From the NCBI RefSeq assembly GCF_036429475.1, contig NZ_CP144125.1, positions 62,001 through 126,000 of the forward strand: a DNA stretch of 64,000 nt, written 5' to 3'. Origin of the DNA: Halalkalicoccus sp. CGA53 (lineage in GTDB: Archaea; Halobacteriota; Halobacteria; Halobacteriales; Halalkalicoccaceae). Made by a program: the position numbers and the translations under genes. Each line of letters starts with the position of its first letter. Position 1 is the first letter of the stretch. Shown piece after piece: positions 1 through 64,000 of the stretch. The notes under the pieces are model-generated. The model did no database searches and had not been told where the DNA came from. It saw only the letters and a program-made list of their open reading frames with translations.

Positions 1-878
1 CACCGTTCGACATCTTCCTCGGAGCGGTAGCGGGTGTCGTCGTCGCTCGAGGAGTGTGCGCCGCGGCGGTAGGTCAGCGCCTCGACCAGGGTCGGCTCGC
101 CCGCCCGGGCGCGCTCGACCGCCCGGCGGGTTTCGCGGTAGGTCGCCAGCACGTCGTTCCCGTCGACGAGCACGCCGTCGAACCCGTAGCCTGGCGCCCG
201 GCTGGCGTACGTCTCGGCGGCGGTCTGACCGTCGACGGGCGTCGAGATCGCCCACTGGTTGTTGAGCACCAGGAAGACGACCGGCACGTCGAACACGCCG
301 GCGAAGTTCATCCCGGCGTGGACGTCGCCCTTGCTCGCCCCGCCGTCGCCGACCCCGACGAGCCCGACCTCGTCGTGTCCCTGAAGCGCCCGCCCCCACA
401 GCAGCCCGACCGTCTGCGGGACCTGCGTCCCGACCGCGACGATGTGGGGCAGCCGCCGCTCGTAGGCGTCCATCTCGTCTATCTCGTCGGATTCCCAGGT
501 CTCGTACCCGCGGAGCCAGAACAGCAGGATGTCGACGAGCGGACGCCCCCGCTGGATCTGTGCGCCGTACTGGCGCCACTCGGTGTTCATCCAGTCTCGG
601 TCGGCGAGCGCCGCCGCCGGGCCGACGTGGGCCGCCTCCAGGCCGCGACACTCCATCCAGAAGTGGAACTCGCCCCGGCGCTGCAACGCCAGCCCGCGCT
701 CCTCGAGCGCCCGCGCCTGGACCATCGACTCGTACAGCTCGCAGAACTCCTCGTCGTCGAGTTCGAGGGCCGCGACCGCCTCCTCGTCGTACGACCCGTC
801 CGGGGCGACGATCCCCTCGCAGTCGTCGAACTCCTCCGGGAACCTGCTCATGGAGCGCACGTCGCGGTCGATACTCAT
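1..878 (-). CDS. 2-oxoacid dehydrogenase E1 component, alpha subunit (partial)
   Basis: Thiamine-diphosphate-dependent E1-alpha subunit of a pyruvate or branched-chain 2-oxoacid dehydrogenase complex. It would decarboxylate the 2-oxoacid and pass the acyl group to lipoyl-E2. The ATG is at 878 and 292 codons are visible. The 3' end lies outside the window. The TPP motif GDGGASKGD is followed about 25 residues later by NNQWAIS, the typical GDG-NN spacing, and the LVEALTYRRGAHSSSDD segment is also typical of E1-alpha. A beta subunit is expected just beyond the left edge. It is a paralogue of the gene at 59760-60872. The substrate cannot be told from sequence. Confidence 0.9.
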   Translation of the reverse strand, partial: MSIDRDVRSMSRFPEEFDDCEGIVAPDGSYDEEAVAALELDDEEFCELYESMVQARALEERGLALQRRGEFHFWMECRGLEAAHVGPAAALADRDWMNTEWRQYGAQIQRGRPLVDILLFWLRGYETWESDEIDEMDAYERRLPHIVAVGTQVPQTVGLLWGRALQGHDEVGLVGVGDGGASKGDVHAGMNFAGVFDVPVVFLVLNNQWAISTPVDGQTAAETYASRAPGYGFDGVLVDGNDVLATYRETRRAVERARAGEPTLVEALTYRRGAHSSSDDDTRYRSEEDVER

Positions 879-981
879 ATACGTTGACCGGCCACACCGT
901 CCGGGTCGCGGGTCGACGAGCTCCTCGGTGTGGTCGGGGCCACATCGATAGGGGTTACCCCTCTCGTCGGGAACGGGGTGC

Positions 982-1488
982 ATGCGCGACGCGTTCGGCG
1001 GACACGAGCCCGCGGTGGACGAGACGGCGTTCGTCTCGAAGATGGCCTACCTGATCGGCGAGGTCTCGATCGGAGCGGCGTCGAGCGTCTGGCCGTTCGT
1101 TTGCCTCAGAGGCGACGGCGGCGAGACGAGCGTCGGCGAGGGCTCGAACGTGCAGGAGTTCTCGATGCTCCACGGTGCGGAGATCGGCGATCGAGTGACG
1201 GTGGGCCACAACGTGGTGATCGACTACGCGACGGTCGAGGACGACTCGCTCGTGGGCATACAGAGCGTCGTGCTGGGCGGCGCAAGGGTGGAGTCGAACG
1301 CGCTCGTCGCGGCGGGGAGCGTCGTGCTCCAGGACCAGACCGTCCCGGAGGGGCACCTGGCCTACGGCGCGCCCGCGGAGACCCGCCCGCTCAGCGAGGG
1401 CCAGCGCGCGGAGATCGCCCGGATCCAGGACCACTACGTCGAGCTCGCGGCGGAGTACCGATCGACCGGAGGGTTCGAAGAGCGCTGA
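982..1488 (+). CDS. gamma-carbonic anhydrase family protein
   Basis: Left-handed beta-helix (hexapeptide-repeat) protein of 168 aa, related to gamma-class carbonic anhydrases and PaaY. Repeats of the form VxIGxxSxV are visible from about residue 25 to 120. Two of the three Zn-binding His positions are present (H64 in MLHGA, H76 in VGHNVV). The third, normally five residues after H76, is Asp (D81). Carbonic anhydrase activity is therefore uncertain. It reads away from the E1-alpha gene with a 103 bp divergent gap. A second family member lies at 6006. Confidence 0.85.
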   Translation: MRDAFGGHEPAVDETAFVSKMAYLIGEVSIGAASSVWPFVCLRGDGGETSVGEGSNVQEFSMLHGAEIGDRVTVGHNVVIDYATVEDDSLVGIQSVVLGGARVESNALVAAGSVVLQDQTVPEGHLAYGAPAETRPLSEGQRAEIARIQDHYVELAAEYRSTGGFEER

Positions 1489-1523
1489 GCGGTCGCTCGG
1501 GGACGAGCTCTCGGCCCGGAGAA

Positions 1524-1814
1524 TCAGTTGATGTGGCCTTCGCGTCGGAGCTGGTCGGCGTCCTGCTCGGTGTAGCGCCACTCGATGTTCGCCTTCTCGT
1601 CCTGCCAGGACCACGGCTCGACGAGGACGATGTCGTCCTCGTTGATCCAGGTGCGGTACTTCATTCGGCCCGGGATCCGCCCCAGACGTGTCTTGCCGTC
1701 CTCACAGCGGACGCGGACGTGGTTGCCCCCGAGATGTTCGGTGACGACGGCGAACAGCTCGTCGTCGGAGGGCATACGGAGGTTTCGGCGTCCGGAGCCT
1801 TCGTTCTCAGACAT
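1524..1814 (-). CDS. eif1a: translation initiation factor aIF-1A
   Basis: Archaeal homologue of eIF1A, which binds the small-subunit A site during start-codon selection. The 96 aa protein shows the OB-fold signature: [22 protein letters not shown] near residues 28-49, then the [18 protein letters not shown] strand region (conserved RxWI). Length is normal for haloarchaea. A TATA-like element (cttaag) lies about 27-30 bp upstream of the ATG, so the mRNA is probably leaderless. The gene is monocistronic between a convergent carbonic-anhydrase-like gene and a co-oriented CBS gene. Confidence 0.95.
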
Positions 1815-1994
1815 GTGCCGGTAGTAGAGGAGGAGTCCACTTAAGTTACCGGAGAGGCGCGATAACGCGGCGCACTCCCCCGATGCCCGCCTCCTACCGA
1901 GGAGAGAGCACCCCGCCCACGACGGGGGTCGGACGGCCGTGTACGAGGTCGAGGCTCCGGTCGACGTCGGGGGAGGGAGGAAGTCCCGAGACGG

Positions 1995-2486
1995 TCAGCG
2001 CTCGGACGGGCGGAGCGCCCGCAGGAGGTCCTGTCGCGTGACGATGCCGACGAGCACGTCGCCCTCAAGCACCGGGAGCCGGTTGATGTCGCGTTCCTCG
2101 TCGGTCAGCAGCGAGACCAGGTCGTCGAACTCGGCGTCGGGGTCGACGCTCACGACGTCGACGGTCATCGCCTCACGGATCGGCTTCCGCGCCCGTTTCG
2201 CCACGTCGATCCCGAAGTCCAGGTCGTCGAAGGGAAGGTCGATCGCGTAGGTGAGCGTCTCGCTGAACGGCGGGACGCCGATCGGGACCCAGACGACGCG
2301 GTCGTCGCTCCGGAAGAGCCGGAGGATGTCACCCCGGGTGACGATGCCGACGAGGCCCCCCTCGTCCAGCACGGGCAGACCGTCGAAGTCGGCGCGTGCG
2401 AGGCGGCCGAGCACGTCCCCCACCTCCTCGTCCGGGCTGGCGGTGGCAACGTCCCTCGTCATCAGATCGCGGGCTCGGAGCGTCAT
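1995..2486 (-). CDS. CBS domain pair protein
   Basis: Stand-alone pair of CBS domains (163 aa from the ATG at 2486), a class that binds adenine nucleotides and usually acts as an energy-state sensor. The first CBS begins at MTLRARDLMTRDV and ends at GLVGIVTRGDILRLF. The second runs from IREAMTVDVVSVDPD to DVLVGIVTRQDLLRALR. The loop between them (PFSETLTYAIDLPFDDLDFGID) is longer than usual. The reading frame stays open further upstream, but the ATG at 2486 starts exactly at the domain. No partner domain is fused, so the target is unknown. Confidence 0.85.
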   Translation of the reverse strand: MTLRARDLMTRDVATASPDEEVGDVLGRLARADFDGLPVLDEGGLVGIVTRGDILRLFRSDDRVVWVPIGVPPFSETLTYAIDLPFDDLDFGIDVAKRARKPIREAMTVDVVSVDPDAEFDDLVSLLTDEERDINRLPVLEGDVLVGIVTRQDLLRALRPSER

Positions 2487-2610
2487 GTGATGGGGGAGGC
2501 GACGGCGCGTGCTATGCGTTGCGGTCCGCGCGGTTACCGCGGGGTCGGTGGGTGGGCTACCTCTCGCTGAGCGAGGAGTTATCACCGCCACTAGAGGAGC
2601 GGCGATAGAG

Positions 2611-4197
2611 ATGCACACGCGACGAACGAGCCGCCGGAGCGTCCTCGCCGCGTTCTGTGGCCTGCTCGTCGGCTCCGCGACGATCGACGGAGACGGCGTG
2701 GCCGGTGCCTCGGAGGACCCCTCCGGTACCGACCCCGGCCGGTCCGGTGCGACCGCCGACGGACCGACGATCGACGACCCGACCGAACGCTGGTGGCGGG
2801 ACGGTACGGCGACGAGCGTCCCGACGCTCGCCGACGGCGCCGCGTTCGTCGCCACCGAGGCCGGCGAACTCCTCTCGCTCGACACGGCCGACGGCGAGGA
2901 GCGCTGGAGCCTCCCGGTCAGTGAGGGGATCGAGGGGGCACCCGCGACCGACGGGGATGCGGTCTACCTCGCCGTCGGCGAGGAGCTCGTCGCCGTCGAC
3001 GCCGGTACCGGGGACGAGCGCTGGCGATACGCCCTCGACGGTCCGGCGACGTCGTCGCCGGTCGTCGCGGACGGGACGGTCTACGTCTCCGACGGGCGCA
3101 CCCACGCCGTCTCGACCGACGGCGAGCGGCGGTTTCGGGTGGACGGGACCGCCCCGGCGGCCACGGACGGGGCCGTCTTCGTCGTGGACGACGGGGTGAG
3201 AGCGCGCTCGGCGAACGACGGCGAGGAGCGATGGCACGCGGATCCCGCACCAGGGATCGTCGCCGTCTCCGCGACCGGGCGAGCGGTGCTCGCCTGGAGC
3301 GAGACCGAGGCGTTCGTCCTCGATCCCGACACCGGCGAGGAGCGCCGGTCGATCTGGGGGGACGGGATCGAGGGCGTCGCGACCGACGGCGAGACGGTCA
3401 CCGTCGGGAGCCGATCGGGGCTGTTCTCGGACGGCCCGGACGGCGGCTGGGAGGTGATCAAGGAGCCGCGCTTTCGCGGTCCGTTGCTCGCGGGCGACCG
3501 GGTCTACGCGACGAACACCCACGAGGGCGGACGGAGGGCGCCCGCGCTCTACGCCTTCGAGGCGGAGACGGGCGTCGAACGGTGGTCGCTCTCGAACGTG
3601 GACGCCCACGGCCTGGCGGTCGGGGACGGGAGCCTCCTCGTCTCGACCGCCGATGGGATCGGCGCGTTCGGCGACGCGACGGAGGGAGAGGACGAGGGAG
3701 ACGGGTCGGACGATCCGGAGGATCAAGAGGGTGACGACGACGAGAGCGACCCGACCGGTCCCGACGACGGGAGTCCGGAGGGGAAGGTGACGGACGACGG
3801 CGACGAGAGCGAGGACGGCGAACCTGGAGAGGACGGGGAGGGCGACGAGGCTGGAGACGGGGGAGACGACGACACCGGAACCGGCGACGAGGTGGAAGAC
3901 GACGCGAGCAGTGGCCACGAGAACGGGGACGACGGAGGGTCGAGGTCCGAAGACGACGGAACGGAGGAGGGCGAGGAGAGCGTAGCGCCCGGTGACGGGG
4001 AGCGCGACGACGGGAGCGGGCTCGCGAACGAGCCCTCGCCGACCGAGAGCGGAACGGAATCTCGCGACATCGACTCGATCGCGAGTGCGGTCGAGGAACA
4101 GCCGGGGTTCGGAATTCTCGCCGGTCTCGGGGGGATCGGGGCCGCGGCCTACGCGCTCTACACGCGCGTCGAGCGAGGCGACCGCGACTGCGAGTGA
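2611..4197 (+). CDS. PQQ-like beta-propeller surface protein with PGF-CTERM anchor
   Basis: Exported 528 aa protein. It begins with a Tat-type signal (RRTSRRSVLAAFCGLLVG), followed by about 340 residues of PQQ/WD-like blades (repeated GEERW or GDERWRY before a turn, as in BamB-like proteins). A roughly 130-residue Asp/Glu/Gly-rich linker follows, and the protein ends with EEQPGFGILAGLGGIGAAAYALY plus basic residues. That tail is a PGF-CTERM signal, the substrate mark of archaeosortase A (encoded at 31753). The ATG at 2611 was chosen because it places the Tat motif at the N-terminus. Probably a lipid-anchored cell-surface propeller; ligand unknown. Confidence 0.85.
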   Translation: MHTRRTSRRSVLAAFCGLLVGSATIDGDGVAGASEDPSGTDPGRSGATADGPTIDDPTERWWRDGTATSVPTLADGAAFVATEAGELLSLDTADGEERWSLPVSEGIEGAPATDGDAVYLAVGEELVAVDAGTGDERWRYALDGPATSSPVVADGTVYVSDGRTHAVSTDGERRFRVDGTAPAATDGAVFVVDDGVRARSANDGEERWHADPAPGIVAVSATGRAVLAWSETEAFVLDPDTGEERRSIWGDGIEGVATDGETVTVGSRSGLFSDGPDGGWEVIKEPRFRGPLLAGDRVYATNTHEGGRRAPALYAFEAETGVERWSLSNVDAHGLAVGDGSLLVSTADGIGAFGDATEGEDEGDGSDDPEDQEGDDDESDPTGPDDGSPEGKVTDDGDESEDGEPGEDGEGDEAGDGGDDDTGTGDEVEDDASSGHENGDDGGSRSEDDGTEEGEESVAPGDGERDDGSGLANEPSPTESGTESRDIDSIASAVEEQPGFGILAGLGGIGAAAYALYTRVERGDRDCE

Positions 4198-4248
4198 CCG
4201 GGCCTCGGGCGCGATAGCGTTTACCGGAGGGAGTCCCTAGCTGATCGT

Positions 4249-5721
4249 GTGTCCGATCGATCGGTCGTCGGGGCGTTCGCGTCGCTGATCGCGGGGATCG
4301 CCGGAGTTCTCGGGTCGTACCTCGCCACCGGCGGCGCGAGCGCGTTCATCGCCGTCCCGGCGACCGAACTCCTCGTCGGCTACAGCCCCGCGATCGTGGT
4401 GAACACGGTGATAGAGACGCTCGGCTCCCTCGGCGAGACGCTGCTGGTCCTCACCGCGGGCGCGATGACCGCAAGCCTGCTCGCCGTCGTGAGCTACGCG
4501 AGTCTCGTCGCAGGAGCGCGGGCGGAGTCACCGCACGCCGGAGCCGCACTCGGGGGCGTGTCGAGCGGTCTCCTGGCCCTCGGGCTCGTCGGCTCGCTCC
4601 TCTCCGCTACGGGTGTGGCGACCGGCGTCCTGCTCGTCCTGCTCGCCGTGCCAACACGCCCCGGAACGGGGAGCGTCGACGGACCGCGACGACAGGTGCT
4701 TCGCGTCGGCGCGGCCGTCGTCGGCGTCGGCGTGATCGGGACGCTGCTCGGACGGCTCGGCGGCGAGCGCGCGCCGCCTCCGCCGCTCGATCTCCCGACA
4801 GGGACGGAACTCGCGGTCGAGTCCCGCCTGGACGAAGCGCGGGAGCGCTCGTTCGACCTTCCCGGCGCGCCGGGGCTGGTGAGCGAGATCGGCGAGTTCT
4901 ACACCGTCGACATCAACAGCGCGACGCCGACGTTCGACGCCGAGGGCTGGACGCTGTCCGTCGAGGGCGCGGTCGAGGGGACGGTGGCGATCGACTACGA
5001 GGACCTCCTCGCGCGCGACGCGGAGGTGGTCACCGCGACGCTCCGGTGTATCGGAGAGCCGGTCGACGGGAACCTCCTCGACACCGCCGTCTGGACCGGG
5101 GTGCCGGTCGCCGACCTGCTCTCGGGGGCTGCACCTCGTGGCGAGTACGCGACGATCCACGCGCTCGACGGCTACGACGAGATCGTCCCGATCGAGGGCT
5201 ACCTCGAGCGTGGGCTGCTCGTCTACGCGATGAACGGCGAGACGCTGCCGCGGGAACACGGCTTCCCGGTCCGGCTGCTCATGCCCGGCACGTGGGGGAA
5301 GGTGAACGTGAAGTGGATCGACCGGATCGAGATCACCGAGGAGGAGGGAGAGGGCTACTGGGGCTCGCGCGGCTGGAACGGCACCGCGCCGATGCGGACG
5401 GTCGCGAAGCTCTGGAGCGCCGAACAGAGCGGAGAGGGGATGCAGGTCGGCGGCCACGCCTACGCCGGCGATCGGGGGATCGACGCCGTGGAGGTCTCGA
5501 TCGACGGCGGGACTAGCTGGGAGGAGGCGAAGCTGAGCGAGACGCTCTCGGAGGCCGCGACGTGGCGGCAGTGGCGCCACTCGTTCGAGGCCGATCCCGG
5601 CGAGTACGAGGTGGTCGTCCGGGCGATCGACGGCGACGGCACGGTACAGGAGGGCGAGGAGGGAGACGCGCTCCCGGACGGCGCGACCGGCTGGATGTCT
5701 CGGACGATCAGCGTCGAGTGA
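4249..5721 (+). CDS. membrane-anchored molybdopterin-dependent oxidoreductase (sulfite oxidase family)
   Basis: 490 aa. The N-terminal ~175 residues form about five hydrophobic segments. They are followed by a sulfite-oxidase-type molybdopterin domain (residues ~215-370) and a C-terminal Mo-co dimerisation (Ig-like) domain ending at GWMSRTISVE. The putative Mo-ligand Cys lies in ATLRCIGEP, and the PREHGFPVRLLMPG and GKVNVKWIDRIEI motifs are typical of the family. The start is GTG at 4249, 51 bp after the propeller gene. The enzyme domain probably faces outward on its membrane anchor. The physiological substrate cannot be inferred; sulfite, nitrate and protein methionine sulfoxide are all handled by relatives. 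Confidence 0.85.
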   Translation: MSDRSVVGAFASLIAGIAGVLGSYLATGGASAFIAVPATELLVGYSPAIVVNTVIETLGSLGETLLVLTAGAMTASLLAVVSYASLVAGARAESPHAGAALGGVSSGLLALGLVGSLLSATGVATGVLLVLLAVPTRPGTGSVDGPRRQVLRVGAAVVGVGVIGTLLGRLGGERAPPPPLDLPTGTELAVESRLDEARERSFDLPGAPGLVSEIGEFYTVDINSATPTFDAEGWTLSVEGAVEGTVAIDYEDLLARDAEVVTATLRCIGEPVDGNLLDTAVWTGVPVADLLSGAAPRGEYATIHALDGYDEIVPIEGYLERGLLVYAMNGETLPREHGFPVRLLMPGTWGKVNVKWIDRIEITEEEGEGYWGSRGWNGTAPMRTVAKLWSAEQSGEGMQVGGHAYAGDRGIDAVEVSIDGGTSWEEAKLSETLSEAATWRQWRHSFEADPGEYEVVVRAIDGDGTVQEGEEGDALPDGATGWMSRTISVE

Positions 5722-5755
5722 GAGCGATCTACGACGCGTCGGGCGACCGATCGAG

Positions 5756-5905
5756 CTACTGGCCGGTCATCACGTTCGTGCTGCCACACTCCGGACAGCG
5801 CGTCATGGTCCCGAACTTGGGCACCTCGACCGTGGCCCACCCCTCGCCCGGCGGTGCGCTGAACCCGCACTGGAGACACCGCGACGCCGGCAGTTCCACT
5901 GACAT
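5756..5905 (-). CDS. small CPxCG-type zinc-finger protein
   Basis: Very short 49 aa protein starting at ATG 5905. It carries two zinc knuckles, CLQCG and CPECG, separated by about 23 residues, the arrangement of haloarchaeal micro-proteins with two C-x2-C motifs. It sits between two plus-strand genes on the opposite strand. Function is unknown; relatives have been linked to regulation and stress in haloarchaea. Identity rests only on the Cys pattern and the good codon use. Confidence 0.7.
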   Translation of the reverse strand: MSVELPASRCLQCGFSAPPGEGWATVEVPKFGTMTRCPECGSTNVMTGQ

Positions 5906-6005
5906 GGGGTCGCATACGACACGGGAGATCAAGTGTGTTTTCCGGGATTCGCCGAGGGATCGGCCCGGGGAAAACGGTATCACTCGGTGTGCGGTAGCTG
6001 GGGTC

Positions 6006-6524
6006 ATGGAAGACAGGCGCGAGTACGGGTTCGAGGGATCGAGGCCGACGGTCGATCCGGCGGCGTTCGTGAGTCGCGAGGCGACGCTGATCGGTGACGT
6101 CACCGTCGAGGCGGACGCGAGCGTCTGGCCCGGGACCGTCCTCCGGGGCGATATCGCGCCGGTACGGATCGGTCGCGAGTCCCACGTCGGCGACAACGCG
6201 ACGCTTCACGCCTCGGTCGTCGGCGAGCGGGTGATGGTCGGCCACGGTGCGGTGACCGACGAGGTAGAGATAGCGGACGGCTCGCTGATCGGGTTCAACG
6301 CGACGCTCGCGAGCGGGGTGCGCGTCGGCGAACGGTCGATCGTCGCCGCAGGAACGGTCGTTCCGGACAACTACGAGATTCCCGCCGGGTCGTTCGCCCG
6401 GGGGGTCCCCGCACAGGTGATCCCGCTCTCGGAGACGACGATAGACCCCGAGGAGACGTTCGAGGAATACTCCTCCGGGGCGTATACGGATCTGGCGAGC
6501 CGGCACGGGGAGCTGTTCGAGTGA
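6006..6524 (+). CDS. gamma-carbonic anhydrase family protein (second copy)
   Basis: 172 aa left-handed beta-helix protein, paralogous to the gene at 982. Hexapeptide repeats run from about residue 28 to 130. H68 (TLHAS) and H80 (VGHGAV) match two Zn ligands. The third, five residues after H80, is Asp (D85), the same change as in the paralogue. The C-terminal helix region (ETFEEYSSGAYTDLASRHGELF) is typical of the acetyltransferase-like gamma-CA proteins. ATG at 6006. A role as carbonic anhydrase, or as a thioesterase-like PaaY protein, remains open. Confidence 0.85.
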   Translation: MEDRREYGFEGSRPTVDPAAFVSREATLIGDVTVEADASVWPGTVLRGDIAPVRIGRESHVGDNATLHASVVGERVMVGHGAVTDEVEIADGSLIGFNATLASGVRVGERSIVAAGTVVPDNYEIPAGSFARGVPAQVIPLSETTIDPEETFEEYSSGAYTDLASRHGELFE

Positions 6525-6527
6525 CTA

Positions 6528-7772
6528 CTATACTCGCTCGACGGTGTTCAGCGCGTTGATCCGTCCGGCGCCGAACTCCAGGCTGCTGCGGCCGTCGACG
6601 AGTTCCGCGCCGTGGGCAATCGCGTTCTCGACCCGGTTCGCGTTCATGATAGGTTCGAGTTCGCGGACGAGGGCGACGAGTCCCGCGACCTGTGGGGCGG
6701 CCATCGAGGTGCCGGCCTTCCAGCCGTAGGTGGCATCGGGTTCGGTCGAGAAGACGAGGTCGTCGGGAATCACCGTCTCCTCCAAGGTCTCGCGGCCGCC
6801 GCCGGGTGCGCCAACCTCGATCTCGTTGGTTCCGTAGTTCGAGTAGAACGCGAGGTCGTCCCCTGGACCGCTCGCGGAGACGGTCATGACGCCCTGGACG
6901 GTACCGGGGAGGTAGAACAGTCCTCCCTGCTGGAGGTTCGTCTCGGCGTTACCCGACGAGACGGTCGAGACGGTGCCGCGACGGGCGGCGTCCTGCATCA
7001 CCCGCTGAACCGCGACGCGCGTTCCGTCCGGATTCGCCTCCGACGGGAACGGCCCCGCACCGAGGCTGAAGTTCGCGGCGTCGGCACCGATCTCAGCTGC
7101 GTAATCCGCGCCCGCGAGGACGTCCGCGAACGAACTGCTGTCGGGGCCGAGCACGCGCACCGAGACGAGTTCGGCGTCGGGGGCGGTGCCCGTTACACCT
7201 TCCGCGCCGGTCGCCGCCGCGGTCCCCGCGACGTGAGTGCCGTGGTCGCCGCTGTCGCCGCTGTGGGGGGCTTCCTGGCCACCGTTGATGAAGGAGAGGC
7301 TCAGGTCCTCGTTGAAGTTTCCTTCGAGGTCGTGATGAGTGCCGTCGACGCCGGTGTCGGCGATGACGATTCGGCTCCCCTCGCCGGTCGCGTGGTGGTG
7401 GGCTTCGAACGTGTCGGTGATCTCCTTGTCCCACTGGTTCTCGGTGAATTCGGCGTCCCCGGTCGTGTGGTCCTCCGCGAAAGGCTCCGCGAGATTCACC
7501 TCGAAGTTCGGCGTGACGGCGTCGACGCCGCCGACGTTCGCGTCCTCCTCGGCGTTCGCCGGTCCGGAGACGATCAGCACAGATCCACCCGCGAGTTCGC
7601 GTGTTACGTCGAACCCAGCCCTCTCAAGGTTCCGTCGAGCGCCGTTTCCACCCGTGCTGACGATATAGGTCCCCTCGCCGCCCGCGCTCGTGCTCCCGGC
7701 GAACGTCAGACCGACGCCCGCCGCACCGATTCCCCGCAGTACCCCTCGTCGTGACACGTGAATTGGTGTCAT
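6528..7772 (-). CDS. halolysin-like subtilisin-family serine protease (S8)
   Basis: Secreted 414 aa subtilase. The N-terminus carries a Tat signal (SRRGVLRGIGAAGVGLTFAG), then a propeptide-like region to about residue 115, then the catalytic domain. The triad residues are visible: D139 in IADTGVDG, H177 in DHGTHVAGT and S356 in GTSMAAPQVAG. N275 in SSGN is the likely oxyanion residue. There is no C-terminal extension after the catalytic domain, so it is shorter than classic halolysins with a Cys-rich tail. It converges with the carbonic-anhydrase-like gene, with 3 bp between stops. Confidence 0.92.
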   Translation of the reverse strand: MTPIHVSRRGVLRGIGAAGVGLTFAGSTSAGGEGTYIVSTGGNGARRNLERAGFDVTRELAGGSVLIVSGPANAEEDANVGGVDAVTPNFEVNLAEPFAEDHTTGDAEFTENQWDKEITDTFEAHHHATGEGSRIVIADTGVDGTHHDLEGNFNEDLSLSFINGGQEAPHSGDSGDHGTHVAGTAAATGAEGVTGTAPDAELVSVRVLGPDSSSFADVLAGADYAAEIGADAANFSLGAGPFPSEANPDGTRVAVQRVMQDAARRGTVSTVSSGNAETNLQQGGLFYLPGTVQGVMTVSASGPGDDLAFYSNYGTNEIEVGAPGGGRETLEETVIPDDLVFSTEPDATYGWKAGTSMAAPQVAGLVALVRELEPIMNANRVENAIAHGAELVDGRSSLEFGAGRINALNTVERV

Positions 7773-7947
7773 ACCAGTAATCGGTACAGTAGTCTAAATT
7801 TATGTCTTTCGTAACAGTATGCAAGTAGCGATTAAACTATATTTCTACCAGAAGAGAGTTTTTTGTCTAGATAGAAGTGAGAAGATATCCGAAGAAAGGG
7901 CGTCCGCAATGAGAAGCTTCACCCGCACCCGGACGTAACACCCCACA

Positions 7948-8754
7948 ATGAGCACGATAGAACTCGGCGAGACCCCCTTCTGGTACGACGACGTCGGCGA
8001 GGGGCCGCCGATCGTCTTCCTCCACGGCGGCTTCCTCGACGCGACCAGCTGGCGACCGCAGGTCGAGCGGTTCAGTGAGGACCACCGCGTCGTCACCTTC
8101 GACGTCCGCGGACACGGCCGGACCGGGAAGACCGACCTCCGACGGTATACGGTACCTGGATTCGCCGACGACCTCCACGACCTCCTCACCACCATCGACG
8201 TCGAGGAACCGGTAGTCTGCGGGCTCTCGCTCGGGTCGATGATCGCACAGGCCTACGCCGAGCGGTACCCTGTGCGGGGACTCGCACTCGCCGGGGCGCT
8301 CCGGACGATGCCGCCGGTCCCGCTGCCGACGGCGTACAAGCGCGCGGCTTCGCCAACCGGAGGGCTCGCGATGACGCTCGCGCTCACCGGCCAGCGGGCG
8401 ACGTTCGAACTGCTGCTCTCTGGGATCAGAGCGGTGGAGGGCCACCCCTGGCTCGCGATCGACGACGAGGTCAGAGAGCGCGCGCTCGAGACCGTCTCCG
8501 AGATCTCGCGCTCGGAGTACGTGAAGACGTTCGACGCGCTCTACCGGTTCACACCGCCGGAGATCGTGACCGACGCCCCCTCCGCCCTGATCTACGGCGA
8601 GTACGAGGCGAGCGCGGTGAAAGCACAGAGCAAGCGGCTCGCCGACGCGCTCGACGCGTCGGTCGCCTCGATCCCGGACGCCGGCCACCTCGTCAACGCC
8701 GACGCGCCCGAGGCGTTCAACGGCGTGGTCGACGACCTCCTCGCACGGGTCTGA
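7948..8754 (+). CDS. alpha/beta hydrolase
   Basis: 268 aa cytosolic alpha/beta-hydrolase-fold protein. The oxyanion-loop motif HGGF is near residue 26, the nucleophile elbow is GLSLGSMIA, the acid is probably the Asp/Glu near LIYGEYEA, and the catalytic His is in PDAGHLVNADAPEAF. A cap domain of about 80 residues separates the core strands. The family covers esterases, haloperoxidases and dehalogenases, so the substrate is unknown. No operon partner; a short AT-rich intergenic stretch separates it from the divergent protease. Confidence 0.85.
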   Translation: MSTIELGETPFWYDDVGEGPPIVFLHGGFLDATSWRPQVERFSEDHRVVTFDVRGHGRTGKTDLRRYTVPGFADDLHDLLTTIDVEEPVVCGLSLGSMIAQAYAERYPVRGLALAGALRTMPPVPLPTAYKRAASPTGGLAMTLALTGQRATFELLLSGIRAVEGHPWLAIDDEVRERALETVSEISRSEYVKTFDALYRFTPPEIVTDAPSALIYGEYEASAVKAQSKRLADALDASVASIPDAGHLVNADAPEAFNGVVDDLLARV

Positions 8755-8816
8755 GACGTCAGCCGAGTCGTCTTCCGGTCGAGCGGTCTTTTTACCCCGC
8801 GCGTGGTGTGTGAGCC

Positions 8817-9329
8817 ATGGCATCGCCACGCACGCTCTGCAAATCGGCGCTGTTTACGCTGGTCGTCCCCGGATCGGTCGGGGTGTGGATCCCGCAGCTA
8901 CTCCGCCGACGCGAACACCCTGACGGTCCGAAACTACCGCTCCCCCGGCCGGCTTCCCGGGTGGCGGGGACGCTCTCGATCCTCGCCGGCGCGCTGCTCT
9001 ACGTGCACACCGCCTGGCGGTTCGCGGACGAAGGGGAGGGGACCCCGGCGCCGATCGACGAACCGGAGCCGCTCGTCGTCGGTGGGATCTACGCCCACGT
9101 GCGCAACCCCATGTACCTCGCCGTCCTCCTGGTGGTCCTCGGTCAGGCGATCCTGTTCAGATCGCTGCACGTGCTCTGGTGGGCCGCGGGCTGTCTCCTC
9201 GGCTTCCACGACCGGGTGGTCGGCTGGGAGGAGCCACATCTAGCGGAGAAACACGGCGAGGTGTACGAGCGATACTGCGAGGCGGTCCCACGGTGGATAC
9301 CGCGACTCCGTCCGTGGACCGGCGGGTGA
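8817..9329 (+). CDS. isoprenylcysteine carboxyl methyltransferase family membrane protein
   Basis: 170 aa membrane protein with about four hydrophobic segments and the family signature HVRNPMYLAVLLVVLG followed by the C-terminal EEPHLAEKHGEVYERYCEAVPRWIPR block, which binds S-adenosylmethionine in ICMT/PEMT-like enzymes. It probably methylates a lipid-linked or small hydrophobic acceptor; true protein prenylcysteine substrates are not expected to be assumed in archaea. A TATA-like tttta element lies about 28 bp before the ATG. Confidence 0.8.
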   Translation: MASPRTLCKSALFTLVVPGSVGVWIPQLLRRREHPDGPKLPLPRPASRVAGTLSILAGALLYVHTAWRFADEGEGTPAPIDEPEPLVVGGIYAHVRNPMYLAVLLVVLGQAILFRSLHVLWWAAGCLLGFHDRVVGWEEPHLAEKHGEVYERYCEAVPRWIPRLRPWTGG

Positions 9330-9368
9330 CGCCCGACTGGATCTACGACGCCACCGGCTCTCGGCCGA

Positions 9369-10088
9369 CTACGACCGGGAGGGGACGACCTCGTTGACGA
9401 GGGTGCCGACCCCCTCGTAGGTGATCTCGATCCGGTCGCCGGGTCCGATCAGCCCCGGGTTCGCGGGGCTCCCGAAGGCGACCACGTCGCCGGGCTGGAA
9501 CGTAAAGCGCTCGGAGAGGTACGAGACGACCTCGAACGGGTCGAACAGCATCAACTCTGTGTTCGCCTCCTGACGCCGACCTCCGTTTATCTCGGTGTGC
9601 ATCTCGATCCCCCTCGGGTCGAGGTCGGTCTCGATCCACGGTCCGAGCGGACCGGAGCCGTCGAAGGCCTTCCTGGCCGTGCGCCCCTGCTGGTCGAGCG
9701 CGTCCAGGTCGTTCATGACCGTGTACCCCCGGATCGCGTCCGGAACGTCCTCCTCCGAGAGGTCGGTACAGCGCTCGTCGATCACGGCCGCGAGTTCGCC
9801 CGCGTAGGTGAACTCCTCGGTGAACGCCGGGTACTCGATCGGGTCGTGGTGGGCGATCACCGAAACCGGGGGTTTGATGAAGAAGTCGGGCTCTGTGGGG
9901 CGGTCGTAGTCCATCTGTGAGAGCGTCTCCGCGTAGTTCCTGCCAACACAGTAGAGCGCCGTCGGATCACACGGGGCGAGCAGCTCCGTTTCTGGTACCT
10001 GGAACCGTTCGCCCTCGTGCGCGATGCACTCGCCGTCGTAGGAACCCGAGACGACCCGGCCGTCGACCGCCGCGCGCGCCAGACGCAT
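9369..10088 (-). CDS. fumarylacetoacetate hydrolase family protein
   Basis: 239 aa protein with the FAH fold, a family of metal-dependent hydrolases and decarboxylases acting on 2-oxo-acid dicarbonyl compounds. Family landmarks are CVGRNYAE, FFIKPPVSVI, GYTVMNDLDALD and GPLGPWIETD near the middle, and FQPGDVVAFGSPANPG and ITYEGVGTLVN at the end. The metal site usually has Glu-x-Glu before LA; here it reads AGELA (A96, E98), so one ligand seems lost. The gene lies just downstream of the HAD/SRAP pair on the same strand. Substrate unknown. Confidence 0.85.
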   Translation of the reverse strand: MRLARAAVDGRVVSGSYDGECIAHEGERFQVPETELLAPCDPTALYCVGRNYAETLSQMDYDRPTEPDFFIKPPVSVIAHHDPIEYPAFTEEFTYAGELAAVIDERCTDLSEEDVPDAIRGYTVMNDLDALDQQGRTARKAFDGSGPLGPWIETDLDPRGIEMHTEINGGRRQEANTELMLFDPFEVVSYLSERFTFQPGDVVAFGSPANPGLIGPGDRIEITYEGVGTLVNEVVPSRS

Positions 10089-10126
10089 ACCCCCGTTCGA
10101 GTCGCCCGCGACCTGAGTGGTTCGGT

Positions 10127-10783
10127 TTAACCCTCGAACACGCCCACCAGGTCGTGGAGGCTCTCAATCTCGTGGGTGGGGGTCGCCGGCAGGTCGTAGT
10201 CGACCCTGTGCTCCCGGCGGATGAACGCGCTGTCGGCACCTACCGCCCGTGCGGCGAGCACGTCCACGCCGCTGTCACCGACGTAGAGCGCCTCGCCCGG
10301 ATCGCAGTCGAGCGCTGAGAGCGCGCGTTCGATGTAGTGGCCGCTCGGCTTCTTCCGCTCGATCCCTTCCGGGGTCGGCTCGCGCCCGTAGACGACCTCG
10401 AACTCCGTGAGGTCGAAGTGTTCGACGATGAACGAGACGGTCTCCTGCTGGTTGTTGCTCACCATTCCGAGCGTCGATGGGAGGGTAGAGAGCGCCGAGA
10501 CGTCGTCGTAGAGCGACTTCTCGCCCGCACGGATCGCCTCCTGCTGGACGGCGGAGGCGTTCGCGTCGCGGGCGCGCCAGAGATCCGCGGGGTCGAGGCC
10601 GTGCCGGCGGGAGACCGACGCGAGACCCTCCGGCGTCGTGCGCAGGAGCGCCTCGACGTCCTCCTCGCGCGGGTCGACGTCGAACGACGCGAACGTCTCC
10701 CTGACCGCCTCGCGGATGACCGACCAGTCGGTCAGTTCGACGATCACGCCGTCGTTGTCGAAGACGACCGCCTCGTAGCTCAC
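10127..10783 (-). CDS. HAD-superfamily hydrolase
   Basis: 218 aa haloacid-dehalogenase-type phosphatase of the phosphoglycolate phosphatase-like group. Motif I is VVFDNDGVI (nucleophile Asp and general acid Asp), motif II MVSNNQ, motif III has Lys in ERKKPSGHY, and motif IV is YVGDSGVDVLAA. The helical cap lies between residues ~15 and 85. The GTG start at 10783 overlaps the stop of the SRAP gene as GTGA, so the two genes are probably translationally coupled. Confidence 0.87.
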   Translation of the reverse strand: MSYEAVVFDNDGVIVELTDWSVIREAVRETFASFDVDPREEDVEALLRTTPEGLASVSRRHGLDPADLWRARDANASAVQQEAIRAGEKSLYDDVSALSTLPSTLGMVSNNQQETVSFIVEHFDLTEFEVVYGREPTPEGIERKKPSGHYIERALSALDCDPGEALYVGDSGVDVLAARAVGADSAFIRREHRVDYDLPATPTHEIESLHDLVGVFEG

Positions 10784-11475
10784 GCGCCGACCTCCTCGAT
10801 CAGTTCGGGTCCGTCGACGCTCGGATCGTTCACCGCCGTCGAGACGGGGTAGGAGTGGAACCCCTCGCCGGGGATCGGCCGGAGCAGGTCGCGTCGCTCG
10901 TCCGGGTCGGCCGTCAACCACTCCCGTTCTCGGTCTTCGGGGAGGACGACCGCCATCCGGTGGTGCAGTGGCTCGACCACCTCGTTCGGCCCGGTCGTGA
11001 GGATCGTGAACGCCTCGGTCGGTTCGGTCTCGTCCGCACTCCCCTCCCCCGAGAAGGCGTCGAGTCCGGTCTGGCGCGTCGGCGGCGTCCAGGCCTCCCA
11101 GAGCCCGGCCATCGCGAACGGCTCGCCGTCGCGACGGGCGACCCGGTAGGGTCGCTTCTCCCCGCCCTCGTCGACCCACTCGTAGAAGCCGTCGGCCACC
11201 ACGAGACACGGTCGCTCGCGGTAGGCCTCCCGGAAGCTCCGTTTCTCGGCCACGGTCTCCGAACGGGCGTTGATCAGGTCGCGGCGGTCCTCCGCCCACG
11301 TCGGGGTGAGCCCCCAGGTCATCGGCGAGATGGTCTCGGGCGTGTCGGCACGGATCACCGGCAACGACTCGCGCGGCGCGGCGTTGTACGTCGGCTCGAT
11401 CGGTTCGGTCGCTCGCGCGTCGAATCGCACCTCCAGGACCTCGCCCGAGACCGTCAGGGTGTAGCGTCCGCACAT
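10780..11475 (-). CDS. SRAP family protein (HMCES/YedK-like abasic-site shield)
   Basis: 231 aa SOS-response-associated peptidase-fold protein. The catalytic Cys2 is directly after Met (MCGRYTL), which fixes the start at 11475. Other conserved positions are YNAAPRE, DGFYEW (Glu) and PLHHRMAVVL (His). Family members form a thiazolidine crosslink with abasic sites in single-stranded DNA and protect replication forks. A non-conserved Ser/Glu/Asp-rich insert sits near residues 140-155. Its stop overlaps the GTG of the downstream HAD gene. Confidence 0.92.
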   Translation of the reverse strand: MCGRYTLTVSGEVLEVRFDARATEPIEPTYNAAPRESLPVIRADTPETISPMTWGLTPTWAEDRRDLINARSETVAEKRSFREAYRERPCLVVADGFYEWVDEGGEKRPYRVARRDGEPFAMAGLWEAWTPPTRQTGLDAFSGEGSADETEPTEAFTILTTGPNEVVEPLHHRMAVVLPEDREREWLTADPDERRDLLRPIPGEGFHSYPVSTAVNDPSVDGPELIEEVGA

Positions 11476-11900
11476 ACCCTTACTACACGCTGCGAGGAGC
11501 ATAACGGCTCTGCGTTTCGAGAGACCCCTCGTGATCGAAGGGGCCGTGGAAATGCCCACGGGCCCGTCGACACTCATACGGGGTGTATGCGGACAGTCCC
11601 GAAGCGAGACCATCCACGTCCCGCTACACGTCCACCCGGTATGTACTTTCGCCATGCCATAGACGAACGGGAAGAAACTCGACCGTCCGCTGATCGACGA
11701 CCGGGGTGTAGAGCCGTTCGACGGGGGCCGACGACGACGCTCGAACCGGGAACCGTCGGGCGCTCGGCATATCGGTCGTTCGACATAGACACCGCAATTA
11801 ATATATTTCTGGCCGTAAAAGAAACTGGTGTCGGCGATGGGTACTGTGTACCTCCCCACCCCACTCCGCAGGTCCATCGGCCGACACGGTTTTCACGCCT
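11476..11900. other. 425 bp intergenic region with an isolated TATA-like element
   Basis: No gene could be supported here. Short open frames exist on both strands, but none has recognisable motifs or start signals. The only striking element is the AT-rich stretch at 11796-11809 (caattaatatattt), which on the minus strand looks like a good archaeal TATA box. It would direct transcription leftwards from about 11775, some 300 bp ahead of the SRAP start, so either a long leader or a small RNA could be made. Confidence 0.4.
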
Positions 11901-12665
11901 TCAGACCCCGTCGAGCGGTCGAGCCGTCGCCCGCGTCGCGGTCGCCTTGAACGAGACCTCGACCTCGGTTCCCGGAGCGAGGTCGAGACGGTCGAGGCTC
12001 GACCGGGTCACGAGCGCCGAGAGCGGCGTCTCGCCGCCTACGTCGACCGTGACCGTCGCGACCGTCTCCCCCGCGTCGATCGAGCGGACGGTCCCCGAGA
12101 ACCGGTTTCGCGCGCTCGTCCCGTCCTCGTCCGGCGATTCCGAGGGGGCGGTGAGCGTGACCGCGTCCGCCCGGATCGACACCTCGACCGACTCGGACTC
12201 CGGAGGGACGAGCGCGCGGAGCCGGCCGACCCCCGTCTCGACGACGCCGAGTTCGCCCGTCCGGTCGACGACCCGACCCTCGAGAACCGTCTTCCCGACC
12301 GTCGCCAGCCCGGAGGAGGCGGCTTCGAGCCGCCCGAACCGCCGCGAGAGCGCCCGGGCGGTGTCGGTGAGGCTGCTCCCGCCGCCACCGGATCCCCCCC
12401 GGGTTCGCTCCGTGAGGGGGCCGAGCGCCTCCTCGAGGGCGACGATCCGGCGCTGGGCGTGGGCGTACGACCGACCGAGGGCGGCCGCCGCGGCGTGGAT
12501 CGAGCCGTGGTCGTCGATCGCCGAGAGGAGCTCGACATCGCGTTTCGTCACCGCGAGGTCGCCGACCACGAGTTGCACCTCGAACCCCTCGCGCAGTTCC
12601 TCGTCCATTCGACGTTCGCTCAGACCGGCGCGGTCGGGATCAATCCAGCGGTCGGGCCGGGTCAT
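11901..12665 (-). CDS. ModE-like molybdate/tungstate-responsive transcriptional regulator
   Basis: 254 aa. The N-terminal winged HTH of the ModE/LysR type covers about residues 38-100 (VTKRDVELLSAIDDHGSIHAAAAALG, then SYAHAQRRI). The C-terminal half (about 120-250) holds two TOBE-like ligand-binding segments, each with valine-rich strands and a T-V-[DR]-[VS] pattern. The neighbours are the tungstate transporter genes on the same strand, 77 bp upstream, so it most likely senses tungstate or molybdate and controls the operon. An inverted repeat spans the gap and overlaps its start codon. Confidence 0.85.
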   Translation of the reverse strand: MTRPDRWIDPDRAGLSERRMDEELREGFEVQLVVGDLAVTKRDVELLSAIDDHGSIHAAAAALGRSYAHAQRRIVALEEALGPLTERTRGGSGGGGSSLTDTARALSRRFGRLEAASSGLATVGKTVLEGRVVDRTGELGVVETGVGRLRALVPPESESVEVSIRADAVTLTAPSESPDEDGTSARNRFSGTVRSIDAGETVATVTVDVGGETPLSALVTRSSLDRLDLAPGTEVEVSFKATATRATARPLDGV

Positions 12666-12743
12666 ACTGTCGGCTGTATCCGTCTACCGAGTCCCGGCAC
12701 CACGAGGGTTCGATACTTGTGAACGACGTACAGACGACAGTAT
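12664..12743. repeat. 15 bp inverted repeat flanking the tupC-regulator junction (candidate ModE-like operator)
   Basis: Left arm 12664-12678 reads atactgtcggctgta. The right arm, 12729-12743 on the opposite strand, reads atactgtcgtctgta, 14 of 15 identical. The arms flank a 50 bp spacer. The left arm begins two bases inside the regulator start codon and the right arm touches the tupC stop. Each arm is itself loosely palindromic (ATAC-N8-GTAT/GTAC). This resembles bacterial ModE boxes in layout; that comparison is from memory. Autoregulation or transcript folding are both possible. Confidence 0.5.
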
Positions 12744-13516
12744 CAGTAGACCAGCTCGCCCTCGACGAACTTCCGCGTCCGCCCGTCGCGTGGCTCATCG
12801 AAGACCCGCTCGGTCGGTCCGATCTCGGCGATCCCGGTCCCGAGCACCACCGCCACGCGGTCGGCGATCCGCTCTGCCTGGTGCATGTCGTGCGTCGCGA
12901 GGACCACGCCGATCCCTCGCCCTCGCGCCTCGTCGATCGCCTCCTCCAGCACGGCGGTGTTCCGGGGGTCGAGGTCGGAGGTGGGCTCGTCGAGCAGCAA
13001 CACGTCGGGGTCGTAGGCGAGCGCACGGGCGAACGCGACGCGCTGGGCCTCCCCACCGGAGAGCGATCGGGCGTTCTGCTCCTCTTTCCCGTTCAGACCG
13101 ACGACCGAGAGCGCCTCGCTCGCCGCCTCGGCCGTCCCGTTTCGTCTGCCGACGAGGTCCGCGACGCTCCGTCTTACCCTGTCGGTCCAGGACTGGCGCA
13201 CCCGGAGGCCGTACTCGGCGTTCTCCAGCACTGAAACGTCGAAGAGGCTGGCCTCCTGAAACACCATCCCGACGTTCCGACGCATCGCGAGTCGCCGGCC
13301 CTCGGAGACCGCCCAGACGTCGGTTCCCTCGAACCGGATCGCCCCGCTACCGGGCCGTTCGAACAGCGCGAGCAGCCGGAGGAGGGTGGACTTGCCGACC
13401 CCGGACGGACCGATGATCGCCAGCACCTCGCCGCGCTCGACCGAGAGCGAGAGCCCCTCGAACACCCGCTCGTCGTACGCGTGCGAGACGTCGCTCACCT
13501 CGAGGAGGGCCGTCAT
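12743..13516 (-). CDS. tupC: tungstate ABC transporter, ATP-binding protein
   Basis: 257 aa ABC ATPase. Walker A is GPSGVGKST (near residue 35), the Q-loop is VFQEASLF, the signature is [15 protein letters not shown] and Walker B is [12 protein letters not shown] with an H-loop in ATHDMHQAE. It energises uptake through the permease encoded at 13513. The ATG at 13516 overlaps the permease stop as ATGA, so the two are translationally coupled. There is no C-terminal TOBE domain; the TOBE-like regulator is encoded separately downstream. Confidence 0.9.
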
Positions 13517-14247
13517 CGCGTCCCCCCGCTCCCGCCGAGACGGCCGACGGCCGCGTTCACGAGGAGGACCAGCACGACGAGGATCGCCCCGAGGAACATC
13601 GCGGTCTCGAACCGGCCCTGTCTCGCCTCGAGCTGGATCGCCGTCGTGAGGTTTCTGGTGTAGGAGGTGCCGTCGGCGTAGGCGATGTTCCCGCCGACGA
13701 TGAGGACCGAGCCGACCTCGCTGATCGCCCGGCCGAAGCCGGCGAGGACGGCCGTCGCGATGCCGAAGCGTGCCTCCTTGATCACGACGAGCGCGACGTC
13801 GAGTCGGGTTCCCCCCATCGCGAACGCCGCGTCGCGGACACTCTCCTCGACGCTCGTCACCGCCGCGAGGCTCACCCCCGTGATCACCGGCGTCGCGAGC
13901 ACGAACTGCGAGATGATCATCGCCTCCGGGGTGAAGACCAGTCCCAGCGAGCCGAACGGGCCGCTGCTCGAGAGCGCAAAGAGCACGACGAGGCCGACGA
14001 CGACGCTCGGAAAGCCCATCCCCGTGTTGATGATCGCCGTCACGAGGCTCTTTCCGGGGAACCGATTGAACCCGACGGCCATCGCGACGGGGAGGCTGAA
14101 CAGCGTCGAGATCGCCACCGCGATCAGGCTCACGGTGAGCGAGACGCGGACGATGCTCGTGATGTAGTGGCGTTCGAACGGGAGATCGACGAACGCCGGG
14201 AGCGTCTCGGCGGTCAACAGGGCCACCGCGGTCACCGGTATCGACAT
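13513..14247 (-). CDS. tupB: tungstate ABC transporter, permease protein
   Basis: 244 aa integral membrane protein with about six hydrophobic segments. The ABC-permease EAA-like loop is visible near [35 protein letters not shown] in the central part. It forms the membrane channel of the transporter with the ATPase (overlapping gene) and the binding protein (3 bp upstream). The [17 protein letters not shown] region is typical of TupB-like permeases. Confidence 0.9.
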
Positions 14248-14250
14248 CGT

Positions 14251-15264
14251 TCAATCACCGTCGTCGTCCTCCGCATCGCCGTCGGCACTCCACCCTTCCG
14301 GGACGTACTGCTCGAAGTTCGGGTCCTCAGAGAGTGCCTCGGGGAAGAACAGCTGTTCGCCGTCGAGCGCGTAGTTCTCGACGACGTCCTGGCCTTCCGG
14401 ACCGGTGAGGAAGCCGAGGTACGCCATCGCGAGGTCGTAGTTCCGATCCTCGAACCGGGCGGGGTTCGCCGCGAGTACCCCATACGGGTTCGCGAGGATC
14501 TCGGGGCCGCCCTTGACGGGGCCCTCGACGAGGATCACGAGTTCGATCTCGCCCTGCTGGGAGATGTACGTCCCGCGGTCGGCGAGGGTGTACGCCCCCT
14601 GCTGGCTCGCCTGGTTGAGCGTATCACCCATCCCCTGTCCGGTCTCGAGATACCACTCCCCGCCCGGCTCGGCGTCGGACTCCTCCCAGATCGCGAGTTC
14701 GGCCGAGTGCGTCCCCGAGTTGTCCCCGCGAGAGGCGAACAGCTCCTCGGCCCCGGCGATGGCAGCGAACGCCTCGATCGCGTCCCCCCCTCCCTCGATC
14801 CCCGCCGGGTCGTCCGCGGAGCCGACGATCACGTAGTCGTTGAACATCAGATCCCGTCGGTTCACCCCGTAGCCCTCCTCCAGGAACTCGTCCTCCTGTC
14901 CGCGGGCGTGGACCATGATCACGTCCGCGTCGCCGTTTCTCGCCGTCTCGAGCGCCGCACCGGTGCCCTGTGCGATCGCCTGAACTGGCGTGCCGAAACG
15001 CTCTTCGAACGCGAGGTTGACCTCGTCGAGCAGGCCCGTGTCGTAGGTGCTCGTCGTCGTCGTGAGGACGAGTTCCTCGCCCTCGACGCTCCCCCCGGAT
15101 TCCCCGCTCGCGCTATCGCCGTCCTCTCCGGCATCGTCACCGCCGCCGTTCTCCCCGTCTCCGGCGTCTCCCTCTCCGTCATCCACCATCCCCGTACAAC
15201 CGGTGAGTCCAGCCGTCACCGTTCCACCCGCGAGCGCGAGGAACCGCCGGCGTTGTATCGACAT
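14251..15264 (-). CDS. tupA: tungstate ABC transporter, substrate-binding lipoprotein
   Basis: 337 aa. The signal is Tat-like ([11 protein letters not shown]) with a lipobox LTGC, so C23 is probably lipidated. A long Gly/Asp/Glu linker follows. The mature domain opens with [14 protein letters not shown], the oxyanion-binding motif that marks TupA (tungstate) rather than the ModA type. Other TupA landmarks are [23 protein letters not shown] and SRGDNSGTH. It is the first gene of a four-gene set read leftwards (tupA, tupB, tupC, regulator). The tungstate preference is inferred from the family, not shown. Confidence 0.9.
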
Positions 15265-15286
15265 AGATACTACGAACGATGGGACG

Positions 15287-15324
15287 GTGAAATAGGTTCC
15301 GATGGGGTAACCGTTCGGAGTTAC
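15287..15324 (-). promoter_or_regulatory. tup operon promoter region with inverted repeat
   Basis: On the minus strand a TATA-like element (cctatttc, about 15289-15296) lies 26-32 bp before the tupA start, which suggests a leaderless mRNA. Just upstream is an inverted repeat gtaac-N8-gttac at 15307-15324, a position where haloarchaeal regulators often bind. A 16 bp palindrome, GTATC-N6-GATAC, also overlaps the tupA start (15255-15270), though part of it is fixed by coding. Confidence 0.45.
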
Positions 15325-15523
15325 TCACGACGAACGAGTCGTCCATCCACGGGGGTGTGGGACGAACGGTGGTCACACGGTCGAATCGGTGTAACCGAAA
15401 GTAGTTCCGTTGTTCGGACTCCAGCGAGCTATCGACCGCGTCCGCGGTGCGATCCGCGCCGTGAGGTAGATACAGCTCGTCGGGAAGTATCGGGGGGAGT
15501 CGATCGCCTGCCAGGAACCGGGT

Positions 15524-16177
15524 TCAGGACGCCGTTTCTGAGGAGGCGTTGGCGTCAGTGAAGCCCTCGTTCAACATTCCCTGCTGCGCTCGGCGGAGCC
15601 GTTCGGAGAGCGACTGGTGTGAGATGTCGAGGTGTTCGGAGAGCTCCTCCAGGGAGATCTCGCGGGGGATCTCGAAGTAGCCGTGCTCGATGGCGAGTTC
15701 GAGCGCCTCGTACTGCTCCTCCGTGAGCCCGACCTCGGAGAGGTCGTCTTCCGCGATCGTCCGGATCGCGGCGATCGAAACGTCGACGCCGTTCGCTCGC
15801 AGCGATTCGAGCGACTCCTCGATGTCCTCCCGGTCCACGTAGCGCAGCCGGATCGACCACGTCCCCTCCGAACACGTCGCCGTGAGGATCGTCCCGCCGG
15901 TCTCGACGATCGACGGGAGCACCCTGAACGCCTCTGCACACCGGATCGAGTAGAGAGACTCCCCCTCGCCCCCGGAGATCAGCGTGTACTCCTCGACGCC
16001 CGGGGTCGCCTCGAGCGCCGCCTCGACCCTCTCTCTCGAGGCTCCCCGAAACCGGATCGGGACACCGTCGGTCAGCACCACCTGTTCGAGCTCCATCTCG
16101 ATCGAGGGCTCGCGCTCTACCGTCTCCGCGAACAGCGTGTCCGCGGCCGAAATCCTGAGTTCTACTATCGTGACCAC
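15524..16177 (-). CDS. HTH-10 (bacterio-opsin activator-type) transcriptional regulator
   Basis: 217 aa haloarchaeal regulator. The C-terminal HTH-10 domain starts at GLTEEQYEALELAIEHGYFEIPR and ends with LSEHLDISHQSLSERLRRAQ, typical of Bat-like proteins. The N-terminal ~140 residues form the usual small-molecule sensing region (VVTIVELRISAADTLFAE at the start). GTG at 16177 gives the standard N-terminus. An upstream ATG at 16291 overlaps the promoter-like gtacttatc and is less likely. Targets are unknown; it is adjacent to, but separated by 259 bp from, the tup operon. Confidence 0.85.
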   Translation of the reverse strand: MVTIVELRISAADTLFAETVEREPSIEMELEQVVLTDGVPIRFRGASRERVEAALEATPGVEEYTLISGGEGESLYSIRCAEAFRVLPSIVETGGTILTATCSEGTWSIRLRYVDREDIEESLESLRANGVDVSIAAIRTIAEDDLSEVGLTEEQYEALELAIEHGYFEIPREISLEELSEHLDISHQSLSERLRRAQQGMLNEGFTDANASSETAS

Positions 16178-16416
16178 GTGGATGTATCCCGGATCGACAC
16201 CGCCCGCGAGACCATCGGCCAGCACGGGTGCTCGATCGACGATAGCTCTAGACGACGGCGCTGGAGATAAGTACCACGTTTGGGTATTCACCGGTGGTCG
16301 GACCGTTTCACCGCGATTCGATCGGTCGCGATCGCCGAGAGAACTCGGCCGTCGGTCTCCGTCACCCCTCGTCCGTGACCGAACCCGTTAATCGCCGACG
16401 GACGGTACGGCCGATT

Positions 16417-17361
16417 ATGAAGGTCGCGATCACGGGCGGGACGGGCTTCGTGGGGTCGCACCTGCTCGACCGTCTCGGCGACGACGGACACGAGGTCGTG
16501 CCGGTTGCACGCGGAACCCGGGAACCGGAGGTCGACCCGCTGGAGCGGTCGGACACCCGGTTCGTCGCGGCGTCCGTCACCGACGGCGCGGCGCTCCGCG
16601 AGGCGTTCGCCGGTTGCGACGCCGTGGCACACCTCGCCGGGATCAACCACGAGCGTGGCGCACAGACCTACCGGGAGGTCCACGTCGCCGGGACGAAGAG
16701 CGTCGTCGAGGCTGCGACCGACGCGGGGGTCGAGAGGCTCGCCCTCACGAGCTACCTGCGCGCCCGCCCGGACTGCGGGTCGGGCTACCTCGAGTCGAAG
16801 TGGGCCGCGGAGGAGGTCGTCCGCAGTTCGGACCTCGAGTACACCGTCGTGAAACCCGGCGTCGTCTACGGAGCCGGGGACCAGATGCTTCGGGGACTCG
16901 CCCGCTCGCTCGTGACCACCCCGGTGTTCCCGGGAGTCGGCCTCGGGGAACGCAGGGTCCGCCCGCTCGCGGTCGCGGACCTCGTCGACGTCCTCGCCGT
17001 CGCCCTCACGACCGATCGGCTCTCGGGGACGACGGTCGCCGTCGCGGGCCCGGAGGAGCTCCCGTTTTCGGGACTCGTTCGACGAGTCGGGGAGGTGATC
17101 GGACGACGGCCGCTGATCGTCCCCACGCCGGTCCCCGCGCTCTCGGCCTCGGCGTGGCTACAGGAGCGGGTGATGGAGACACCGGTCGTCTCGACGGCGG
17201 GCGTCCGGATGCTCGCGGAGGGGGCGACCGAACCGGCCCCCGAGGGCGTCTGCGATCCGCTGCCCGACCACCTGCGACCGTCGAGAGCGTTCTCGGAGCG
17301 ACGGATCGCGGCGGGCCTTCCTCGTTTGAAGCCGTTCGGACTTTCGGACCTCCGGTGGTGA
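16417..17361 (+). CDS. NAD(P)-dependent SDR family protein (NDUFA9/complex I-like subgroup)
   Basis: 314 aa atypical short-chain dehydrogenase. The nucleotide motif TGGTGFVGSHL is at the N-terminus, and HLAGINHERG, SSDLEYTVVKPGVVYGAG and ESKWAAEEVV (replacing the YxxxK of classical SDRs) are typical of the NDUFA9-like group that binds NADPH without clear catalysis. The protein is probably soluble or membrane-associated. The gene is single and divergent from the HTH-10 regulator. Confidence 0.82.
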   Translation: MKVAITGGTGFVGSHLLDRLGDDGHEVVPVARGTREPEVDPLERSDTRFVAASVTDGAALREAFAGCDAVAHLAGINHERGAQTYREVHVAGTKSVVEAATDAGVERLALTSYLRARPDCGSGYLESKWAAEEVVRSSDLEYTVVKPGVVYGAGDQMLRGLARSLVTTPVFPGVGLGERRVRPLAVADLVDVLAVALTTDRLSGTTVAVAGPEELPFSGLVRRVGEVIGRRPLIVPTPVPALSASAWLQERVMETPVVSTAGVRMLAEGATEPAPEGVCDPLPDHLRPSRAFSERRIAAGLPRLKPFGLSDLRW

Positions 17362-17511
17362 ACCCGCTCCGCCGTAGTTCGTCGATCCGATCGGGTCGGG
17401 CTCCGACGCCGCCGGCGACACCGCTCTCGAAAACTGGTACCGACCGAAGTTAGGTGGCTGGGGAGTCGGGCCCACGGATGACGGTCGGCCAGGAGGCGAC
17501 CGTGCTGTGGA

Positions 17512-17585
17512 TGGGCCAACTCGGATTTGAACCGAGGACCTCCCGGTTATCAGCCGAGCGCTCTACCTGGCTAAGCTATTGGCCC
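17512..17585 (-). tRNA. tRNA-Ile (GAU)
   Basis: Cloverleaf folds on the minus strand. The acceptor stem pairs GGGCCAA with TTGGCCC, with A73 as discriminator. The D arm is GCTTAGCCAGGTAGAGC. The anticodon stem-loop is CTCGG-CTGATAA-CCGGG, giving anticodon GAT. The T arm is CTCGG-TTCAAAT-CCGAG. No intron is seen. It lies between the SDR gene and fxsA. Confidence 0.96.
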
Positions 17586-17642
17586 CAGACGAGCGCGTTT
17601 CCACGTTGACCGCTTTCGGTTTTAAGGGTTTCTCTTCGGCCC

Positions 17643-18167
17643 TCAGCGCCGCTCCTCGTCCACGTCGTACTCGTCGCGTCCGAGGTCGACCGTTTCCCCC
17701 TTCGCTCCGCCGCCCGAGCCGGCGTTCGACCCGCTCGGGGCGCCGGTGTTGGGGAAGCCGAACGTGTAGATACTCCCGCTCGCGAGCCCCCCGGTCTTCT
17801 TATCGACGTACGGGACGATGACGAACCGCTTGAGCGCCCCCCGGAACACCGCGCGTGTCGGTGGGAAGACGAAGAGGAAGCCGAGGCCGTCGGTCACCAG
17901 GCCGGGGGTGAGCAACAGCGCGCCGGCGGCGATCAGGAACCCGGCGTCGAGCAGTTCGTTCGTCGGGATGTCGCCCTCGGCGACCGCGCGCTCGAACCGA
18001 CGGATCGTGTGTCTGCCCTCCGCGCGGATGAAGACGACGCCGAGCAGCGCCGTGAGCACCACCAGCAGGACGGTGAGCTGCCAGCCGAGCTGTCCGGCGA
18101 CGAAGACGAGAAACAGCGCGTCGAGTAGGGGTATCAGCAACAGCCCGGCGAGGAGCTTCTTCCACAT
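17643..18167 (-). CDS. FxsA family membrane protein
   Basis: 174 aa protein with three to four hydrophobic segments from residue 3 to 110 and the FxsA pattern FIRAEGRHTIRRFERAVAEGD before the helix GFLIAAGALLLTPGLVTDGLG. The C-terminal ~50 residues are polar and Gly/Ser-rich. The bacterial namesake relieves F-exclusion of phage T7, but the archaeal role is unknown. ATG at 18167 was preferred over the longer start at 18194 because MWKKLLAG begins the first helix. Confidence 0.85.
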   Translation of the reverse strand: MWKKLLAGLLLIPLLDALFLVFVAGQLGWQLTVLLVVLTALLGVVFIRAEGRHTIRRFERAVAEGDIPTNELLDAGFLIAAGALLLTPGLVTDGLGFLFVFPPTRAVFRGALKRFVIVPYVDKKTGGLASGSIYTFGFPNTGAPSGSNAGSGGGAKGETVDLGRDEYDVDEERR

Positions 18168-18248
18168 ACCTCTCTCTACCTGCCCCGGGTGCAAAACGCT
18201 TTATCCCCGAACCGCAGGCTCTTACCCCCTCGCGGCGGTAGCGGGGGC

Positions 18249-19856
18249 ATGGACGACGCGTCGGGTCACGTCGAGTGGCGCGAGTGGGGCGAGGAGGCGT
18301 TCGCGGAGGCGCGCGAGCGAGACGCCCCGATCCTGCTCTCGCTGGTCGCCCACTGGTGTGCCGAGTGCCGGGAGATGGACGAGCGGACCTACGGCGACCC
18401 GAGCCTCGCCGCCCACGTCGGTGACTCGTTCGTCCCGATCAGAGTCGACGTCGACGAGCGCCCGCGGGTCAGGGACCGCTACAACGTCGGCGGCTTCCCC
18501 TCGACCGTGTTCCTCACCCCGGGTGGGGAGGTGCTCACCGGCGCGACCTACCTCGGTCCCGACGGCTTCCGGAGCGCGGTCGAGAGCGTTCGCGACGTCT
18601 GGAGCGAGCGCGGCGAGGACGCGGGGCGAGTCCCCCGAGCGCTCGGAGGGGGCGACCCCCCGAGAGGGGAGGTCGGTCCCGAGATCGAGGCCCACGCGCT
18701 CGCAGCGGTCCGCGAGCACTTCGACGCCGAGAACGCCGGCTGGGGGTCGGGCGCGAAGTTCCCCCTCCCCCGGACCGTCGAGTTCGCGCTCGCCCGCGAA
18801 CCGGAGCTGGCGACGGCGACGCTCGACGCGGTGACGGCCGCGCTGCTCGACGAGTACGACGGCGGCGTCCACCGGTACGCCGCGACGCCGACCTGGGGAG
18901 AGGTCGCCACGGAGAAGCTCCTCGATACGAACGCGGGCGTCCTCCGCGCGTTCTCGAACGCCTACCTCGTCACCGGCGAGGAGCGCTTTCGCGAGCGAGC
19001 GGTGAGGATCGTCGAGTTCCTCGCGACGACGCTCTGGACCGGCGAGGCGTTCGCGGCGAGCCAGGCGCCCGACGCGGCCTACTACCTCGGATCCGCGACC
19101 GACCGCGAGGGTTCGGAGACGCCGCTGGTCGATCCCGCTATCTACGCCGGGGCGAACGCGCTCGCGGTCGACGCGCTCTGTACCTATGTCGCGACGACCG
19201 ACGACGACCGGGTGAGGCGGTACGCCGAGCGGTCCCTCTCACACCTCCTCGCCGAACTCGTCGAGGGTGGCGTCGTCTCACACTGCGAGGGAGGCGAGCG
19301 AGGGCTACTCGAGGACCAGGGTCGGGTACTCCGGGCGACGGCGACCGCGTTCTCGGTGCTCGGCGACCGGGAGGCGCTCGAGGTCGGTCGAGAGATCGCG
19401 GACTGGACGGTCGAGACGCTCTTCGAGGACGGCGCGTTCGTCGACGGCCGACCGATCGGTGAGGGGTTGCTCGACCGACCCCTGAAACCGATCGACACCA
19501 CCGTCGAGGTGGCCGACGCGCTCTGTGATCTGTCGCTGCTCGCCGACGAGGCCCGCTATGGCGAGGTCGCTCGGGAGGCGATCGGGGCCTTCGCCGGAGC
19601 GAGCGACCGACTGGGTGCCGAACTCGCGGGCTACGGAGCGGTCGGCGCCCGGCTCTGTACCGATCCGCTGGTGATCCGGGTCGGGGAGCCGGGAAGCGAC
19701 CTCCACCGGGCGGCACTCCGGATGGCCGACCACGAGAAGGTGGTCGTCCCGGACCCCGAAGTAGCGGGTGCGCTCGCCGAACGCGGCCAGGATCGCCTCG
19801 ACCCGGTCGGGACGCCTGCTGACCTGGAGTCGTGTGTCGTCCGACTGCTGGAGTGA
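18249..19856 (+). CDS. DUF255 thioredoxin-fold/six-hairpin glycosidase-like protein (SPATA20/YyaL family)
   Basis: 535 aa. The N-terminal ~120 residues form a thioredoxin-like domain with the CAEC motif in VAHWCAECREMDERTYGD, followed by DRYNVGGFPSTVFLTPGGE. The C-terminal ~400 residues look like an alpha/alpha toroid. Full-length family members in bacteria have about 680 residues, so this is the shorter form. The biochemical role is not established. ATG at 18249. Confidence 0.85.
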   Translation: MDDASGHVEWREWGEEAFAEARERDAPILLSLVAHWCAECREMDERTYGDPSLAAHVGDSFVPIRVDVDERPRVRDRYNVGGFPSTVFLTPGGEVLTGATYLGPDGFRSAVESVRDVWSERGEDAGRVPRALGGGDPPRGEVGPEIEAHALAAVREHFDAENAGWGSGAKFPLPRTVEFALAREPELATATLDAVTAALLDEYDGGVHRYAATPTWGEVATEKLLDTNAGVLRAFSNAYLVTGEERFRERAVRIVEFLATTLWTGEAFAASQAPDAAYYLGSATDREGSETPLVDPAIYAGANALAVDALCTYVATTDDDRVRRYAERSLSHLLAELVEGGVVSHCEGGERGLLEDQGRVLRATATAFSVLGDREALEVGREIADWTVETLFEDGAFVDGRPIGEGLLDRPLKPIDTTVEVADALCDLSLLADEARYGEVAREAIGAFAGASDRLGAELAGYGAVGARLCTDPLVIRVGEPGSDLHRAALRMADHEKVVVPDPEVAGALAERGQDRLDPVGTPADLESCVVRLLE

Positions 19857-19870
19857 GCAACAGGCACAGG

Positions 19871-19877
19871 GTTTATC
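19871..19877 (+). promoter_or_regulatory. TATA-like element of the TrmB-family gene
   Basis: The element gtttatc at 19871-19877 is centred about 28 bp before the ATG at 19902, the spacing expected for a leaderless haloarchaeal mRNA. Confidence 0.45.
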
Positions 19878-19901
19878 TCCGCCGGACGAATCGATACTCC
19901 A

Positions 19902-20705
19902 ATGGCCAGCCTCAGAGACCTCGGTCTCTCGGAGTACGAGGCACGCGTCTACCGGACGCTGCTCTCGACCGGGCCGACAACCGCCAAGGAGTTGTCTCGC
20001 ACGAGCGAAGTGCCGATGGGGCGGATCTACGACGTGCTCAACGGGCTCGAGGGACAGAGCCTCGTCCGCAGTCAGACCGCGAGCCGGCCGAAGAAGTACA
20101 TGGCCGTCGAGCCGGGGACGGCGCTCTCGCGACTGCTCGACGACAAACGCCGCGAGCTGGAGCAGACGATCGGCCAGTACGAGGAGATCGTCGACGAACT
20201 CGAGGGCGAACTCGAGTCCGCCGAACCCGTCGAGGAGCAGTTCTGGACCGCGGCGGTGGGCGAGGCGGAGACGATCGACCTGCTGCTCGAACGGCTCTCG
20301 GCCGCCGACGAGCGGATCGTGATGATCGCCGCGGGGACCAGCCCGCAGTTCGACCTCGGCGAGGTCGGCGACGACGTGACGGAGAAGCTCGAGGAGGCGG
20401 TCGAGCGCGGCGTCGACGTCTCGGTGCTGATGACGCGGGGACTGGTCGATTCGCTCCCAGAGAGCGTCGGCGAGCGGTATCGCGAGCGCCTCTCGGGACA
20501 CCCGCACTTTGCGGTCAGGACCACCGACGAACTCGACGGGACGTTCAACATCGTCGACGACGGCGAGGTCGTCATCCAGGTGGCGAACCCGCTCCGGCCG
20601 GGCGAGGTGTTCGCGATGATCGACCTCAAAGACCCCGAGTTCGCCGCCGACGTCCACGAGGAGTTCGCCCCGCGCTGGGAGGAAGCCGACCCGCTCTCGT
20701 TCTAG
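19902..20705 (+). CDS. TrmB family transcriptional regulator
   Basis: 267 aa. The N-terminal winged HTH ([26 protein letters not shown]) is followed by a coiled region (residues ~85-115) and the sugar-binding-like TrmB C-terminal domain with a phospholipase-D-like core. TrmB proteins in haloarchaea repress or activate central carbon genes in response to glucose, and the gap/pgk genes of this window could be targets, but no binding site was proved. Its stop overlaps the mptA stop by 4 bp on the opposite strand (convergent). Confidence 0.88.
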
Positions 20706-21652
20706 TCGTCGTCCGCCGGCATCCCCGAGCCGTTCATCTCCGCTCGGAGGGTGCCGAACTCCGCGACTCGCTCGGCGTGGGCGTTGTGCTGGTGGATCGA
20801 CTCGTCGTTCGACTGCTTCATCGTCACGACCGCGTCGTCGGGCAGGTCGGGGAACTCCCGGACGACGCCCTTCGCCATCGAGCGCACGCAGTCCTCGACG
20901 AACTTCGCGTTCGAGTGACTCTCGAAGGTCATGTGGTCCTCGTCCGGGCGCTTCGCGAGGTTGTAGATCCGCGCGCTCATCGACGAGCGGGCGACGTCGA
21001 TCAGCTCGATCAGGTCCACCTCGGGTGCGCCCTCGCTCTCGACGACGAGCGTCGCGTGCCCGCGCTGGGAGTGGCCCGGTTGGGGGACGCTGTCGAGAAA
21101 CGCCTCGATCGTCCCGTCGTCGACGTCGAGGTCGACGAGCGTGTCGCGGGCACGCACCGCGGACATTCCCTGTGAACAGGGACAGACGGTCATCCCGGTG
21201 ACGCGGGTGCCGATGCGCTCTCTGGTGCCATCGGGCGTCGCGACCGCACCCGCGATGATGTCGACGGTGCCCTGGGTCTCGCGGCCGGTCGCCGGGGTCT
21301 CGTCGCGGGTCATGAACTCCGCCTCCATGCGGACTTCCGCCTGGGTGGTGTAGTCGTGTTTCGCGAGCAGGCGTTCGGCGGCGTCGCCACAGACGTCCTC
21401 GACGCGGTAGGTCTCCTCCCGTACGGTGTCCTCTAGGACCTCGTTTACGACCTCCATGTTCCGGCTCATGTCGGCGCCCTTGCGCCAGCTCGGCAGGTCG
21501 ACGAAGACCTCGAACTCCGCCATCAGCACGATCGGGCGGTCGTCGGCGCGGGCGAGCTTCACGAGCTTCTCGACGCCCGTGACCCCGACCTGGCTCAGAC
21601 CGACCGTGACCTCCGGTCGGTCGGCCTGTACGTCCGGCAGTTGTCGGCTCAT
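20702..21652 (-). CDS. mptA: GTP cyclohydrolase MptA
   Basis: 316 aa GTP cyclohydrolase IV-type enzyme (FolE2 family), which converts GTP to 7,8-dihydroneopterin 2',3'-cyclic phosphate for tetrahydro(methano)pterin or folate synthesis. Family blocks are [12 protein letters not shown] at the N-terminus, [13 protein letters not shown] with Cys/His metal-site residues, [14 protein letters not shown], and the C-terminal [20 protein letters not shown]. Length is normal for haloarchaeal MptA. The gene is single, with a short gap to nadK upstream. Confidence 0.93.
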
Positions 21653-21699
21653 CGGAACCCTCTAAGGACGTTCGCCGGTTCAACGTTTCCCTTTACCAG

Positions 21700-22524
21700 T
21701 CAGTCTAGCTTCGAGAGCGCCTCGAAGAAGTCTACCTCCGGGCCCGCCATGCAGACCGGCTCGTCGGCACACGAGATCCGTATCCGTTCGGGTGGCTCGA
21801 CCCGCCTGCGTCTCCGGCCGTCGGCGATCGCGTACGCCGCCTCGGCGTCGTCCACCCGGACCGTGATCTCCCTGCCCGCGGGGATCATCAGCGGCGGCAT
21901 CGACTCCCGGGCACACATCTCCGTGATCAGAACCCCGTCGAGGTCGGGGTGGACGAGCGGGCCACCCTCGCTCAGGTTGTACGCCGTCGATCCGGTCGGC
22001 GTGGCGAGCAACACACCGTCGGCGTGGCCGCCGGTGTAGAGCGAGCCGTCGACGCGAACCTCGACCGAGAGCCCCCCGCCGGTGCCACGCTGTGGTCCGC
22101 AGATCGTGATCTCGTTCAGTGCAGGTGGGAGCGACCAGCCCGGACCCACCGCCTGGAGCCGCGAGACCGCCCGCGAACGGACCTCGCCGGTCTCCTCGTG
22201 GTGGTCGAACGCGGCCCGCACGGCCGAAAGCGCCTCGTCCGGTGCGACGGCGTTCAGGAAGCCGACCTCCCCCAGGTTCACCCCGAGGATCGGCGTGTCA
22301 CCGACCGCCCTCGCGGTGAAGAGGAAGGTGCCGTCGCCGCCGATCGAGACCACGAGGTCGGTGCCGCGCATCGCCTCGGGGGGAACGCCCTCGTCGTCGA
22401 GGGCGGCCGCCGTCGCCTCGTCGATACGGACCGTCGCCCCCTCGCGTTCGAGCGTTCCTCGGAGCTCCTCGGCGAGGTAGGCCGCCCGCGGGTTCTCCCG
22501 TTTGGCGACGATCCCGACGTCCAT
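21700..22524 (-). CDS. nadK: NAD kinase
   Basis: 274 aa ATP-NAD kinase (also called PpnK), which makes NADP. The GGDG motif is in VVSIGGDGTFLFTAR and the NE/D motif is in PPALNEITI. The conserved ATPTGSTAYNLSEGGPLVHP block near residue 170 and a C-terminal IADGRRRRRVEPPERIRI tail are visible. Length is normal. Only a short gap separates it from mptA downstream; both genes are on the minus strand. Confidence 0.92.
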   Translation of the reverse strand: MDVGIVAKRENPRAAYLAEELRGTLEREGATVRIDEATAAALDDEGVPPEAMRGTDLVVSIGGDGTFLFTARAVGDTPILGVNLGEVGFLNAVAPDEALSAVRAAFDHHEETGEVRSRAVSRLQAVGPGWSLPPALNEITICGPQRGTGGGLSVEVRVDGSLYTGGHADGVLLATPTGSTAYNLSEGGPLVHPDLDGVLITEMCARESMPPLMIPAGREITVRVDDAEAAYAIADGRRRRRVEPPERIRISCADEPVCMAGPEVDFFEALSKLD

Positions 22525-22738
22525 AGCCGACTCTCTCGCCCCGGAGTGGAAAAGCCCACCGCTACCGGATCACCCGCGCCAGCGGTCCGAGAGGCGAGCG
22601 TCCGATCGGGACGGCGAGCGCGAGAAGAGGAGGTCGTCGGTTCACCCTCAAGGGGATCGGATCGAGCGGAAGTCGTTGGACGGTTCGATCGGGGAGACGC
22701 CGGTACGGAGCGGCACGCCGACCCGACGGTTCGGGCGC

Positions 22739-23368
22739 TCAGTCGTCGTCTTCGTCCTCGTCCTCTTCGGCCGCGTCGCCCTCCTCGCCCTCCGGGGCGT
22801 CGGCCTCGTCGTCGCCCGTCGCACCCTCGAGCACGAACTCGACGTCGGTGTCCTCGCCCTCGAACTCGACCTCCTCCTCCTGGGGCTCGAACTCCTCTTC
22901 GGGACTCGTCACCGTGATCAGGAGCGTGCCCTCGTCGACCACCGAGGGCTGGAGCTCGCCGCCGTCGATCTCCTCGCTGAAGTTGTGCGTGGTGAAGCCG
23001 TCGAGCTCCTCGATCCTGACGAGGACGCCCGTCGAGACCGGCTCGCCGTCCTCGTTCTCGAGGCGGATCGTCAGCTGCGGCTCGTCCTCCTCGTCCTCGA
23101 TCTCGAAGTCGTCGTCCGCATCGTCCGTCTGGTCGTCGTCGGCGTCGTCCGCGTCTTCTTCGTCGGCGTCGTCGGCGGCTCCGTCGTCCGCCACATCGTC
23201 CGCATCCGCGTCGTCCACCGCATCGTCGGCGTCCGCGTCGTCCGCGGTGGTGTCCGTCTCGTCGTCGATCTCCTCTCCCTCTTCGTCGGCACAGCCCGCG
23301 AGACCCACGACTGCGGCACTGCCGGCCGCGAGCGTGAACCGTCGTCGGGTAAGCGTTCGCTTCGCCAT
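22739..23368 (-). CDS. acidic Tat lipoprotein of unknown function
   Basis: 209 aa. The Tat signal (LTRRRFTLAAGSAAVVGLAGC) carries a lipobox, so Cys27 or nearby should be lipidated and the protein exposed outside. An extreme Asp/Ala/Glu-rich repeat tract spans residues ~28-100. A compact domain of about 80 residues (LTIRLENEDGEPVSTGVLVRI onward) looks like a beta-sandwich, and a second acidic tail closes the protein. I do not recognise the domain. Gene order gives no clue. Confidence 0.7.
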   Translation of the reverse strand: MAKRTLTRRRFTLAAGSAAVVGLAGCADEEGEEIDDETDTTADDADADDAVDDADADDVADDGAADDADEEDADDADDDQTDDADDDFEIEDEEDEPQLTIRLENEDGEPVSTGVLVRIEELDGFTTHNFSEEIDGGELQPSVVDEGTLLITVTSPEEEFEPQEEEVEFEGEDTDVEFVLEGATGDDEADAPEGEEGDAAEEDEDEDDD

Positions 23369-23430
23369 GTTCGACCACGGACCCTATCGGGCGAACGAAC
23401 AAAAGTGTCCAGGGGTCGAACGGTACCACG

Positions 23431-24872
23431 TCACACGAGAACGGACGACGGCCCACCCACCCCAAAGGAGCTTCTCGAGAGGGGCCGACGCCGACGGGAC
23501 GACCCGGAGGCCGTCGCTGCGGCCTGGAAGTCCGCTCGTACGAACGTGATCGGGTGTGTGTAGGGGTCCGTAAGAGGTCCGTCCGGACCGGTCGCGAGGT
23601 TCATACGGACGGTTGTAATCGCTTCCCCGTGATCGCCGGCGATGCTCGTCGACTCGTTGACGAGGACGACGGTCACCCCCCTGTTCTTCAGATACTTCCC
23701 GAGCTTGTGGAGTTCGCGGTTCAGCTCCCCCCGCTCGCCGCGAACCGAGAGCCGGTAGCCGGCGATCCCGTCGATCATCACGATCCGCGCGTCCCTGTTC
23801 TCGACCTCCTCTCGCACCATGTGCGCGAACTCGTCGGCCGACAGCTGCAGCGGTTCGATCTCCTCGATCGCGAGGGTCTCGCTCTCGAGCATCTCGCGCA
23901 CCGACACGTTGATCGCCCCACACCGGTGGACGAGCGTGTCCTCTGCCTCCTCGAACGAGTAAACGACCGACCGCTCGCCACGACCCGCCGCCTCCTTCAT
24001 GAACTGCACCCCCGTCGTCGTCTTTCCGACGCCGGTCGGGCCGGTGATGATCGTCACGGTCCCACGTTCGATCCCGCCGTGGAGGAGCTCGTCGAATTCG
24101 GGCACTCCGGAGGGGACCTTCTCCGAGACGAACTCACGTCGGTGCTGGCGCGGGATCAGGTCGGGGTAGACCGTCATCCCGCCGCGGTGGATCCGAAGCG
24201 AGTGTTCGCCGCCCTCGAAGTCAGAGCCCCTGAACTTCGTCACCTCCACGAACCGGCCGTCTCGCGTGTTCTCCAGGGTAATCGTGCCGTCGCTCATGAA
24301 CTGCAGGTCGTCGTCGGGGTCGGGTTCGATGTCCTGGGAGGTGAAGAGCACCGTCGTGCCCTGGTCGTGGAGAAAGCGCATGAACGCGAGCACCTGCTTC
24401 CTGAACTGGTAGTCGTCGGGGGTGAGATACCGCAGCTGGGTCAGCGGGTCGACGACCACCCTGTCGGGCGAGAGCGCCTCCACCCGGTCCGCGATCGTCG
24501 CCGTGATCGTCCCCTGTTCGACCTCGTCCGGGCGGAAGACGTCGTACGAGAGGTCCCGTACGAAGAACTCCGACTCGGGGCTCAGATCGAGGAAATCGAC
24601 GCCCTCGATGTCGAAGCCGAACGAGCGTGCGCTCTGGCGGATGTTCGCCTCCGTCTCCTCCAGGTTGATGTAGAGCACCGTCTCCTCCGACTCGAAGCCC
24701 TCGATGGGGAAGTGAAGTCCGAGGAGGCTCTTTCCGGCCCCCGGGTCGCCCCGGACCATGTAGGTGTGTTCGGGGACGAACCCCCGTGAAGAACGGTGTC
24801 GATCCCCTCGACACCCGTCGAAACTCGATCGCCGAAGTCGTACGTTGGCGAGATATCCGTCCGTCCTGCCAT
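23431..24872 (-). pseudogene. KaiC/RAD55-like two-domain ATPase, apparent frameshift
   Basis: Two tandem RecA/KaiC domains. The first starts at ATG 24872 (FGDRVSTGVEGIDTVLHGG), but its frame breaks at a run of five C bases at 24781-24785. The next frame continues as GFVPEHTYMVRGDPGAGKS, so one extra G on the coding strand would restore it. Walker A motifs are GDPGAGKS and GPTGVGKTT; Walker B is RIVMIDGIAG in the second. The expected C-terminal ~65 residues (SYLADN...LR) are missing; after NESTSIAGD the protein continues with unrelated residues. Sequencing error or real decay cannot be told apart. Confidence 0.75.
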
Positions 24873-25037
24873 ACCCCCTCTCGGTCGGTCATCGGAGAAC
24901 TCTTTTTCGGTTCCAAAAGTATCTTGATATTAGATCCAAAAATTCGAGTATATCTTGCTCGCCGGTCGGGCTCTCGAAGGACCGCGATCGCACCCCTCCG
25001 TTCGAGTGACGGCCTCCGCGAGGTGGTCTCTCCCGGA

Positions 25038-26201
25038 TCACCGCTCGCCGAACCAGGTCCGTCCGACCGCCTCGACCGTCTCCGGGTCGATCGACTGGTC
25101 GACGGGGAGGAGTCGCGTCCGTGCGGCGAGCGCCCGTTCGGTCTCGTAGGCATCTCCCTCCAGGACCGCCGGGACGAGCCTCGGCCAGGCCTCGCGGAGG
25201 CGACCGGCGGCCCTCCCGTTCTCGACGATCACCGGAAGGGCAGAGGGACAACACCCCCGTGTAGAGGCGTCGAAGAGGGGAGAGACGCCCTCGACGTCCG
25301 CCAGGTGCCAGCGCCACGCCGTCGCGTTCGCTCGCCGGGCGCCGACACACCACTCGGGATCGACGTGATCGAGCAGCATCCGGGAGAGCTTCGACATCGC
25401 CACGTCGGTCGACGCGTACGCCGGTGCCCGCTCCGTTTCCCGCGGGTGTGACCGTACCGGGGAGAGCGTCCGTGAGAGCGACGAGACGACGGGGGCCGCG
25501 GCGGTCGCGCGAAACACCGTCGAGAGGCTATAGCGAACGTCGTCGCTCGTGAACCGATGCTCGACCGACGCGTTTCGGAGCGCCTCGCTCCGTATCCCCG
25601 CTCCGGGTACGAGCGCAGCACCGTTCGGCACCCGGAAGAACGGGGAGAACGCGAGCAGGCCGACGTCGCCGGTGAGCCCGACAGCGTCTCCGTCGTGCGT
25701 GCTCAGCGCCGCTCGAGTGGCGTCCTCGATCAGGCCCGCGCCGTGGTCGACACAGCGGTCGGCGAACGAGTCGATCGACTCATCGGGCTGGAGGCGGCCG
25801 AACGGGTGGGCGATGACGGCCGCGAGCACGGTCTCGTCGAACCACTCGGCGACCTCCTCGGTGGGACGGAGGTCGTCGGTGAGCGGGTAGAACCGGGGGA
25901 CGAGTCCGGCTACCCGTACCGCCTCCGCGAGGGTCCCCGGCGTGAGCGAGGGGAGCAACACCGTCTCCCCCTCGTAGATCGATTCGAGCGCGCGGAGTGC
26001 GTCGGTGAGCGCTCGCGCCTCGTGGCCGTAGAGCGCGATCCGGCCGACGCCGTGTGCAGCGTAGAACGGGAACAGCCCGGTACGGGTCGTCCGTTCCGGT
26101 CGATCGACCTCGGGTTCGATCGACCCGAGTTCCCTGTTCGGGGCCGGCTCGATCGTCTCGGCTGCCGAGCCGACGTGGTCGGGGACCCCCCGGCTGCTCA
26201 T
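25038..26201 (-). CDS. DegT/DnrJ/EryC1-like protein without the PLP lysine
   Basis: 387 aa, aspartate-aminotransferase fold as judged from blocks ESIYEGETVLLPSLTPGT, LAAVIAHPFGRL and GLIEDATRAALST (conserved Asp160). Where the family has a PLP-binding Lys just before its glycine loop, this protein has FSPFFRVPNGAAL (185-196); the only Lys of the whole protein is K271. Transaminase activity is therefore unlikely, and a sugar-binding or scaffold role is possible. The start overlaps the stop of the upstream phosphatase-like gene (ATGA), so the genes are co-translated. Confidence 0.75.
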   Translation of the reverse strand: MSSRGVPDHVGSAAETIEPAPNRELGSIEPEVDRPERTTRTGLFPFYAAHGVGRIALYGHEARALTDALRALESIYEGETVLLPSLTPGTLAEAVRVAGLVPRFYPLTDDLRPTEEVAEWFDETVLAAVIAHPFGRLQPDESIDSFADRCVDHGAGLIEDATRAALSTHDGDAVGLTGDVGLLAFSPFFRVPNGAALVPGAGIRSEALRNASVEHRFTSDDVRYSLSTVFRATAAAPVVSSLSRTLSPVRSHPRETERAPAYASTDVAMSKLSRMLLDHVDPEWCVGARRANATAWRWHLADVEGVSPLFDASTRGCCPSALPVIVENGRAAGRLREAWPRLVPAVLEGDAYETERALAARTRLLPVDQSIDPETVEAVGRTWFGER

Positions 26202-27640
26202 CGTCGCCCCCCGTCGGTCTCAATCGCCGCGTCGGTCGCCGGCTGTGGGTAGCTCATCCGCCCGGTCCGGGGCGCTACCGGGAGCGGGGCTCCGTCCATC
26301 CGGTCGGAGAGCGGGAGCGACAGCGCGGCGAGGACGGTCGGAGCGACGTCGAAGAGGTGAGCGTCGGAGAGCGTCCGCGGGTCGATGCCGGGGCCGGCCA
26401 CGGCGAGGTAGCCCGTCGGGGTCCGACACGGCGTCCCTCCCCGCGAGTCGAACACCTCGCCGCCGAGGGCCGCCGAGAGCGAGACGCCCTCGTTCGGGAT
26501 CGCGACGACGTCGGGCGCCTCGTCGACGTGCGGGCCCCAGAGGTACGCCTCCCGTCTGACGACGTCCGTGAACGCCGGGTCGCCGTTCGGCGCCGTCAGG
26601 TCCCTGAGCGTCTCGATCAGTTCGCTCCGCAGCGTCTCGTACCGGTCTGCTCCGACGACGCCGTCGGGCTCGCGGCCGCGACGGTTCACCCGGAGACCGT
26701 ACTCGACCGGCGAGCGGAGATAGGCCGTCGAGCCCGCGAGGTCGACCGAACGCGATCCCCTCCCGAGCAGCGCCCGCGGCAGGACGCGGCGGGTCCCACC
26801 GATGACCCGGTCGATGGGACCGGAGCCGATCGGTTCGGCGACACACTCCGCCTCGGTCGGCGTCGCCGGCTTCCCGCGGCACGGACCGCTCTCGAGGTAG
26901 CCCCGCCGGTGGAGGAACTCGTTGACCCGGAGCTCGTGACCACAGCTCTGGGCCAGACCGTACGCGCTCGCGACGACGACGAGGTCCGCATCGACCCGTT
27001 CGAGGAGGTCGCCGAGTCCCGCGTCGATCGCCCGGTAGAGTTGTTCGCGGTCCGCGTCGCCCCTGTTCACCCGTCCAGGTGACTCGAACCGGACGATCCC
27101 GACGTCGGGCGCAGCCACGTCGAGCAGGTGAGAGAACGCGGCCAGGCGCTGGTCGACCAGCGCCCGCTCGGCACCCTCGACACCGGGTTCGGGTGAGAGT
27201 CGGTACTCCCCGATCGCCTCGCGAACCGCCGAGAGGTCTTCGTCGACCGACGACGCGGGAGGACAGGCCGCGGGGACCGCCGCGACCGACTCCCCGGACG
27301 TCGCGAACGGGACGTTCACCACGGTACTCGAGAGGCCGTGGTAAGCGAGGATCTCCCAGAGCGCCGGCTCCCGGGGCGCGTTCACGTCCGTGTGGACCCA
27401 GTCGTAGCCCTCGTAGACGAACGGTCCGAAGACGCCGTGTTTCCCGGGGTTCGTGCCGGTGTGAAGCGAGGACCACGCGCTCGTCCCGTGGAGGGGGACC
27501 TGTGATCTGAGCGGACCGCTCGCGCCCGTCTCGGCGAGCGACGAGAGCGTGGGGAGGAGGCCACGGTCGAGCATCGGGTCGAGGAGCTGTGGGCTCGCGC
27601 CGTCTATCTCGACGATCAGCGCCCGGAGCGACGCGTTCAC
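26198..27640 (-). CDS. alkaline-phosphatase-superfamily (type I phosphodiesterase-like) protein, degenerate metal site
   Basis: 480 aa from GTG 27640. The fold is recognisable: IVEIDGASPQLL (Asp13), a nucleophile loop LHGTSAWSSLHTG near T53/S54, and a C-terminal GYLAVAGPGID. The later metal-site motifs are altered: the D-x3-H pair reads SPGRVN (187-192), the DHG motif reads SAYG (225-228), and the His before the last loop is absent. Hydrolysis by the usual two-metal mechanism is thus unlikely. It overlaps the asparagine-synthase-like gene upstream (GTGA) and the DegT-like gene downstream. Confidence 0.75.
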   Translation of the reverse strand: MNASLRALIVEIDGASPQLLDPMLDRGLLPTLSSLAETGASGPLRSQVPLHGTSAWSSLHTGTNPGKHGVFGPFVYEGYDWVHTDVNAPREPALWEILAYHGLSSTVVNVPFATSGESVAAVPAACPPASSVDEDLSAVREAIGEYRLSPEPGVEGAERALVDQRLAAFSHLLDVAAPDVGIVRFESPGRVNRGDADREQLYRAIDAGLGDLLERVDADLVVVASAYGLAQSCGHELRVNEFLHRRGYLESGPCRGKPATPTEAECVAEPIGSGPIDRVIGGTRRVLPRALLGRGSRSVDLAGSTAYLRSPVEYGLRVNRRGREPDGVVGADRYETLRSELIETLRDLTAPNGDPAFTDVVRREAYLWGPHVDEAPDVVAIPNEGVSLSAALGGEVFDSRGGTPCRTPTGYLAVAGPGIDPRTLSDAHLFDVAPTVLAALSLPLSDRMDGAPLPVAPRTGRMSYPQPATDAAIETDGGRR

Positions 27641-29511
27641 GGCTGCCACCTCGCGTTCGGCCGATCGCGTGGCCGATCGCCTCCAGCAGCAGTGACGGAC
27701 TCCACGACGGGCATCGAGAGCAGCGTGAGCGCCGTCGTGAGTTCCGCCGTCCGATCCCTCCCCGCGTCGTGCTCGCGCTCCCAACGCCGGAGCGTCTCCG
27801 TATCGAGGCCAGGTACCTCCCGGGCGAGGTGGCAACGACCGTCGATCGCGCGCCGAACGATACCGACCTCCCGGAGGGGTGTTGGGTCGGTCCACGGGTC
27901 GTCGCTCATCCGCGCCCGGGGTGGCGTCTCGTCGCCGAGATGGTTCCGCCAGACGTGCCGCGCGGTCCGTGTGAGATACTCGACGGGGAACGGTCGGGTG
28001 AGCGGTTCGCCGCTCTCGGCGTCGGGGATCCCCGCGAGCGTCGGCGAGACGCGCTCGACGGCGCGGGCGACCAGGTCGCCTCGCAGCCGGTACTGTACCG
28101 GAACGGTCAGCGCGAGGTCGACCAGCCGGGCGTCGAGGAACGGCGTTCGGTAGGGGAGGGTGCGGGTCAGGCTCAGGTGTGGGACGACCCCCATCCCGTT
28201 CGCGAGCGGCCACCACTCCCCGCAGTAGCGCAGGTCGGCGAGCGAGGCGTACGCCACACCGTGGTGGTCGATTCGTCCGTCCACGCACCCGACGTTCGAG
28301 GCGAGGATCCGCTCCGCCTCGCGGCCGCCGACCGGTTCGTCTGCCGCCCCCTCCGCGAGCCACCCGACGTACGCCTGGACCGAGTCGAGAGGGCGTTCGA
28401 CCGGGAGCGCGAGGGTGCCGACCCGATCGTGCTCGACCGTTCGTGCCGGAATCCCTCCCCGACCGAACAGCGCGTCGGCGAAGGCGCCCGAGAGCAGCAC
28501 GTCGACCTCGGAGATCACGTGTCGTTCGAGCCCCGCGAGCGGGCGGTGTGTCGCCGGGCCGTCGAACCCCGTCAGCTCGCCGCCCGCGTCGAACGCGTGT
28601 CCCTCGCTCCCGTCACGCCGGAGGAATCGGAACTCGTGGCCCCCTCGCAGGGCGACCCGCTCGGCGGTCCGGGCCTCGCGGCTCATCCAGTCCGCGACGT
28701 GAAACGCGGTCGCGTCGGCGTCGAGCGCGGCGAGCACGAGCCGCGAGGCGCTCCCGCCCGAGAGCAACACGCCGTACTCCCGACCGCGTTCGATCCGCTC
28801 GAGGAGCACCGTTCGCAGGGTCTCGGCGAGCTCGTCGATCACCGACTCGACGGGCCGTTCGCGAGGGCGGTACCGCGGCTCCCAGTACCGCCGAGAGTCG
28901 GTGCTCCCAGTGCCGAGATCCACCGTCGTCACCGTCGCCGGACCGAGCGATTCGACCCCGTTCAGTGGCGTCGTGGTCCCGAACGTCCTCCCGAACGCGA
29001 GGTACTCCCGGGTGAGGTCGGGGTCGAACGCGGTCTCGACTCCGGGGTGGGTGGGGAGCTCCTGGACGTCGGTGGAGAAGACGACCGAACCGTCGTCGGC
29101 CCGAGCGTGATAGACGGGGAGCGTCGCGAGCCGGTCGGTGATCAGGTGGACCCGGCCAGTGTCCCGCTCGTAGACGAGCGCGAACCCGTTGGCGTTCAGC
29201 CCGTCGGCGAACGCGGGCCCGTGGTCGGCGTAGAGCCGCGCACAGTAGTGTGCGCTGTCGACGGATCTGGGGCGAGGGACGTGACCGAGATCGCCCCCGA
29301 CGGCGTCGTCGTCGAAGCCGAACGCCTCGCCGACGAACCAGACCAGTGCCTCGCCGACGTGGTACGGACCCGCCGTCCCGATCCCCGGGTGGGAGGCCGC
29401 GTAGACCGCCACCTCCCGGTCGCTGTAGCGGGTGACCGCGCGGTCGCTCCGCGCGAGGAACTCGGTCGGGGTGCCGTCGTCGCCGCCGAGCACGCAGCAG
29501 ATACCGACCAC
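27637..29511 (-). CDS. asparagine synthase-like protein
   Basis: 624 aa from GTG 29511. The N-terminal ~160 residues match the class II glutaminase-like domain (VYERDTGRVHLITDRLATLPVYH), but no Cys follows the start Met (M-V-G-I-C-C), so the nucleophile is probably lost. The synthetase domain has SGGSAS at 251-256 instead of SGGxDS, LLSGAFADALF instead of the usual GxGADExF, and TLPYRTPFLDARLVDLAL. The protein contains no lysine. GTG at 29520 in the same frame is an alternative start. It is the first gene of a three-gene overlapping operon; substrate and product unknown. Confidence 0.75.
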   Translation of the reverse strand: MVGICCVLGGDDGTPTEFLARSDRAVTRYSDREVAVYAASHPGIGTAGPYHVGEALVWFVGEAFGFDDDAVGGDLGHVPRPRSVDSAHYCARLYADHGPAFADGLNANGFALVYERDTGRVHLITDRLATLPVYHARADDGSVVFSTDVQELPTHPGVETAFDPDLTREYLAFGRTFGTTTPLNGVESLGPATVTTVDLGTGSTDSRRYWEPRYRPRERPVESVIDELAETLRTVLLERIERGREYGVLLSGGSASRLVLAALDADATAFHVADWMSREARTAERVALRGGHEFRFLRRDGSEGHAFDAGGELTGFDGPATHRPLAGLERHVISEVDVLLSGAFADALFGRGGIPARTVEHDRVGTLALPVERPLDSVQAYVGWLAEGAADEPVGGREAERILASNVGCVDGRIDHHGVAYASLADLRYCGEWWPLANGMGVVPHLSLTRTLPYRTPFLDARLVDLALTVPVQYRLRGDLVARAVERVSPTLAGIPDAESGEPLTRPFPVEYLTRTARHVWRNHLGDETPPRARMSDDPWTDPTPLREVGIVRRAIDGRCHLAREVPGLDTETLRRWEREHDAGRDRTAELTTALTLLSMPVVESVTAAGGDRPRDRPNARWQP

Positions 29512-29829
29512 GTCACCCACCCCCGGAGGAGGGTGTGGGCGTCTCGGGCTGGCCGTCTCCGGCCGTGGACCGGCGACCCTCACGCCGACACTCGACTGAG
29601 AGCATACCCTCACCACGATCTATCGGATGTTTACTACTAGTCCGGTAACGCCGGCTACACACCCCTCTAAACCCGGTCGAGTAGGGGTTAGACGGAGGAT
29701 AACGCTCGTCGGGAGTCGTGCCCCCCAAGCGACGAGTTCCCCTGGAGCGTTATGTGGGACGTAACGCCGCTCACGGGACGTGCGCCTTTCGAAAGGCTTT
29801 TTCTCCGGCTGATCGTCGCTCGGAGTAGG
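29512..29829. other. 318 bp gap upstream of tRNA-Phe with nested inverted repeats
   Basis: No supported gene. The nested inverted repeats ataacgctc/gagcgttat (29699-29707 and 29745-29753) and ctcgtcg/cgacgag (29705-29711 and 29730-29736) share three bases and can form alternative hairpins. They lie between the divergent start of the asparagine-synthase-like gene and tRNA-Phe. Possible role: operator or transcript folding; no terminator-like T run was seen. Confidence 0.4.
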
Positions 29830-29903
29830 GCCGCCTTAGCTCAGCCTGGGAGAGCACTCGACTGAAGATCGAGCTGTCCCCCGTTCAAATCGGGGAGGCG
29901 GCA
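29830..29903 (+). tRNA. tRNA-Phe (GAA)
   Basis: Plus-strand cloverleaf. The acceptor stem pairs GCCGCCT with AGGCGGC with A discriminator. The D arm is GCTCAGCCTGGGAGAGC. The anticodon stem-loop is CTCGA-CTGAAGA-TCGAG, giving GAA. The T arm is CCCCG-TTCAAAT-CGGGG. No intron is seen. Confidence 0.97.
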
Positions 29904-30024
29904 TTCGAATTCTACTCGGACCGCGTTCGGCTGAATACTTGACGGTCCCCTACCAACCGTGTGTGTGGGTCGCACGGTCGGACGCAACGTTTATTTTCTT
30001 ACCCGTTGTCTCTTGGTTAAGAGT

Positions 30025-30720
30025 ATGGTCGAGGAGTGGCGGTCCACCGAACCTGACTACGCGGAGACGGCGACGCTCGTCCGCGAGCTCGATGCGATGA
30101 AGCGTCACGGCTCCGCGCTCCTCGTCGTCGGCTCGGTCCCGGACCGGATCAGAACGCACGCGTGCGAGGCGTTCCTCGGGACCGACGTCGCCCGACGCCG
30201 GCTGTTCGTCCTCACCGAGGGACGGGAGCCGCCGCTGTCCTGTCTCCCGCAGACACACAGAGGAGGCGATCACACGCGCGTCGTCGAGTACCACCGGCCC
30301 GCCCGTAGCGCGACCGCGGCGACCTCCACACCGCTGTTGCCCGTTCCGACGCGGACGGTCTCCTGCGGGCGGCTCTCCGAACTCGGCATCGAGATCTCGG
30401 GGGCGATCGAGGCGCTCGACCGGGCCGCCTGCGGGCTCTCGCCCGCGGAGCTCCGGCTCTGCTTCGACTCGCTCGTCCCGGTCCTCGCCTCCTCGGAGGA
30501 GGTGACCGTCTTCCGGTTCCTCCACCTGCTGACCCACCGGGTCCGATCGGTCGACGGCATGGCCCACCTCCATCTTCCGATCGACCCCGACACACCCGTC
30601 GTCGGCCGGCTCACGCCGCTGTTCGACGCCGTGGTCGAACTCGCGGAGACCGAGACGGGGCCAGCCCAGCGCTGGACGCTGCGCGACAGGAACCTGGAGA
30701 CCGGCTGGCTCTCGCTCTGA
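30025..30720 (+). CDS. DUF7504 family haloarchaeal protein
   Basis: 231 aa soluble protein of unknown function. The last ~100 residues have the family-type pattern LRLCFDSLVPVLASSEEVTVFRFLHLLTHRVR followed by GMAHLHLPID, a P-loop-less RecA-like core in which no Walker A is seen. ATG at 30025 was preferred over an earlier in-frame ATG at 29959 because the extra residues look non-coding. It converges with the unknown Tat protein; the stops abut without spacing. Confidence 0.7.
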   Translation: MVEEWRSTEPDYAETATLVRELDAMKRHGSALLVVGSVPDRIRTHACEAFLGTDVARRRLFVLTEGREPPLSCLPQTHRGGDHTRVVEYHRPARSATAATSTPLLPVPTRTVSCGRLSELGIEISGAIEALDRAACGLSPAELRLCFDSLVPVLASSEEVTVFRFLHLLTHRVRSVDGMAHLHLPIDPDTPVVGRLTPLFDAVVELAETETGPAQRWTLRDRNLETGWLSL

Positions 30721-31719
30721 TCAGAGGTCGGGAACGTCCCAGTGGACCTCGTCGGCTCTATGCCACTCGTCGTACGCCGAGAGCCGCTCGCCCGCGAGAC
30801 CGGTGAGCCTGACGTCGTGATAGAGCGTCGAGTGGGTGTAATCGAGGAAGGTGACCGCGATTCGGAGACCGTCCTCGAGAAACGCCGTCGCGAGGCCGTT
30901 GTAGACGTGTTTGTGCCGCCTGTCGCGAACCCAGAACGCGGCTACGGGAACGGCCTGTCTGACCGCAGGGACCGCGTGGAACGCCTCGATCGCCCGGTAG
31001 GAGAGCTCCCAGCAGAACAGCCCCGTGTGTCCCCGTTCGAGCAGCGAGTCGAGGTCGGTCGTCACCTCGAACGGCGCTCTGAGGTCGACCCTGCCCAGAA
31101 GCACGTTGTCCTGGATCGACCCGCCGACGTACCGCGGGACGTCGTAGCTCCCGTACTCCCGGAACCCCTCCGCGAGGCCGTTCGCGAGCGCCTCGGGGTT
31201 CGAGGGTTCGGCGGCAGCGAACTCGACTACCGTCTCCGGCGAGACGGGAGCCGCGACCGAGCCACGCATCGCCCCCGTGATCGCCGGACGGTGCTCCGCG
31301 TCGCGGACCCGGTCGAAGAACCCCTCCGGTCCGTGGAACTCGTAGTCGTGTGCTCCTCGCTCGATCGCCGCGGCATCCTCGACGAGCGTGGTGACCGCCC
31401 AAGCGAGGCCGTGGTCGTCGTCCGCTCGGCGAACGGCGTCGGTCGGAGAGGGGGTCGAGGACCACTCGCCACCGTGCGGTCGGAGCCACGCCCGCTCGTC
31501 TTCGGATTCGACGAGGAGTTCGTAGCTCCCGCGTTCGCCGTCGACGGTCACCGGGTCGAGTTCGAGGCGTTCGTCGAGCAGGCCGTCGAGTTCCTGGTCG
31601 AGTAGGTTCGTCCCGCCGTCGACGTGTCCGTAGCCGAGCAGGACGTTGTCGACCGCGCGGAACGATCCGAGCGCGAGGAGACCGCCGCCGATCGCCGAGA
31701 GCGCCCGCCGTCGGTTCAT
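30721..31719 (-). CDS. unrecognised Tat-exported protein beside archaeosortase A
   Basis: 332 aa. The N-terminus (MNRRRALSAIGGGLLALGSF) looks like a twin-arginine signal or anchor. The rest is soluble, with a His/Trp-rich C-terminal half (WELSYRAIEAFHAVP, DRRHKHVYNG, YHDVRLTG). No family motif was recognised. It starts 33 bp after the artA stop on the same strand and probably shares its transcript, so a role in sorting or processing of PGF-CTERM proteins is suggested by context only. Confidence 0.65.
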   Translation of the reverse strand: MNRRRALSAIGGGLLALGSFRAVDNVLLGYGHVDGGTNLLDQELDGLLDERLELDPVTVDGERGSYELLVESEDERAWLRPHGGEWSSTPSPTDAVRRADDDHGLAWAVTTLVEDAAAIERGAHDYEFHGPEGFFDRVRDAEHRPAITGAMRGSVAAPVSPETVVEFAAAEPSNPEALANGLAEGFREYGSYDVPRYVGGSIQDNVLLGRVDLRAPFEVTTDLDSLLERGHTGLFCWELSYRAIEAFHAVPAVRQAVPVAAFWVRDRRHKHVYNGLATAFLEDGLRIAVTFLDYTHSTLYHDVRLTGLAGERLSAYDEWHRADEVHWDVPDL

Positions 31720-31752
31720 CGCGAGGAGTATCTCCTCGGCTGTAGTAAGCTT

Positions 31753-32676
31753 TCAGTCGTCGCTCGGCCGAGTGATCGGTGCTGGCGAGTCGAGGAGGTC
31801 GTACTCCGTACCGGTGAGCAGGTAGAGCAGGTCCTCGACGATCACTGCCAGCTCTGGCAACAGTTTGAGGACGACCCAGAACAGCGCGAGCAGCGCGACG
31901 ACGGCGAGCCCCTGCGAGAGGATTCGATCCGCGACGAAAAAGGAGACGCGGACGGGATCGGAGAGTCCGAAGACGGTCATCACGGGCCCGACGAGCGCCT
32001 CGTGGGCGAAGAGCTGTTCGCCCGAGGAGTGAGCGATGAAGACGTTGCGGACGACGTTCATGACCCAGATCGCACCGATGGCGAGGCCGAGCGCGGCGAG
32101 GCGCCGGCGCAGGGGTGCACGGACGGCGGCGGTCAGCCCGCCGAAGATCGCCATGCTCCCGATGCCCGTACACGCGAAGACGATCCGGGTCGAGTACGCC
32201 CCACCGGAGGCGGTTTCGGTGCCCGGGAAGACGAAGAGGCTCCGCAGGCCCCGGTCGTCGTCGACGAACTCGTACTCGGTGCCGAGCGCGGCGAGGCCCC
32301 ACTCGGTCTGTGCGGCGACGACCTCGATCAGCCCGTCGTGGAGGGGGGTGACCGTCTCGAACGGGATGTAGATGACGAGCGCGACGGTCACCGCCCGCGA
32401 GAGCACGAGCAGCGAGACGCGACCCGATGAGAGGTGGTAGGCAACGGCGAGACAGGCCGGGACGCCGATTGCCACGAGGACGGTCTGGATCACGCTCCGG
32501 TGTTCGAACGCGAAGAAGGGGATCATCAGCAGCCAGAACCCGGCGAAGAGCACCCACGCGCCGGCCATCGCCCGCCGGCCGAGTGAGGGATCCCGCCACT
32601 CGGCGGCGCTCGCGACGAGGAACGCCGCGACGACCGCCCAGAGAAGTGGGTCGGTCACCGCGGAGAGCTCGGTCAT
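31753..32676 (-). CDS. artA: archaeosortase A
   Basis: 307 aa membrane protein with about eight hydrophobic segments. The exosortase/archaeosortase catalytic residues are visible as C169 in ACTGIGSMAIF, R210 in NVVRNVF and R251 in VADRILSQ. ArtA cleaves PGF-CTERM tails and promotes lipid attachment of the S-layer glycoprotein and other surface proteins. Its probable main substrate is encoded directly upstream (32829-35477), with a terminator-like hairpin between them, and three PGF-CTERM proteins are in this window. Confidence 0.94.
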   Translation of the reverse strand: MTELSAVTDPLLWAVVAAFLVASAAEWRDPSLGRRAMAGAWVLFAGFWLLMIPFFAFEHRSVIQTVLVAIGVPACLAVAYHLSSGRVSLLVLSRAVTVALVIYIPFETVTPLHDGLIEVVAAQTEWGLAALGTEYEFVDDDRGLRSLFVFPGTETASGGAYSTRIVFACTGIGSMAIFGGLTAAVRAPLRRRLAALGLAIGAIWVMNVVRNVFIAHSSGEQLFAHEALVGPVMTVFGLSDPVRVSFFVADRILSQGLAVVALLALFWVVLKLLPELAVIVEDLLYLLTGTEYDLLDSPAPITRPSDD

Positions 32677-32773
32677 GTCTCGTGGGTGGCGGCCCGTCGG
32701 TATATGTTTGCTGACCGTCCGAGGAGCCGTTCGACGTCCGTTCCGGTCGCTCCCGCTCGGCGGTCGAGCGCAT

Positions 32774-32812
32774 AAAAAACCGCGGTGGGTAGGGACCGGG
32801 CGCGTACCCGGT
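32774..32812 (-). terminator. hairpin and T run downstream of the S-layer gene
   Basis: After the stop of the S-layer gene (minus strand) a perfect 6 bp hairpin (accggg/cccggt at 32795-32812) is followed by a T6 run (A run on the plus strand, 32774-32779). This would stop the very abundant S-layer mRNA before artA. Confidence 0.6.
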
Positions 32813-32828
32813 GGTTCGGTGGTCGAGT

Positions 32829-35477
32829 TCAGACGCGGTTTCGCGCGGCGAGGCCGGCGGCGGCCAGCAGCGCGATCAGCGCGACGATGACACCGAAGCC
32901 AGGCTGGTCCTCGCTCGGGGTCGAGACGTCGTCGTCGCCGTCGAAGTCGTCGTCGGCACCGGGGACGTCGTCGGCGTCGTCGTCAGACACCGCCGGGTCG
33001 TCGTCACCGTACTCGTCCTCGGTCTCCTCGGAGAGCGTGACCGTCACGGACTTCTCCGCGGAGTCGAGGGTGACCATCTGCGAGTGGTCCTCGTAGCCGT
33101 CGGCGCTCACGTCGAGCGTGTGGTCGCCGCGGTTGAGCTCCATGACGACGGAGCCGTCGGAGCCGGTGGCCTCGGACTTGTCGCCGACGGAGACGGTCGC
33201 GCCGGAGATGGCGTTGCCGTCCTCGTCCTCGACGTTCACGGTGAGTTCACAGACACCCGCGGGGCCGTCGGCGTACTTCGCGTCGACGATCATGCCGGTG
33301 TAGTCGTAGGCTGCGATGTTCTCACCGCCGCTTCGGAGCATGATGTCGAACTCGGTGCCGAGCTCTTTCTCGCTCAGGTCGACGGTCGCGTTCCACGTGT
33401 AGTCGTCGTCAACGGTGACGTCCTGCGTGTGGATGAACGAGGTTCCAGCGGTCGAGCGGAGTCGGAGTTCGATCTCCGAGCCCGGCGCGAGCGTGGTCTC
33501 GCCGCTCATCGAGACGTCCTCGCTGGCGGTGACATTCAGGTTCGCGTCCATCGTGTCGTCGAGGGTCGCCTGTCGGTCGACGATCTCGAACTGGGACTCG
33601 AGTTCGACGTCGTCGTCGAGGTAGTGCTCGAGCGCACCGTCGTCCTCGAACTCGACGAGCACGTCGTAGACTTCACCGGACTCCGCGCCACTGATGTCGA
33701 TCACCAGGTAGTGCGTGTCGTTCTCGAAGTCGTTGACGATCTCGATGTTATCGACGGAGATGTTCGCGGGGTTCTGGTTCGGGCCGACGGAACTCTCGTT
33801 CTCCTCGACCGTCACGCTCAGAACGCCTGCATCGATCAGTTCCTCGAGGTCGTCCTCACCGTCGAAGACGCCCTCTAAGCTGCTCGCCTCGAAGGAGGCG
33901 ATGACCTGGTCGTTCTCGGCGACGACGTCAGCGGCGGTCGCCCACTCGCGGACGTCCGATGCGTCGTCGATGTCCTCACCGCTCGGGGCGATGTGGTTCT
34001 TCAGCTCGTCACCGGACTCGTACTCGTAGATCACGAGGGCCGCGAGGTCCTGTTCCTCGCCGCCTTCGATCGCCGTCACGGACATGTCGTAGTCGGCGGC
34101 GTCAAGCGGTCGCTCGAGATGCTCGTCGGGGTGGTTGAGCGTGGCGGAGACGACTTCATCGTCGTCGTCCTCGGTCCAGTAGACGTCGTTCTCGTCGACG
34201 TCTTCCTGGCCGGCGAGGTACGTGTTCATGTAGACCGTGACGTTGCCGGACTCGCTACCGTCGTGGACGTGGACGGTCGCGTTGTATCCGAGGTCGTCAG
34301 TGCCGACCTGGACCCAGGCGTCCTCGCTGCCTTCGAGGTCGACCTCGAACTCAGCGATACCGCCCTGGTAAGCAGTGTAGGAGGACTCGGTGAACTCAGC
34401 CTGCGCGTCGGGAGCCTCGCCGACTTCGATCGTGGCGTTGGCCTCCGCGGTCGTGTCGATCACGGACGCGTCGAAGGTGTAGTTACCCGCGTCGACGCCG
34501 GTGAAGTTGGCGACGAGCGTCGAGTCACCGTCGATCTGGTAGACACCGTCGGTGGCGGAGGCGTTGTCCTCCGCACCGAAGAGGTCTTCGAGCTCAGCGG
34601 AGTCGAAGTCGTCAGAGGTGATGTTGGCCGTGTAGCCAGCGCGGTTCGAGTCGATCTCGAGTTCCGCCTCCTCACCCTCTTCGACGGTGGAGACGTTCCA
34701 GTTGGCGTCGAGGGTCTGCACCGCGACCTCGAACGTCAGGTCAGTGTCGTCTTCGCCGTCGACTCGGAGGATGTACTCGCCGTCGAGGTCATCCGTGTCG
34801 ATCTGGACGAACTGCTGGCCCTGGTCGTCCACGTGGACGTTGAGCTGCGTGACGAACGAGCTGTCGTCCTCGTCGCCCTGTCGGAGTTCGACGTCGTCGT
34901 CGTCGACGTCGGCCCAGACGCTCTGGCCCTGGAAGACCGTGCTGACGTCTTCGATGTTCGAGCCTTCTCGCTCGGCGTCGCCGACCTCATCGACGAGAGT
35001 AATGTCGAGCGCGTCGCTCTCATACTCGAGGTTACCTTCGTCGTCGTAGATGGCGACGACGTGGACGTAGTCACCGTTGTCGAGTACCGAGAGATCGATA
35101 CCTTCGAAGACGAACGAGTCGTCCTCACCAGCATCGATTCCATCGAAATCGGCTTGAGCCTCTGCTTCGATGTCATCCACGGTGGCCTCGTCCAAGTCAA
35201 CGTCACCGTCGTAGAGCTCCCAGTAGATCTCGTAATCGTCCGGGATGTCTTCAACGTCATCGTTGTTCGTTACTGTGGCCTCCACGTCAAGGTCGATATT
35301 CGTACCGACCACCGCACCGTCATCGGGTGCGGTGATCTCAACGTCGACGTCGCCAGCCTCCGGCTGGGCAGCCGCTCCGCCCACAAACGCTGCGGACATG
35401 GCGACGACGGAGAGGACCATAATCGCGGCAAGGAACAGCGCCTGTCCCTTCTCGCGAATGTCTGTGTTTCCTGTCAT
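32829..35477 (-). CDS. csg: S-layer glycoprotein (BGTF surface domain) with PGF-CTERM anchor
   Basis: 882 aa, the main cell-wall protein. The N-terminus (MTGNTDIREKGQALFLAAIM) is the haloarchaeal surface-glycoprotein signal, and cleavage is expected near GGAAA. About 13 N-x-S/T sites are spread over the mature chain, fitting N-glycosylation. Residues ~755-815 (CELTVNVEDEDGNAISGATV onward) resemble a carboxypeptidase-regulatory-like Ig domain. After an acidic linker it ends with [20 protein letters not shown] plus Arg, the PGF-CTERM signal cut by archaeosortase A. Predicted extracellular and lipid-anchored. A TATA at 35601 suggests a leader of about 100 nt. Confidence 0.93.
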   Translation of the reverse strand: MTGNTDIREKGQALFLAAIMVLSVVAMSAAFVGGAAAQPEAGDVDVEITAPDDGAVVGTNIDLDVEATVTNNDDVEDIPDDYEIYWELYDGDVDLDEATVDDIEAEAQADFDGIDAGEDDSFVFEGIDLSVLDNGDYVHVVAIYDDEGNLEYESDALDITLVDEVGDAEREGSNIEDVSTVFQGQSVWADVDDDDVELRQGDEDDSSFVTQLNVHVDDQGQQFVQIDTDDLDGEYILRVDGEDDTDLTFEVAVQTLDANWNVSTVEEGEEAELEIDSNRAGYTANITSDDFDSAELEDLFGAEDNASATDGVYQIDGDSTLVANFTGVDAGNYTFDASVIDTTAEANATIEVGEAPDAQAEFTESSYTAYQGGIAEFEVDLEGSEDAWVQVGTDDLGYNATVHVHDGSESGNVTVYMNTYLAGQEDVDENDVYWTEDDDDEVVSATLNHPDEHLERPLDAADYDMSVTAIEGGEEQDLAALVIYEYESGDELKNHIAPSGEDIDDASDVREWATAADVVAENDQVIASFEASSLEGVFDGEDDLEELIDAGVLSVTVEENESSVGPNQNPANISVDNIEIVNDFENDTHYLVIDISGAESGEVYDVLVEFEDDGALEHYLDDDVELESQFEIVDRQATLDDTMDANLNVTASEDVSMSGETTLAPGSEIELRLRSTAGTSFIHTQDVTVDDDYTWNATVDLSEKELGTEFDIMLRSGGENIAAYDYTGMIVDAKYADGPAGVCELTVNVEDEDGNAISGATVSVGDKSEATGSDGSVVMELNRGDHTLDVSADGYEDHSQMVTLDSAEKSVTVTLSEETEDEYGDDDPAVSDDDADDVPGADDDFDGDDDVSTPSEDQPGFGVIVALIALLAAAGLAARNRV

Positions 35478-35600
35478 GATTTGTTGTGGTTGTTGTACCT
35501 GTCTGACCGACCGACCCCGTCGCGCGTCCATGAAACCCGGACGACCGACGACGGTACTGGGACAGCCATGGGTAGGGGCAGTTCCCCAAAACAGCAAACG

Positions 35601-35610
35601 TATAATAAGC
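35601..35610 (-). promoter_or_regulatory. TATA element of the S-layer gene
   Basis: On the minus strand gcttattata at 35601-35610 is a strong archaeal TATA match about 125 bp before the S-layer ATG, so transcription should begin near 35576 and leave a leader of about 100 nt. Long leaders are known for haloarchaeal S-layer genes. The rest of 35478-35918 holds no supported gene. Confidence 0.55.
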
Positions 35611-35886
35611 CTTGTGTGTTTTTGGGTTGCGAAAACCGCATGAAGAGAGCTAAATTGTGGGTCGCAGTACCACGATACGTCTCGAAAATACAGAGTGAGT
35701 TACCGGACCGAAATCGGGACGGGTACCGGGTGGTAAGTCGGTTGGACGCTTCCGTGACTCGGGGGAGACGGTTCCACCTAACCGCCGCGGAACGTATCGA
35801 CGATCAGTACGGATACGAGTCAGTTCGCACCACCCGTCTTTCGTGCGTGCCGTTCGGCGAGCGCGGGAGGTCACGAACGACACAAC

Positions 35887-35894
35887 TATTTATA
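35887..35894 (+). promoter_or_regulatory. TATA element of the vapB remnant
   Basis: The sequence tatttata at 35887-35894 lies about 28 bp before the ATG at 35919, so a leaderless mRNA is expected. The promoter looks intact although the genes behind it are damaged. Confidence 0.55.
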
Positions 35895-35918
35895 GATTTC
35901 ACACACTACTCTATAGAC

Positions 35919-36153
35919 ATGGCGAACACGAAGACGATCGCCGTGAGCGAAACGGCCTACGAGCGGTTGAAAGCCCGGAAGAGAGGGTGAGAGCTTCAGT
36001 AACGTGGTCGAGCGGCTAACCGGCGGACGATCACTGCTGGAGATCGCGGGTACCGGAGACCCGAACGACGGCTACGCAGAGCGTGTCACGGACGCGGGCG
36101 CGAGTCTCGACCGATCGGTCGAGGAGGTCGGTGAGGAGCTGCGCGACCGGTAA
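35919..36153 (+). pseudogene. VapB-type antitoxin, frameshifted
   Basis: The ATG at 35919 opens MANTKTIAVSETAYERLKARKR, a ribbon-helix-helix-like antitoxin start, but a stop comes after 23 codons. Adding back two bases (a lost GA in the agagag-like tract near 35982-35988) joins it to a long open frame reading EGESFSNVVERLTGGRSLLEIAGTG and ending at the TAA at 36151, the normal antitoxin length of about 78 aa. A slippage deletion is the simplest explanation. Confidence 0.75.
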
Positions 36154-36542
36154 TCCTCGACACCTCGTTTCTCCTCGACGTGCGACACCGGGACGCGGAG
36201 GCGATGGCCTGCGCACAGGAGATCGAGATGGGACCGGAGCAGGTTCGTGTCTCGGCGATCACGCTCGCAGAGCTCCAAGCCGGCGTGCCGCGATCTCACG
36301 AACCGCTCGTCGAGCACACGGCGATCGTCGAGGTGACTGCTTCGAAAGAAGTCGTCCCAGTTACACGGCCGATCGCGCTTCGCGGCGGCCGGCTGTACGG
36401 CGAACTGCAGAACGACGGACAGAGCGTCGGACTGGGCGACTGCCTGATCGCCGCGACCGCCCTCGAGTTCGAGGAGCCGGTCGTCACGCGGAACACGGAA
36501 CACTTCGAGCGGTTCGACGGGCTGCTGGTGCTCGAGTACTGA
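36150..36542 (+). pseudogene. VapC-type PIN-domain toxin without a proper start codon
   Basis: The open frame begins ILDTSFLLDV at 36153, the usual PIN-domain start, but the codon before it is GTA and no ATG, GTG or TTG lies between it and an upstream stop. The next possible start, GTG at 36180, would drop the first catalytic Asp. Later acidic residues are present (TLAELQAG; GLGDCLIAATA; VTRNTEHF). A 3 bp deletion in an original taatgatc-type overlap could explain it. The family cleaves RNA, often initiator tRNA. Confidence 0.7.
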
Positions 36543-36636
36543 TCACTCTCGAAGATCGTTGAGGGAGCGTTCGGACCTCGACGGCGACGAAAAGAGCGTC
36601 GAAAACGCGGTCCTCGAACGGTCGCTCGTCTCTCTG

Positions 36637-38583
36637 CTACCGTCGTGCGTGGACGGCCGCCCCGACGGCGGCCGCGAGCGCGAGCAGCGCGACGAGGACG
36701 CCGAATCCGGGCTGGTCCTCGCCGGTGATCGCCTGCACCGGCGCGCTCTCGCCGTTCGAACTCCAGCCCTCGCCGCCGGTATCGACGACGCCGGTCGTCC
36801 CGTCGTCGTCGCTTCCGTCGGCTCCCTCGCTCGGGGGCGTCGTGTCGCCCTCGTTCTCGGCGGGCGAGACGACCGTCGCCTCGCCGATCAGCTCGTCCAC
36901 GGGGTCGCTCCGGATCTGGACCTCGGTGTCGAGCGCGACGCCGGAGAGGTCGACCTCGACCGCCCAGCTGCCGTCGGAAGCGATCTCGGTGCTCAGGACG
37001 TCCGCGAACGGCGTGCCGGCGACCGATCGGAGGTGGAGTTTCAGTTCGGTGCCGGGCGCGAGCGTCGACTCTCCGGCGAGCGTCCCCCGGTCGCCCGCCT
37101 CGGCCTCGGCGACCTCGATCCCCTCGCCCGCGAGCGTCACGGCGGGTTCGACGATCTCGACGGTGGCACTCGCCCCTTCGGCATCGTCGGCGGCGGGGAA
37201 CGAGTCGTCGACCTCGATCCCGATCTCGAGTCGGTCGCCCGCGTCGATCGCCTCGTGGGACGTGTCGACGACGACGTAATGAGTCCCGTCGTCGCCAACG
37301 ATCACGTCCGTCGGGGTGAGTTCGATCGGGTCGCTGTTCTGTCCGGTCGGTACGACGGTCACGGTGTGCTCCACCCCGTCTAGCTCGTCGGCTGCGAACG
37401 CGCCGGAGAGGCTGGGTGCGGAGACGGCGAGCACCGCGCGGTCGCCCGCGGCGACCTCGTCGCGCTCCGTGATAGCGGCCTCGACCGCCTCGCTGTCGGC
37501 GAGCTGGCCCGTCGCGGGTGCGACGTGCGCGCTCGCGTCTCCGAGGTCGAACGGTTCGATCACGAGCACCGAGAGGTCCTGGGTCGCCTGGTCCAGGTCG
37601 GCGCCGACCTCCAGTTCGTACACCGCGGGTTCGAGCGTCGCATCGAGTGAGTCCTCGTCCTCGACGATCACCTCGTCGCGGTCGTCGGCGGCCGAGTAGG
37701 CGGCCCCGTCGCCGCTCCCCGCGAGCAGGGTGTTCACCTCGACGGTGACGCTGCCGTCGTTCGAGCCGTCGACGACGGTGAGGTTCGCCTCGTAACCGAC
37801 GTCCTCGCCACCGATCCGGAGTTCGGCCTCGTCGGTGTCCTCCAGTTCGACGGTGGACGCGGTCACGTCCCCGCGGTCGGCCTCGGTCGATCGTTCCGCG
37901 AAGCCGGCCTCGGGGTCGATCTCCGGCACCGAGAGCGTCACGGTGTCGCTCACATCGGTGTCGGTGACGGTCACGGTCAGCTCGTACTCGCCCGCCTCGA
38001 GCGTCGAGAGCGAGAGGGTGTGCTCGCCGGCGGCGTCCTCGACGAGGAGCGTCCCGTCGTCGACTTCCGTGCCGGCGTCGAACAGCGCGGCGAGCTCCGC
38101 GCCGCTCAGCCCTTCGGAGCTTACCTCGACGTCGTAGCTCGTCCGCATCGAGTCGATCCAGAGCGTCGTCTGAGTCGCGTCGTCGTACCAGTCGATCGCG
38201 TACTCGGTGCTCGCAGTGAACCACTGGGCGGTGACGACGAACGAGCGGTCCTCGCCGCTCTCGTCGCGCAGCGTGTACTCGCCGTGTCGGTCGTCGGTCT
38301 CGACGGTTATCCGACCCTCGTCGTCGGCTCTGAGCTCCGTCTCGAAGCCGTCTGCCGACCAGAGCTGGAGCTCCTCTCCGGGGTCGAAGCCGGTCACCTC
38401 GACCTCCTGGCCGGCCCACACGAGCTGGCCGTCGAGGTCGTCCTGTGCGTACGTCTCGTCTGCCGAGGACCCGTCGGCCGCGGCGACGCCACCGAGGGCG
38501 GTGGCGAGCGCGAGGGCCGAACAGACGACGATCAGGGTGAGGAGCGTCGTCGGATCGGGTCGGCGGTGTCTCTGTCGTCTCAT
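36637..38583 (-). CDS. second PGF-CTERM surface glycoprotein (S-layer paralogue)
   Basis: 648 aa. The signal segment is [23 protein letters not shown]; the C-terminus ([20 protein letters not shown] plus Arg) is a PGF-CTERM signal for archaeosortase A. Several blocks match the S-layer glycoprotein, for example [21 protein letters not shown] against TTLAPGSEIELRLRSTAGTSF. Unlike the S-layer gene it has only one N-x-S/T site (ANLTVV). It is separated from the S-layer gene by the broken VapBC pair. Probably a lipid-anchored, mostly unglycosylated surface protein. Confidence 0.85.
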
Positions 38584-38724
38584 CGTGGTCGGTCGCCGGC
38601 TCGTCCGGCGCAGTGGCGGTGCTCTCTCCAGGATGGGTAAAAGGCCGCGGGGAGTCGGGGCTCACCGGCGGGGTTACCGGGGGATCTCTCGGCTCGGGAG
38701 GACCGTTCGTCCCCGCTTCGAAGG

Positions 38725-38732
38725 GGTTATGT
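38725..38732 (+). promoter_or_regulatory. TATA-like element of rpl10e
   Basis: The gggttatg element at 38725-38732 is about 30 bp before the L10e ATG (38762), which fits a short or absent leader. Confidence 0.4.
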
Positions 38733-38761
38733 GCGGCGTACACGTCCGAACGGGTAAGACT

Positions 38762-39292
38762 ATGGCCGACAAACCAGGCTCGATGTACCGGGAGATCTCG
38801 AAGCCCCCGTACACCCGACGGGAGTACATCACCGGGATCCCCGGCTCGAAGATCGCACAGCACCGAATGGGCGACCGGAACAAGAGCACGGACGAGTGGC
38901 CGATCCAGATCAGCCTCGTCGTCGAGGAGGAGGGCCAGATCAGAAACGGCGCGCTCGAGGCCTCGCGGCTGGCGATGAATCGCCACCTGCTCAAGAGCCT
39001 CGGCGAGGGCAACTACGCCGCCACGCTCCGGAAGTTCACCCACCACGTCCTCCGCGAGAACAAGCAGGCGACCGGCGCGGGCGCGGACCGGGTTTCCGAC
39101 GGGATGCGCCAGTCGTTCGGCAAGGTCGTCGGAACCGCCGCACGGATCGGCGCCGAGGAACGCGTCTTCACCATCTGGTGTGACGTCGAGGACGCCGACG
39201 TCGCCAAGGAGGCGCTCCGCCGCGCGTACAACAAGATCGCCCCGCCCTGCAGGATCGAGGTCGAACGCGGCGAAGAGCTGCTGATCGCGTAA
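38762..39292 (+). CDS. rpl10e: 50S ribosomal protein L10e (L16 family)
   Basis: 176 aa large-subunit ribosomal protein at the functional centre near the A site (uL16). The N-terminus ([12 protein letters not shown]) and the conserved [39 protein letters not shown] and [15 protein letters not shown] blocks match archaeal L10e along the full length. Single gene. It lies beside the surface-protein island, with no ribosomal neighbours. Confidence 0.97.
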
Positions 39293-39308
39293 CCCGACTC
39301 GGCCGCAC

Positions 39309-39521
39309 TCACTCGTCTCTACAGGTATCGATTCCCAGTACTCTGTTCCCCAGACAGCGTCCGCTCACGACGTTGAACGTCAGTCCGATCCCCGCGACGA
39401 TGGCGAGCAGCGGACCCAGCGAGGGGCCCTCCCTGAACAGGTCCCGATAGGCGACGGCGAACAGGGCCGCAGCCACTACTCCCCGAAGCACCCGATCCGC
39501 ACCGCCGACGTTTCGCTTCAT
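39309..39521 (-). CDS. DUF2892 family small membrane protein
   Basis: 70 aa with two hydrophobic helices (ALFAVAYRDLF and LAIVAGIGLTFNVVSG). The start MKRNVGGADRVLRG and the end GRCLGNRVLGIDTC match the DUF2892/YgaP transmembrane family. Function unknown; relatives are often fused or next to rhodaneses, but none is near. It converges with rpl10e with 16 bp between stops. Confidence 0.82.
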   Translation of the reverse strand: MKRNVGGADRVLRGVVAAALFAVAYRDLFREGPSLGPLLAIVAGIGLTFNVVSGRCLGNRVLGIDTCRDE

Positions 39522-39577
39522 GCTCCTCTTTGGAACGGCTCCGACATACCTTTTGATCCCTCGTCCCTCCTCCGGGT

Positions 39578-40435
39578 ATGCGCCTCGCGGTCACCACCCG
39601 CGCCGAGACGTACGACCGCCTCCGCGAGATCCTCCCCCCACACGGGATCGACGTCGGGTTCCTCCGGGCGACCGAACGGGCGACCGTTCTCACCGAAACG
39701 CCCTCCCACTCCTTCGACGTGGGCCTCGTCGCCTCCTCGCGGCCGATGGAGGCCGGAGTTGTCGACGCGCTCTACGGACTCCCGTGGGTGAACGACCGCG
39801 AGGCGATCCTCACCTCGCGGAACAAGGCGGAGGTGCTCGCCCGTCTCTCACGAGCGGGCCTCCCCGTCCCCGAGAGCGTCTCCGTCTCGAATCCCGTAGA
39901 CGAGGACGTCCTCGTCGAGGTCTTCGAGCGGTTCGATCCGCCGGTGATCGTGAAACCGAACTCGACGACGAGAGGGACCGGCGTCGCGCTCGCCGCGGAC
40001 CTCGATACGTTCCTCGGGATCTGTGATTACCTCTCGCTCGTCCACGACTACCGCGCGACCGGCGACCGCTCCTTCCTCGTCCAGGAGTACGTCCCAGAGG
40101 CGACCGACTACCGGGCGATGGTGGTCGAGGGAGAGTACGTCGGGGCGGTCGAACGTCGACTCCCCTCACGTGCGCGCGCGCACGGACGGTGGAAACACAA
40201 CGTCCACCGAGGGGCGACTGCGGAGGATGTCTCCCTTCCCGACGATCTGCGGGAACTCGCGGAGGAGACGGCCAGAGTCCTCGATATTCCGTATCTGGGC
40301 GTCGACCTTCTGGTGGCCGGGGAGAGAGCGGTCGTCTCGGAGACGAACGCCCGGCCAACGATCGACGAGACGACGAAGTACGAACCCGGCTTCGAGGAGC
40401 GTCTCGCGGGGCTGATCCGCTCGCGGGTCGAGTGA
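39578..40435 (+). CDS. ATP-grasp ligase of the RimK type
   Basis: 285 aa. The ATP-grasp core is visible: EAILTSRNKAEVLARLSRAGLPVPES, PVIVKPNSTTRGTGV (ATP loop), FLVQEYVPEATDYRAMVVEGEYV and KHNVHRGATAED; the metal-binding acidic residues are in LGVDLLVAGERAVVSETNARP. RimK-like enzymes add glutamate or related amino acids to proteins, coenzymes (F420, tetrahydromethanopterin) or lysine-pathway carrier proteins. The acceptor is unknown here. ATG at 39578. Confidence 0.85.
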   Translation: MRLAVTTRAETYDRLREILPPHGIDVGFLRATERATVLTETPSHSFDVGLVASSRPMEAGVVDALYGLPWVNDREAILTSRNKAEVLARLSRAGLPVPESVSVSNPVDEDVLVEVFERFDPPVIVKPNSTTRGTGVALAADLDTFLGICDYLSLVHDYRATGDRSFLVQEYVPEATDYRAMVVEGEYVGAVERRLPSRARAHGRWKHNVHRGATAEDVSLPDDLRELAEETARVLDIPYLGVDLLVAGERAVVSETNARPTIDETTKYEPGFEERLAGLIRSRVE

Positions 40436-40458
40436 GTGCGAGAGAAAGCCGGCGCGGG

Positions 40459-40845
40459 TTACTCGACGTCGATGTCGGCCGAGCCGTCTGCGACGTCGAA
40501 GCTCACTTCCAGCACGCCGTTGTTGTAGGTCGCCCGCGCGGAGTGTTCGTCGACGCGGATGGGAAGCCGAACCCGCTCGTCGTACTCGCGGTGGTCGGTG
40601 TTCGCGCTGATCGTCAGGATCTCGCCGTCGCACGTGAGGCCGATGTCGGACTTCTCGACGCCGGGCATGTCCGCGACGACGCGCACCTGATCGCCGTCGT
40701 CGTAGACGTCGACGTGGGTGTCGGCGCCGAAGCCGGCGTCGGCGCTGACGTCGACGCGCGCGTCGACGCCCATCATCTCGTTCATCATCCGCTCGATCTC
40801 GCGGAAGAGGTCGTCGAAGGGGTCGTTGCGGTCGTCGCGTCTCAT
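40459..40845 (-). CDS. Hsp20/alpha-crystallin family small heat-shock protein
   Basis: 128 aa from ATG 40845 (a GTG six bases upstream is an alternative). The alpha-crystallin domain is complete: VRVVADMPGVEKSDIGLTCDG, ISANTDHREYDERVRLPIRVDEHSARATYNNGVLEVSFD. It lacks the usual C-terminal I-x-I anchor, ending ADGSADIDVE instead, so oligomer assembly may differ. It should act as an ATP-independent holdase. Confidence 0.9.
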   Translation of the reverse strand: MRRDDRNDPFDDLFREIERMMNEMMGVDARVDVSADAGFGADTHVDVYDDGDQVRVVADMPGVEKSDIGLTCDGEILTISANTDHREYDERVRLPIRVDEHSARATYNNGVLEVSFDVADGSADIDVE

Positions 40846-40881
40846 AGCCACGGGTAGGAACGGCTGGGTGAAAGCTCTTGC

Positions 40882-41931
40882 TCAGACGGCGAGCGACGCG
40901 TGCTCCCGATCGACGACCGCCGGCAGCCCGACGCCGAGGGTCTCGTCGGTGAGCGCCATGCTCTCGTCCTTGCTCTCAAGCCCGCAGACCGCGCGGATCG
41001 CGTCGACGTTCTCCGGGATGACGTCGCTCTCCTGGTGGATCGCCTGGAAGCAGTAGAGCTCGTTCCCCGAGACGGAGAGTGACTCGCCCCAGACGCAGTT
41101 CTCCCAGAGGTCGCCGCGCGGGCGGCCGAGGTCCCGGGCGTACTCACGAAGTTTGCCGGTACCGTCGGCGGCGAGGCGCTCGGGAACGACGAAGATCCGG
41201 GACTCGCCCTCCAGGAGCTCTCTGACCTCCGCGGTGGTCGGCTCGCTCCCGAGTTCGACGTTGAGACTGTGGACGTGCATCATCGTCGCCGGCACTTTGA
41301 GTCCCAGAGTGTCGATGGCGAGGTCGGGGAGGATCGTGTTCACGTCCGGGCCGTGGTGGGAGGGCAGCGCGACCGGGTCGGGGAGGATGTCGTTGATCGG
41401 TCCGCGTCCAGCCTGGTCCGGGTCGCCGCCGCGGCGGACGAGCGTCGCACGAACCTTCTCGACGCCGAACGTCTCCTCGAGGGGGGCGACCAGCCGCGAG
41501 ATCCCGGTCGTGTTACAGGAGACGACCCGGACGTACTCCTCGCCCTGGGCCGCCTCGAAGTTCGCGCGGGCGTTGAAGCTCGTTCCCGTCAGCTCGTGCT
41601 CCTCTTTCCCCTGGAAGATCGCCGGCGTGTCCGCGGCCTCGTAGATCGGTTTGTACGTCGCACCGACGCCGCCGGGCGTGGCGTCGACGACGACGTCGCT
41701 GCGCTCGACGAGCTCCTCGATGGTTCCCGCGACGTCGAAGCCCGCCTCCCGGAACCCGCGTATGCGGTCGTCGATCGTGTAGAGCGGATAGCCGCGGCCG
41801 ACCGCTCCGTCGGCACCCAGATCGGGACTCGTCTTCGCGACGCCCGCCACTTCCATGTCCGGCTGCGCGGCGACCGCATCCGCGACGCGTTTCCCGATCG
41901 TCCCGTACCCGTTGATACCGACTGTGACCAT
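40882..41931 (-). CDS. gapII: type II (archaeal) glyceraldehyde-3-phosphate dehydrogenase
   Basis: 349 aa NADP-dependent archaeal GAPDH. The Rossmann motif [15 protein letters not shown] opens the protein, the catalytic C139 is in [12 protein letters not shown], and [15 protein letters not shown] and [17 protein letters not shown] are typical blocks. In Haloferax the type II enzyme serves gluconeogenesis. It is transcribed away from the type I gene, with only 192 bp between the ATGs. A TATA-like element (aataatattt, 41956-41965) is 25-34 bp upstream of its ATG. Confidence 0.95.
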
Positions 41932-41955
41932 GGTGAGGGATGGACCATACGAGGG

Positions 41956-41965
41956 AATAATATTT
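41956..41965 (-). promoter_or_regulatory. TATA element of the type II gap gene
   Basis: On the minus strand aaatattatt at 41956-41965 lies about 30 bp ahead of the ATG at 41931, so the mRNA is probably leaderless. Confidence 0.55.
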
Positions 41966-42031
41966 GCGGGTTAAGGATTAGGAAATTAACTCGGCGTCGA
42001 GTAACGCACGCCGGAAAATAACCCCCACGAC

Positions 42032-42061
42032 CGTTAGCCGGGGGGTAACCGCGTTAGCCGG
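42032..42061. repeat. 10 bp direct repeat in the gapII-gapI divergent promoter
   Basis: The unit cgttagccgg occurs at 42032-42041 and again at 42052-42061, so the units are 20 bp apart, close to two helical turns. The repeats lie between the two start codons and could be a binding site for a regulator of both genes. It is not the known TrmB consensus (TACT-N7/8-GAGTA), as far as I can see. Confidence 0.5.
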
Positions 42062-42123
42062 TGGCAAAACTCCCCCGAAAGAGCGACGTAAGCTACTTGC
42101 ACCTGCTCGAAGTACACTCGGAT

Positions 42124-43167
42124 ATGAGTGGTGACTTCGACGGTGAGCCGCTGCGCGTTGGGCTCAACGGGTTCGGGCGCATCGGCCGGAACGTCCTCCG
42201 TGCGGCGGCGGCCAGGCCGGAGATCGAGCTGGTGGGGATCAACGACATCATGGACGAGGAGGACATGGCCTACCTCGCGAAGTACGACACCGTGATGGGG
42301 CGACTCGACGACCTGACGCTCAAGGACGGTCACCTCGTCACCGGGGGGATGGAGGTGCCGCTGTTCGGCGAGCGCGAGCCAGCCGACCTCCCGTGGGACG
42401 AGCTGGAGGTGGACGTCGCGCTGGAGGCGACCGGCATCTTCCGAACCTACGAGGACGCCGCGAAGCACGTCGAGGCCGGGGCGGAGAAGGCGATCATCTC
42501 CGCGCCGCCGAAGGGCGAGACGCCGGTGAAGACGATCGTCTACGGCGTCAACCAGAACGAGTACGACGACGAGGACGTGCTCTCGAACGCCTCCTGTACG
42601 ACCAACAGCGTCGCGCCGGTCGCGAAGGTGCTGAACGACGCCTTCGGCATCCGGTCGGGGCTGCTGACGACCGTCCACGCCTACACCGGGACCCAGGCGC
42701 TGGTCGACGGCCCCGCCGGGAAGACCCGTCGTGGGCGTGCTGCGGCCGAGAACATCATCCCCACCTCGACCGGGGCTGCACAGGCGACGACAGAGGTACT
42801 GCCCGAACTCGAGGGGAAACTCGACGGGATGGCGATGCGCGTGCCGGTCCCGAACGGCTCGATCACCGACCTCGTCGTCGACCTAGAGACGGATGCAGGA
42901 ATCGAGGCGGTCAACGACGCGCTGAGCGAGGCGGCGACCGGCGAGATGGAGGGCGTCCTCGGGTACACGGAAGACGAGATCGTCTCCCGGGACATCCTCG
43001 GGCTGCCGTACTCCTCGTACGTCGATGGCGGCTCGACGATGGCCGTCGAGGGCGGACAGGTGAAGGTGCTCGCCTGGTACGACAACGAGTACGGCTTCTC
43101 GAATCGGATGCTCGACCTCGGGTGCTACGCGGTCGACCGGACGGACCGCGTCCAGGCGGCCGTCTGA
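42124..43167 (+). CDS. gapI: type I (bacterial-type) glyceraldehyde-3-phosphate dehydrogenase
   Basis: 347 aa NAD(P)-dependent GAPDH of bacterial type. The N-terminal GLNGFGRIGRNVLR, catalytic C158 in LSNASCTTNSVAP, HAYTGTQALVDG and WYDNEYGFSNRMLDL are all conserved. In Haloferax this enzyme works in glucose degradation. The ATG at 42124 was preferred to an in-frame start at 42061 because the latter lies in the promoter. It is divergent from gapII; a cysteine-synthase-like gene and pgk follow on the same strand. Confidence 0.95.
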   Translation: MSGDFDGEPLRVGLNGFGRIGRNVLRAAAARPEIELVGINDIMDEEDMAYLAKYDTVMGRLDDLTLKDGHLVTGGMEVPLFGEREPADLPWDELEVDVALEATGIFRTYEDAAKHVEAGAEKAIISAPPKGETPVKTIVYGVNQNEYDDEDVLSNASCTTNSVAPVAKVLNDAFGIRSGLLTTVHAYTGTQALVDGPAGKTRRGRAAAENIIPTSTGAAQATTEVLPELEGKLDGMAMRVPVPNGSITDLVVDLETDAGIEAVNDALSEAATGEMEGVLGYTEDEIVSRDILGLPYSSYVDGGSTMAVEGGQVKVLAWYDNEYGFSNRMLDLGCYAVDRTDRVQAAV

Positions 43168-43213
43168 GCCGCGCTTCCGATACACATTACCGGGCGGATC
43201 GAGACGGGTCGAT

Positions 43214-44173
43214 ATGACCGAGAAGAAGTCTCGTGGAGCACTCGCCGCCATCGGGGACACCCCCCTGATCGATCTCCCAGCGCTCTCGCCCGACGGGGGC
43301 GCGACGATCCACGCGAAGTGGGAGGGGGCGAACCCGACCGGCAGCGTGAAGGACCGGATGGCGCTCGCGATGGTTGAGGAGGCGAGGCGACGCGGCGATT
43401 TACGACCTGAACAACCGGTCGTCGAGTTCACCGGTGGTTCCACGGGGTCGAGCCTCGCGCTCGTCTGCTCCGCGCTCTCCCACCCGATCTCGGTGGTGAC
43501 CGCCGACTGCGTCGCCGAGGAGAAGATCGCCTCGATGCGCGCGCTCGGCGCCGAACTCCACGTGATCGAGACGCCCGAGAGAGCGCCCTACGACGGCCTC
43601 TTCGACGACCTGCGCGACCGGGCGGAGGAGATCGAATCGGAGCAGGGCGCCTACTTCACCGACCAGTTCGAGAACCCGGATCAGCTCGCGGGCTACGAGG
43701 CCCTCGGCCGGGAGATCCTCGAGGACTGCCCCGACGTGACCGAGTTCGTGATGACCGTCGGCACCGCCGGCTGCGCGATGGGGACCGCCCGGGCGCTGCG
43801 CGCCGAACGGGAGGTTCGGGTGACGCTCGTCGAGCCCGAAGAATCGCCGGTGATCTCGGAGGAGCGGACCGGGAGTCACGACGTTCAAGGAACTGCTATC
43901 GTCGGCTCGCCTCCACTGCTCGACCCCGACCTGTTCGACCGGGTCGTGACGGTTCCCGCCTCGGAGGGCTCGCACTGGGCGTGCGAACTCGCCGCACAGG
44001 AGGGTCTGCTCGCGGGAACGAGCACCGGGATGAACCTCGCGGCCGCCCGGCACGTCGCCGCCGAGCGCGACGGGGACGAACACGTCGTGACGATCGCGTG
44101 CGACACGGGCCTGAAGTACCTCTCGGAGGGGCTCTACGAGGGGCTCTCCGGGCCGACGTTCTGTCTCTGCTGA
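43214..44173 (+). CDS. PLP-dependent cysteine synthase family protein
   Basis: 319 aa fold-type II PLP enzyme. The PLP Lys is in GANPTGSVKDRMAL (near residue 42), the substrate loop is FTGGSTGSSLALV, and the phosphate-binding glycine loop is GTAGCAMGTARAL. It could form cysteine from O-acetylserine, or cystathionine, or another beta-replacement product. The C-terminus ends CLC. It lies 46 bp after gapI and 59 bp before pgk; no metabolic link is obvious. Confidence 0.85.
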   Translation: MTEKKSRGALAAIGDTPLIDLPALSPDGGATIHAKWEGANPTGSVKDRMALAMVEEARRRGDLRPEQPVVEFTGGSTGSSLALVCSALSHPISVVTADCVAEEKIASMRALGAELHVIETPERAPYDGLFDDLRDRAEEIESEQGAYFTDQFENPDQLAGYEALGREILEDCPDVTEFVMTVGTAGCAMGTARALRAEREVRVTLVEPEESPVISEERTGSHDVQGTAIVGSPPLLDPDLFDRVVTVPASEGSHWACELAAQEGLLAGTSTGMNLAAARHVAAERDGDEHVVTIACDTGLKYLSEGLYEGLSGPTFCLC

Positions 44174-44202
44174 ACCGGCTACCTGCCCGCGAACCACCGC
44201 TC

Positions 44203-44209
44203 CTTATAC
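44203..44209 (+). promoter_or_regulatory. TATA-like element of pgk
   Basis: The sequence cttatac at 44203-44209 lies about 28 bp before the pgk ATG (44233), so pgk has its own likely promoter despite following gapI and the cysteine-synthase-like gene. Confidence 0.45.
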
Positions 44210-44232
44210 CGTTCTCTCGCGTTCTCTCTCGT

Positions 44233-45429
44233 ATGTTCAGGACCCTCGACGACCTGGAGCCCGGCCAGCGCGTGCTCGTCCGTCTCGACCTCAACTCACC
44301 CGTGGAGGGGGAGGAGGTACAGGACAACCGCCGGTTCTCGCGTCACGCGGGGACGGTCTCCGAACTCCTCGCCGACGATCACGCGGTCGCGATTCTCGCC
44401 CACCAGGGCCGTCCGGGACGGGACACGTTCGTCCCGCTCGAGCAGCACGCTGCGATTCTCTCGGAACACGTCGGGCACGACGTCGGCTACGTCCCCGACA
44501 CCCACGGCGATGAGGCGATCGAGGCGATCCGCGCCCTGGAGGGCGGCGAGGCGCTCCTCTTAGAGAACGTCCGGATGGTCGAGGACGAACTCAGGGACCT
44601 GAGTCCGGAAGAACACGCCGAGAGCGATCTGGTGACCGACCTGGCACCGGAGTTCGACGCGTACGTCAACGACGCCTACTCCGCCGCCCACAGGGGTCAC
44701 GCATCGCTCGTCGGCTTCCCACGGGTGCTGCCCGCCTACGCCGGGCGGGTAATGGAGGCGGAGTACGAGGCGAACACCGCGATCCGGACCCGGGAGTTCG
44801 ACGGCCACGTCGCGATGGTCCTAGGAGGGACGAAGGCCGACGACCTGATCGACGTGATGGAGCGGGCCGAGAGGGTCGACACGTTCCTCCTGGGTGGGAT
44901 CGTCGGGGAACTCTTCTTGCGCGCGAGCGGCGCACACGTCGGCTACGACGTCGAGGGGAGCGATCTCTTCGACGAGCAGTGGGCAGAGAGCGAGGGGACG
45001 ATCCGCGACCTGCTCGCCCGGTACGGCGACCGGATCGTCCTCCCGGTCGACCTCGCCTACGAGGACGAGGAGGGCGGCCGGAGCGAGGTGTTCGTCGCCG
45101 ACGCGGAGAAGAGCTCTCAGTACCTCGACGTCGGGCGAGAGACCGTCTCGGAGTACGCCGAGGTGATAGCGGGTTCGGATGCCGCGTTCGTGAAAGGCGC
45201 GCTCGGTGTCTTCGAGGACGAGCGGTTCAGTGACGGAACCGTCGGCGTGCTCGAATCGATCGCCGGTACCGAGTGTTTCTCCGTCGTCGGCGGGGGCGAC
45301 ACCTCGCGAGCGATCGGAATGTACGGGCTGAACGAGGAGGAGTTCTCGCACGTCTCGATCGCGGGCGGCGCCTACGCGAGGGCGCTCACGGGCGAACCGC
45401 TCGTTGCGATCGAGGCGCTAGAGCGGTAG
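44233..45429 (+). CDS. pgk: phosphoglycerate kinase
   Basis: 398 aa kinase that makes ATP from 1,3-bisphosphoglycerate in glycolysis and runs in reverse for gluconeogenesis. Landmarks are RVLVRLDLNSPVEGEEV, AILAHQGRPGRD, the hinge region near LLLENVRMVEDE and the C-terminal FSVVGGGDTSRAIGMYG nucleotide loop. Length is normal for archaeal Pgk. Clustering with both gap genes fits the glycolytic three-carbon branch. Confidence 0.96.
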   Translation: MFRTLDDLEPGQRVLVRLDLNSPVEGEEVQDNRRFSRHAGTVSELLADDHAVAILAHQGRPGRDTFVPLEQHAAILSEHVGHDVGYVPDTHGDEAIEAIRALEGGEALLLENVRMVEDELRDLSPEEHAESDLVTDLAPEFDAYVNDAYSAAHRGHASLVGFPRVLPAYAGRVMEAEYEANTAIRTREFDGHVAMVLGGTKADDLIDVMERAERVDTFLLGGIVGELFLRASGAHVGYDVEGSDLFDEQWAESEGTIRDLLARYGDRIVLPVDLAYEDEEGGRSEVFVADAEKSSQYLDVGRETVSEYAEVIAGSDAAFVKGALGVFEDERFSDGTVGVLESIAGTECFSVVGGGDTSRAIGMYGLNEEEFSHVSIAGGAYARALTGEPLVAIEALER

Positions 45430-45438
45430 TCGGGCCGG

Positions 45439-46392
45439 ATGATCCTCGACGTGGGTATCCCCCTCGCGATACTGGTCGGCACAGTGATCGGGCTCTGGAT
45501 CGGCGCCCGCCTCTTCGTCGATAATGCCGTCGACCTCGCCCGCCGGTTCGAGATCTCGGAGCTGATCGTCGGGTTGACGATCGTCGCGGTCGGGACCTCG
45601 CTGCCCGAACTCGTCGTCACCGTCGACGCCGTTCTCGCCGGCGCGGACGACGTCGCGGTTGGCAATGTGGTTGGATCGAACCTCTACAACCTCGCGTTCG
45701 TTCTCGGGGTGGTCGTACTGTCCGGGAGCGTCGCTATACCGAGGTCGCTCGCCCGGCGAGACGGCGTCGTTCTGTTCGTCGCGACAGCCCTCGGTGCCCT
45801 CGTCCTTCTGGACCTCCACCTCGCTCGGTTCGAGGGGGCGCTGTTACTGCTCGCGCTGGTAGCGTATCTGACCGTGCTCGCGCGAGCGGACTCGGAGTCT
45901 GGAACCGGCGAACTGGGGACGGAGGATCCGGGAACCGCGAGCGACCGGGGTCGACTCCGCCCCCTCGTCCTGCTCGGTCTCGGGTTGGCGCTCGTCATCG
46001 CGAGCGGTCATCTGCTGGTCGAGGTGGCGGTCGACCTCGCGCGAACCGTCGGCGTCTCCGAGTGGGCGATCGGATCGACGGTCGTCGCCGCGGGCACCTC
46101 GACTCCCGAATTTGCAGTCTCGGTCGTCGCGCTCTGGGGCGGTCGTCCCGGAGTTTCCGTCGGGAACCTGCTCGGGAGCAACGTCTTCAACGTACTAGGT
46201 GTCCTCGGTTTCGCCGGCGTCGTCGGGCCCGTATCGGTCGACCCGAGTGCCCTCGCCGACCTCGGTTGGCTCCTCGTCGTCACTGGATTCGTCACCGTCT
46301 CGCTCTGGACCGGCCACCGACTCTCGCGCACTGAAGGAGGGCTGCTCGTCGCCTCGGAACTGCTCCGCTGGGCGCTCGATCTCTTGCGGTGA
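45439..46392 (+). CDS. calcium/sodium antiporter (CaCA family)
   Basis: 317 aa integral membrane protein of about ten helices in two inverted halves. The alpha-repeats are VGTSLPELVVT with GNVVGSNLYN in the first half and AGTSTPEFAVS with GNLLGSNVFN in the second, which bind the cation and mark YrbG-type exchangers. It starts 9 bp after pgk and may share its transcript. The ion exchanged (Ca2+ or another cation for Na+ or H+) is not shown. Confidence 0.9.
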   Translation: MILDVGIPLAILVGTVIGLWIGARLFVDNAVDLARRFEISELIVGLTIVAVGTSLPELVVTVDAVLAGADDVAVGNVVGSNLYNLAFVLGVVVLSGSVAIPRSLARRDGVVLFVATALGALVLLDLHLARFEGALLLLALVAYLTVLARADSESGTGELGTEDPGTASDRGRLRPLVLLGLGLALVIASGHLLVEVAVDLARTVGVSEWAIGSTVVAAGTSTPEFAVSVVALWGGRPGVSVGNLLGSNVFNVLGVLGFAGVVGPVSVDPSALADLGWLLVVTGFVTVSLWTGHRLSRTEGGLLVASELLRWALDLLR

Positions 46393-46496
46393 TCCCGGCC
46401 GGCGACCGACGAGCCCTCGCGGAGCCGAGCCAGTCGGTCGGTCGGATCTCTCCGACCAGCAACAACGTTTATGCCGTCCCGACGGGTCCTCCCCGT

Positions 46497-47270
46497 ATGA
46501 CACGGAGCGGGAAGGAGACGGAACCGAGCGAGCAACCCGAATCGGCGACCGCGGGCTCCGGCGGCTGGCTTCGAGAGATCGTCGAGGCTCCAGCCGATCC
46601 CGGTGCGGCCGTCTACGAGGTCAGCGTCCGTGGTCCGCACGCCGCGACGCTCGATGTCGAGGGCGTCCTCGCCGAGGTAGCGAAACCGGTCGAACTCCTC
46701 GGTACCGCCGTCAGCGAGCGCGGCGACGAACTCACGGCGGTGCTCGCCACCGGCGTCGACCCGGTCACGATCGGCGAACTGTTCGGCTCGGCCGGCGTCG
46801 TCGAGTCGCTCGACGTCGAGGACGTGACCGCGGCCGTGGCCGGAGAGTCGGAGGTCAGCCAGGAGAAAGCCGACGAACCCACACCGTCGCGTTCCCCGTC
46901 GCTCCCGGACCTGAACGCGGCGATCGCTGCCGAGGAGACCGACGACCCCGACCGGATCGACTACGACTACCGCGAGACCTCACCGCCCGACCCCGATCCG
47001 ACGAGTCTCGACGAACTCCTCGACGCGATGGCCGATCCGGAGCCCGATCCCGGCGTCGAGTACCTCCTCTCGGAGCTCCGTGCGGACCACGACACGCTCG
47101 TACGGCGCGTCGAGGCGACCGAACGGCTCTCCCGGCTGACCGTGGAGGCGACACTCGACGCGCTGGCCGAACGCGACGACCGGGTCGAGGCGCTGGCCGA
47201 GCGCGTCGACGCGCTCGAAGCCCGTCTCGGGAGTGCGGACGACCCGACACCGCCCGAAGCCGACCGGTAG
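46497..47270 (+). CDS. acidic coiled-coil protein of unknown function
   Basis: 257 aa soluble acidic protein. The N-terminal ~110 residues form alternating beta/alpha elements (AAVYEVSVRGPHAATLDVEG). A Pro/Asp-rich linker (PPDPDPTSLDELLDAMADPEPDP) follows, and residues ~185-245 look like a coiled coil (VEATERLSRLTVEATLDALAERDDRVEALAERVDALEARLG). I do not recognise a family. TATA-like gtttatg is about 27 bp before the ATG. Confidence 0.65.
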   Translation: MTRSGKETEPSEQPESATAGSGGWLREIVEAPADPGAAVYEVSVRGPHAATLDVEGVLAEVAKPVELLGTAVSERGDELTAVLATGVDPVTIGELFGSAGVVESLDVEDVTAAVAGESEVSQEKADEPTPSRSPSLPDLNAAIAAEETDDPDRIDYDYRETSPPDPDPTSLDELLDAMADPEPDPGVEYLLSELRADHDTLVRRVEATERLSRLTVEATLDALAERDDRVEALAERVDALEARLGSADDPTPPEADR

Positions 47271-47306
47271 GACAAGGACTTTTCCCCCGCTCGCCCTCTC
47301 CCGGGT

Positions 47307-48245
47307 ATGAGTCTCAGATCGGCGGCCGAGACCGCCGTCGGCCAGTGTATGGACCTCTCGCCGAACGAGCGCTGCGTGATCGTCACCGACGATCGGAGGA
47401 AAGAGATCGGCGAGGCGCTCTACGAGGTTGCAAGCGAGGTCACCGACGAGTCCGTGATCGTCCGGTACCCGCCGGGGCCACAGCACGGCGCCGAACCGCC
47501 GGAACCGGTGACCGCCGCGATGGCCGAGGCGGACGTCGTGCTCTGTCCGACCTCGAAGAGCCTGAGCCACACTCGCGCTCGGACCCGCGCGAACGACGCC
47601 GGCGCCCGCGTCGCCACCCTCCCGGGGATCACCGAGGAGGTCTTTCTTTCGGGCCTGGACGCCGACTACGAGCGGATCGCCGCCGAGTGCGAGCGGATCG
47701 TCGAACGGGTCTCCACCGCTTCGGAGGTCCGCGTCACCTCGCCCCAGGGGACCGACATCACGTTCGGGATCGGCGAGCGCGAGTGGCTCTCCGATACCGG
47801 CATCGTCCACGAACCCGGCCAGATGTCGAACTTGCCCGCTGGAGAGGTGTTCGTCAGCCCCGAGACCGCATCGGGAACCTACGTCGTCGACGGGACGATG
47901 CGCCCGCACGGCCTGCTCGAACCGGGCCAGGAGATCACGATCGAGGTCGAAGACGGGTTCGCCACCCACATCTCGGACCCGGCGGTGCGTGCGGGCTTCG
48001 AGGAGGCGGCAGAGTCCGTGGGGAGAGACGCGTACAACCTCGCGGAACTCGGCATCGGGACGAACGTCGCCGTGACGGATCTCGTCGGGAGCGTACTGCT
48101 CGACGAGAAGGCGGGGGGAACCGTCCACATCGCGCTCGGCGACGACGCCGGGATCGGCGGCGACACGGAGGCGCCGATCCACCAGGACGGCGTGTTGCGC
48201 GAGCCGACGGTGTATGCGGACGGGGAGGTCGTAGACCTCCCATAA
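47307..48245 (+). CDS. M29-like metalloaminopeptidase
   Basis: 312 aa, related to the M29 aminopeptidase T/AmpS family. The putative metal ligands are Glu in PAGEVFVS, Glu in YNLAELGIGTN, His in GTVHIALGDDAGIG and His/Asp in APIHQDGV, in the same order as the family's dimetal site. It lacks the large N-terminal helical part of longer M29 enzymes, so the length (312) is short. ATG at 47307, 36 bp after the coiled-coil gene. Would trim N-terminal residues from peptides. Confidence 0.75.
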   Translation: MSLRSAAETAVGQCMDLSPNERCVIVTDDRRKEIGEALYEVASEVTDESVIVRYPPGPQHGAEPPEPVTAAMAEADVVLCPTSKSLSHTRARTRANDAGARVATLPGITEEVFLSGLDADYERIAAECERIVERVSTASEVRVTSPQGTDITFGIGEREWLSDTGIVHEPGQMSNLPAGEVFVSPETASGTYVVDGTMRPHGLLEPGQEITIEVEDGFATHISDPAVRAGFEEAAESVGRDAYNLAELGIGTNVAVTDLVGSVLLDEKAGGTVHIALGDDAGIGGDTEAPIHQDGVLREPTVYADGEVVDLP

Positions 48246-48439
48246 GTCGAGCGGTGAAACCGCGAGACGGCGCGGAAGTGTTCCACTTCCTCACGTGGAG
48301 TGAGCGGCGCGGGGCGGCGTGACAGCTCGCGCCCTACCACGGCGTGTTTGTAGGAGAATGACAACGATTATGCGAGCGGGGAAAGTCATAGTGCACAATC
48401 GATGGCTCTCCAGTTCGTCCCCGTCGATCGGGTGGTCTC

Positions 48440-50350
48440 GTGAGGCGCGTGCACGCCCTCGCCGCGGTCTGTCTCCTGGTCGTAGTGGTAGCCGGCGTCG
48501 GGATGGTCGTGGCCGCGGACCCGGTGGTCTTCGCGCCGACGAACTCCGGTGGCCCGGGCGAGACGGTCGAGATGGATCTGCAGGTGCTGAACGACGGCGA
48601 GGCGATCATGACGGGGACGTCGATCACGCTCGATCCGGGCGACGCGCCCGTGAGCGTCGAGACCGGCGAGACGGCGATCGGGACGATACCGGAGGGCGAG
48701 ATCGTTCCCACGACGGCCCTCCTCACCGTGGACGACGACGCCGACCCCGGGGAGTACACGATGGAAGTGATCGTCGAGTACACCGACGACGGGGACGGAG
48801 AGACGCTCGTCCAGGAGATCGCGTTCACCGTCGAGGACGAGGACGCCCCCGAACCGGACGCGGCGGTGTTCGCCCCTGCGTCGTCGGGTGCCCCCGGCGA
48901 ATCGGTCGAAGCAGAGGTCCAGCTACTCAACACCGGAACCGCCCCGCTCGAATCCACCTCTATCTCGCTCGACGAGGGCGGCGCACCCCTCTCCGTCCGG
49001 ACCGGGGCGACCGGGCTCGGGACCGTCGAACCCAGCGTTGTGAGCCCCGCGACGTTCCAGGTAGACGTGGACCGGGACGCCGCGCCGGGGACTTACACCC
49101 TCGAAGCGACGATCGAGTACGTCGACGACGGCGAGACGGAGACGATCACTCGAGATGTCGAGTTCACCGTGGACGAGCGGGCCCGGTTCGCTGTCACCGG
49201 CTCCTCGACCGACACCGTGGTGGGCGAGTCCGGGACGATGACGATCGACGTCGAGAACGTCGGCTCCGAGACGGCGAACGCCGCGCGGATCACTGCCACC
49301 TCGACCAGCGGGCAGTTCACGATCGAGGGCGACGCGGAGGCGACGCGGAGCGCCGGCGACCTCGAACCGGGTGAGGCGGTCGCGTTACAGTACGACGTAG
49401 AAGTCGCGCCGGACGGCAGCGCCCAGCCCTACGACGTCCGCGTGAGCACCGAGTACGAGGACGACGCGGGGGTCACCCGGGAGGGTAACCCTCTCTCGAC
49501 GGGCGTCGCACCGGCGGGCGCCCAGTCGTTCGCGATCGACGGGATCGAGAGCACGCTCCGGGTCGGCGACGAGGGCACGGTCACGGGGAGGCTCACGAAC
49601 GAGGGACCGAACGCCGTCGAGGACGTCGTGATCACCGCGACCTCCGAGACGGGCACGCTCGGGCTCGAGGAGGCGGAGTACGCCGTCGACTCGCTCGGGC
49701 CGGGCGAGTCGGTCGACTTCTCGTTCGACGTGAGCGTCGGGGGCTCCGAACACGCCGGGACTCGCTTCGCCGAGTTCGGCGTCGAGTACAGAACCGCGGG
49801 CGGCGACCGCTACCGCTACGACGAGGCGAGCGCCATCGTCGCGGTCGCGCCCGACGACGAGGAGTTCTCGGTGGAGGCGGTGAACAACACCGTCGAGGCC
49901 GGCGGCTCGACCACGTTCGAGGTGAACGTCACGAACGAACGCGAGTACACGGTGGGTGACGTGAACGCGCGGGTCTTCGCCGACAGCCCGCTCTCGGAGT
50001 CCGACGACGAGGCGTACGTCTCGGAGATCGCGCCGGGCGAGACCGCGACGCTCCGCTTCACGATCGACGCCGAGGGTGGCGCGATGGCCAAGGAGTACCC
50101 CGTCTCGATCGACTTCCAGTACGCCAACGACCGCGGCGAGAGACGGCTCTCTGACACGTATCAGCTCCCGGTGAGCGTCACGGAGCCGAGCGACGACGAC
50201 GGCTTCCCGTTCGTGATACTCGCGGCGCTGCTCGTCGCGCTCCTCGGGCTCGCGCTGCTCGGCCGCCAGTACTGGCCCGAACTCTCGGAGATGATGCGCG
50301 AGGAGGAGCCCCCGGGCGAGCCGCGAACCGACCCGGAGCCCGATCGGTGA
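48440..50350 (+). CDS. exported tandem beta-repeat protein (COG1361/CARDB-like), membrane anchored
   Basis: 636 aa from GTG 48440. The signal segment is ALAAVCLLVVVVAGVGMV. Five or so Ig-like repeats of about 110 residues follow, each ending in a Y-x-V-x-V-x-V-EY pattern (GEYTMEVIVEYTDDG; GTYTLEATIEYVDDG). One TM helix (FPFVILAALLVALLGLALLG) and an acidic cytosolic tail close the chain. There is no PGF motif, so it is not an archaeosortase substrate. It overlaps the RND exporter gene by GTGA; similar pairs are often partner subunits. Confidence 0.8.
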   Translation: MRRVHALAAVCLLVVVVAGVGMVVAADPVVFAPTNSGGPGETVEMDLQVLNDGEAIMTGTSITLDPGDAPVSVETGETAIGTIPEGEIVPTTALLTVDDDADPGEYTMEVIVEYTDDGDGETLVQEIAFTVEDEDAPEPDAAVFAPASSGAPGESVEAEVQLLNTGTAPLESTSISLDEGGAPLSVRTGATGLGTVEPSVVSPATFQVDVDRDAAPGTYTLEATIEYVDDGETETITRDVEFTVDERARFAVTGSSTDTVVGESGTMTIDVENVGSETANAARITATSTSGQFTIEGDAEATRSAGDLEPGEAVALQYDVEVAPDGSAQPYDVRVSTEYEDDAGVTREGNPLSTGVAPAGAQSFAIDGIESTLRVGDEGTVTGRLTNEGPNAVEDVVITATSETGTLGLEEAEYAVDSLGPGESVDFSFDVSVGGSEHAGTRFAEFGVEYRTAGGDRYRYDEASAIVAVAPDDEEFSVEAVNNTVEAGGSTTFEVNVTNEREYTVGDVNARVFADSPLSESDDEAYVSEIAPGETATLRFTIDAEGGAMAKEYPVSIDFQYANDRGERRLSDTYQLPVSVTEPSDDDGFPFVILAALLVALLGLALLGRQYWPELSEMMREEEPPGEPRTDPEPDR

Positions 50351-52794
50351 GGTCGCCCGAGCCGATCCGCCGGGTCAACGACCTGATCGACGGCCGGCCC
50401 GGGACGGTCGTGGTCGCGTTCCTCCTCGTCACCGTCGTCGCGTTCGGCGGGGTCGGTCTCGTCACTCAGGACGCGGGAGCGGACCAGTTCACGGAGGACA
50501 TCGAGGCCGCCGAGGCCCAGGAGCGGATGGAGGAGGACTTCCAGTCGAGCCCGTTCGCCGAGGGCGGCGGCCAGCTCGTCGTCTACTTCAACGAGGAGAA
50601 CGCGCTCTCCCGCGAGGCGCTCCTGAGACAGCTGGAGACGCTCGACCGGCTGGAGGGTCACGACGCGCTCCGGATCGACACCGCGACCGGACCGGCGATA
50701 CAGGTCGCACTCGCCCTCGATCCCGAGGCGGGAGGGTTCGACGAGCGCTACGAGGCGATCGAGGGAGCGACCGGGCCCGAGCTGCGAGAAGTGATCCGCG
50801 AGGCGGGTGTGGAGGGCTCCGTCGGCACCGACTTCAACCCGACGGCGGGCTCGTCTCGGACGGCGGTGACGACCGCCTCGATCGACCTCCCGCCGCAGGC
50901 GGACTCGAGCGACGCCGCGACGTTCGAGTACCGCGCCGTCGAGGTGATCGAGGACGTCGAGGGCAACGCCGTCAACGAGAACGTCTACGTCTTCGGCCAG
51001 GGTATCCTCGAGACCGAGATCCTCGCGTTGCTCACCGACACCGCGATCCTCGTCTTCCCCGCCTCGATCCTCCTGATCCTCCTCTTTCTCGCCGTCGCCT
51101 ATCGCGATCCGGTGGATCTCGTCCTCGGCCTCTCGGCGCTGGTGATGACGATGGTCTGGACGTTCGGTTTCATGGGCGTTACGGGCATCACCTTCTCCGA
51201 CTTCATCGTCCCGATCATTCCGCTCTTGCTCGCGGTCGGTATCGACTTCGGCATCCACGTCATCAACCGGTATCGAGAGGAGCGTCTCTCGGGCAGCGGG
51301 ATCGGTCCCGCGATGAGGATCACGACGGATCAGCTGATGGTCGCCTTCTTCATCGTCGCGCTCACGACCGTCTTCTCCTTTCTCGCGAACCTGACGAGCG
51401 AACTCGGCGCGCTCCGGGACTTCGGGATCGTCGCGAGCGCGGGGATGGTCTTCACGTTCCTCATCTTCGGGATCTTCCTCCCGGCGGCGAAGGTGAAAGC
51501 CGACCGTCTCCGCGACGGGACCCGCTTCCCCGAGTTCGGCACGACCCCGCTCGGCCGCGAGGGCTCGCGGTTGAGCCGCGTGCTCTCCGTCGGGGTGGTG
51601 ATCGGTCGGGTCGCACCCGCCGTCGTCCTGGTCGTCGCGCTCGTCGGCGCCGGTGCGGTAGGGATCTACGGCACCGGCGTCGACACGGAGTTCTCCGAGG
51701 AGGCCTTCTTCCCGGACGAGGATCGCGTCGAGGCCTACCAGGCGCTCCCGGGACCGCTCGCGCCGACCGACTACACGTTCGTCGAGACGCTGCGGATCCT
51801 CACTGAAGAGTTAGAGGAGGGGTTCGTCCCGGACGTGGTCGTCTACGCGGAGGGGCGGATGGACGAGAGCTACACGCTCGCCGAACTCGACCGGATGAAA
51901 GAGCGTCCGCCCGAGGCCATCGCGACCGAGGACGGGCGCGCCGAGGCGGAGAGTCTCGTCACCGTGATCGACGCCGCTGCCGAGGAGGACGAGGCGTTCG
52001 CGGAGGTCGTGCGAGAGAACGACGGGAGCGGCGACGGCATCCCGGACAGGAACCTGGAGGAGGTCTACGACGCGCTCGCGGAGACCGACCGTGGGGGAGA
52101 GGCCGAGAACTACCTCGCGGAGGACCGCCGGTCGACGCGGGTGATCTTCACGCTCGAACCCGACGCCGGGGAGACCGAGGTGACCCAGGGCGCCCAGCGG
52201 ATCGCCGACCGGAGCCACCTCGACGCCGCGCCGACCGGCGACGCCGTGGTGAACAGCGCCGTCTCGGACCTCGTCTTCGACTCGGCCATCGAGAGCCTCG
52301 CTATCGCGTTCGTCCTCACCGCCCTCCTGCTCGTCGCGAGCTACGCCGTCCTGGAGGGTCGACCCGTGTTCGGCCTCCTGAACCTCGTTCCGGTCCTGGT
52401 CGCGGTCGCGTTGCTCGCGGGGACGATGCGGTATCTCGGCATTCCCCTCACCGCGTTCAACGCGCCGATCTTCACCGTCGCGATCGGTCTCGGGGTCGAC
52501 TACACCGTCCACTTCATGCACCGCTTTACCGACGAGTTCAACGAGAGCGCCGATCTCCAGGAGGCGCTCGCGACGACCGTCTGGGGGACCGGCGGCGCAC
52601 TCACCGGGTCTATGCTCACGACGGTGCTCGGGATCGGCGTCCTCTACCTCGCGGTGATCCCGTTCATCGGGGAGTTCGGCGTCGTTATCGCCCTCGGGGT
52701 GCTCTACGCCTACCTGGGCTCCATCCTCGTCCTCCCAGCGGCGATCGGCGCGTGGTACGCGCTGAGCCAGCGCCTCGGCCTCCCGTTCGTCTGA
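50347..52794 (+). CDS. RND superfamily exporter (HAE3/MMPL-type)
   Basis: 815 aa membrane transporter with two repeats, each a large extracellular loop after the first helix and a bundle of five to six helices. The helix-4 acidic residues typical of the family are seen in VGIDFGIHVINRY (near 300) and in VGVDYTVHF-like ALGLGVDYTVHFMHR of the second half. It uses ion gradients to export hydrophobic substrates. Translation is coupled to the repeat protein upstream, which may be its periplasm-side adaptor. Substrate unknown. Confidence 0.88.
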   Translation: MRSPEPIRRVNDLIDGRPGTVVVAFLLVTVVAFGGVGLVTQDAGADQFTEDIEAAEAQERMEEDFQSSPFAEGGGQLVVYFNEENALSREALLRQLETLDRLEGHDALRIDTATGPAIQVALALDPEAGGFDERYEAIEGATGPELREVIREAGVEGSVGTDFNPTAGSSRTAVTTASIDLPPQADSSDAATFEYRAVEVIEDVEGNAVNENVYVFGQGILETEILALLTDTAILVFPASILLILLFLAVAYRDPVDLVLGLSALVMTMVWTFGFMGVTGITFSDFIVPIIPLLLAVGIDFGIHVINRYREERLSGSGIGPAMRITTDQLMVAFFIVALTTVFSFLANLTSELGALRDFGIVASAGMVFTFLIFGIFLPAAKVKADRLRDGTRFPEFGTTPLGREGSRLSRVLSVGVVIGRVAPAVVLVVALVGAGAVGIYGTGVDTEFSEEAFFPDEDRVEAYQALPGPLAPTDYTFVETLRILTEELEEGFVPDVVVYAEGRMDESYTLAELDRMKERPPEAIATEDGRAEAESLVTVIDAAAEEDEAFAEVVRENDGSGDGIPDRNLEEVYDALAETDRGGEAENYLAEDRRSTRVIFTLEPDAGETEVTQGAQRIADRSHLDAAPTGDAVVNSAVSDLVFDSAIESLAIAFVLTALLLVASYAVLEGRPVFGLLNLVPVLVAVALLAGTMRYLGIPLTAFNAPIFTVAIGLGVDYTVHFMHRFTDEFNESADLQEALATTVWGTGGALTGSMLTTVLGIGVLYLAVIPFIGEFGVVIALGVLYAYLGSILVLPAAIGAWYALSQRLGLPFV

Positions 52795-52847
52795 TCCTCT
52801 CGCCCGCGATCAGCGGGCTTTTGCCCACCGCAGACGTGGCTCAGCCG

Positions 52848-53582
52848 ATGCAGGTCGCCATCCTCACCGTCGGTGACGAGGTGCTCGCGGGGGACATCGC
52901 GAACACGAACGCACAGTGGCTCGCGAGCCGGATCACCGGGGGCGGGTCGCGGGTCGCCCGCATCCTCACCGTTCCGGACGACCGGGCGCTCATCGCGGAC
53001 ACCGTCAGCGAGTGGTCGGCGGCGTTCGACGCGGTGATCCTCACGGGGGGCCTCGGCGGGACCCACGACGACGTCACGGCCGACGCGCTCGCCGACGCCT
53101 TCGGCCGCGAGCTCGAGGTCTCCCCGGCGGTGCGCAGGGACGTGATCGAGACCGCGGCGGCCTACCGCGAGGCGAACCCCGAACGAGTCGAGGCTTACGA
53201 CCTGGAGATCGACGTCGACGCCTGGGCGGCGCTCCCGGCGGGCTGTCGCCCGCTCATCAACCCCGAGGGTCTCTGTCCCGGCTGCGTGCTGGAAAACGTC
53301 TACGCCTTCCCCGGGGTGCCGGGGGAGATGCGGGCGCTCTACGACCTGGTCGCGGTCGAGTTCGCGGGCGAGGCGGTGACACGCACCCTCTACACCCCGC
53401 AGCCAGAAGGGTCGATGGTCGAGGCGGTGAGCGAGGTGAGAGAGCGCTTCGACGTGACCGTCGGGAGCTACCCGAGCACCGAGACCGAGAACCGGGTGAA
53501 GCTGACCGGGGAGAACGAGGAGACCGTCGAGGAGGCCGCCCGGTGGCTCTCGAATCGGATCGAGGTCGTCCGGCGGGAGTAG
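52848..53582 (+). CDS. CinA/MoaB-like molybdopterin-binding domain protein
   Basis: 244 aa. The N-terminal MogA/MoaB fold has ILTVGDEVLAGDIANTNAQWLA and ILTGGLGGTHDDVTADA. The C-terminal part contains LYTPQPEGSMVEAVSEVRERF. In bacterial CinA the same domain is linked to competence and NAD metabolism, and as a single domain in archaea its role is unclear. ATG at 52848. It is co-oriented with the exporter, with 53 bp between. Confidence 0.85.
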   Translation: MQVAILTVGDEVLAGDIANTNAQWLASRITGGGSRVARILTVPDDRALIADTVSEWSAAFDAVILTGGLGGTHDDVTADALADAFGRELEVSPAVRRDVIETAAAYREANPERVEAYDLEIDVDAWAALPAGCRPLINPEGLCPGCVLENVYAFPGVPGEMRALYDLVAVEFAGEAVTRTLYTPQPEGSMVEAVSEVRERFDVTVGSYPSTETENRVKLTGENEETVEEAARWLSNRIEVVRRE

Positions 53583-53653
53583 CCGACGAACCCACGACGG
53601 GCGAGCGACCGGCACGCGGACCACTTTTACCGTTCGACGGACCTAGGAGGGAT

Positions 53654-54313
53654 ATGACCAACGAGATCGAGACGGGCGAGCGCGTCGCCGTCGCCTGTCC
53701 CTCCTGTTCGCCCGCCGTGGAGACGGTCCACGAGGTGCTCAGGCCGGGCGGCCAGGCGACCGTACGCTGCAGCGACTGTGACCACGTCCACAAGACGCGG
53801 ATCGAACCCGAGCGCGAGGTCCCCCTGGAGGTGATCGTCTCGCAGGACGGCGACTCCCGGCGCGAGTCCGTCGAGACGCCCGCCGACGAGACGGTCGCGG
53901 TCGGCGACGAGTTCGTCCTCGAGACCGAGGAGGCGATCCACCTCGTGCGGGTGACGAGCGTCGAACTCGAGGGGGACAGGCGGGTCGAGGCCGCCCCGGC
54001 CGAGGAGGTCCGGGCGGTCTGGACGCGCGCGGTCGACAACGTCTCGGTGAACGTCACGGTCCACCCGAACGACGGACGGCGGGACAAGAGCAGGAGCGTG
54101 ACGACGTACGTCCCGGGCGACCACGAGTTCACCGTCGGCGAGACCGAGGAGGCCGAGGACGAGGAGTTCCGGATCGTCGGCATCCACCTCCGGGACGACG
54201 TCTCGGGGTATCACCACACGAAACTCGACCACACGGGCGACTCGGTTCCCGCGAAGGACGTCAAACGGCTCTACGGCGAGGACGTCTCCTCCTCGGCGTG
54301 GTCTGCCTGGTAG
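53654..54313 (+). CDS. HVO_0476-type zinc-finger protein
   Basis: 219 aa. A Zn ribbon near the start has ACPSCSP and VRCSDCDH (two C-x2-C pairs), and the rest is a conserved domain ending VPAKDVKRLYGEDVS. The name refers to the Haloferax volcanii family; there it is reported near gap and pgk, as here (gap and pgk lie within 10 kb). Function unknown. An aggaggg-like ribosome site is directly before the ATG. Confidence 0.8.
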   Translation: MTNEIETGERVAVACPSCSPAVETVHEVLRPGGQATVRCSDCDHVHKTRIEPEREVPLEVIVSQDGDSRRESVETPADETVAVGDEFVLETEEAIHLVRVTSVELEGDRRVEAAPAEEVRAVWTRAVDNVSVNVTVHPNDGRRDKSRSVTTYVPGDHEFTVGETEEAEDEEFRIVGIHLRDDVSGYHHTKLDHTGDSVPAKDVKRLYGEDVSSSAWSAW

Positions 54314-54317
54314 GAAA

Positions 54318-54953
54318 ATGAGCACCGATGACCGGTCCGCGGAGCGCGATCGGATGGTCGACGGTCTCCGGTCGCGGGGGCTGATCGAGCGCGAGTCGAC
54401 CGACCGTGCACTCCGGACGGTCCCCCGTCACGCGTTCGTCCCCGTGTCGAGGGAGGGGGAGGCGTACGCGGACCGGCCGCTCCCGATCGGCGACGGCCAG
54501 ACGGTGAGCGCCCCGCACATGGTCGCGAAGATGCTCGACCTCCTCGATCTCGACAGGGGCGAACGGGTCCTCGAGGTCGGCACCGGCTGCGGGTACCACG
54601 CTGCGGTCACCGCCGAGGTCGTCGGCCCCGAGAACCTCTCCTCGGTGGAGTACAGCGCCGACCTCGCCGAGGGCGCCCACGGAACCCTCGCCGACATCGG
54701 CTACGGAGACGTCTCGATCCGCGTCGGCGACGGTCGCGAGGGCTGGCCCGAACACGCCCCCTTCGACGCGATCTACCTGACCTGTGCGGCGCCGACGCTG
54801 CCCGACGCGCTGGTCGACCAGTTGAGGGGAGAGGGGCCGATCGTCGCCCCGATCGGGACGCGTTCGCAGACGCTCTACCGGTTCTGGCGGCGCGAGGACG
54901 GCTCGCTCGATCGGGAGAACCACGGCGGGGTGCGCTTCGTCCGGATGCGATAG
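54318..54953 (+). CDS. pimT1: protein-L-isoaspartate O-methyltransferase
   Basis: 211 aa SAM-dependent repair enzyme for isoaspartyl residues in aged proteins. The catalytic Ser region is QTVSAPHMVAKML, the SAM motif I is VLEVGTGCGYHAAV, and the post-I acidic strand is LSSVEYSADLAEGA. Length and motif order are normal for Pcm. It starts 4 bp after the zinc-finger stop, so the genes are probably co-transcribed. Confidence 0.93.
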   Translation: MSTDDRSAERDRMVDGLRSRGLIERESTDRALRTVPRHAFVPVSREGEAYADRPLPIGDGQTVSAPHMVAKMLDLLDLDRGERVLEVGTGCGYHAAVTAEVVGPENLSSVEYSADLAEGAHGTLADIGYGDVSIRVGDGREGWPEHAPFDAIYLTCAAPTLPDALVDQLRGEGPIVAPIGTRSQTLYRFWRREDGSLDRENHGGVRFVRMR

Positions 54954-55076
54954 CGTACGACGGGGCCCGTCCGGTCTCGTACACGGAGGGGCTCGGCGAG
55001 CCGTGACCCGGAGTCCGACCGTGAGCCGTTCGGGTCGGTGTGCCCGTTTTATCACCCGACCGCACCATCTGTGCGC

Positions 55077-55847
55077 ATGCCGGCCGACCGCATCCACGGA
55101 CTCAACACCGCGTACTGGACGCTCGATCACTCGCTGGCCGTACAGGCGACGAGGATCGGCGAGCCGCTTCGGGCGACCGTCCCCTGCTTTCTGATCGAAC
55201 ACCCCGAGGGGCTGGTGCTGTTCGACACCGGGGTGAACCACGGGATGATCGAGGACCCCACGGGCTACGGCGCGCCGCACATGGAGGGGTTCGTCGAGGG
55301 GATCGAGCCACAGGGGAGCGTCGACGAACAGCTAGAGGGACTCGGGGTCTCCCCCGAGGAGGTCGACACCGTGATCCTCTCGCACCTCCACGTCGACCAC
55401 GCGGGCGGGATCGACGCCTTCCCGGAGGCAACGTTCGTCGCGCGGACCGAGGAGCTTCGCTACGCCTGGTGGCCGGAGTCGAGCCAGTGGCTGTTCTACC
55501 TCCAGGAGGACTTCGCGTCCCTGCGATCCCCCGAGTTCGAGGTCCGAGAGGTGACCGGGGAGTACGACCACTTCGGCGACGGGAGCGTCGTGGCGTTCCC
55601 GACGCCAGGACACACTCCGGGTCACCAGTCGCTCCGGGTCGAGCTAGAGGGGGAGACGGTGATCCTCGCCTCGGACGTCGCGAGCACGCAGACCGGTTTC
55701 GACGAGGAGCTCCCCGCGTCGTTCGCGTGGTCGATGTCCGAGTCGGTCGCGTCGATGCGCACGGTGAGACGGATGGCCGAGCAGGGTGCGGACGTGGTCG
55801 TCAATCACGATCCCGAACTGGTAGAAGCGCGGATCGATTCTTCGTAG
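55077..55847 (+). CDS. metallo-beta-lactamase fold hydrolase (lactonase-like)
   Basis: 256 aa MBL-fold protein. The HxHxDH motif is in ILSHLHVDHAGGI, with further metal positions in PTPGHTPGHQS, ILASDVAST and the C-terminal VVVNHDPELV. The insertion WWPESSQWLFYLQED is like AHL lactonases (AiiA type), but archaeal substrates are unknown. A TATA-like gttttatc is about 28 bp before the ATG at 55077, which was preferred to 55038. Confidence 0.85.
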   Translation: MPADRIHGLNTAYWTLDHSLAVQATRIGEPLRATVPCFLIEHPEGLVLFDTGVNHGMIEDPTGYGAPHMEGFVEGIEPQGSVDEQLEGLGVSPEEVDTVILSHLHVDHAGGIDAFPEATFVARTEELRYAWWPESSQWLFYLQEDFASLRSPEFEVREVTGEYDHFGDGSVVAFPTPGHTPGHQSLRVELEGETVILASDVASTQTGFDEELPASFAWSMSESVASMRTVRRMAEQGADVVVNHDPELVEARIDSS

Positions 55848-55848
55848 G

Positions 55849-56259
55849 CTAGACCCGGACCTCCTGCTCCGTCTCCTCGTACTCCGGCGTCCCACCGCTC
55901 CCGCCGCCGTACTCCGCGTAGAGGTAGGCACCGAGGTAGCCGCCCAGCGCGCTCAGCCCGACAGTCCAGGCGGCGGCGACGGCGAGGCCGACCAGGACGA
56001 ACAGACCGATCGCGATCACTCCGCCGGGGTCGAACGCGAACAGTCCGAACCCGACGATCGCGACGAACCCCAGGAGGACCATCGGGACGAGGACGATCGT
56101 GCCGGAGAGCGCCCCGCTTCTGAGCCCTTCGCTGGTCGTCCCCTTCTCCAGGTAGGCGGTCACCGCCCCGCCGATGACCGGCGAGACGGCGGTGAACGAG
56201 AGCAGGACGGTGACGACCGCGCCGATGATCGCGTTGATCCAGGTGTTCGACTCTGACAT
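55849..56259 (-). CDS. DUF5518-like membrane protein
   Basis: 136 aa with three to four hydrophobic helices (WINAIIGAVVTVLLSFTAV; VLVPMVLLGFVAIVGFG; GVIAIGLFVLVGLAVAA) and an acidic, glycine-rich tail. It matches the small haloarchaeal DUF5518 family of unknown function. The start ATG is at 56259. It converges with the MBL gene with 1 bp between. Confidence 0.75.
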   Translation of the reverse strand: MSESNTWINAIIGAVVTVLLSFTAVSPVIGGAVTAYLEKGTTSEGLRSGALSGTIVLVPMVLLGFVAIVGFGLFAFDPGGVIAIGLFVLVGLAVAAAWTVGLSALGGYLGAYLYAEYGGGSGGTPEYEETEQEVRV

Positions 56260-56344
56260 ACCTGCTATCGTCGATCCGTGCCCAAAGTCGTATCGCCCCC
56301 TCGCAAGCGCGCGGTTCATATCCCCTCACGGTCCTACGGGCGAC

Positions 56345-57082
56345 ATGGACCCGGCGACCCTGCGCGACGACATGGTCGAGGGGCTCGCCCACGAGACGAA
56401 GGGCGTCCTCGACTCCGAGCGGGTCGGACTCGCGATGCGGGCGGTCCCGCGTCACGAGTTCGTCGACGAGCGGGTCGCTTACGAGGACCGCACCTGCGAG
56501 GTCGACGGAACGACTGTCCTCTCGCCGAGCCTCGTGACCACGCTGCTCCAGGCGCTCGATCCACGCGACGGGGACGACACGCTCGTCGTCGGCGTCGGTG
56601 TCGGGTACACCGCTGCGGTCTGTGCGGAGATCGTCGGCGCGGAGCACGTCCACGCGGTCGACATCTCTCGCCCGATGGTCTACCGCGCCCGGGAGAACCT
56701 CGCGGAAGCGGGCTACGGGGCGGTTCTGGTCGATCACAGGGACGGGACCCGTGGCCTCCCGGAGTACGCCCCGTTCGACCGGATCCTCGTCGAGGCCGCC
56801 GCGGTCAGGCCGCCCGAGGCGCTCCGTTCACAGCTCTCCCCCGACGGTCGGCTGGTGATGCCCCGGGGGTCGCCGGGCGAACAGTCGCTGGTCGCGGTCT
56901 CGGCCGACGGGGAGGCTGAACGGTTCGGTCCGGTCCGGTTCAGACCGCTCCTGCTCGACGGCGAGCAGACGGGCGCACCGGAGCGAAACCGAACCCACCG
57001 GGAGGATCGCGAGTTCGCCGAACGGTCGGCAGACCGACGGCACGGCTGGGAGCACGAGTGGATCGACTGGGACCGGTACTAG
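56345..57082 (+). CDS. pimT2: protein-L-isoaspartate methyltransferase-like protein, degenerate motif
   Basis: 245 aa. The Pcm fold is recognised from AMRAVPRHEFVDERVAYEDR and LRSQLSPDGRLVMPRG. The SAM motif reads VVGVGVGYTAAV, not the usual E-[IV]-G-T-G-[SC]-GY, and the region of the catalytic Ser reads TVLSPSLVT, with no Ser at the exact position of the first copy. A C-terminal Arg/Asp/His-rich tail of about 40 residues is unusual. Activity as isoaspartyl methyltransferase is doubtful; paired pimT genes are common in haloarchaea. Confidence 0.8.
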   Translation: MDPATLRDDMVEGLAHETKGVLDSERVGLAMRAVPRHEFVDERVAYEDRTCEVDGTTVLSPSLVTTLLQALDPRDGDDTLVVGVGVGYTAAVCAEIVGAEHVHAVDISRPMVYRARENLAEAGYGAVLVDHRDGTRGLPEYAPFDRILVEAAAVRPPEALRSQLSPDGRLVMPRGSPGEQSLVAVSADGEAERFGPVRFRPLLLDGEQTGAPERNRTHREDREFAERSADRRHGWEHEWIDWDRY

Positions 57083-58365
57083 ACCCCTCCGGTCGGGGGC
57101 GGCTCTGCGTCGTAGAGCGAGAGGAAGACGACCGCGGCGACGAGCATGAAGCCGGCGGCGACCCAGAACGCGACGAGGAACGAGGCGCCGTCGAGGACGA
57201 GTCCGAACGCCGTCGGGCCGACGACCGCCCCGACCTGCCAGGAGACCGACCGCAGCGAGAGGCTCCCGCCGACGGCCTCCTGGTACTCGCCCTCGCGGAC
57301 GAACAGCGCCATGCTCGTCGGCAGCCGGAGACTGTCGCCGATCCCGAGGATCACGTAGGCGAGAAACAGCGCGAAGAAGGCGGGCGGGATCGGCGTCTCC
57401 CGGCCCGCCAGGGTGAGCTCGATCGGGTCGAGAACGAGGGCTGCGGCGGGCGCTAATGGAATCAGCGCGGTCCCGAGGGCGTACGAGAGCGTCCCCACGA
57501 CGATGAACCACTCGTAGCCGCCGACACGGTCGGCGAACCCGCCGACGTACCCCTGTGCGATCGACTTCGTGAGCTTGCCGCCCGCGAGTACGGCGCCGAT
57601 CAGCAGCGCAGTCATCGCGAAGTCGGTCCGGGCGTAGATCGGGAGGAAGATGATCACTGACATCTTCCCGAAGCTGAACGCGAAGCGGAAGACGACGAGC
57701 GCGAGCACCGCCCGCCGTCGTATCAGGGCGAACAGGGTCTCGATGCCGGTCGCGTCGGACTCGCGTTCGGTCCCGCCGGGCTGCTCGCGAACGAACGCGA
57801 TCACGCCCGCGGTCGCGACCAGCGAGAGGACGACGAGCACGCCGTAGGTGGTCTGAAACCCGACGAAGAAGAGCAACGCCCCGCCGAGGAGGTCGCCGGC
57901 GAGGCTCGAGAACGCGCTCGTCTGGTTGTACGTGCCGACCCAGAGCCCGCGCTCGCCCTCGACAGCGATCGTCCCGACGATCGCCGTCCCGGCGATGTAG
58001 ACGACGATCGAGCCGACCGCCTGGAAGCCCCGCAGCGCGACGACCTGCGAGATCGAGGTGACGAACGCGAACGCGACGAGCACGAGGACGTTGAGCGCCA
58101 TCCCGACGACGAGCAGCCGCTTCGCGTCGCCGATGTCGACGTAGCGGCCGACGGGGAGCACCAGCAGCAGTCGGACCGCGGCGTAAACGGTGCCGAAGAG
58201 GCCGGCGACGAACCCCGACGCCTCGAAGAGGTCGGCGTAGAGCGCCAGCGCGATGATGATCGTCGCGAACGCCATCCCGCTCGCGACGTTCATCGCCGCG
58301 AGCGCGGCGAACTCGGGGTTTCGAAAGAGCGAGAAAGGGCTGCGACCGTTCGAGAGCGAGGGCAT
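57079..58365 (-). CDS. major facilitator superfamily (MFS) transporter
   Basis: 428 aa with 12 predicted hydrophobic helices. The loop after helix 2 has the MFS pattern GRYVDIGDAKRLLVVGM and GFADRVGGYEWF is in the second half, and the central loop (GGTERESDATGIETLFALIRRR) divides the halves. Substrate unknown. It overlaps the stop of the pimT2-like gene by 4 bp, in convergent orientation. Confidence 0.85.
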   Translation of the reverse strand: MPSLSNGRSPFSLFRNPEFAALAAMNVASGMAFATIIIALALYADLFEASGFVAGLFGTVYAAVRLLLVLPVGRYVDIGDAKRLLVVGMALNVLVLVAFAFVTSISQVVALRGFQAVGSIVVYIAGTAIVGTIAVEGERGLWVGTYNQTSAFSSLAGDLLGGALLFFVGFQTTYGVLVVLSLVATAGVIAFVREQPGGTERESDATGIETLFALIRRRAVLALVVFRFAFSFGKMSVIIFLPIYARTDFAMTALLIGAVLAGGKLTKSIAQGYVGGFADRVGGYEWFIVVGTLSYALGTALIPLAPAAALVLDPIELTLAGRETPIPPAFFALFLAYVILGIGDSLRLPTSMALFVREGEYQEAVGGSLSLRSVSWQVGAVVGPTAFGLVLDGASFLVAFWVAAGFMLVAAVVFLSLYDAEPPPTGGV

Positions 58366-58456
58366 TCAGCGTGAGCCGACTCGTCGATCCGCGGTACTCA
58401 ACGGTTGGATACCGGTGGCTCTCGCCGGAAAAAAGAAAGCCCCTACGGTCGCCCGG

Positions 58457-58717
58457 TCACTCGAACTCGAACTCGCGCTCTCTCGATCGGGAGCTCGATC
58501 GCGAGCGCGGCTTGGAGCCGCCGCTTCCGCCGTCGCCGCTCAGGTACGAGTACGCGAGGTAGAGACCGTAGACCACCGCGGCGATGATCAGGAGCGTGAT
58601 TGCGAGGCTCACGATCGAGACGAAGATGCTGAAGATCGTCGTGACGATCTGCCAGACGATCCACAGCGCCACGACCGCGAGCAGCGCTCCGCCGGCGTAC
58701 TTGAGCCACTTGCTCAT
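58457..58717 (-). CDS. small membrane protein with basic-Ser tail
   Basis: 86 aa starting at ATG 58717. Two adjacent hydrophobic helices (GGALLAVVALWIVWQIV; FVSIVSLAITLLIIAAVVYG) and a C-terminal Gly/Ser/Arg tail (SKPRSRSSSRSRE) ending FEFE. No family recognised. It lies 84 bp before the stop of the E1-beta gene on the same strand. Confidence 0.6.
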   Translation of the reverse strand: MSKWLKYAGGALLAVVALWIVWQIVTTIFSIFVSIVSLAITLLIIAAVVYGLYLAYSYLSGDGGSGGSKPRSRSSSRSREREFEFE

Positions 58718-58801
58718 GCCTTCCCATGGTCGCTGAGCGTACATGAGTGTTCTGAACGGTTTGGGGAGAGAGAACGCTGGCCCTCGCGGGAGCCGGTCCG
58801 A

Positions 58802-59770
58802 TCAGGTCTCGATCGCCCGTTCGATCCCCGCCAGGATCCGTTCCCGGTCGGGGAGGTACGCCTCCTCGCGGGCGAACAGCGGGTACGGGACGTCGTAGCC
58901 GGCGACGCGCTCGACCGGTGCCTCGAGGTAGAAGAACGCCTCCTCCCCGATCCGGGCGGCCACCTCCGCGCCCATCCCCCCGCTCCGTGGCGCCTCGTGG
59001 ACGACGACGCAGCGACCGGTCTTCCTGACGGAGTCGGTTATCGTCTCGGTGTCGAGCGGGGAGATGGACCTGGCGTCGATCAGTTCGACGCTCGCGTCGA
59101 CGGCGCCGGCCGCCCGTCTCGCCTCCCGGAGCATCGCTCCCCACGCGACGACCGTGACGTCCTCGCCGGGATCGACGACGCGGGCCTCGCCGATCGGAAC
59201 GAGGTGGTCGCCCTCGGGGACCTCCTCGCGGAACGCCCGGTAGATCCGCATCGGTTCGAGAAAGAGCACCGGGTCCGGATCGCGGATCGCGCTCGCCAGC
59301 AACCCCTTCGCGTCCGCGGGGCCGGACGGGATCACGACCTTCAGCCCCGGGATGTGGGCGTAGCCGGCCTCGTAGCTCTCGGAGTGGTGTTCGAGCGCCC
59401 TGATCCCGCCGCCGTACGGCGTCCGGAGCGTCATCGGACAGGAGAGCGTCCCCCGTGTGCGGCTGTGCAGCCGCGCGACGTGCTGTTGGATCTGGTGGAA
59501 CGCCTGGAACGCGAAGCCCGAGAACTGGATCTCGGGGACCGGCCGAAGCCCCACCGCGGCGAGACCGACGCCGAGGCCGACGATCCCGGACTCCGCCACC
59601 GGCGCGTCGTAGACCCGTTCGGGATACGTCTCGGCGAGCCCCTGGGTCGCCCGGAAGACGCCGCCGTCGACCGCGACGTCCTGGCCGTAGACCACGACCG
59701 AGTCGTCGCGCGCGAGCTCCTCCGAGAGCGCCTCGCGCACCGCCTCGACGAGCGTCCGGTTACTCGCCAT
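58802..59770 (-). CDS. 2-oxoacid dehydrogenase E1 component, beta subunit
   Basis: 322 aa transketolase-like beta subunit of a pyruvate or branched-chain 2-oxoacid dehydrogenase. Landmarks are VYGQDVAVDGGVFRATQGL, YDAPVAESGIVGLGVGLA, PEIQFSGFAFQAFHQI and the C-terminal VVHEAPRSGGMGAEVAARI. The ATG at 59770 overlaps the E1-alpha stop by 11 bp, so the subunits are translated together. E2 and E3 genes are not in the window. A second, unlinked E1-alpha lies at the left edge. Confidence 0.93.
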   Translation of the reverse strand: MASNRTLVEAVREALSEELARDDSVVVYGQDVAVDGGVFRATQGLAETYPERVYDAPVAESGIVGLGVGLAAVGLRPVPEIQFSGFAFQAFHQIQQHVARLHSRTRGTLSCPMTLRTPYGGGIRALEHHSESYEAGYAHIPGLKVVIPSGPADAKGLLASAIRDPDPVLFLEPMRIYRAFREEVPEGDHLVPIGEARVVDPGEDVTVVAWGAMLREARRAAGAVDASVELIDARSISPLDTETITDSVRKTGRCVVVHEAPRSGGMGAEVAARIGEEAFFYLEAPVERVAGYDVPYPLFAREEAYLPDRERILAGIERAIET

Positions 59771-60872
59771 GCCCGCCTGCCGAGGTGCCGTCCCCGGATG
59801 CACCCCCCGGTCCCTCCTCGAACGCCTCCCGCTGACGCTCGACCCACGGGGGGAGGTCGGCGTACGCGTAGTCGAACATCTCCGCGGGATCGACCGAATC
59901 GCGCTCGTCCATCGCCCGCTCGATCCCCTCCTCCAGGTCCGCCTCGACCCGCTCCTCGATGGCGGCGATCAGTTCGTCGTCAAGCACTCCCCGTTCACGC
60001 AGGTACGTCTCGAACCGATCGATCGGGTCGTAGGCCTCCCAGTCGCGTTCCTCCTCGGGCTCGCGATAGACGGATGGGTCGTCGGCCGTGGTGTGCATCG
60101 ACCGTCGGTAGGTGATCGCCTCAACGAGTGTCGGCCGGCCCTCTCGGGCGCGCGCGAGCGCCGCGCGCGTCACCGCGTACACCCCGAGGACGTCGTTGCC
60201 GTCGACCTGGATCCCCTCGATGCCGGCGGCGATCGCCTTCTGTGCGAGCGTCTCCGCCCGCGACTGCTCCTCCCTGGGCACGGAGATAGCGTACTGGTTG
60301 TTCTGACAGAAGAAGACGGTCCGCGCGTCGTAGACGCCCGCGAGGTTGAGCGCCTCGTAGACGTCGCCCTCGCTCGTCGCGCCGTCGCCGAAGTAGACGA
60401 GCGAGGCACCCTCCTCGCCCAGCATCGCCTGTCCCCAGCCGATGCCGACGCCGTGCAGCGCCTGCGAGCCGACGGCGATCGACGGCGGCATGGAGCGCGA
60501 GCCCTCCGGGACCTCCGCGCCCTCTTCCATCCCCATCGCGTAGCACAGCAGCCGGTCGATCGGCGTCCCCCGGGCGAGGTAGGCCGCGCTCTCCCTGAAC
60601 GAGGTCGTCATCCAGTCCTCGGCGGCGAGCGCGCTCGCGCTTCCGATCTGGGCCGCCTCCTGGCCGATCGCCGGCGCGTACGTCCCGATCTCGCCCCGAC
60701 GCTGGAGCGCGATCGCCCGTTCCTCGAACCGCCGCGCGAGCTTCATCAGCCGGTAGAGCTCCTCGAGCCGCTCCTCGCCGAGGTCGGGTTCGAGGTCCGT
60801 ATCGACGGTTCCCTCGCGATCCAGCACCTGCACGTGATCGACCGTGAACTCCGCGACCGTCTCCCTGGGCAT
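59760..60872 (-). CDS. 2-oxoacid dehydrogenase E1 component, alpha subunit
   Basis: 370 aa ThDP-dependent E1-alpha. The TPP motif is VYFGDGATSEGDVYEALNLA with NNQYAIS about 25 residues later; ITYRRSMHTTADDPS is the phosphorylation-loop-like region, and RFEERAIALQRRGEIGTYAP is near the N-terminus. The start is the ATG at 60872 with a TATA-like gtataac at 60895-60901. It forms a two-gene operon with E1-beta. The C-terminus ends in a Gly-rich tail. Confidence 0.93.
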   Translation of the reverse strand: MPRETVAEFTVDHVQVLDREGTVDTDLEPDLGEERLEELYRLMKLARRFEERAIALQRRGEIGTYAPAIGQEAAQIGSASALAAEDWMTTSFRESAAYLARGTPIDRLLCYAMGMEEGAEVPEGSRSMPPSIAVGSQALHGVGIGWGQAMLGEEGASLVYFGDGATSEGDVYEALNLAGVYDARTVFFCQNNQYAISVPREEQSRAETLAQKAIAAGIEGIQVDGNDVLGVYAVTRAALARAREGRPTLVEAITYRRSMHTTADDPSVYREPEEERDWEAYDPIDRFETYLRERGVLDDELIAAIEERVEADLEEGIERAMDERDSVDPAEMFDYAYADLPPWVERQREAFEEGPGGASGDGTSAGGHGE

Positions 60873-60894
60873 ACTCCAACGTTCGCGCCGTGGC

Positions 60895-60901
60895 GTATAA
60901 C
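60895..60901 (-). promoter_or_regulatory. TATA-like element of the E1-alpha/E1-beta operon
   Basis: On the minus strand gttatac at 60895-60901 lies about 26 bp before the ATG at 60872, fitting a leaderless mRNA. Confidence 0.5.
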
Positions 60902-61335
60902 GGTGTGCTCGTGGGCGAGGCCACTCGGACGTGACGTCCCTCGATCCTCCGGTGGTCGATACGTTCACGTGTTCCGGCGGGCAGATGCGTTCGCCGACGC
61001 CCGCGTTCGATGGGGGATACCAGTGGGCCCGCTGATCAGGGGTCGGTGTGGAACCCGTCTCCACCCCCGGCGAATCCCCCTCGTTTCGGATGGAAACGGT
61101 TCTCCGACGGCACCGGTGACGCTCCCCTCGATCCCCTCCGTGGATCGACGAGACGTCCGGCGGACCGGGTTCCAGTCGGCCGGTTCGACGACGGTCCACC
61201 CCGTCACGCGTCGTTGCCCGTCGACCCGCTCGGACGGTGCGATCGCCGACGATCGCCCGCTTCGAAGTTTCGCCGTATCGATAGATACTAACGTTTAATC
61301 ACTCAGGAATCGAACCGTTTCGGATCGCTAGGTCC
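60902..61335. other. intergenic region without a supported gene
   Basis: About 430 bp between the E1-alpha promoter and the C69-like gene. Short open frames on both strands show no recognisable motif. An AT-rich run near 61285-61300 (tactaacgtttaatc) probably holds the promoter of the gene at 61336. No repeat, tRNA or terminator hairpin was seen. Confidence 0.4.
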
Positions 61336-63036
61336 ATGAGACTGACACGACTCACGCGGCGCGGGTTCGGCGCGCTGGCGGTCGCCGCCGCGCTGCTCTC
61401 GGGACGAACGGAGGGGGACGAAGGGACAGCCGGTCGCGGACGGGACGCAGACGCGACCCTCACCGGGGGAGACGCCCCGCCCGGCAAGAGCATCGGGTTC
61501 TACGTCGGCTGCGAACTGACCGACGACGGCTCGACGCTGCTCGGCGGGTTCGGACACGAGCCGTCGAGCCACTGGATCGAGGTCGTCCCGCACCAGGAGC
61601 ACCCGGAGGGCGCCACGACCACGGTGGGCGTCACCGAGGACGCCGACATCCCGGGCGAACCGATCGAGATCCCGCAGGCAGCGGAGACCAACAAGTACGT
61701 CGCCTCGATGTACTCGGAGTTCGCCGGCTTCCCGCCGCCGCTGACCAACGGCGGGCTCAACGAACACGGGGTCGCCGCCCGGGACATCTGGTCGCCGTCG
61801 CGGCCGGAACTGGTCGAGATGGCCGAGGAGGCCGCGCCGCAGGAAGGTCCGCAGTACTCGGACCTCACGAAGGCGGCGATGGAGCGTGCAGAGAGCGCCC
61901 GGGAGGCCGTCGAGGTGGTCGGCGGGCTGATGGACGAGCACGGCTACTCGACGTACGGCGGGAACTCGCACTTGTTCGCCGACGCGACCGAGGGCTGGGT
62001 GTTCATCAACTACGCCCACCCCGACGGCGACCTGTGGGCCGCCGAACGCCTCGCCCCGGACGAGGTGCGGGTCTCCTACCCCGGCTACATCCTCGAGTTC
62101 CCGGTCGACCACGAGGACGACCCCGACTTCGAGGGCTCCGACGCGCTGGTGGGCTTCGCCGAGGAGCAGGGCTGGTGGGACGGCGAGGGCGACACCCTGA
62201 ACCTGCACGAAGTGCTCGGCGTCGGCGAATTCCCCGCCGAGGAGGAGGAGTACTTCTACCCCGAGTTCTACCAGGGCGCTCGCCACCCGCTCGAACGCGA
62301 GGCGGAGCTCGAGGAGCTCGCGCCCGTGAGCCTCGAGGACGTGCTCGCGCTGGTCCGAGACCCCCGCTGGTCGACCGACTTCGCCGGCTACGGGCAGGTC
62401 GCGCACCTCCGTCCCGACGTCCACCCGGAGCTCCAGGCGCTCTGGACCGCGGTGACGAGCGCGATCACCACGCCGTTCGTGCCGATCCCGATCGGTGCCG
62501 AGGAGGTCCCCGTCGAGTTCCGACAGCACCGCTACACGACGTCGAACGCCGCGGGTAACTTCCTCGATCGGGACTGGCAGCTCCAGGAGGCGACCCGGTA
62601 CGCGACCCGGGAGTTCAAGCGGCTGCTCTACTTCACCGCCGACCGGCCCGAGGAGTTCTACACCGACGTCGTCGGCGCGATCGAGGGGTTCGAGCACGAA
62701 CTGCTCGACGAGCGAGCGGCGATCGAGGCGGAGGCCCGGGAGCTGTTCGAGGCCGGCGACCAGGAGGTCGCGCGGGAGCTACTCACGGAGAACGTCGACG
62801 AGCGGCTGCTGGACAGCCTCCGGCTCGGCATGGAGCTCACCGACGAGGTCGAAGCCGAGACCCGCGAGCGCTTCGGGATTCGCGAGCCGGAGGGTCGCGA
62901 GGAGGAGGGCGAGACCACCCCGCCCGCCAGCCAGGACATGGCCGAGGGGGCGTGGGGCGACATGGTCCACGCCTACGACGACGAGCTGCACGCGGGGTAT
63001 CCCCGAGAACACGGCGCGTACACCGACGGCGACTGA
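61336..63036 (+). CDS. C69 family dipeptidase-like protein (Ntn-hydrolase)
   Basis: 566 aa exported protein. The N-terminus (TRRGFGALAVAAALLSG) resembles a Tat signal. The C69/PepD features are GFYVGCELTDDGSTLLGG (candidate nucleophile Cys), GGLNEHGVAARD and TYGGNSHLFADATEGW. The C-terminal half carries long acidic helices (residues ~440-520). Family members cut dipeptides or N-terminal residues, but whether the Cys becomes the N-terminal nucleophile here is not clear. ATG at 61336. Confidence 0.8.
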   Translation: MRLTRLTRRGFGALAVAAALLSGRTEGDEGTAGRGRDADATLTGGDAPPGKSIGFYVGCELTDDGSTLLGGFGHEPSSHWIEVVPHQEHPEGATTTVGVTEDADIPGEPIEIPQAAETNKYVASMYSEFAGFPPPLTNGGLNEHGVAARDIWSPSRPELVEMAEEAAPQEGPQYSDLTKAAMERAESAREAVEVVGGLMDEHGYSTYGGNSHLFADATEGWVFINYAHPDGDLWAAERLAPDEVRVSYPGYILEFPVDHEDDPDFEGSDALVGFAEEQGWWDGEGDTLNLHEVLGVGEFPAEEEEYFYPEFYQGARHPLEREAELEELAPVSLEDVLALVRDPRWSTDFAGYGQVAHLRPDVHPELQALWTAVTSAITTPFVPIPIGAEEVPVEFRQHRYTTSNAAGNFLDRDWQLQEATRYATREFKRLLYFTADRPEEFYTDVVGAIEGFEHELLDERAAIEAEARELFEAGDQEVARELLTENVDERLLDSLRLGMELTDEVEAETRERFGIREPEGREEEGETTPPASQDMAEGAWGDMVHAYDDELHAGYPREHGAYTDGD

Positions 63037-63218
63037 GTGCTTCTGGCTCGCTTTAGCACTGAGTGCGCTCGTCGCCAGCTCTCCTCCTGGTCTCGATTCC
63101 CCTCACTCTCCCATCTACCCGGGCAGGAACGCTCGAGGTGTTTGGTAGGCCTCTGGTCGGTCTTCGCGGTCCTCGAGTACCCGAAGGGAGCCCGGTCACA
63201 CGCGCTGGCCGGGAAAGT

Positions 63219-63572
63219 TCACAGTTTCGGATCGAACCGGATCCGTCCGTCGCGAACGGCGGCGCTTGGAAGGGCGCGGAGGACACCTTCCTCGTCCTCG
63301 AAGCGTCCCCCGGCTTCTGGAGCCGGGACGACGCTGATCCATTCGGCTGGTGACGTGACCGGGACGCCGAGGTTTCGGACCCCGTCCGGGATACCCCGTA
63401 CCGTGGATGTGGAGGTGCAGTTGTACACCCGATCCACGGGTCCCTCGCGTCGTTCTCGGTCCGCAAACGCCCTCCGGCTTGCCTCGTAGCTGTCCTGGCA
63501 GCGCCGGCCACGGCGGCCGCAGTAGCTCCCTCGACATCGCACGATCAGCTCGACGTCCTCTCGGTCGTGCAC
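63219..63572 (-). CDS. Cys-rich hypothetical protein, probably 5'-truncated, next to tRNA-Asp
   Basis: 117 aa if started at GTG 63572. Cys residues are grouped in VRCRGSYCGRRGRRC near the N-terminus, followed by FADRERREGPVDRV and VPVTSPAEWISVVPAPEAG. Good GC-rich third positions continue upstream of the GTG for about 13 codons (SELTFVGDGFAI) towards the tRNA, but no start codon exists there, so the gene seems to have lost its beginning. No family recognised. Confidence 0.5.
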   Translation of the reverse strand: MHDREDVELIVRCRGSYCGRRGRRCQDSYEASRRAFADRERREGPVDRVYNCTSTSTVRGIPDGVRNLGVPVTSPAEWISVVPAPEAGGRFEDEEGVLRALPSAAVRDGRIRFDPKL

Positions 63573-63612
63573 GATGGCGAAGCCGTCGCCTACGAACGTG
63601 AGTTCGGAAAAG

Positions 63613-63685
63613 CGCCCGAGGCGGGATTTGAACCCGCGTCACGACCGTGACAGGGTCGTATGATAGGCCACTACACCACCCGGGC
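63613..63685 (-). tRNA. tRNA-Asp (GUC)
   Basis: Minus-strand cloverleaf. The acceptor pairs GCCCGGG with CTCGGGC (one G-U pair) with G discriminator, as for Asp. The D arm is in GTGTAGTGGCCTATCATAC. The anticodon loop is CTGTCAC within CGACC/GGTCG, giving GTC. The T arm is GCGGG-TTCAAAT-CCCGC. No intron is seen. Confidence 0.96.
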
Positions 63686-63871
63686 AGGACGCATCTCTCC
63701 CTTTCCGACTGCCGGATATAAGCCTTTCCAAACGGCCGGTCGTGTGGGTCTCGACCCCAAAGCGATATACGCTTTCGTCACCTCCGGGCGAGTATCGACA
63801 CGACTCACCCGTCGATGATGGCCCCGGAACTGGGGACGGAGTGAGCGTCCGCTTCGCCGCGTTTGGGAACT

Positions 63872-63896
63872 CTTAAATGGCCGGCTCCTATAGGAG
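63872..63896 (+). promoter_or_regulatory. rpoH promoter region with palindrome
   Basis: A TATA-like element cttaaat at 63872-63878 is followed by the perfect palindrome ctcctataggag (63885-63896), between the TATA box and the expected start of transcription near 63903. The leader to the ATG (63949) would be about 45 nt. Confidence 0.4.
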
Positions 63897-63948
63897 TCTG
63901 TAGTATCTCGTAACAGCCATCGAGGCGATTCTCTACAGGCCGAGACAC

Positions 63949-64000
63949 ATGGACGTAAGCCAACACACGCTGGTACCCGAGCACACCGTCATGGACGAGG
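63949..64000 (+). CDS. rpoH: DNA-directed RNA polymerase subunit H (partial)
   Basis: The ATG at 63949 opens MDVSQHTLVPEHTVMDE, the conserved N-terminus of archaeal RpoH (the eukaryotic Rpb5 C-terminal part). Only 17 codons are in the window. In haloarchaea it is the first gene of the large RNA polymerase operon (rpoH, rpoB'', rpoB', rpoA', rpoA''), which should follow to the right. Confidence 0.85.
   Translation, partial: MDVSQHTLVPEHTVMDE

Follow-up and report, generated by a model that had tools for sequence, protein, structure and literature searches.

Three co-encoded haloarchaeal relatives of asparagine synthase, phosphodiesterase and DegT enzymes share losses of catalytic residues and remain under purifying selection

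The window analysed here is a stretch of 64,000 nucleotides (G000:C2:62001-126000) from a haloarchaeal genome of 4.04 Mb in two contigs. It carries three overlapping genes whose products belong to enzyme families of unrelated fold and have lost catalytic residues. Because the trio stays together, shows the same losses in all three sampled genomes of its genus and is under purifying selection, the best reading is that the three proteins probably bind ligands, act as a scaffold or regulate, perhaps paired with intact paralogues. We give this reading, drawn from sequence comparisons, a probability of about 0.5. The original prediction of a non-catalytic binding or scaffold role hence stands in part.

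Gene organization and family assignments

Gene 1, encoding an Asn-synthase-like protein (27637..29511, minus strand), matched PF00733 with an E-value of 8e-11 and 42.6 bits against a gathering score of 21; its product combines a degenerate Ntn-GATase domain with a PP-loop that reads SGGSAS. Gene 2 (26198..27640, minus strand) encodes a phosphodiesterase-like protein of the alkaline phosphatase superfamily and matched PF01663 (E 5.5e-26; 92.4 bits, gathering score 23), and gene 3, which is DegT-like (25038..26201, minus strand), matched PF01041 (E 1.5e-7; 31.5 bits, gathering score 19.8). All three family assignments of the original prediction were thus borne out by the profile check, and the description of the genes as one overlapping unit proved correct in strand and position. 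The end of gene 1 (27637) and the GTG start of gene 2 (27640) overlap in a GTGA, and the end of gene 2 (26198) and the ATG start of gene 3 (26201) overlap in an ATGA. The open frame of gene 1 reaches position 29616, beyond the assumed start at 29511; the latter (MVGICC) fits the M-V-G start of homologues and is a putative start. AlphaFold models of the products of genes 2 and 3, based on alignments of three rows only, gave a pLDDT of 31 and were discarded.

Loss of active-site residues

Alignment with homologues from elsewhere in the order revealed losses shared by none of the other rows (0/47, 0/77 and 0/60 for genes 1, 2 and 3, respectively, a few genes having been entered twice in these counts from overlapping loci). 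Residues are numbered as in the intact paralogues at locus L033. In gene 1, the Asp of the PP-loop SGGxDS has given way to Ala in each of the genus's three genomes, where the loop reads SGGSAS or TGGSAS; Asp is found at this position in all 47 other rows. In gene 3, the Lys that forms the Schiff base with PLP is likewise replaced in all three genomes, and each of the 60 other rows retains it. Both losses had been read correctly from the window. For gene 2, the anticipated loss of the metal motifs was confirmed, but the list was incomplete, since the nucleophile Thr and a further His are also gone. The substitutions are T53>G, D197>G, H201>R/Q, D244>A, H245>Y and H453>R, at positions that are intact in 77/77 other rows. 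The nucleophile and five of the six metal ligands have therefore been replaced (6/7 catalytic or metal residues), with only the first Asp, D14, retained. The absence of a Cys after the initiator Met of gene 1 had also been taken as a sign of a broken site. The observation is true of gene 1, but we rejected it as a sign of decay, since every intact homologue whose N terminus could be read (MVGLxG and similar) also lacks Cys at position 2; this is a family-wide feature that catalytic homologues share.

Damage is uneven across the three proteins. Otherwise invariant positions were changed in all three genomes at 5 of 57 sites in gene 1, 43 of 127 in gene 2 and 11 of 42 in gene 3. The changes in gene 2 fell preferentially on catalytic residues (6/7, versus 37/120 of the other invariant positions; Fisher p = 0.006).

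In phylogenetic trees, each broken clade was monophyletic (100/100), with a long stem and short tips. A long stem with many changes, followed by constraint, might reflect neofunctionalised enzymes that perform a new catalytic chemistry through other residues, and the new clade-invariant residues, among them the HGTS of gene 2 and the GHEAR of gene 3, would fit such an origin. We consider it unlikely, since the metal ligands and the PLP Lys gave way to non-catalytic residues (G, A, Y, R, P) and no new recognised motif was noticed among the three sequences at hand. With changes at so few of its invariant positions, the gene 1 protein may retain ATP binding or some activity, and it keeps the remainder of the PP-loop (S/T-GG-S-R) and D355. 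It could accordingly be imagined still to make an amide or ligate an amine with a weakened PP-loop, the two other proteins serving as passive partners. This we judge improbable, as the replaced Asp is universal among the other rows and the family lacks the Cys for glutaminase activity.

Distribution and selection

A survey of one 293-genome sample of the order found the broken trio only in the three genomes of this genus, two of which are incomplete MAGs; the contig of one sibling begins inside gene 1. All three genomes show the same gene order and the same losses, as the original prediction had suggested a comparison of neighbours might reveal. The two siblings have 66-78% protein identity to the trio of the window and carry the same substitutions, which excludes both a strain accident and a sequencing error.

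Selection on the broken genes resembles that on their intact relatives. Between species, dN/dS ranged from 0.28 to 0.46 for the broken genes and from 0.25 to 0.47 for intact copies of the Asn-synthase-like, phosphodiesterase and DegT genes. The pN/pS values of the trio genes were 0.39-0.51, as compared to approximately 1.3 (minimum 1.10) in a neutral simulation of 100 runs per gene in which the substitution spectrum was taken from fourfold sites. Because the catalytic residues are already missing from both members of every pair compared, the constraint postdates inactivation. The trio is therefore under purifying selection after losses that are common to the orthologues. All reading frames of the trio are open in the three species. 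We rejected the absence of stop codons as weak evidence of selection, because in GC-rich DNA only about 2-3 stops per gene would be expected under neutrality.

These data bear on whether the trio is a cassette decaying toward loss. It has already lost a GNAT gene that intact relatives possess (see below), and the stems of the broken clades are long. The open frames, a pN/pS far below neutral and selection close to that on intact copies make decay highly improbable. Sequencing or assembly error in the window, for which we found no supporting evidence, is already refuted by the two other genomes with the same substitutions.

Genomic setting and the intact cassette

A four-gene cassette is widespread in haloarchaea. 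Its genes encode, in order, an Asn-synthase-like amide ligase that lacks the glutaminase Cys, a PF01663 phosphodiesterase, a FemAB-like GNAT and a DegT aminotransferase. The intact cassette was present in 7/7 sampled genomes of the sister genus (L072-L078), and in 6/6 loci examined upstream it adjoins a tRNA-Phe gene, a DUF7504 gene and archaeosortase A. The same setting was observed in the window. A tRNA-Phe (GAA) gene (29830..29903, plus strand; ARAGORN) anchors the locus and lies upstream of the trio both in the window and in L056, as it lies upstream of the intact cassette in the six sister-genus loci. The neighbouring DUF7504 protein (29959..30720, plus strand; PF24336, E 1.5e-55) occupies the same place in those six loci. 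Archaeosortase A (ArtA; 31753..32676, minus strand; TIGR04125, E 3e-91) is a neighbour conserved in both genera. Further conserved neighbours are a 332-amino-acid protein downstream of ArtA (30721..31719, minus strand), recognised by synteny with the sister genus, and a surface protein (32829..35597, minus strand; PF18204, E 7.7e-8, and PF25162) that bears a C-terminal PGF-CTERM signal of the archaeosortase substrate type.

The trio thus has the same three families in the same order and at the same locus as the sister-genus cassette. Unlike the intact set, which keeps its catalytic residues and has a GNAT gene separating those for the phosphodiesterase and DegT proteins, the trio has lost both. 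Given the shared tRNA-Phe/DUF7504/ArtA setting, the trio occupies the position of a catalytic cassette but without its GNAT.

An intact cassette also lies approximately 80 kb from the trio in the same genome (G000:C2:171555-177297, corresponding to L033:6556-12298). The original prediction had named intact homologues of the same gene order, pointing to decay in this strain alone, as evidence against itself. Such cassettes do exist, one of them in the window genome itself; the broken set, however, occurs in more than a single strain. No tRNA was found in 15 kb around the intact cassette of the window genome. Neither the trees nor AU tests showed which of the two intact sets, the one in the same genus or the one in the sister genus, is closer to the trio. 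Synteny favours conversion of the resident cassette in place and gain of a second copy. tRNA genes are also known as insertion sites. The association with archaeosortase was seen only in this taxonomic family; in other haloarchaeal families the cassettes sit elsewhere, and partial or rearranged versions occur.

Possible function

Clues to the chemistry of the intact set come from its neighbours and its distant relatives. Flippase genes of the Wzx/MurJ type adjoin homologous cassettes at L067 and L079, and a nucleotidyltransferase gene lies near a homologous cassette at L087. The intact synthetase scored 72.1 bits against TIGR03108 (cut-off 816.9) and the intact GNAT 47.3 bits against TIGR03019 (cut-off 260.35), so that they are distant kin only. 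WbpS and VimA, relatives of these two families, act with the DegT enzyme WbpE to make the linking sugar through which proteins are attached to the cell surface in Porphyromonas, and the association of such genes with sortase-like systems has been pointed out (PMC7468200). Like the haloarchaeal cassette, the Wbp/Vim and XrtA/PEP-CTERM genes comprise an AsnB-like amidotransferase, a FemAB-like transferase and a DegT protein, with a sortase-like association. The cassette differs in scoring far below the family cut-offs and in having the phosphodiesterase as an extra component, and no homologue of WbpA/B/D or VimE was noticed beside it. The trio, in turn, has neither GNAT nor catalytic residues. 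Because of the kinship to WbpS, VimA and WbpE and the flippase and nucleotidyltransferase neighbours, a role of the intact set in a surface glycan or linking sugar is a reasoned guess. The surface or glycan context proposed for the trio in the original prediction is likewise plausible, given the flippase and sugar-nucleotidyltransferase neighbours of homologous cassettes and the archaeosortase neighbourhood. Literature searches, which did not amount to a full review, yielded no paper on the cassette; PMC5198076 was followed as a lead and rejected, as it concerns an AsnC regulator.

The preferred reading, that of a non-catalytic role, suggests the following course of events. The trio would descend as a unit from the catalytic four-gene haloarchaeal cassette. 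The cassette resident next to tRNA-Phe and ArtA would have lost its GNAT gene in the ancestor of the genus, and the other three genes would have lost their catalytic residues. A second, fully catalytic cassette is kept elsewhere by the genus. Rather than catalysing reactions, the three proteins most likely serve as partners that bind ligands, provide a scaffold or regulate, and they might form heteromeric assemblies with the intact paralogues. By analogy with the Wbp/Vim pathway, we infer that the pathway concerned may supply a surface glycan, or a sugar that links proteins, with an amino-sugar or amidated-sugar unit.

Single pseudoenzymes are common. Like those that serve as scaffolds or regulators, the trio proteins are kin of active enzymes that have lost catalytic residues and remain under purifying selection. 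What sets them apart is the joint inactivity of three unrelated enzymes from a single cassette, which are maintained as a coupled set, and, as far as literature searches short of a full review go, we know of no described case in which a whole cassette of unrelated enzymes was jointly inactivated. A bolder proposal, which we offer tentatively and regard as doubtful, is that an entire multi-enzyme module became, as a unit, a paralogous pseudo-pathway devoid of catalysis, which either forms assemblies with the active module or controls it, in the service of an archaeosortase-tied, surface-linking sugar. With three unrelated folds co-translated, inactivated together and kept by selection, and with catalytic counterparts both elsewhere in its genome and at the sister locus, the trio would offer a natural experiment for asking what a pathway's enzymes contribute apart from catalysis. 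It further draws attention to a haloarchaeal cassette, so far uncharacterised, that is likely to take part in surface glycan chemistry.

Other features of the locus

Several further observations were made around the trio. The 332-amino-acid protein beside archaeosortase A gave no match in a search of Pfam and NCBIfam; it has approximately 50% identity to the sister-genus copy and is a candidate ArtA partner. A PIN-domain (VapC-like) gene (36180-36542) lies between the surface-protein genes at 32829-35597 and 36637-38583. Both surface proteins contain DUF7827, and the Pfam PGF-CTERM match is in the first only. In the sister genus, a 700-amino-acid protein is encoded between the DUF7504 gene and tRNA-Phe (L074:1323-3425). 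The window locus lacks it, but a 53% identical copy is located elsewhere in the window genome (G000:C2:2724007-2726055). This protein has no Pfam match, and its C-terminal part appears CHAT-like by eye only. Finally, a block at 29617-29652 (TATCGGATGTTTACTACTAGTCCGGTAACGC), in the gap between the trio and tRNA-Phe, is strongly conserved in two species and is a candidate promoter of the trio.
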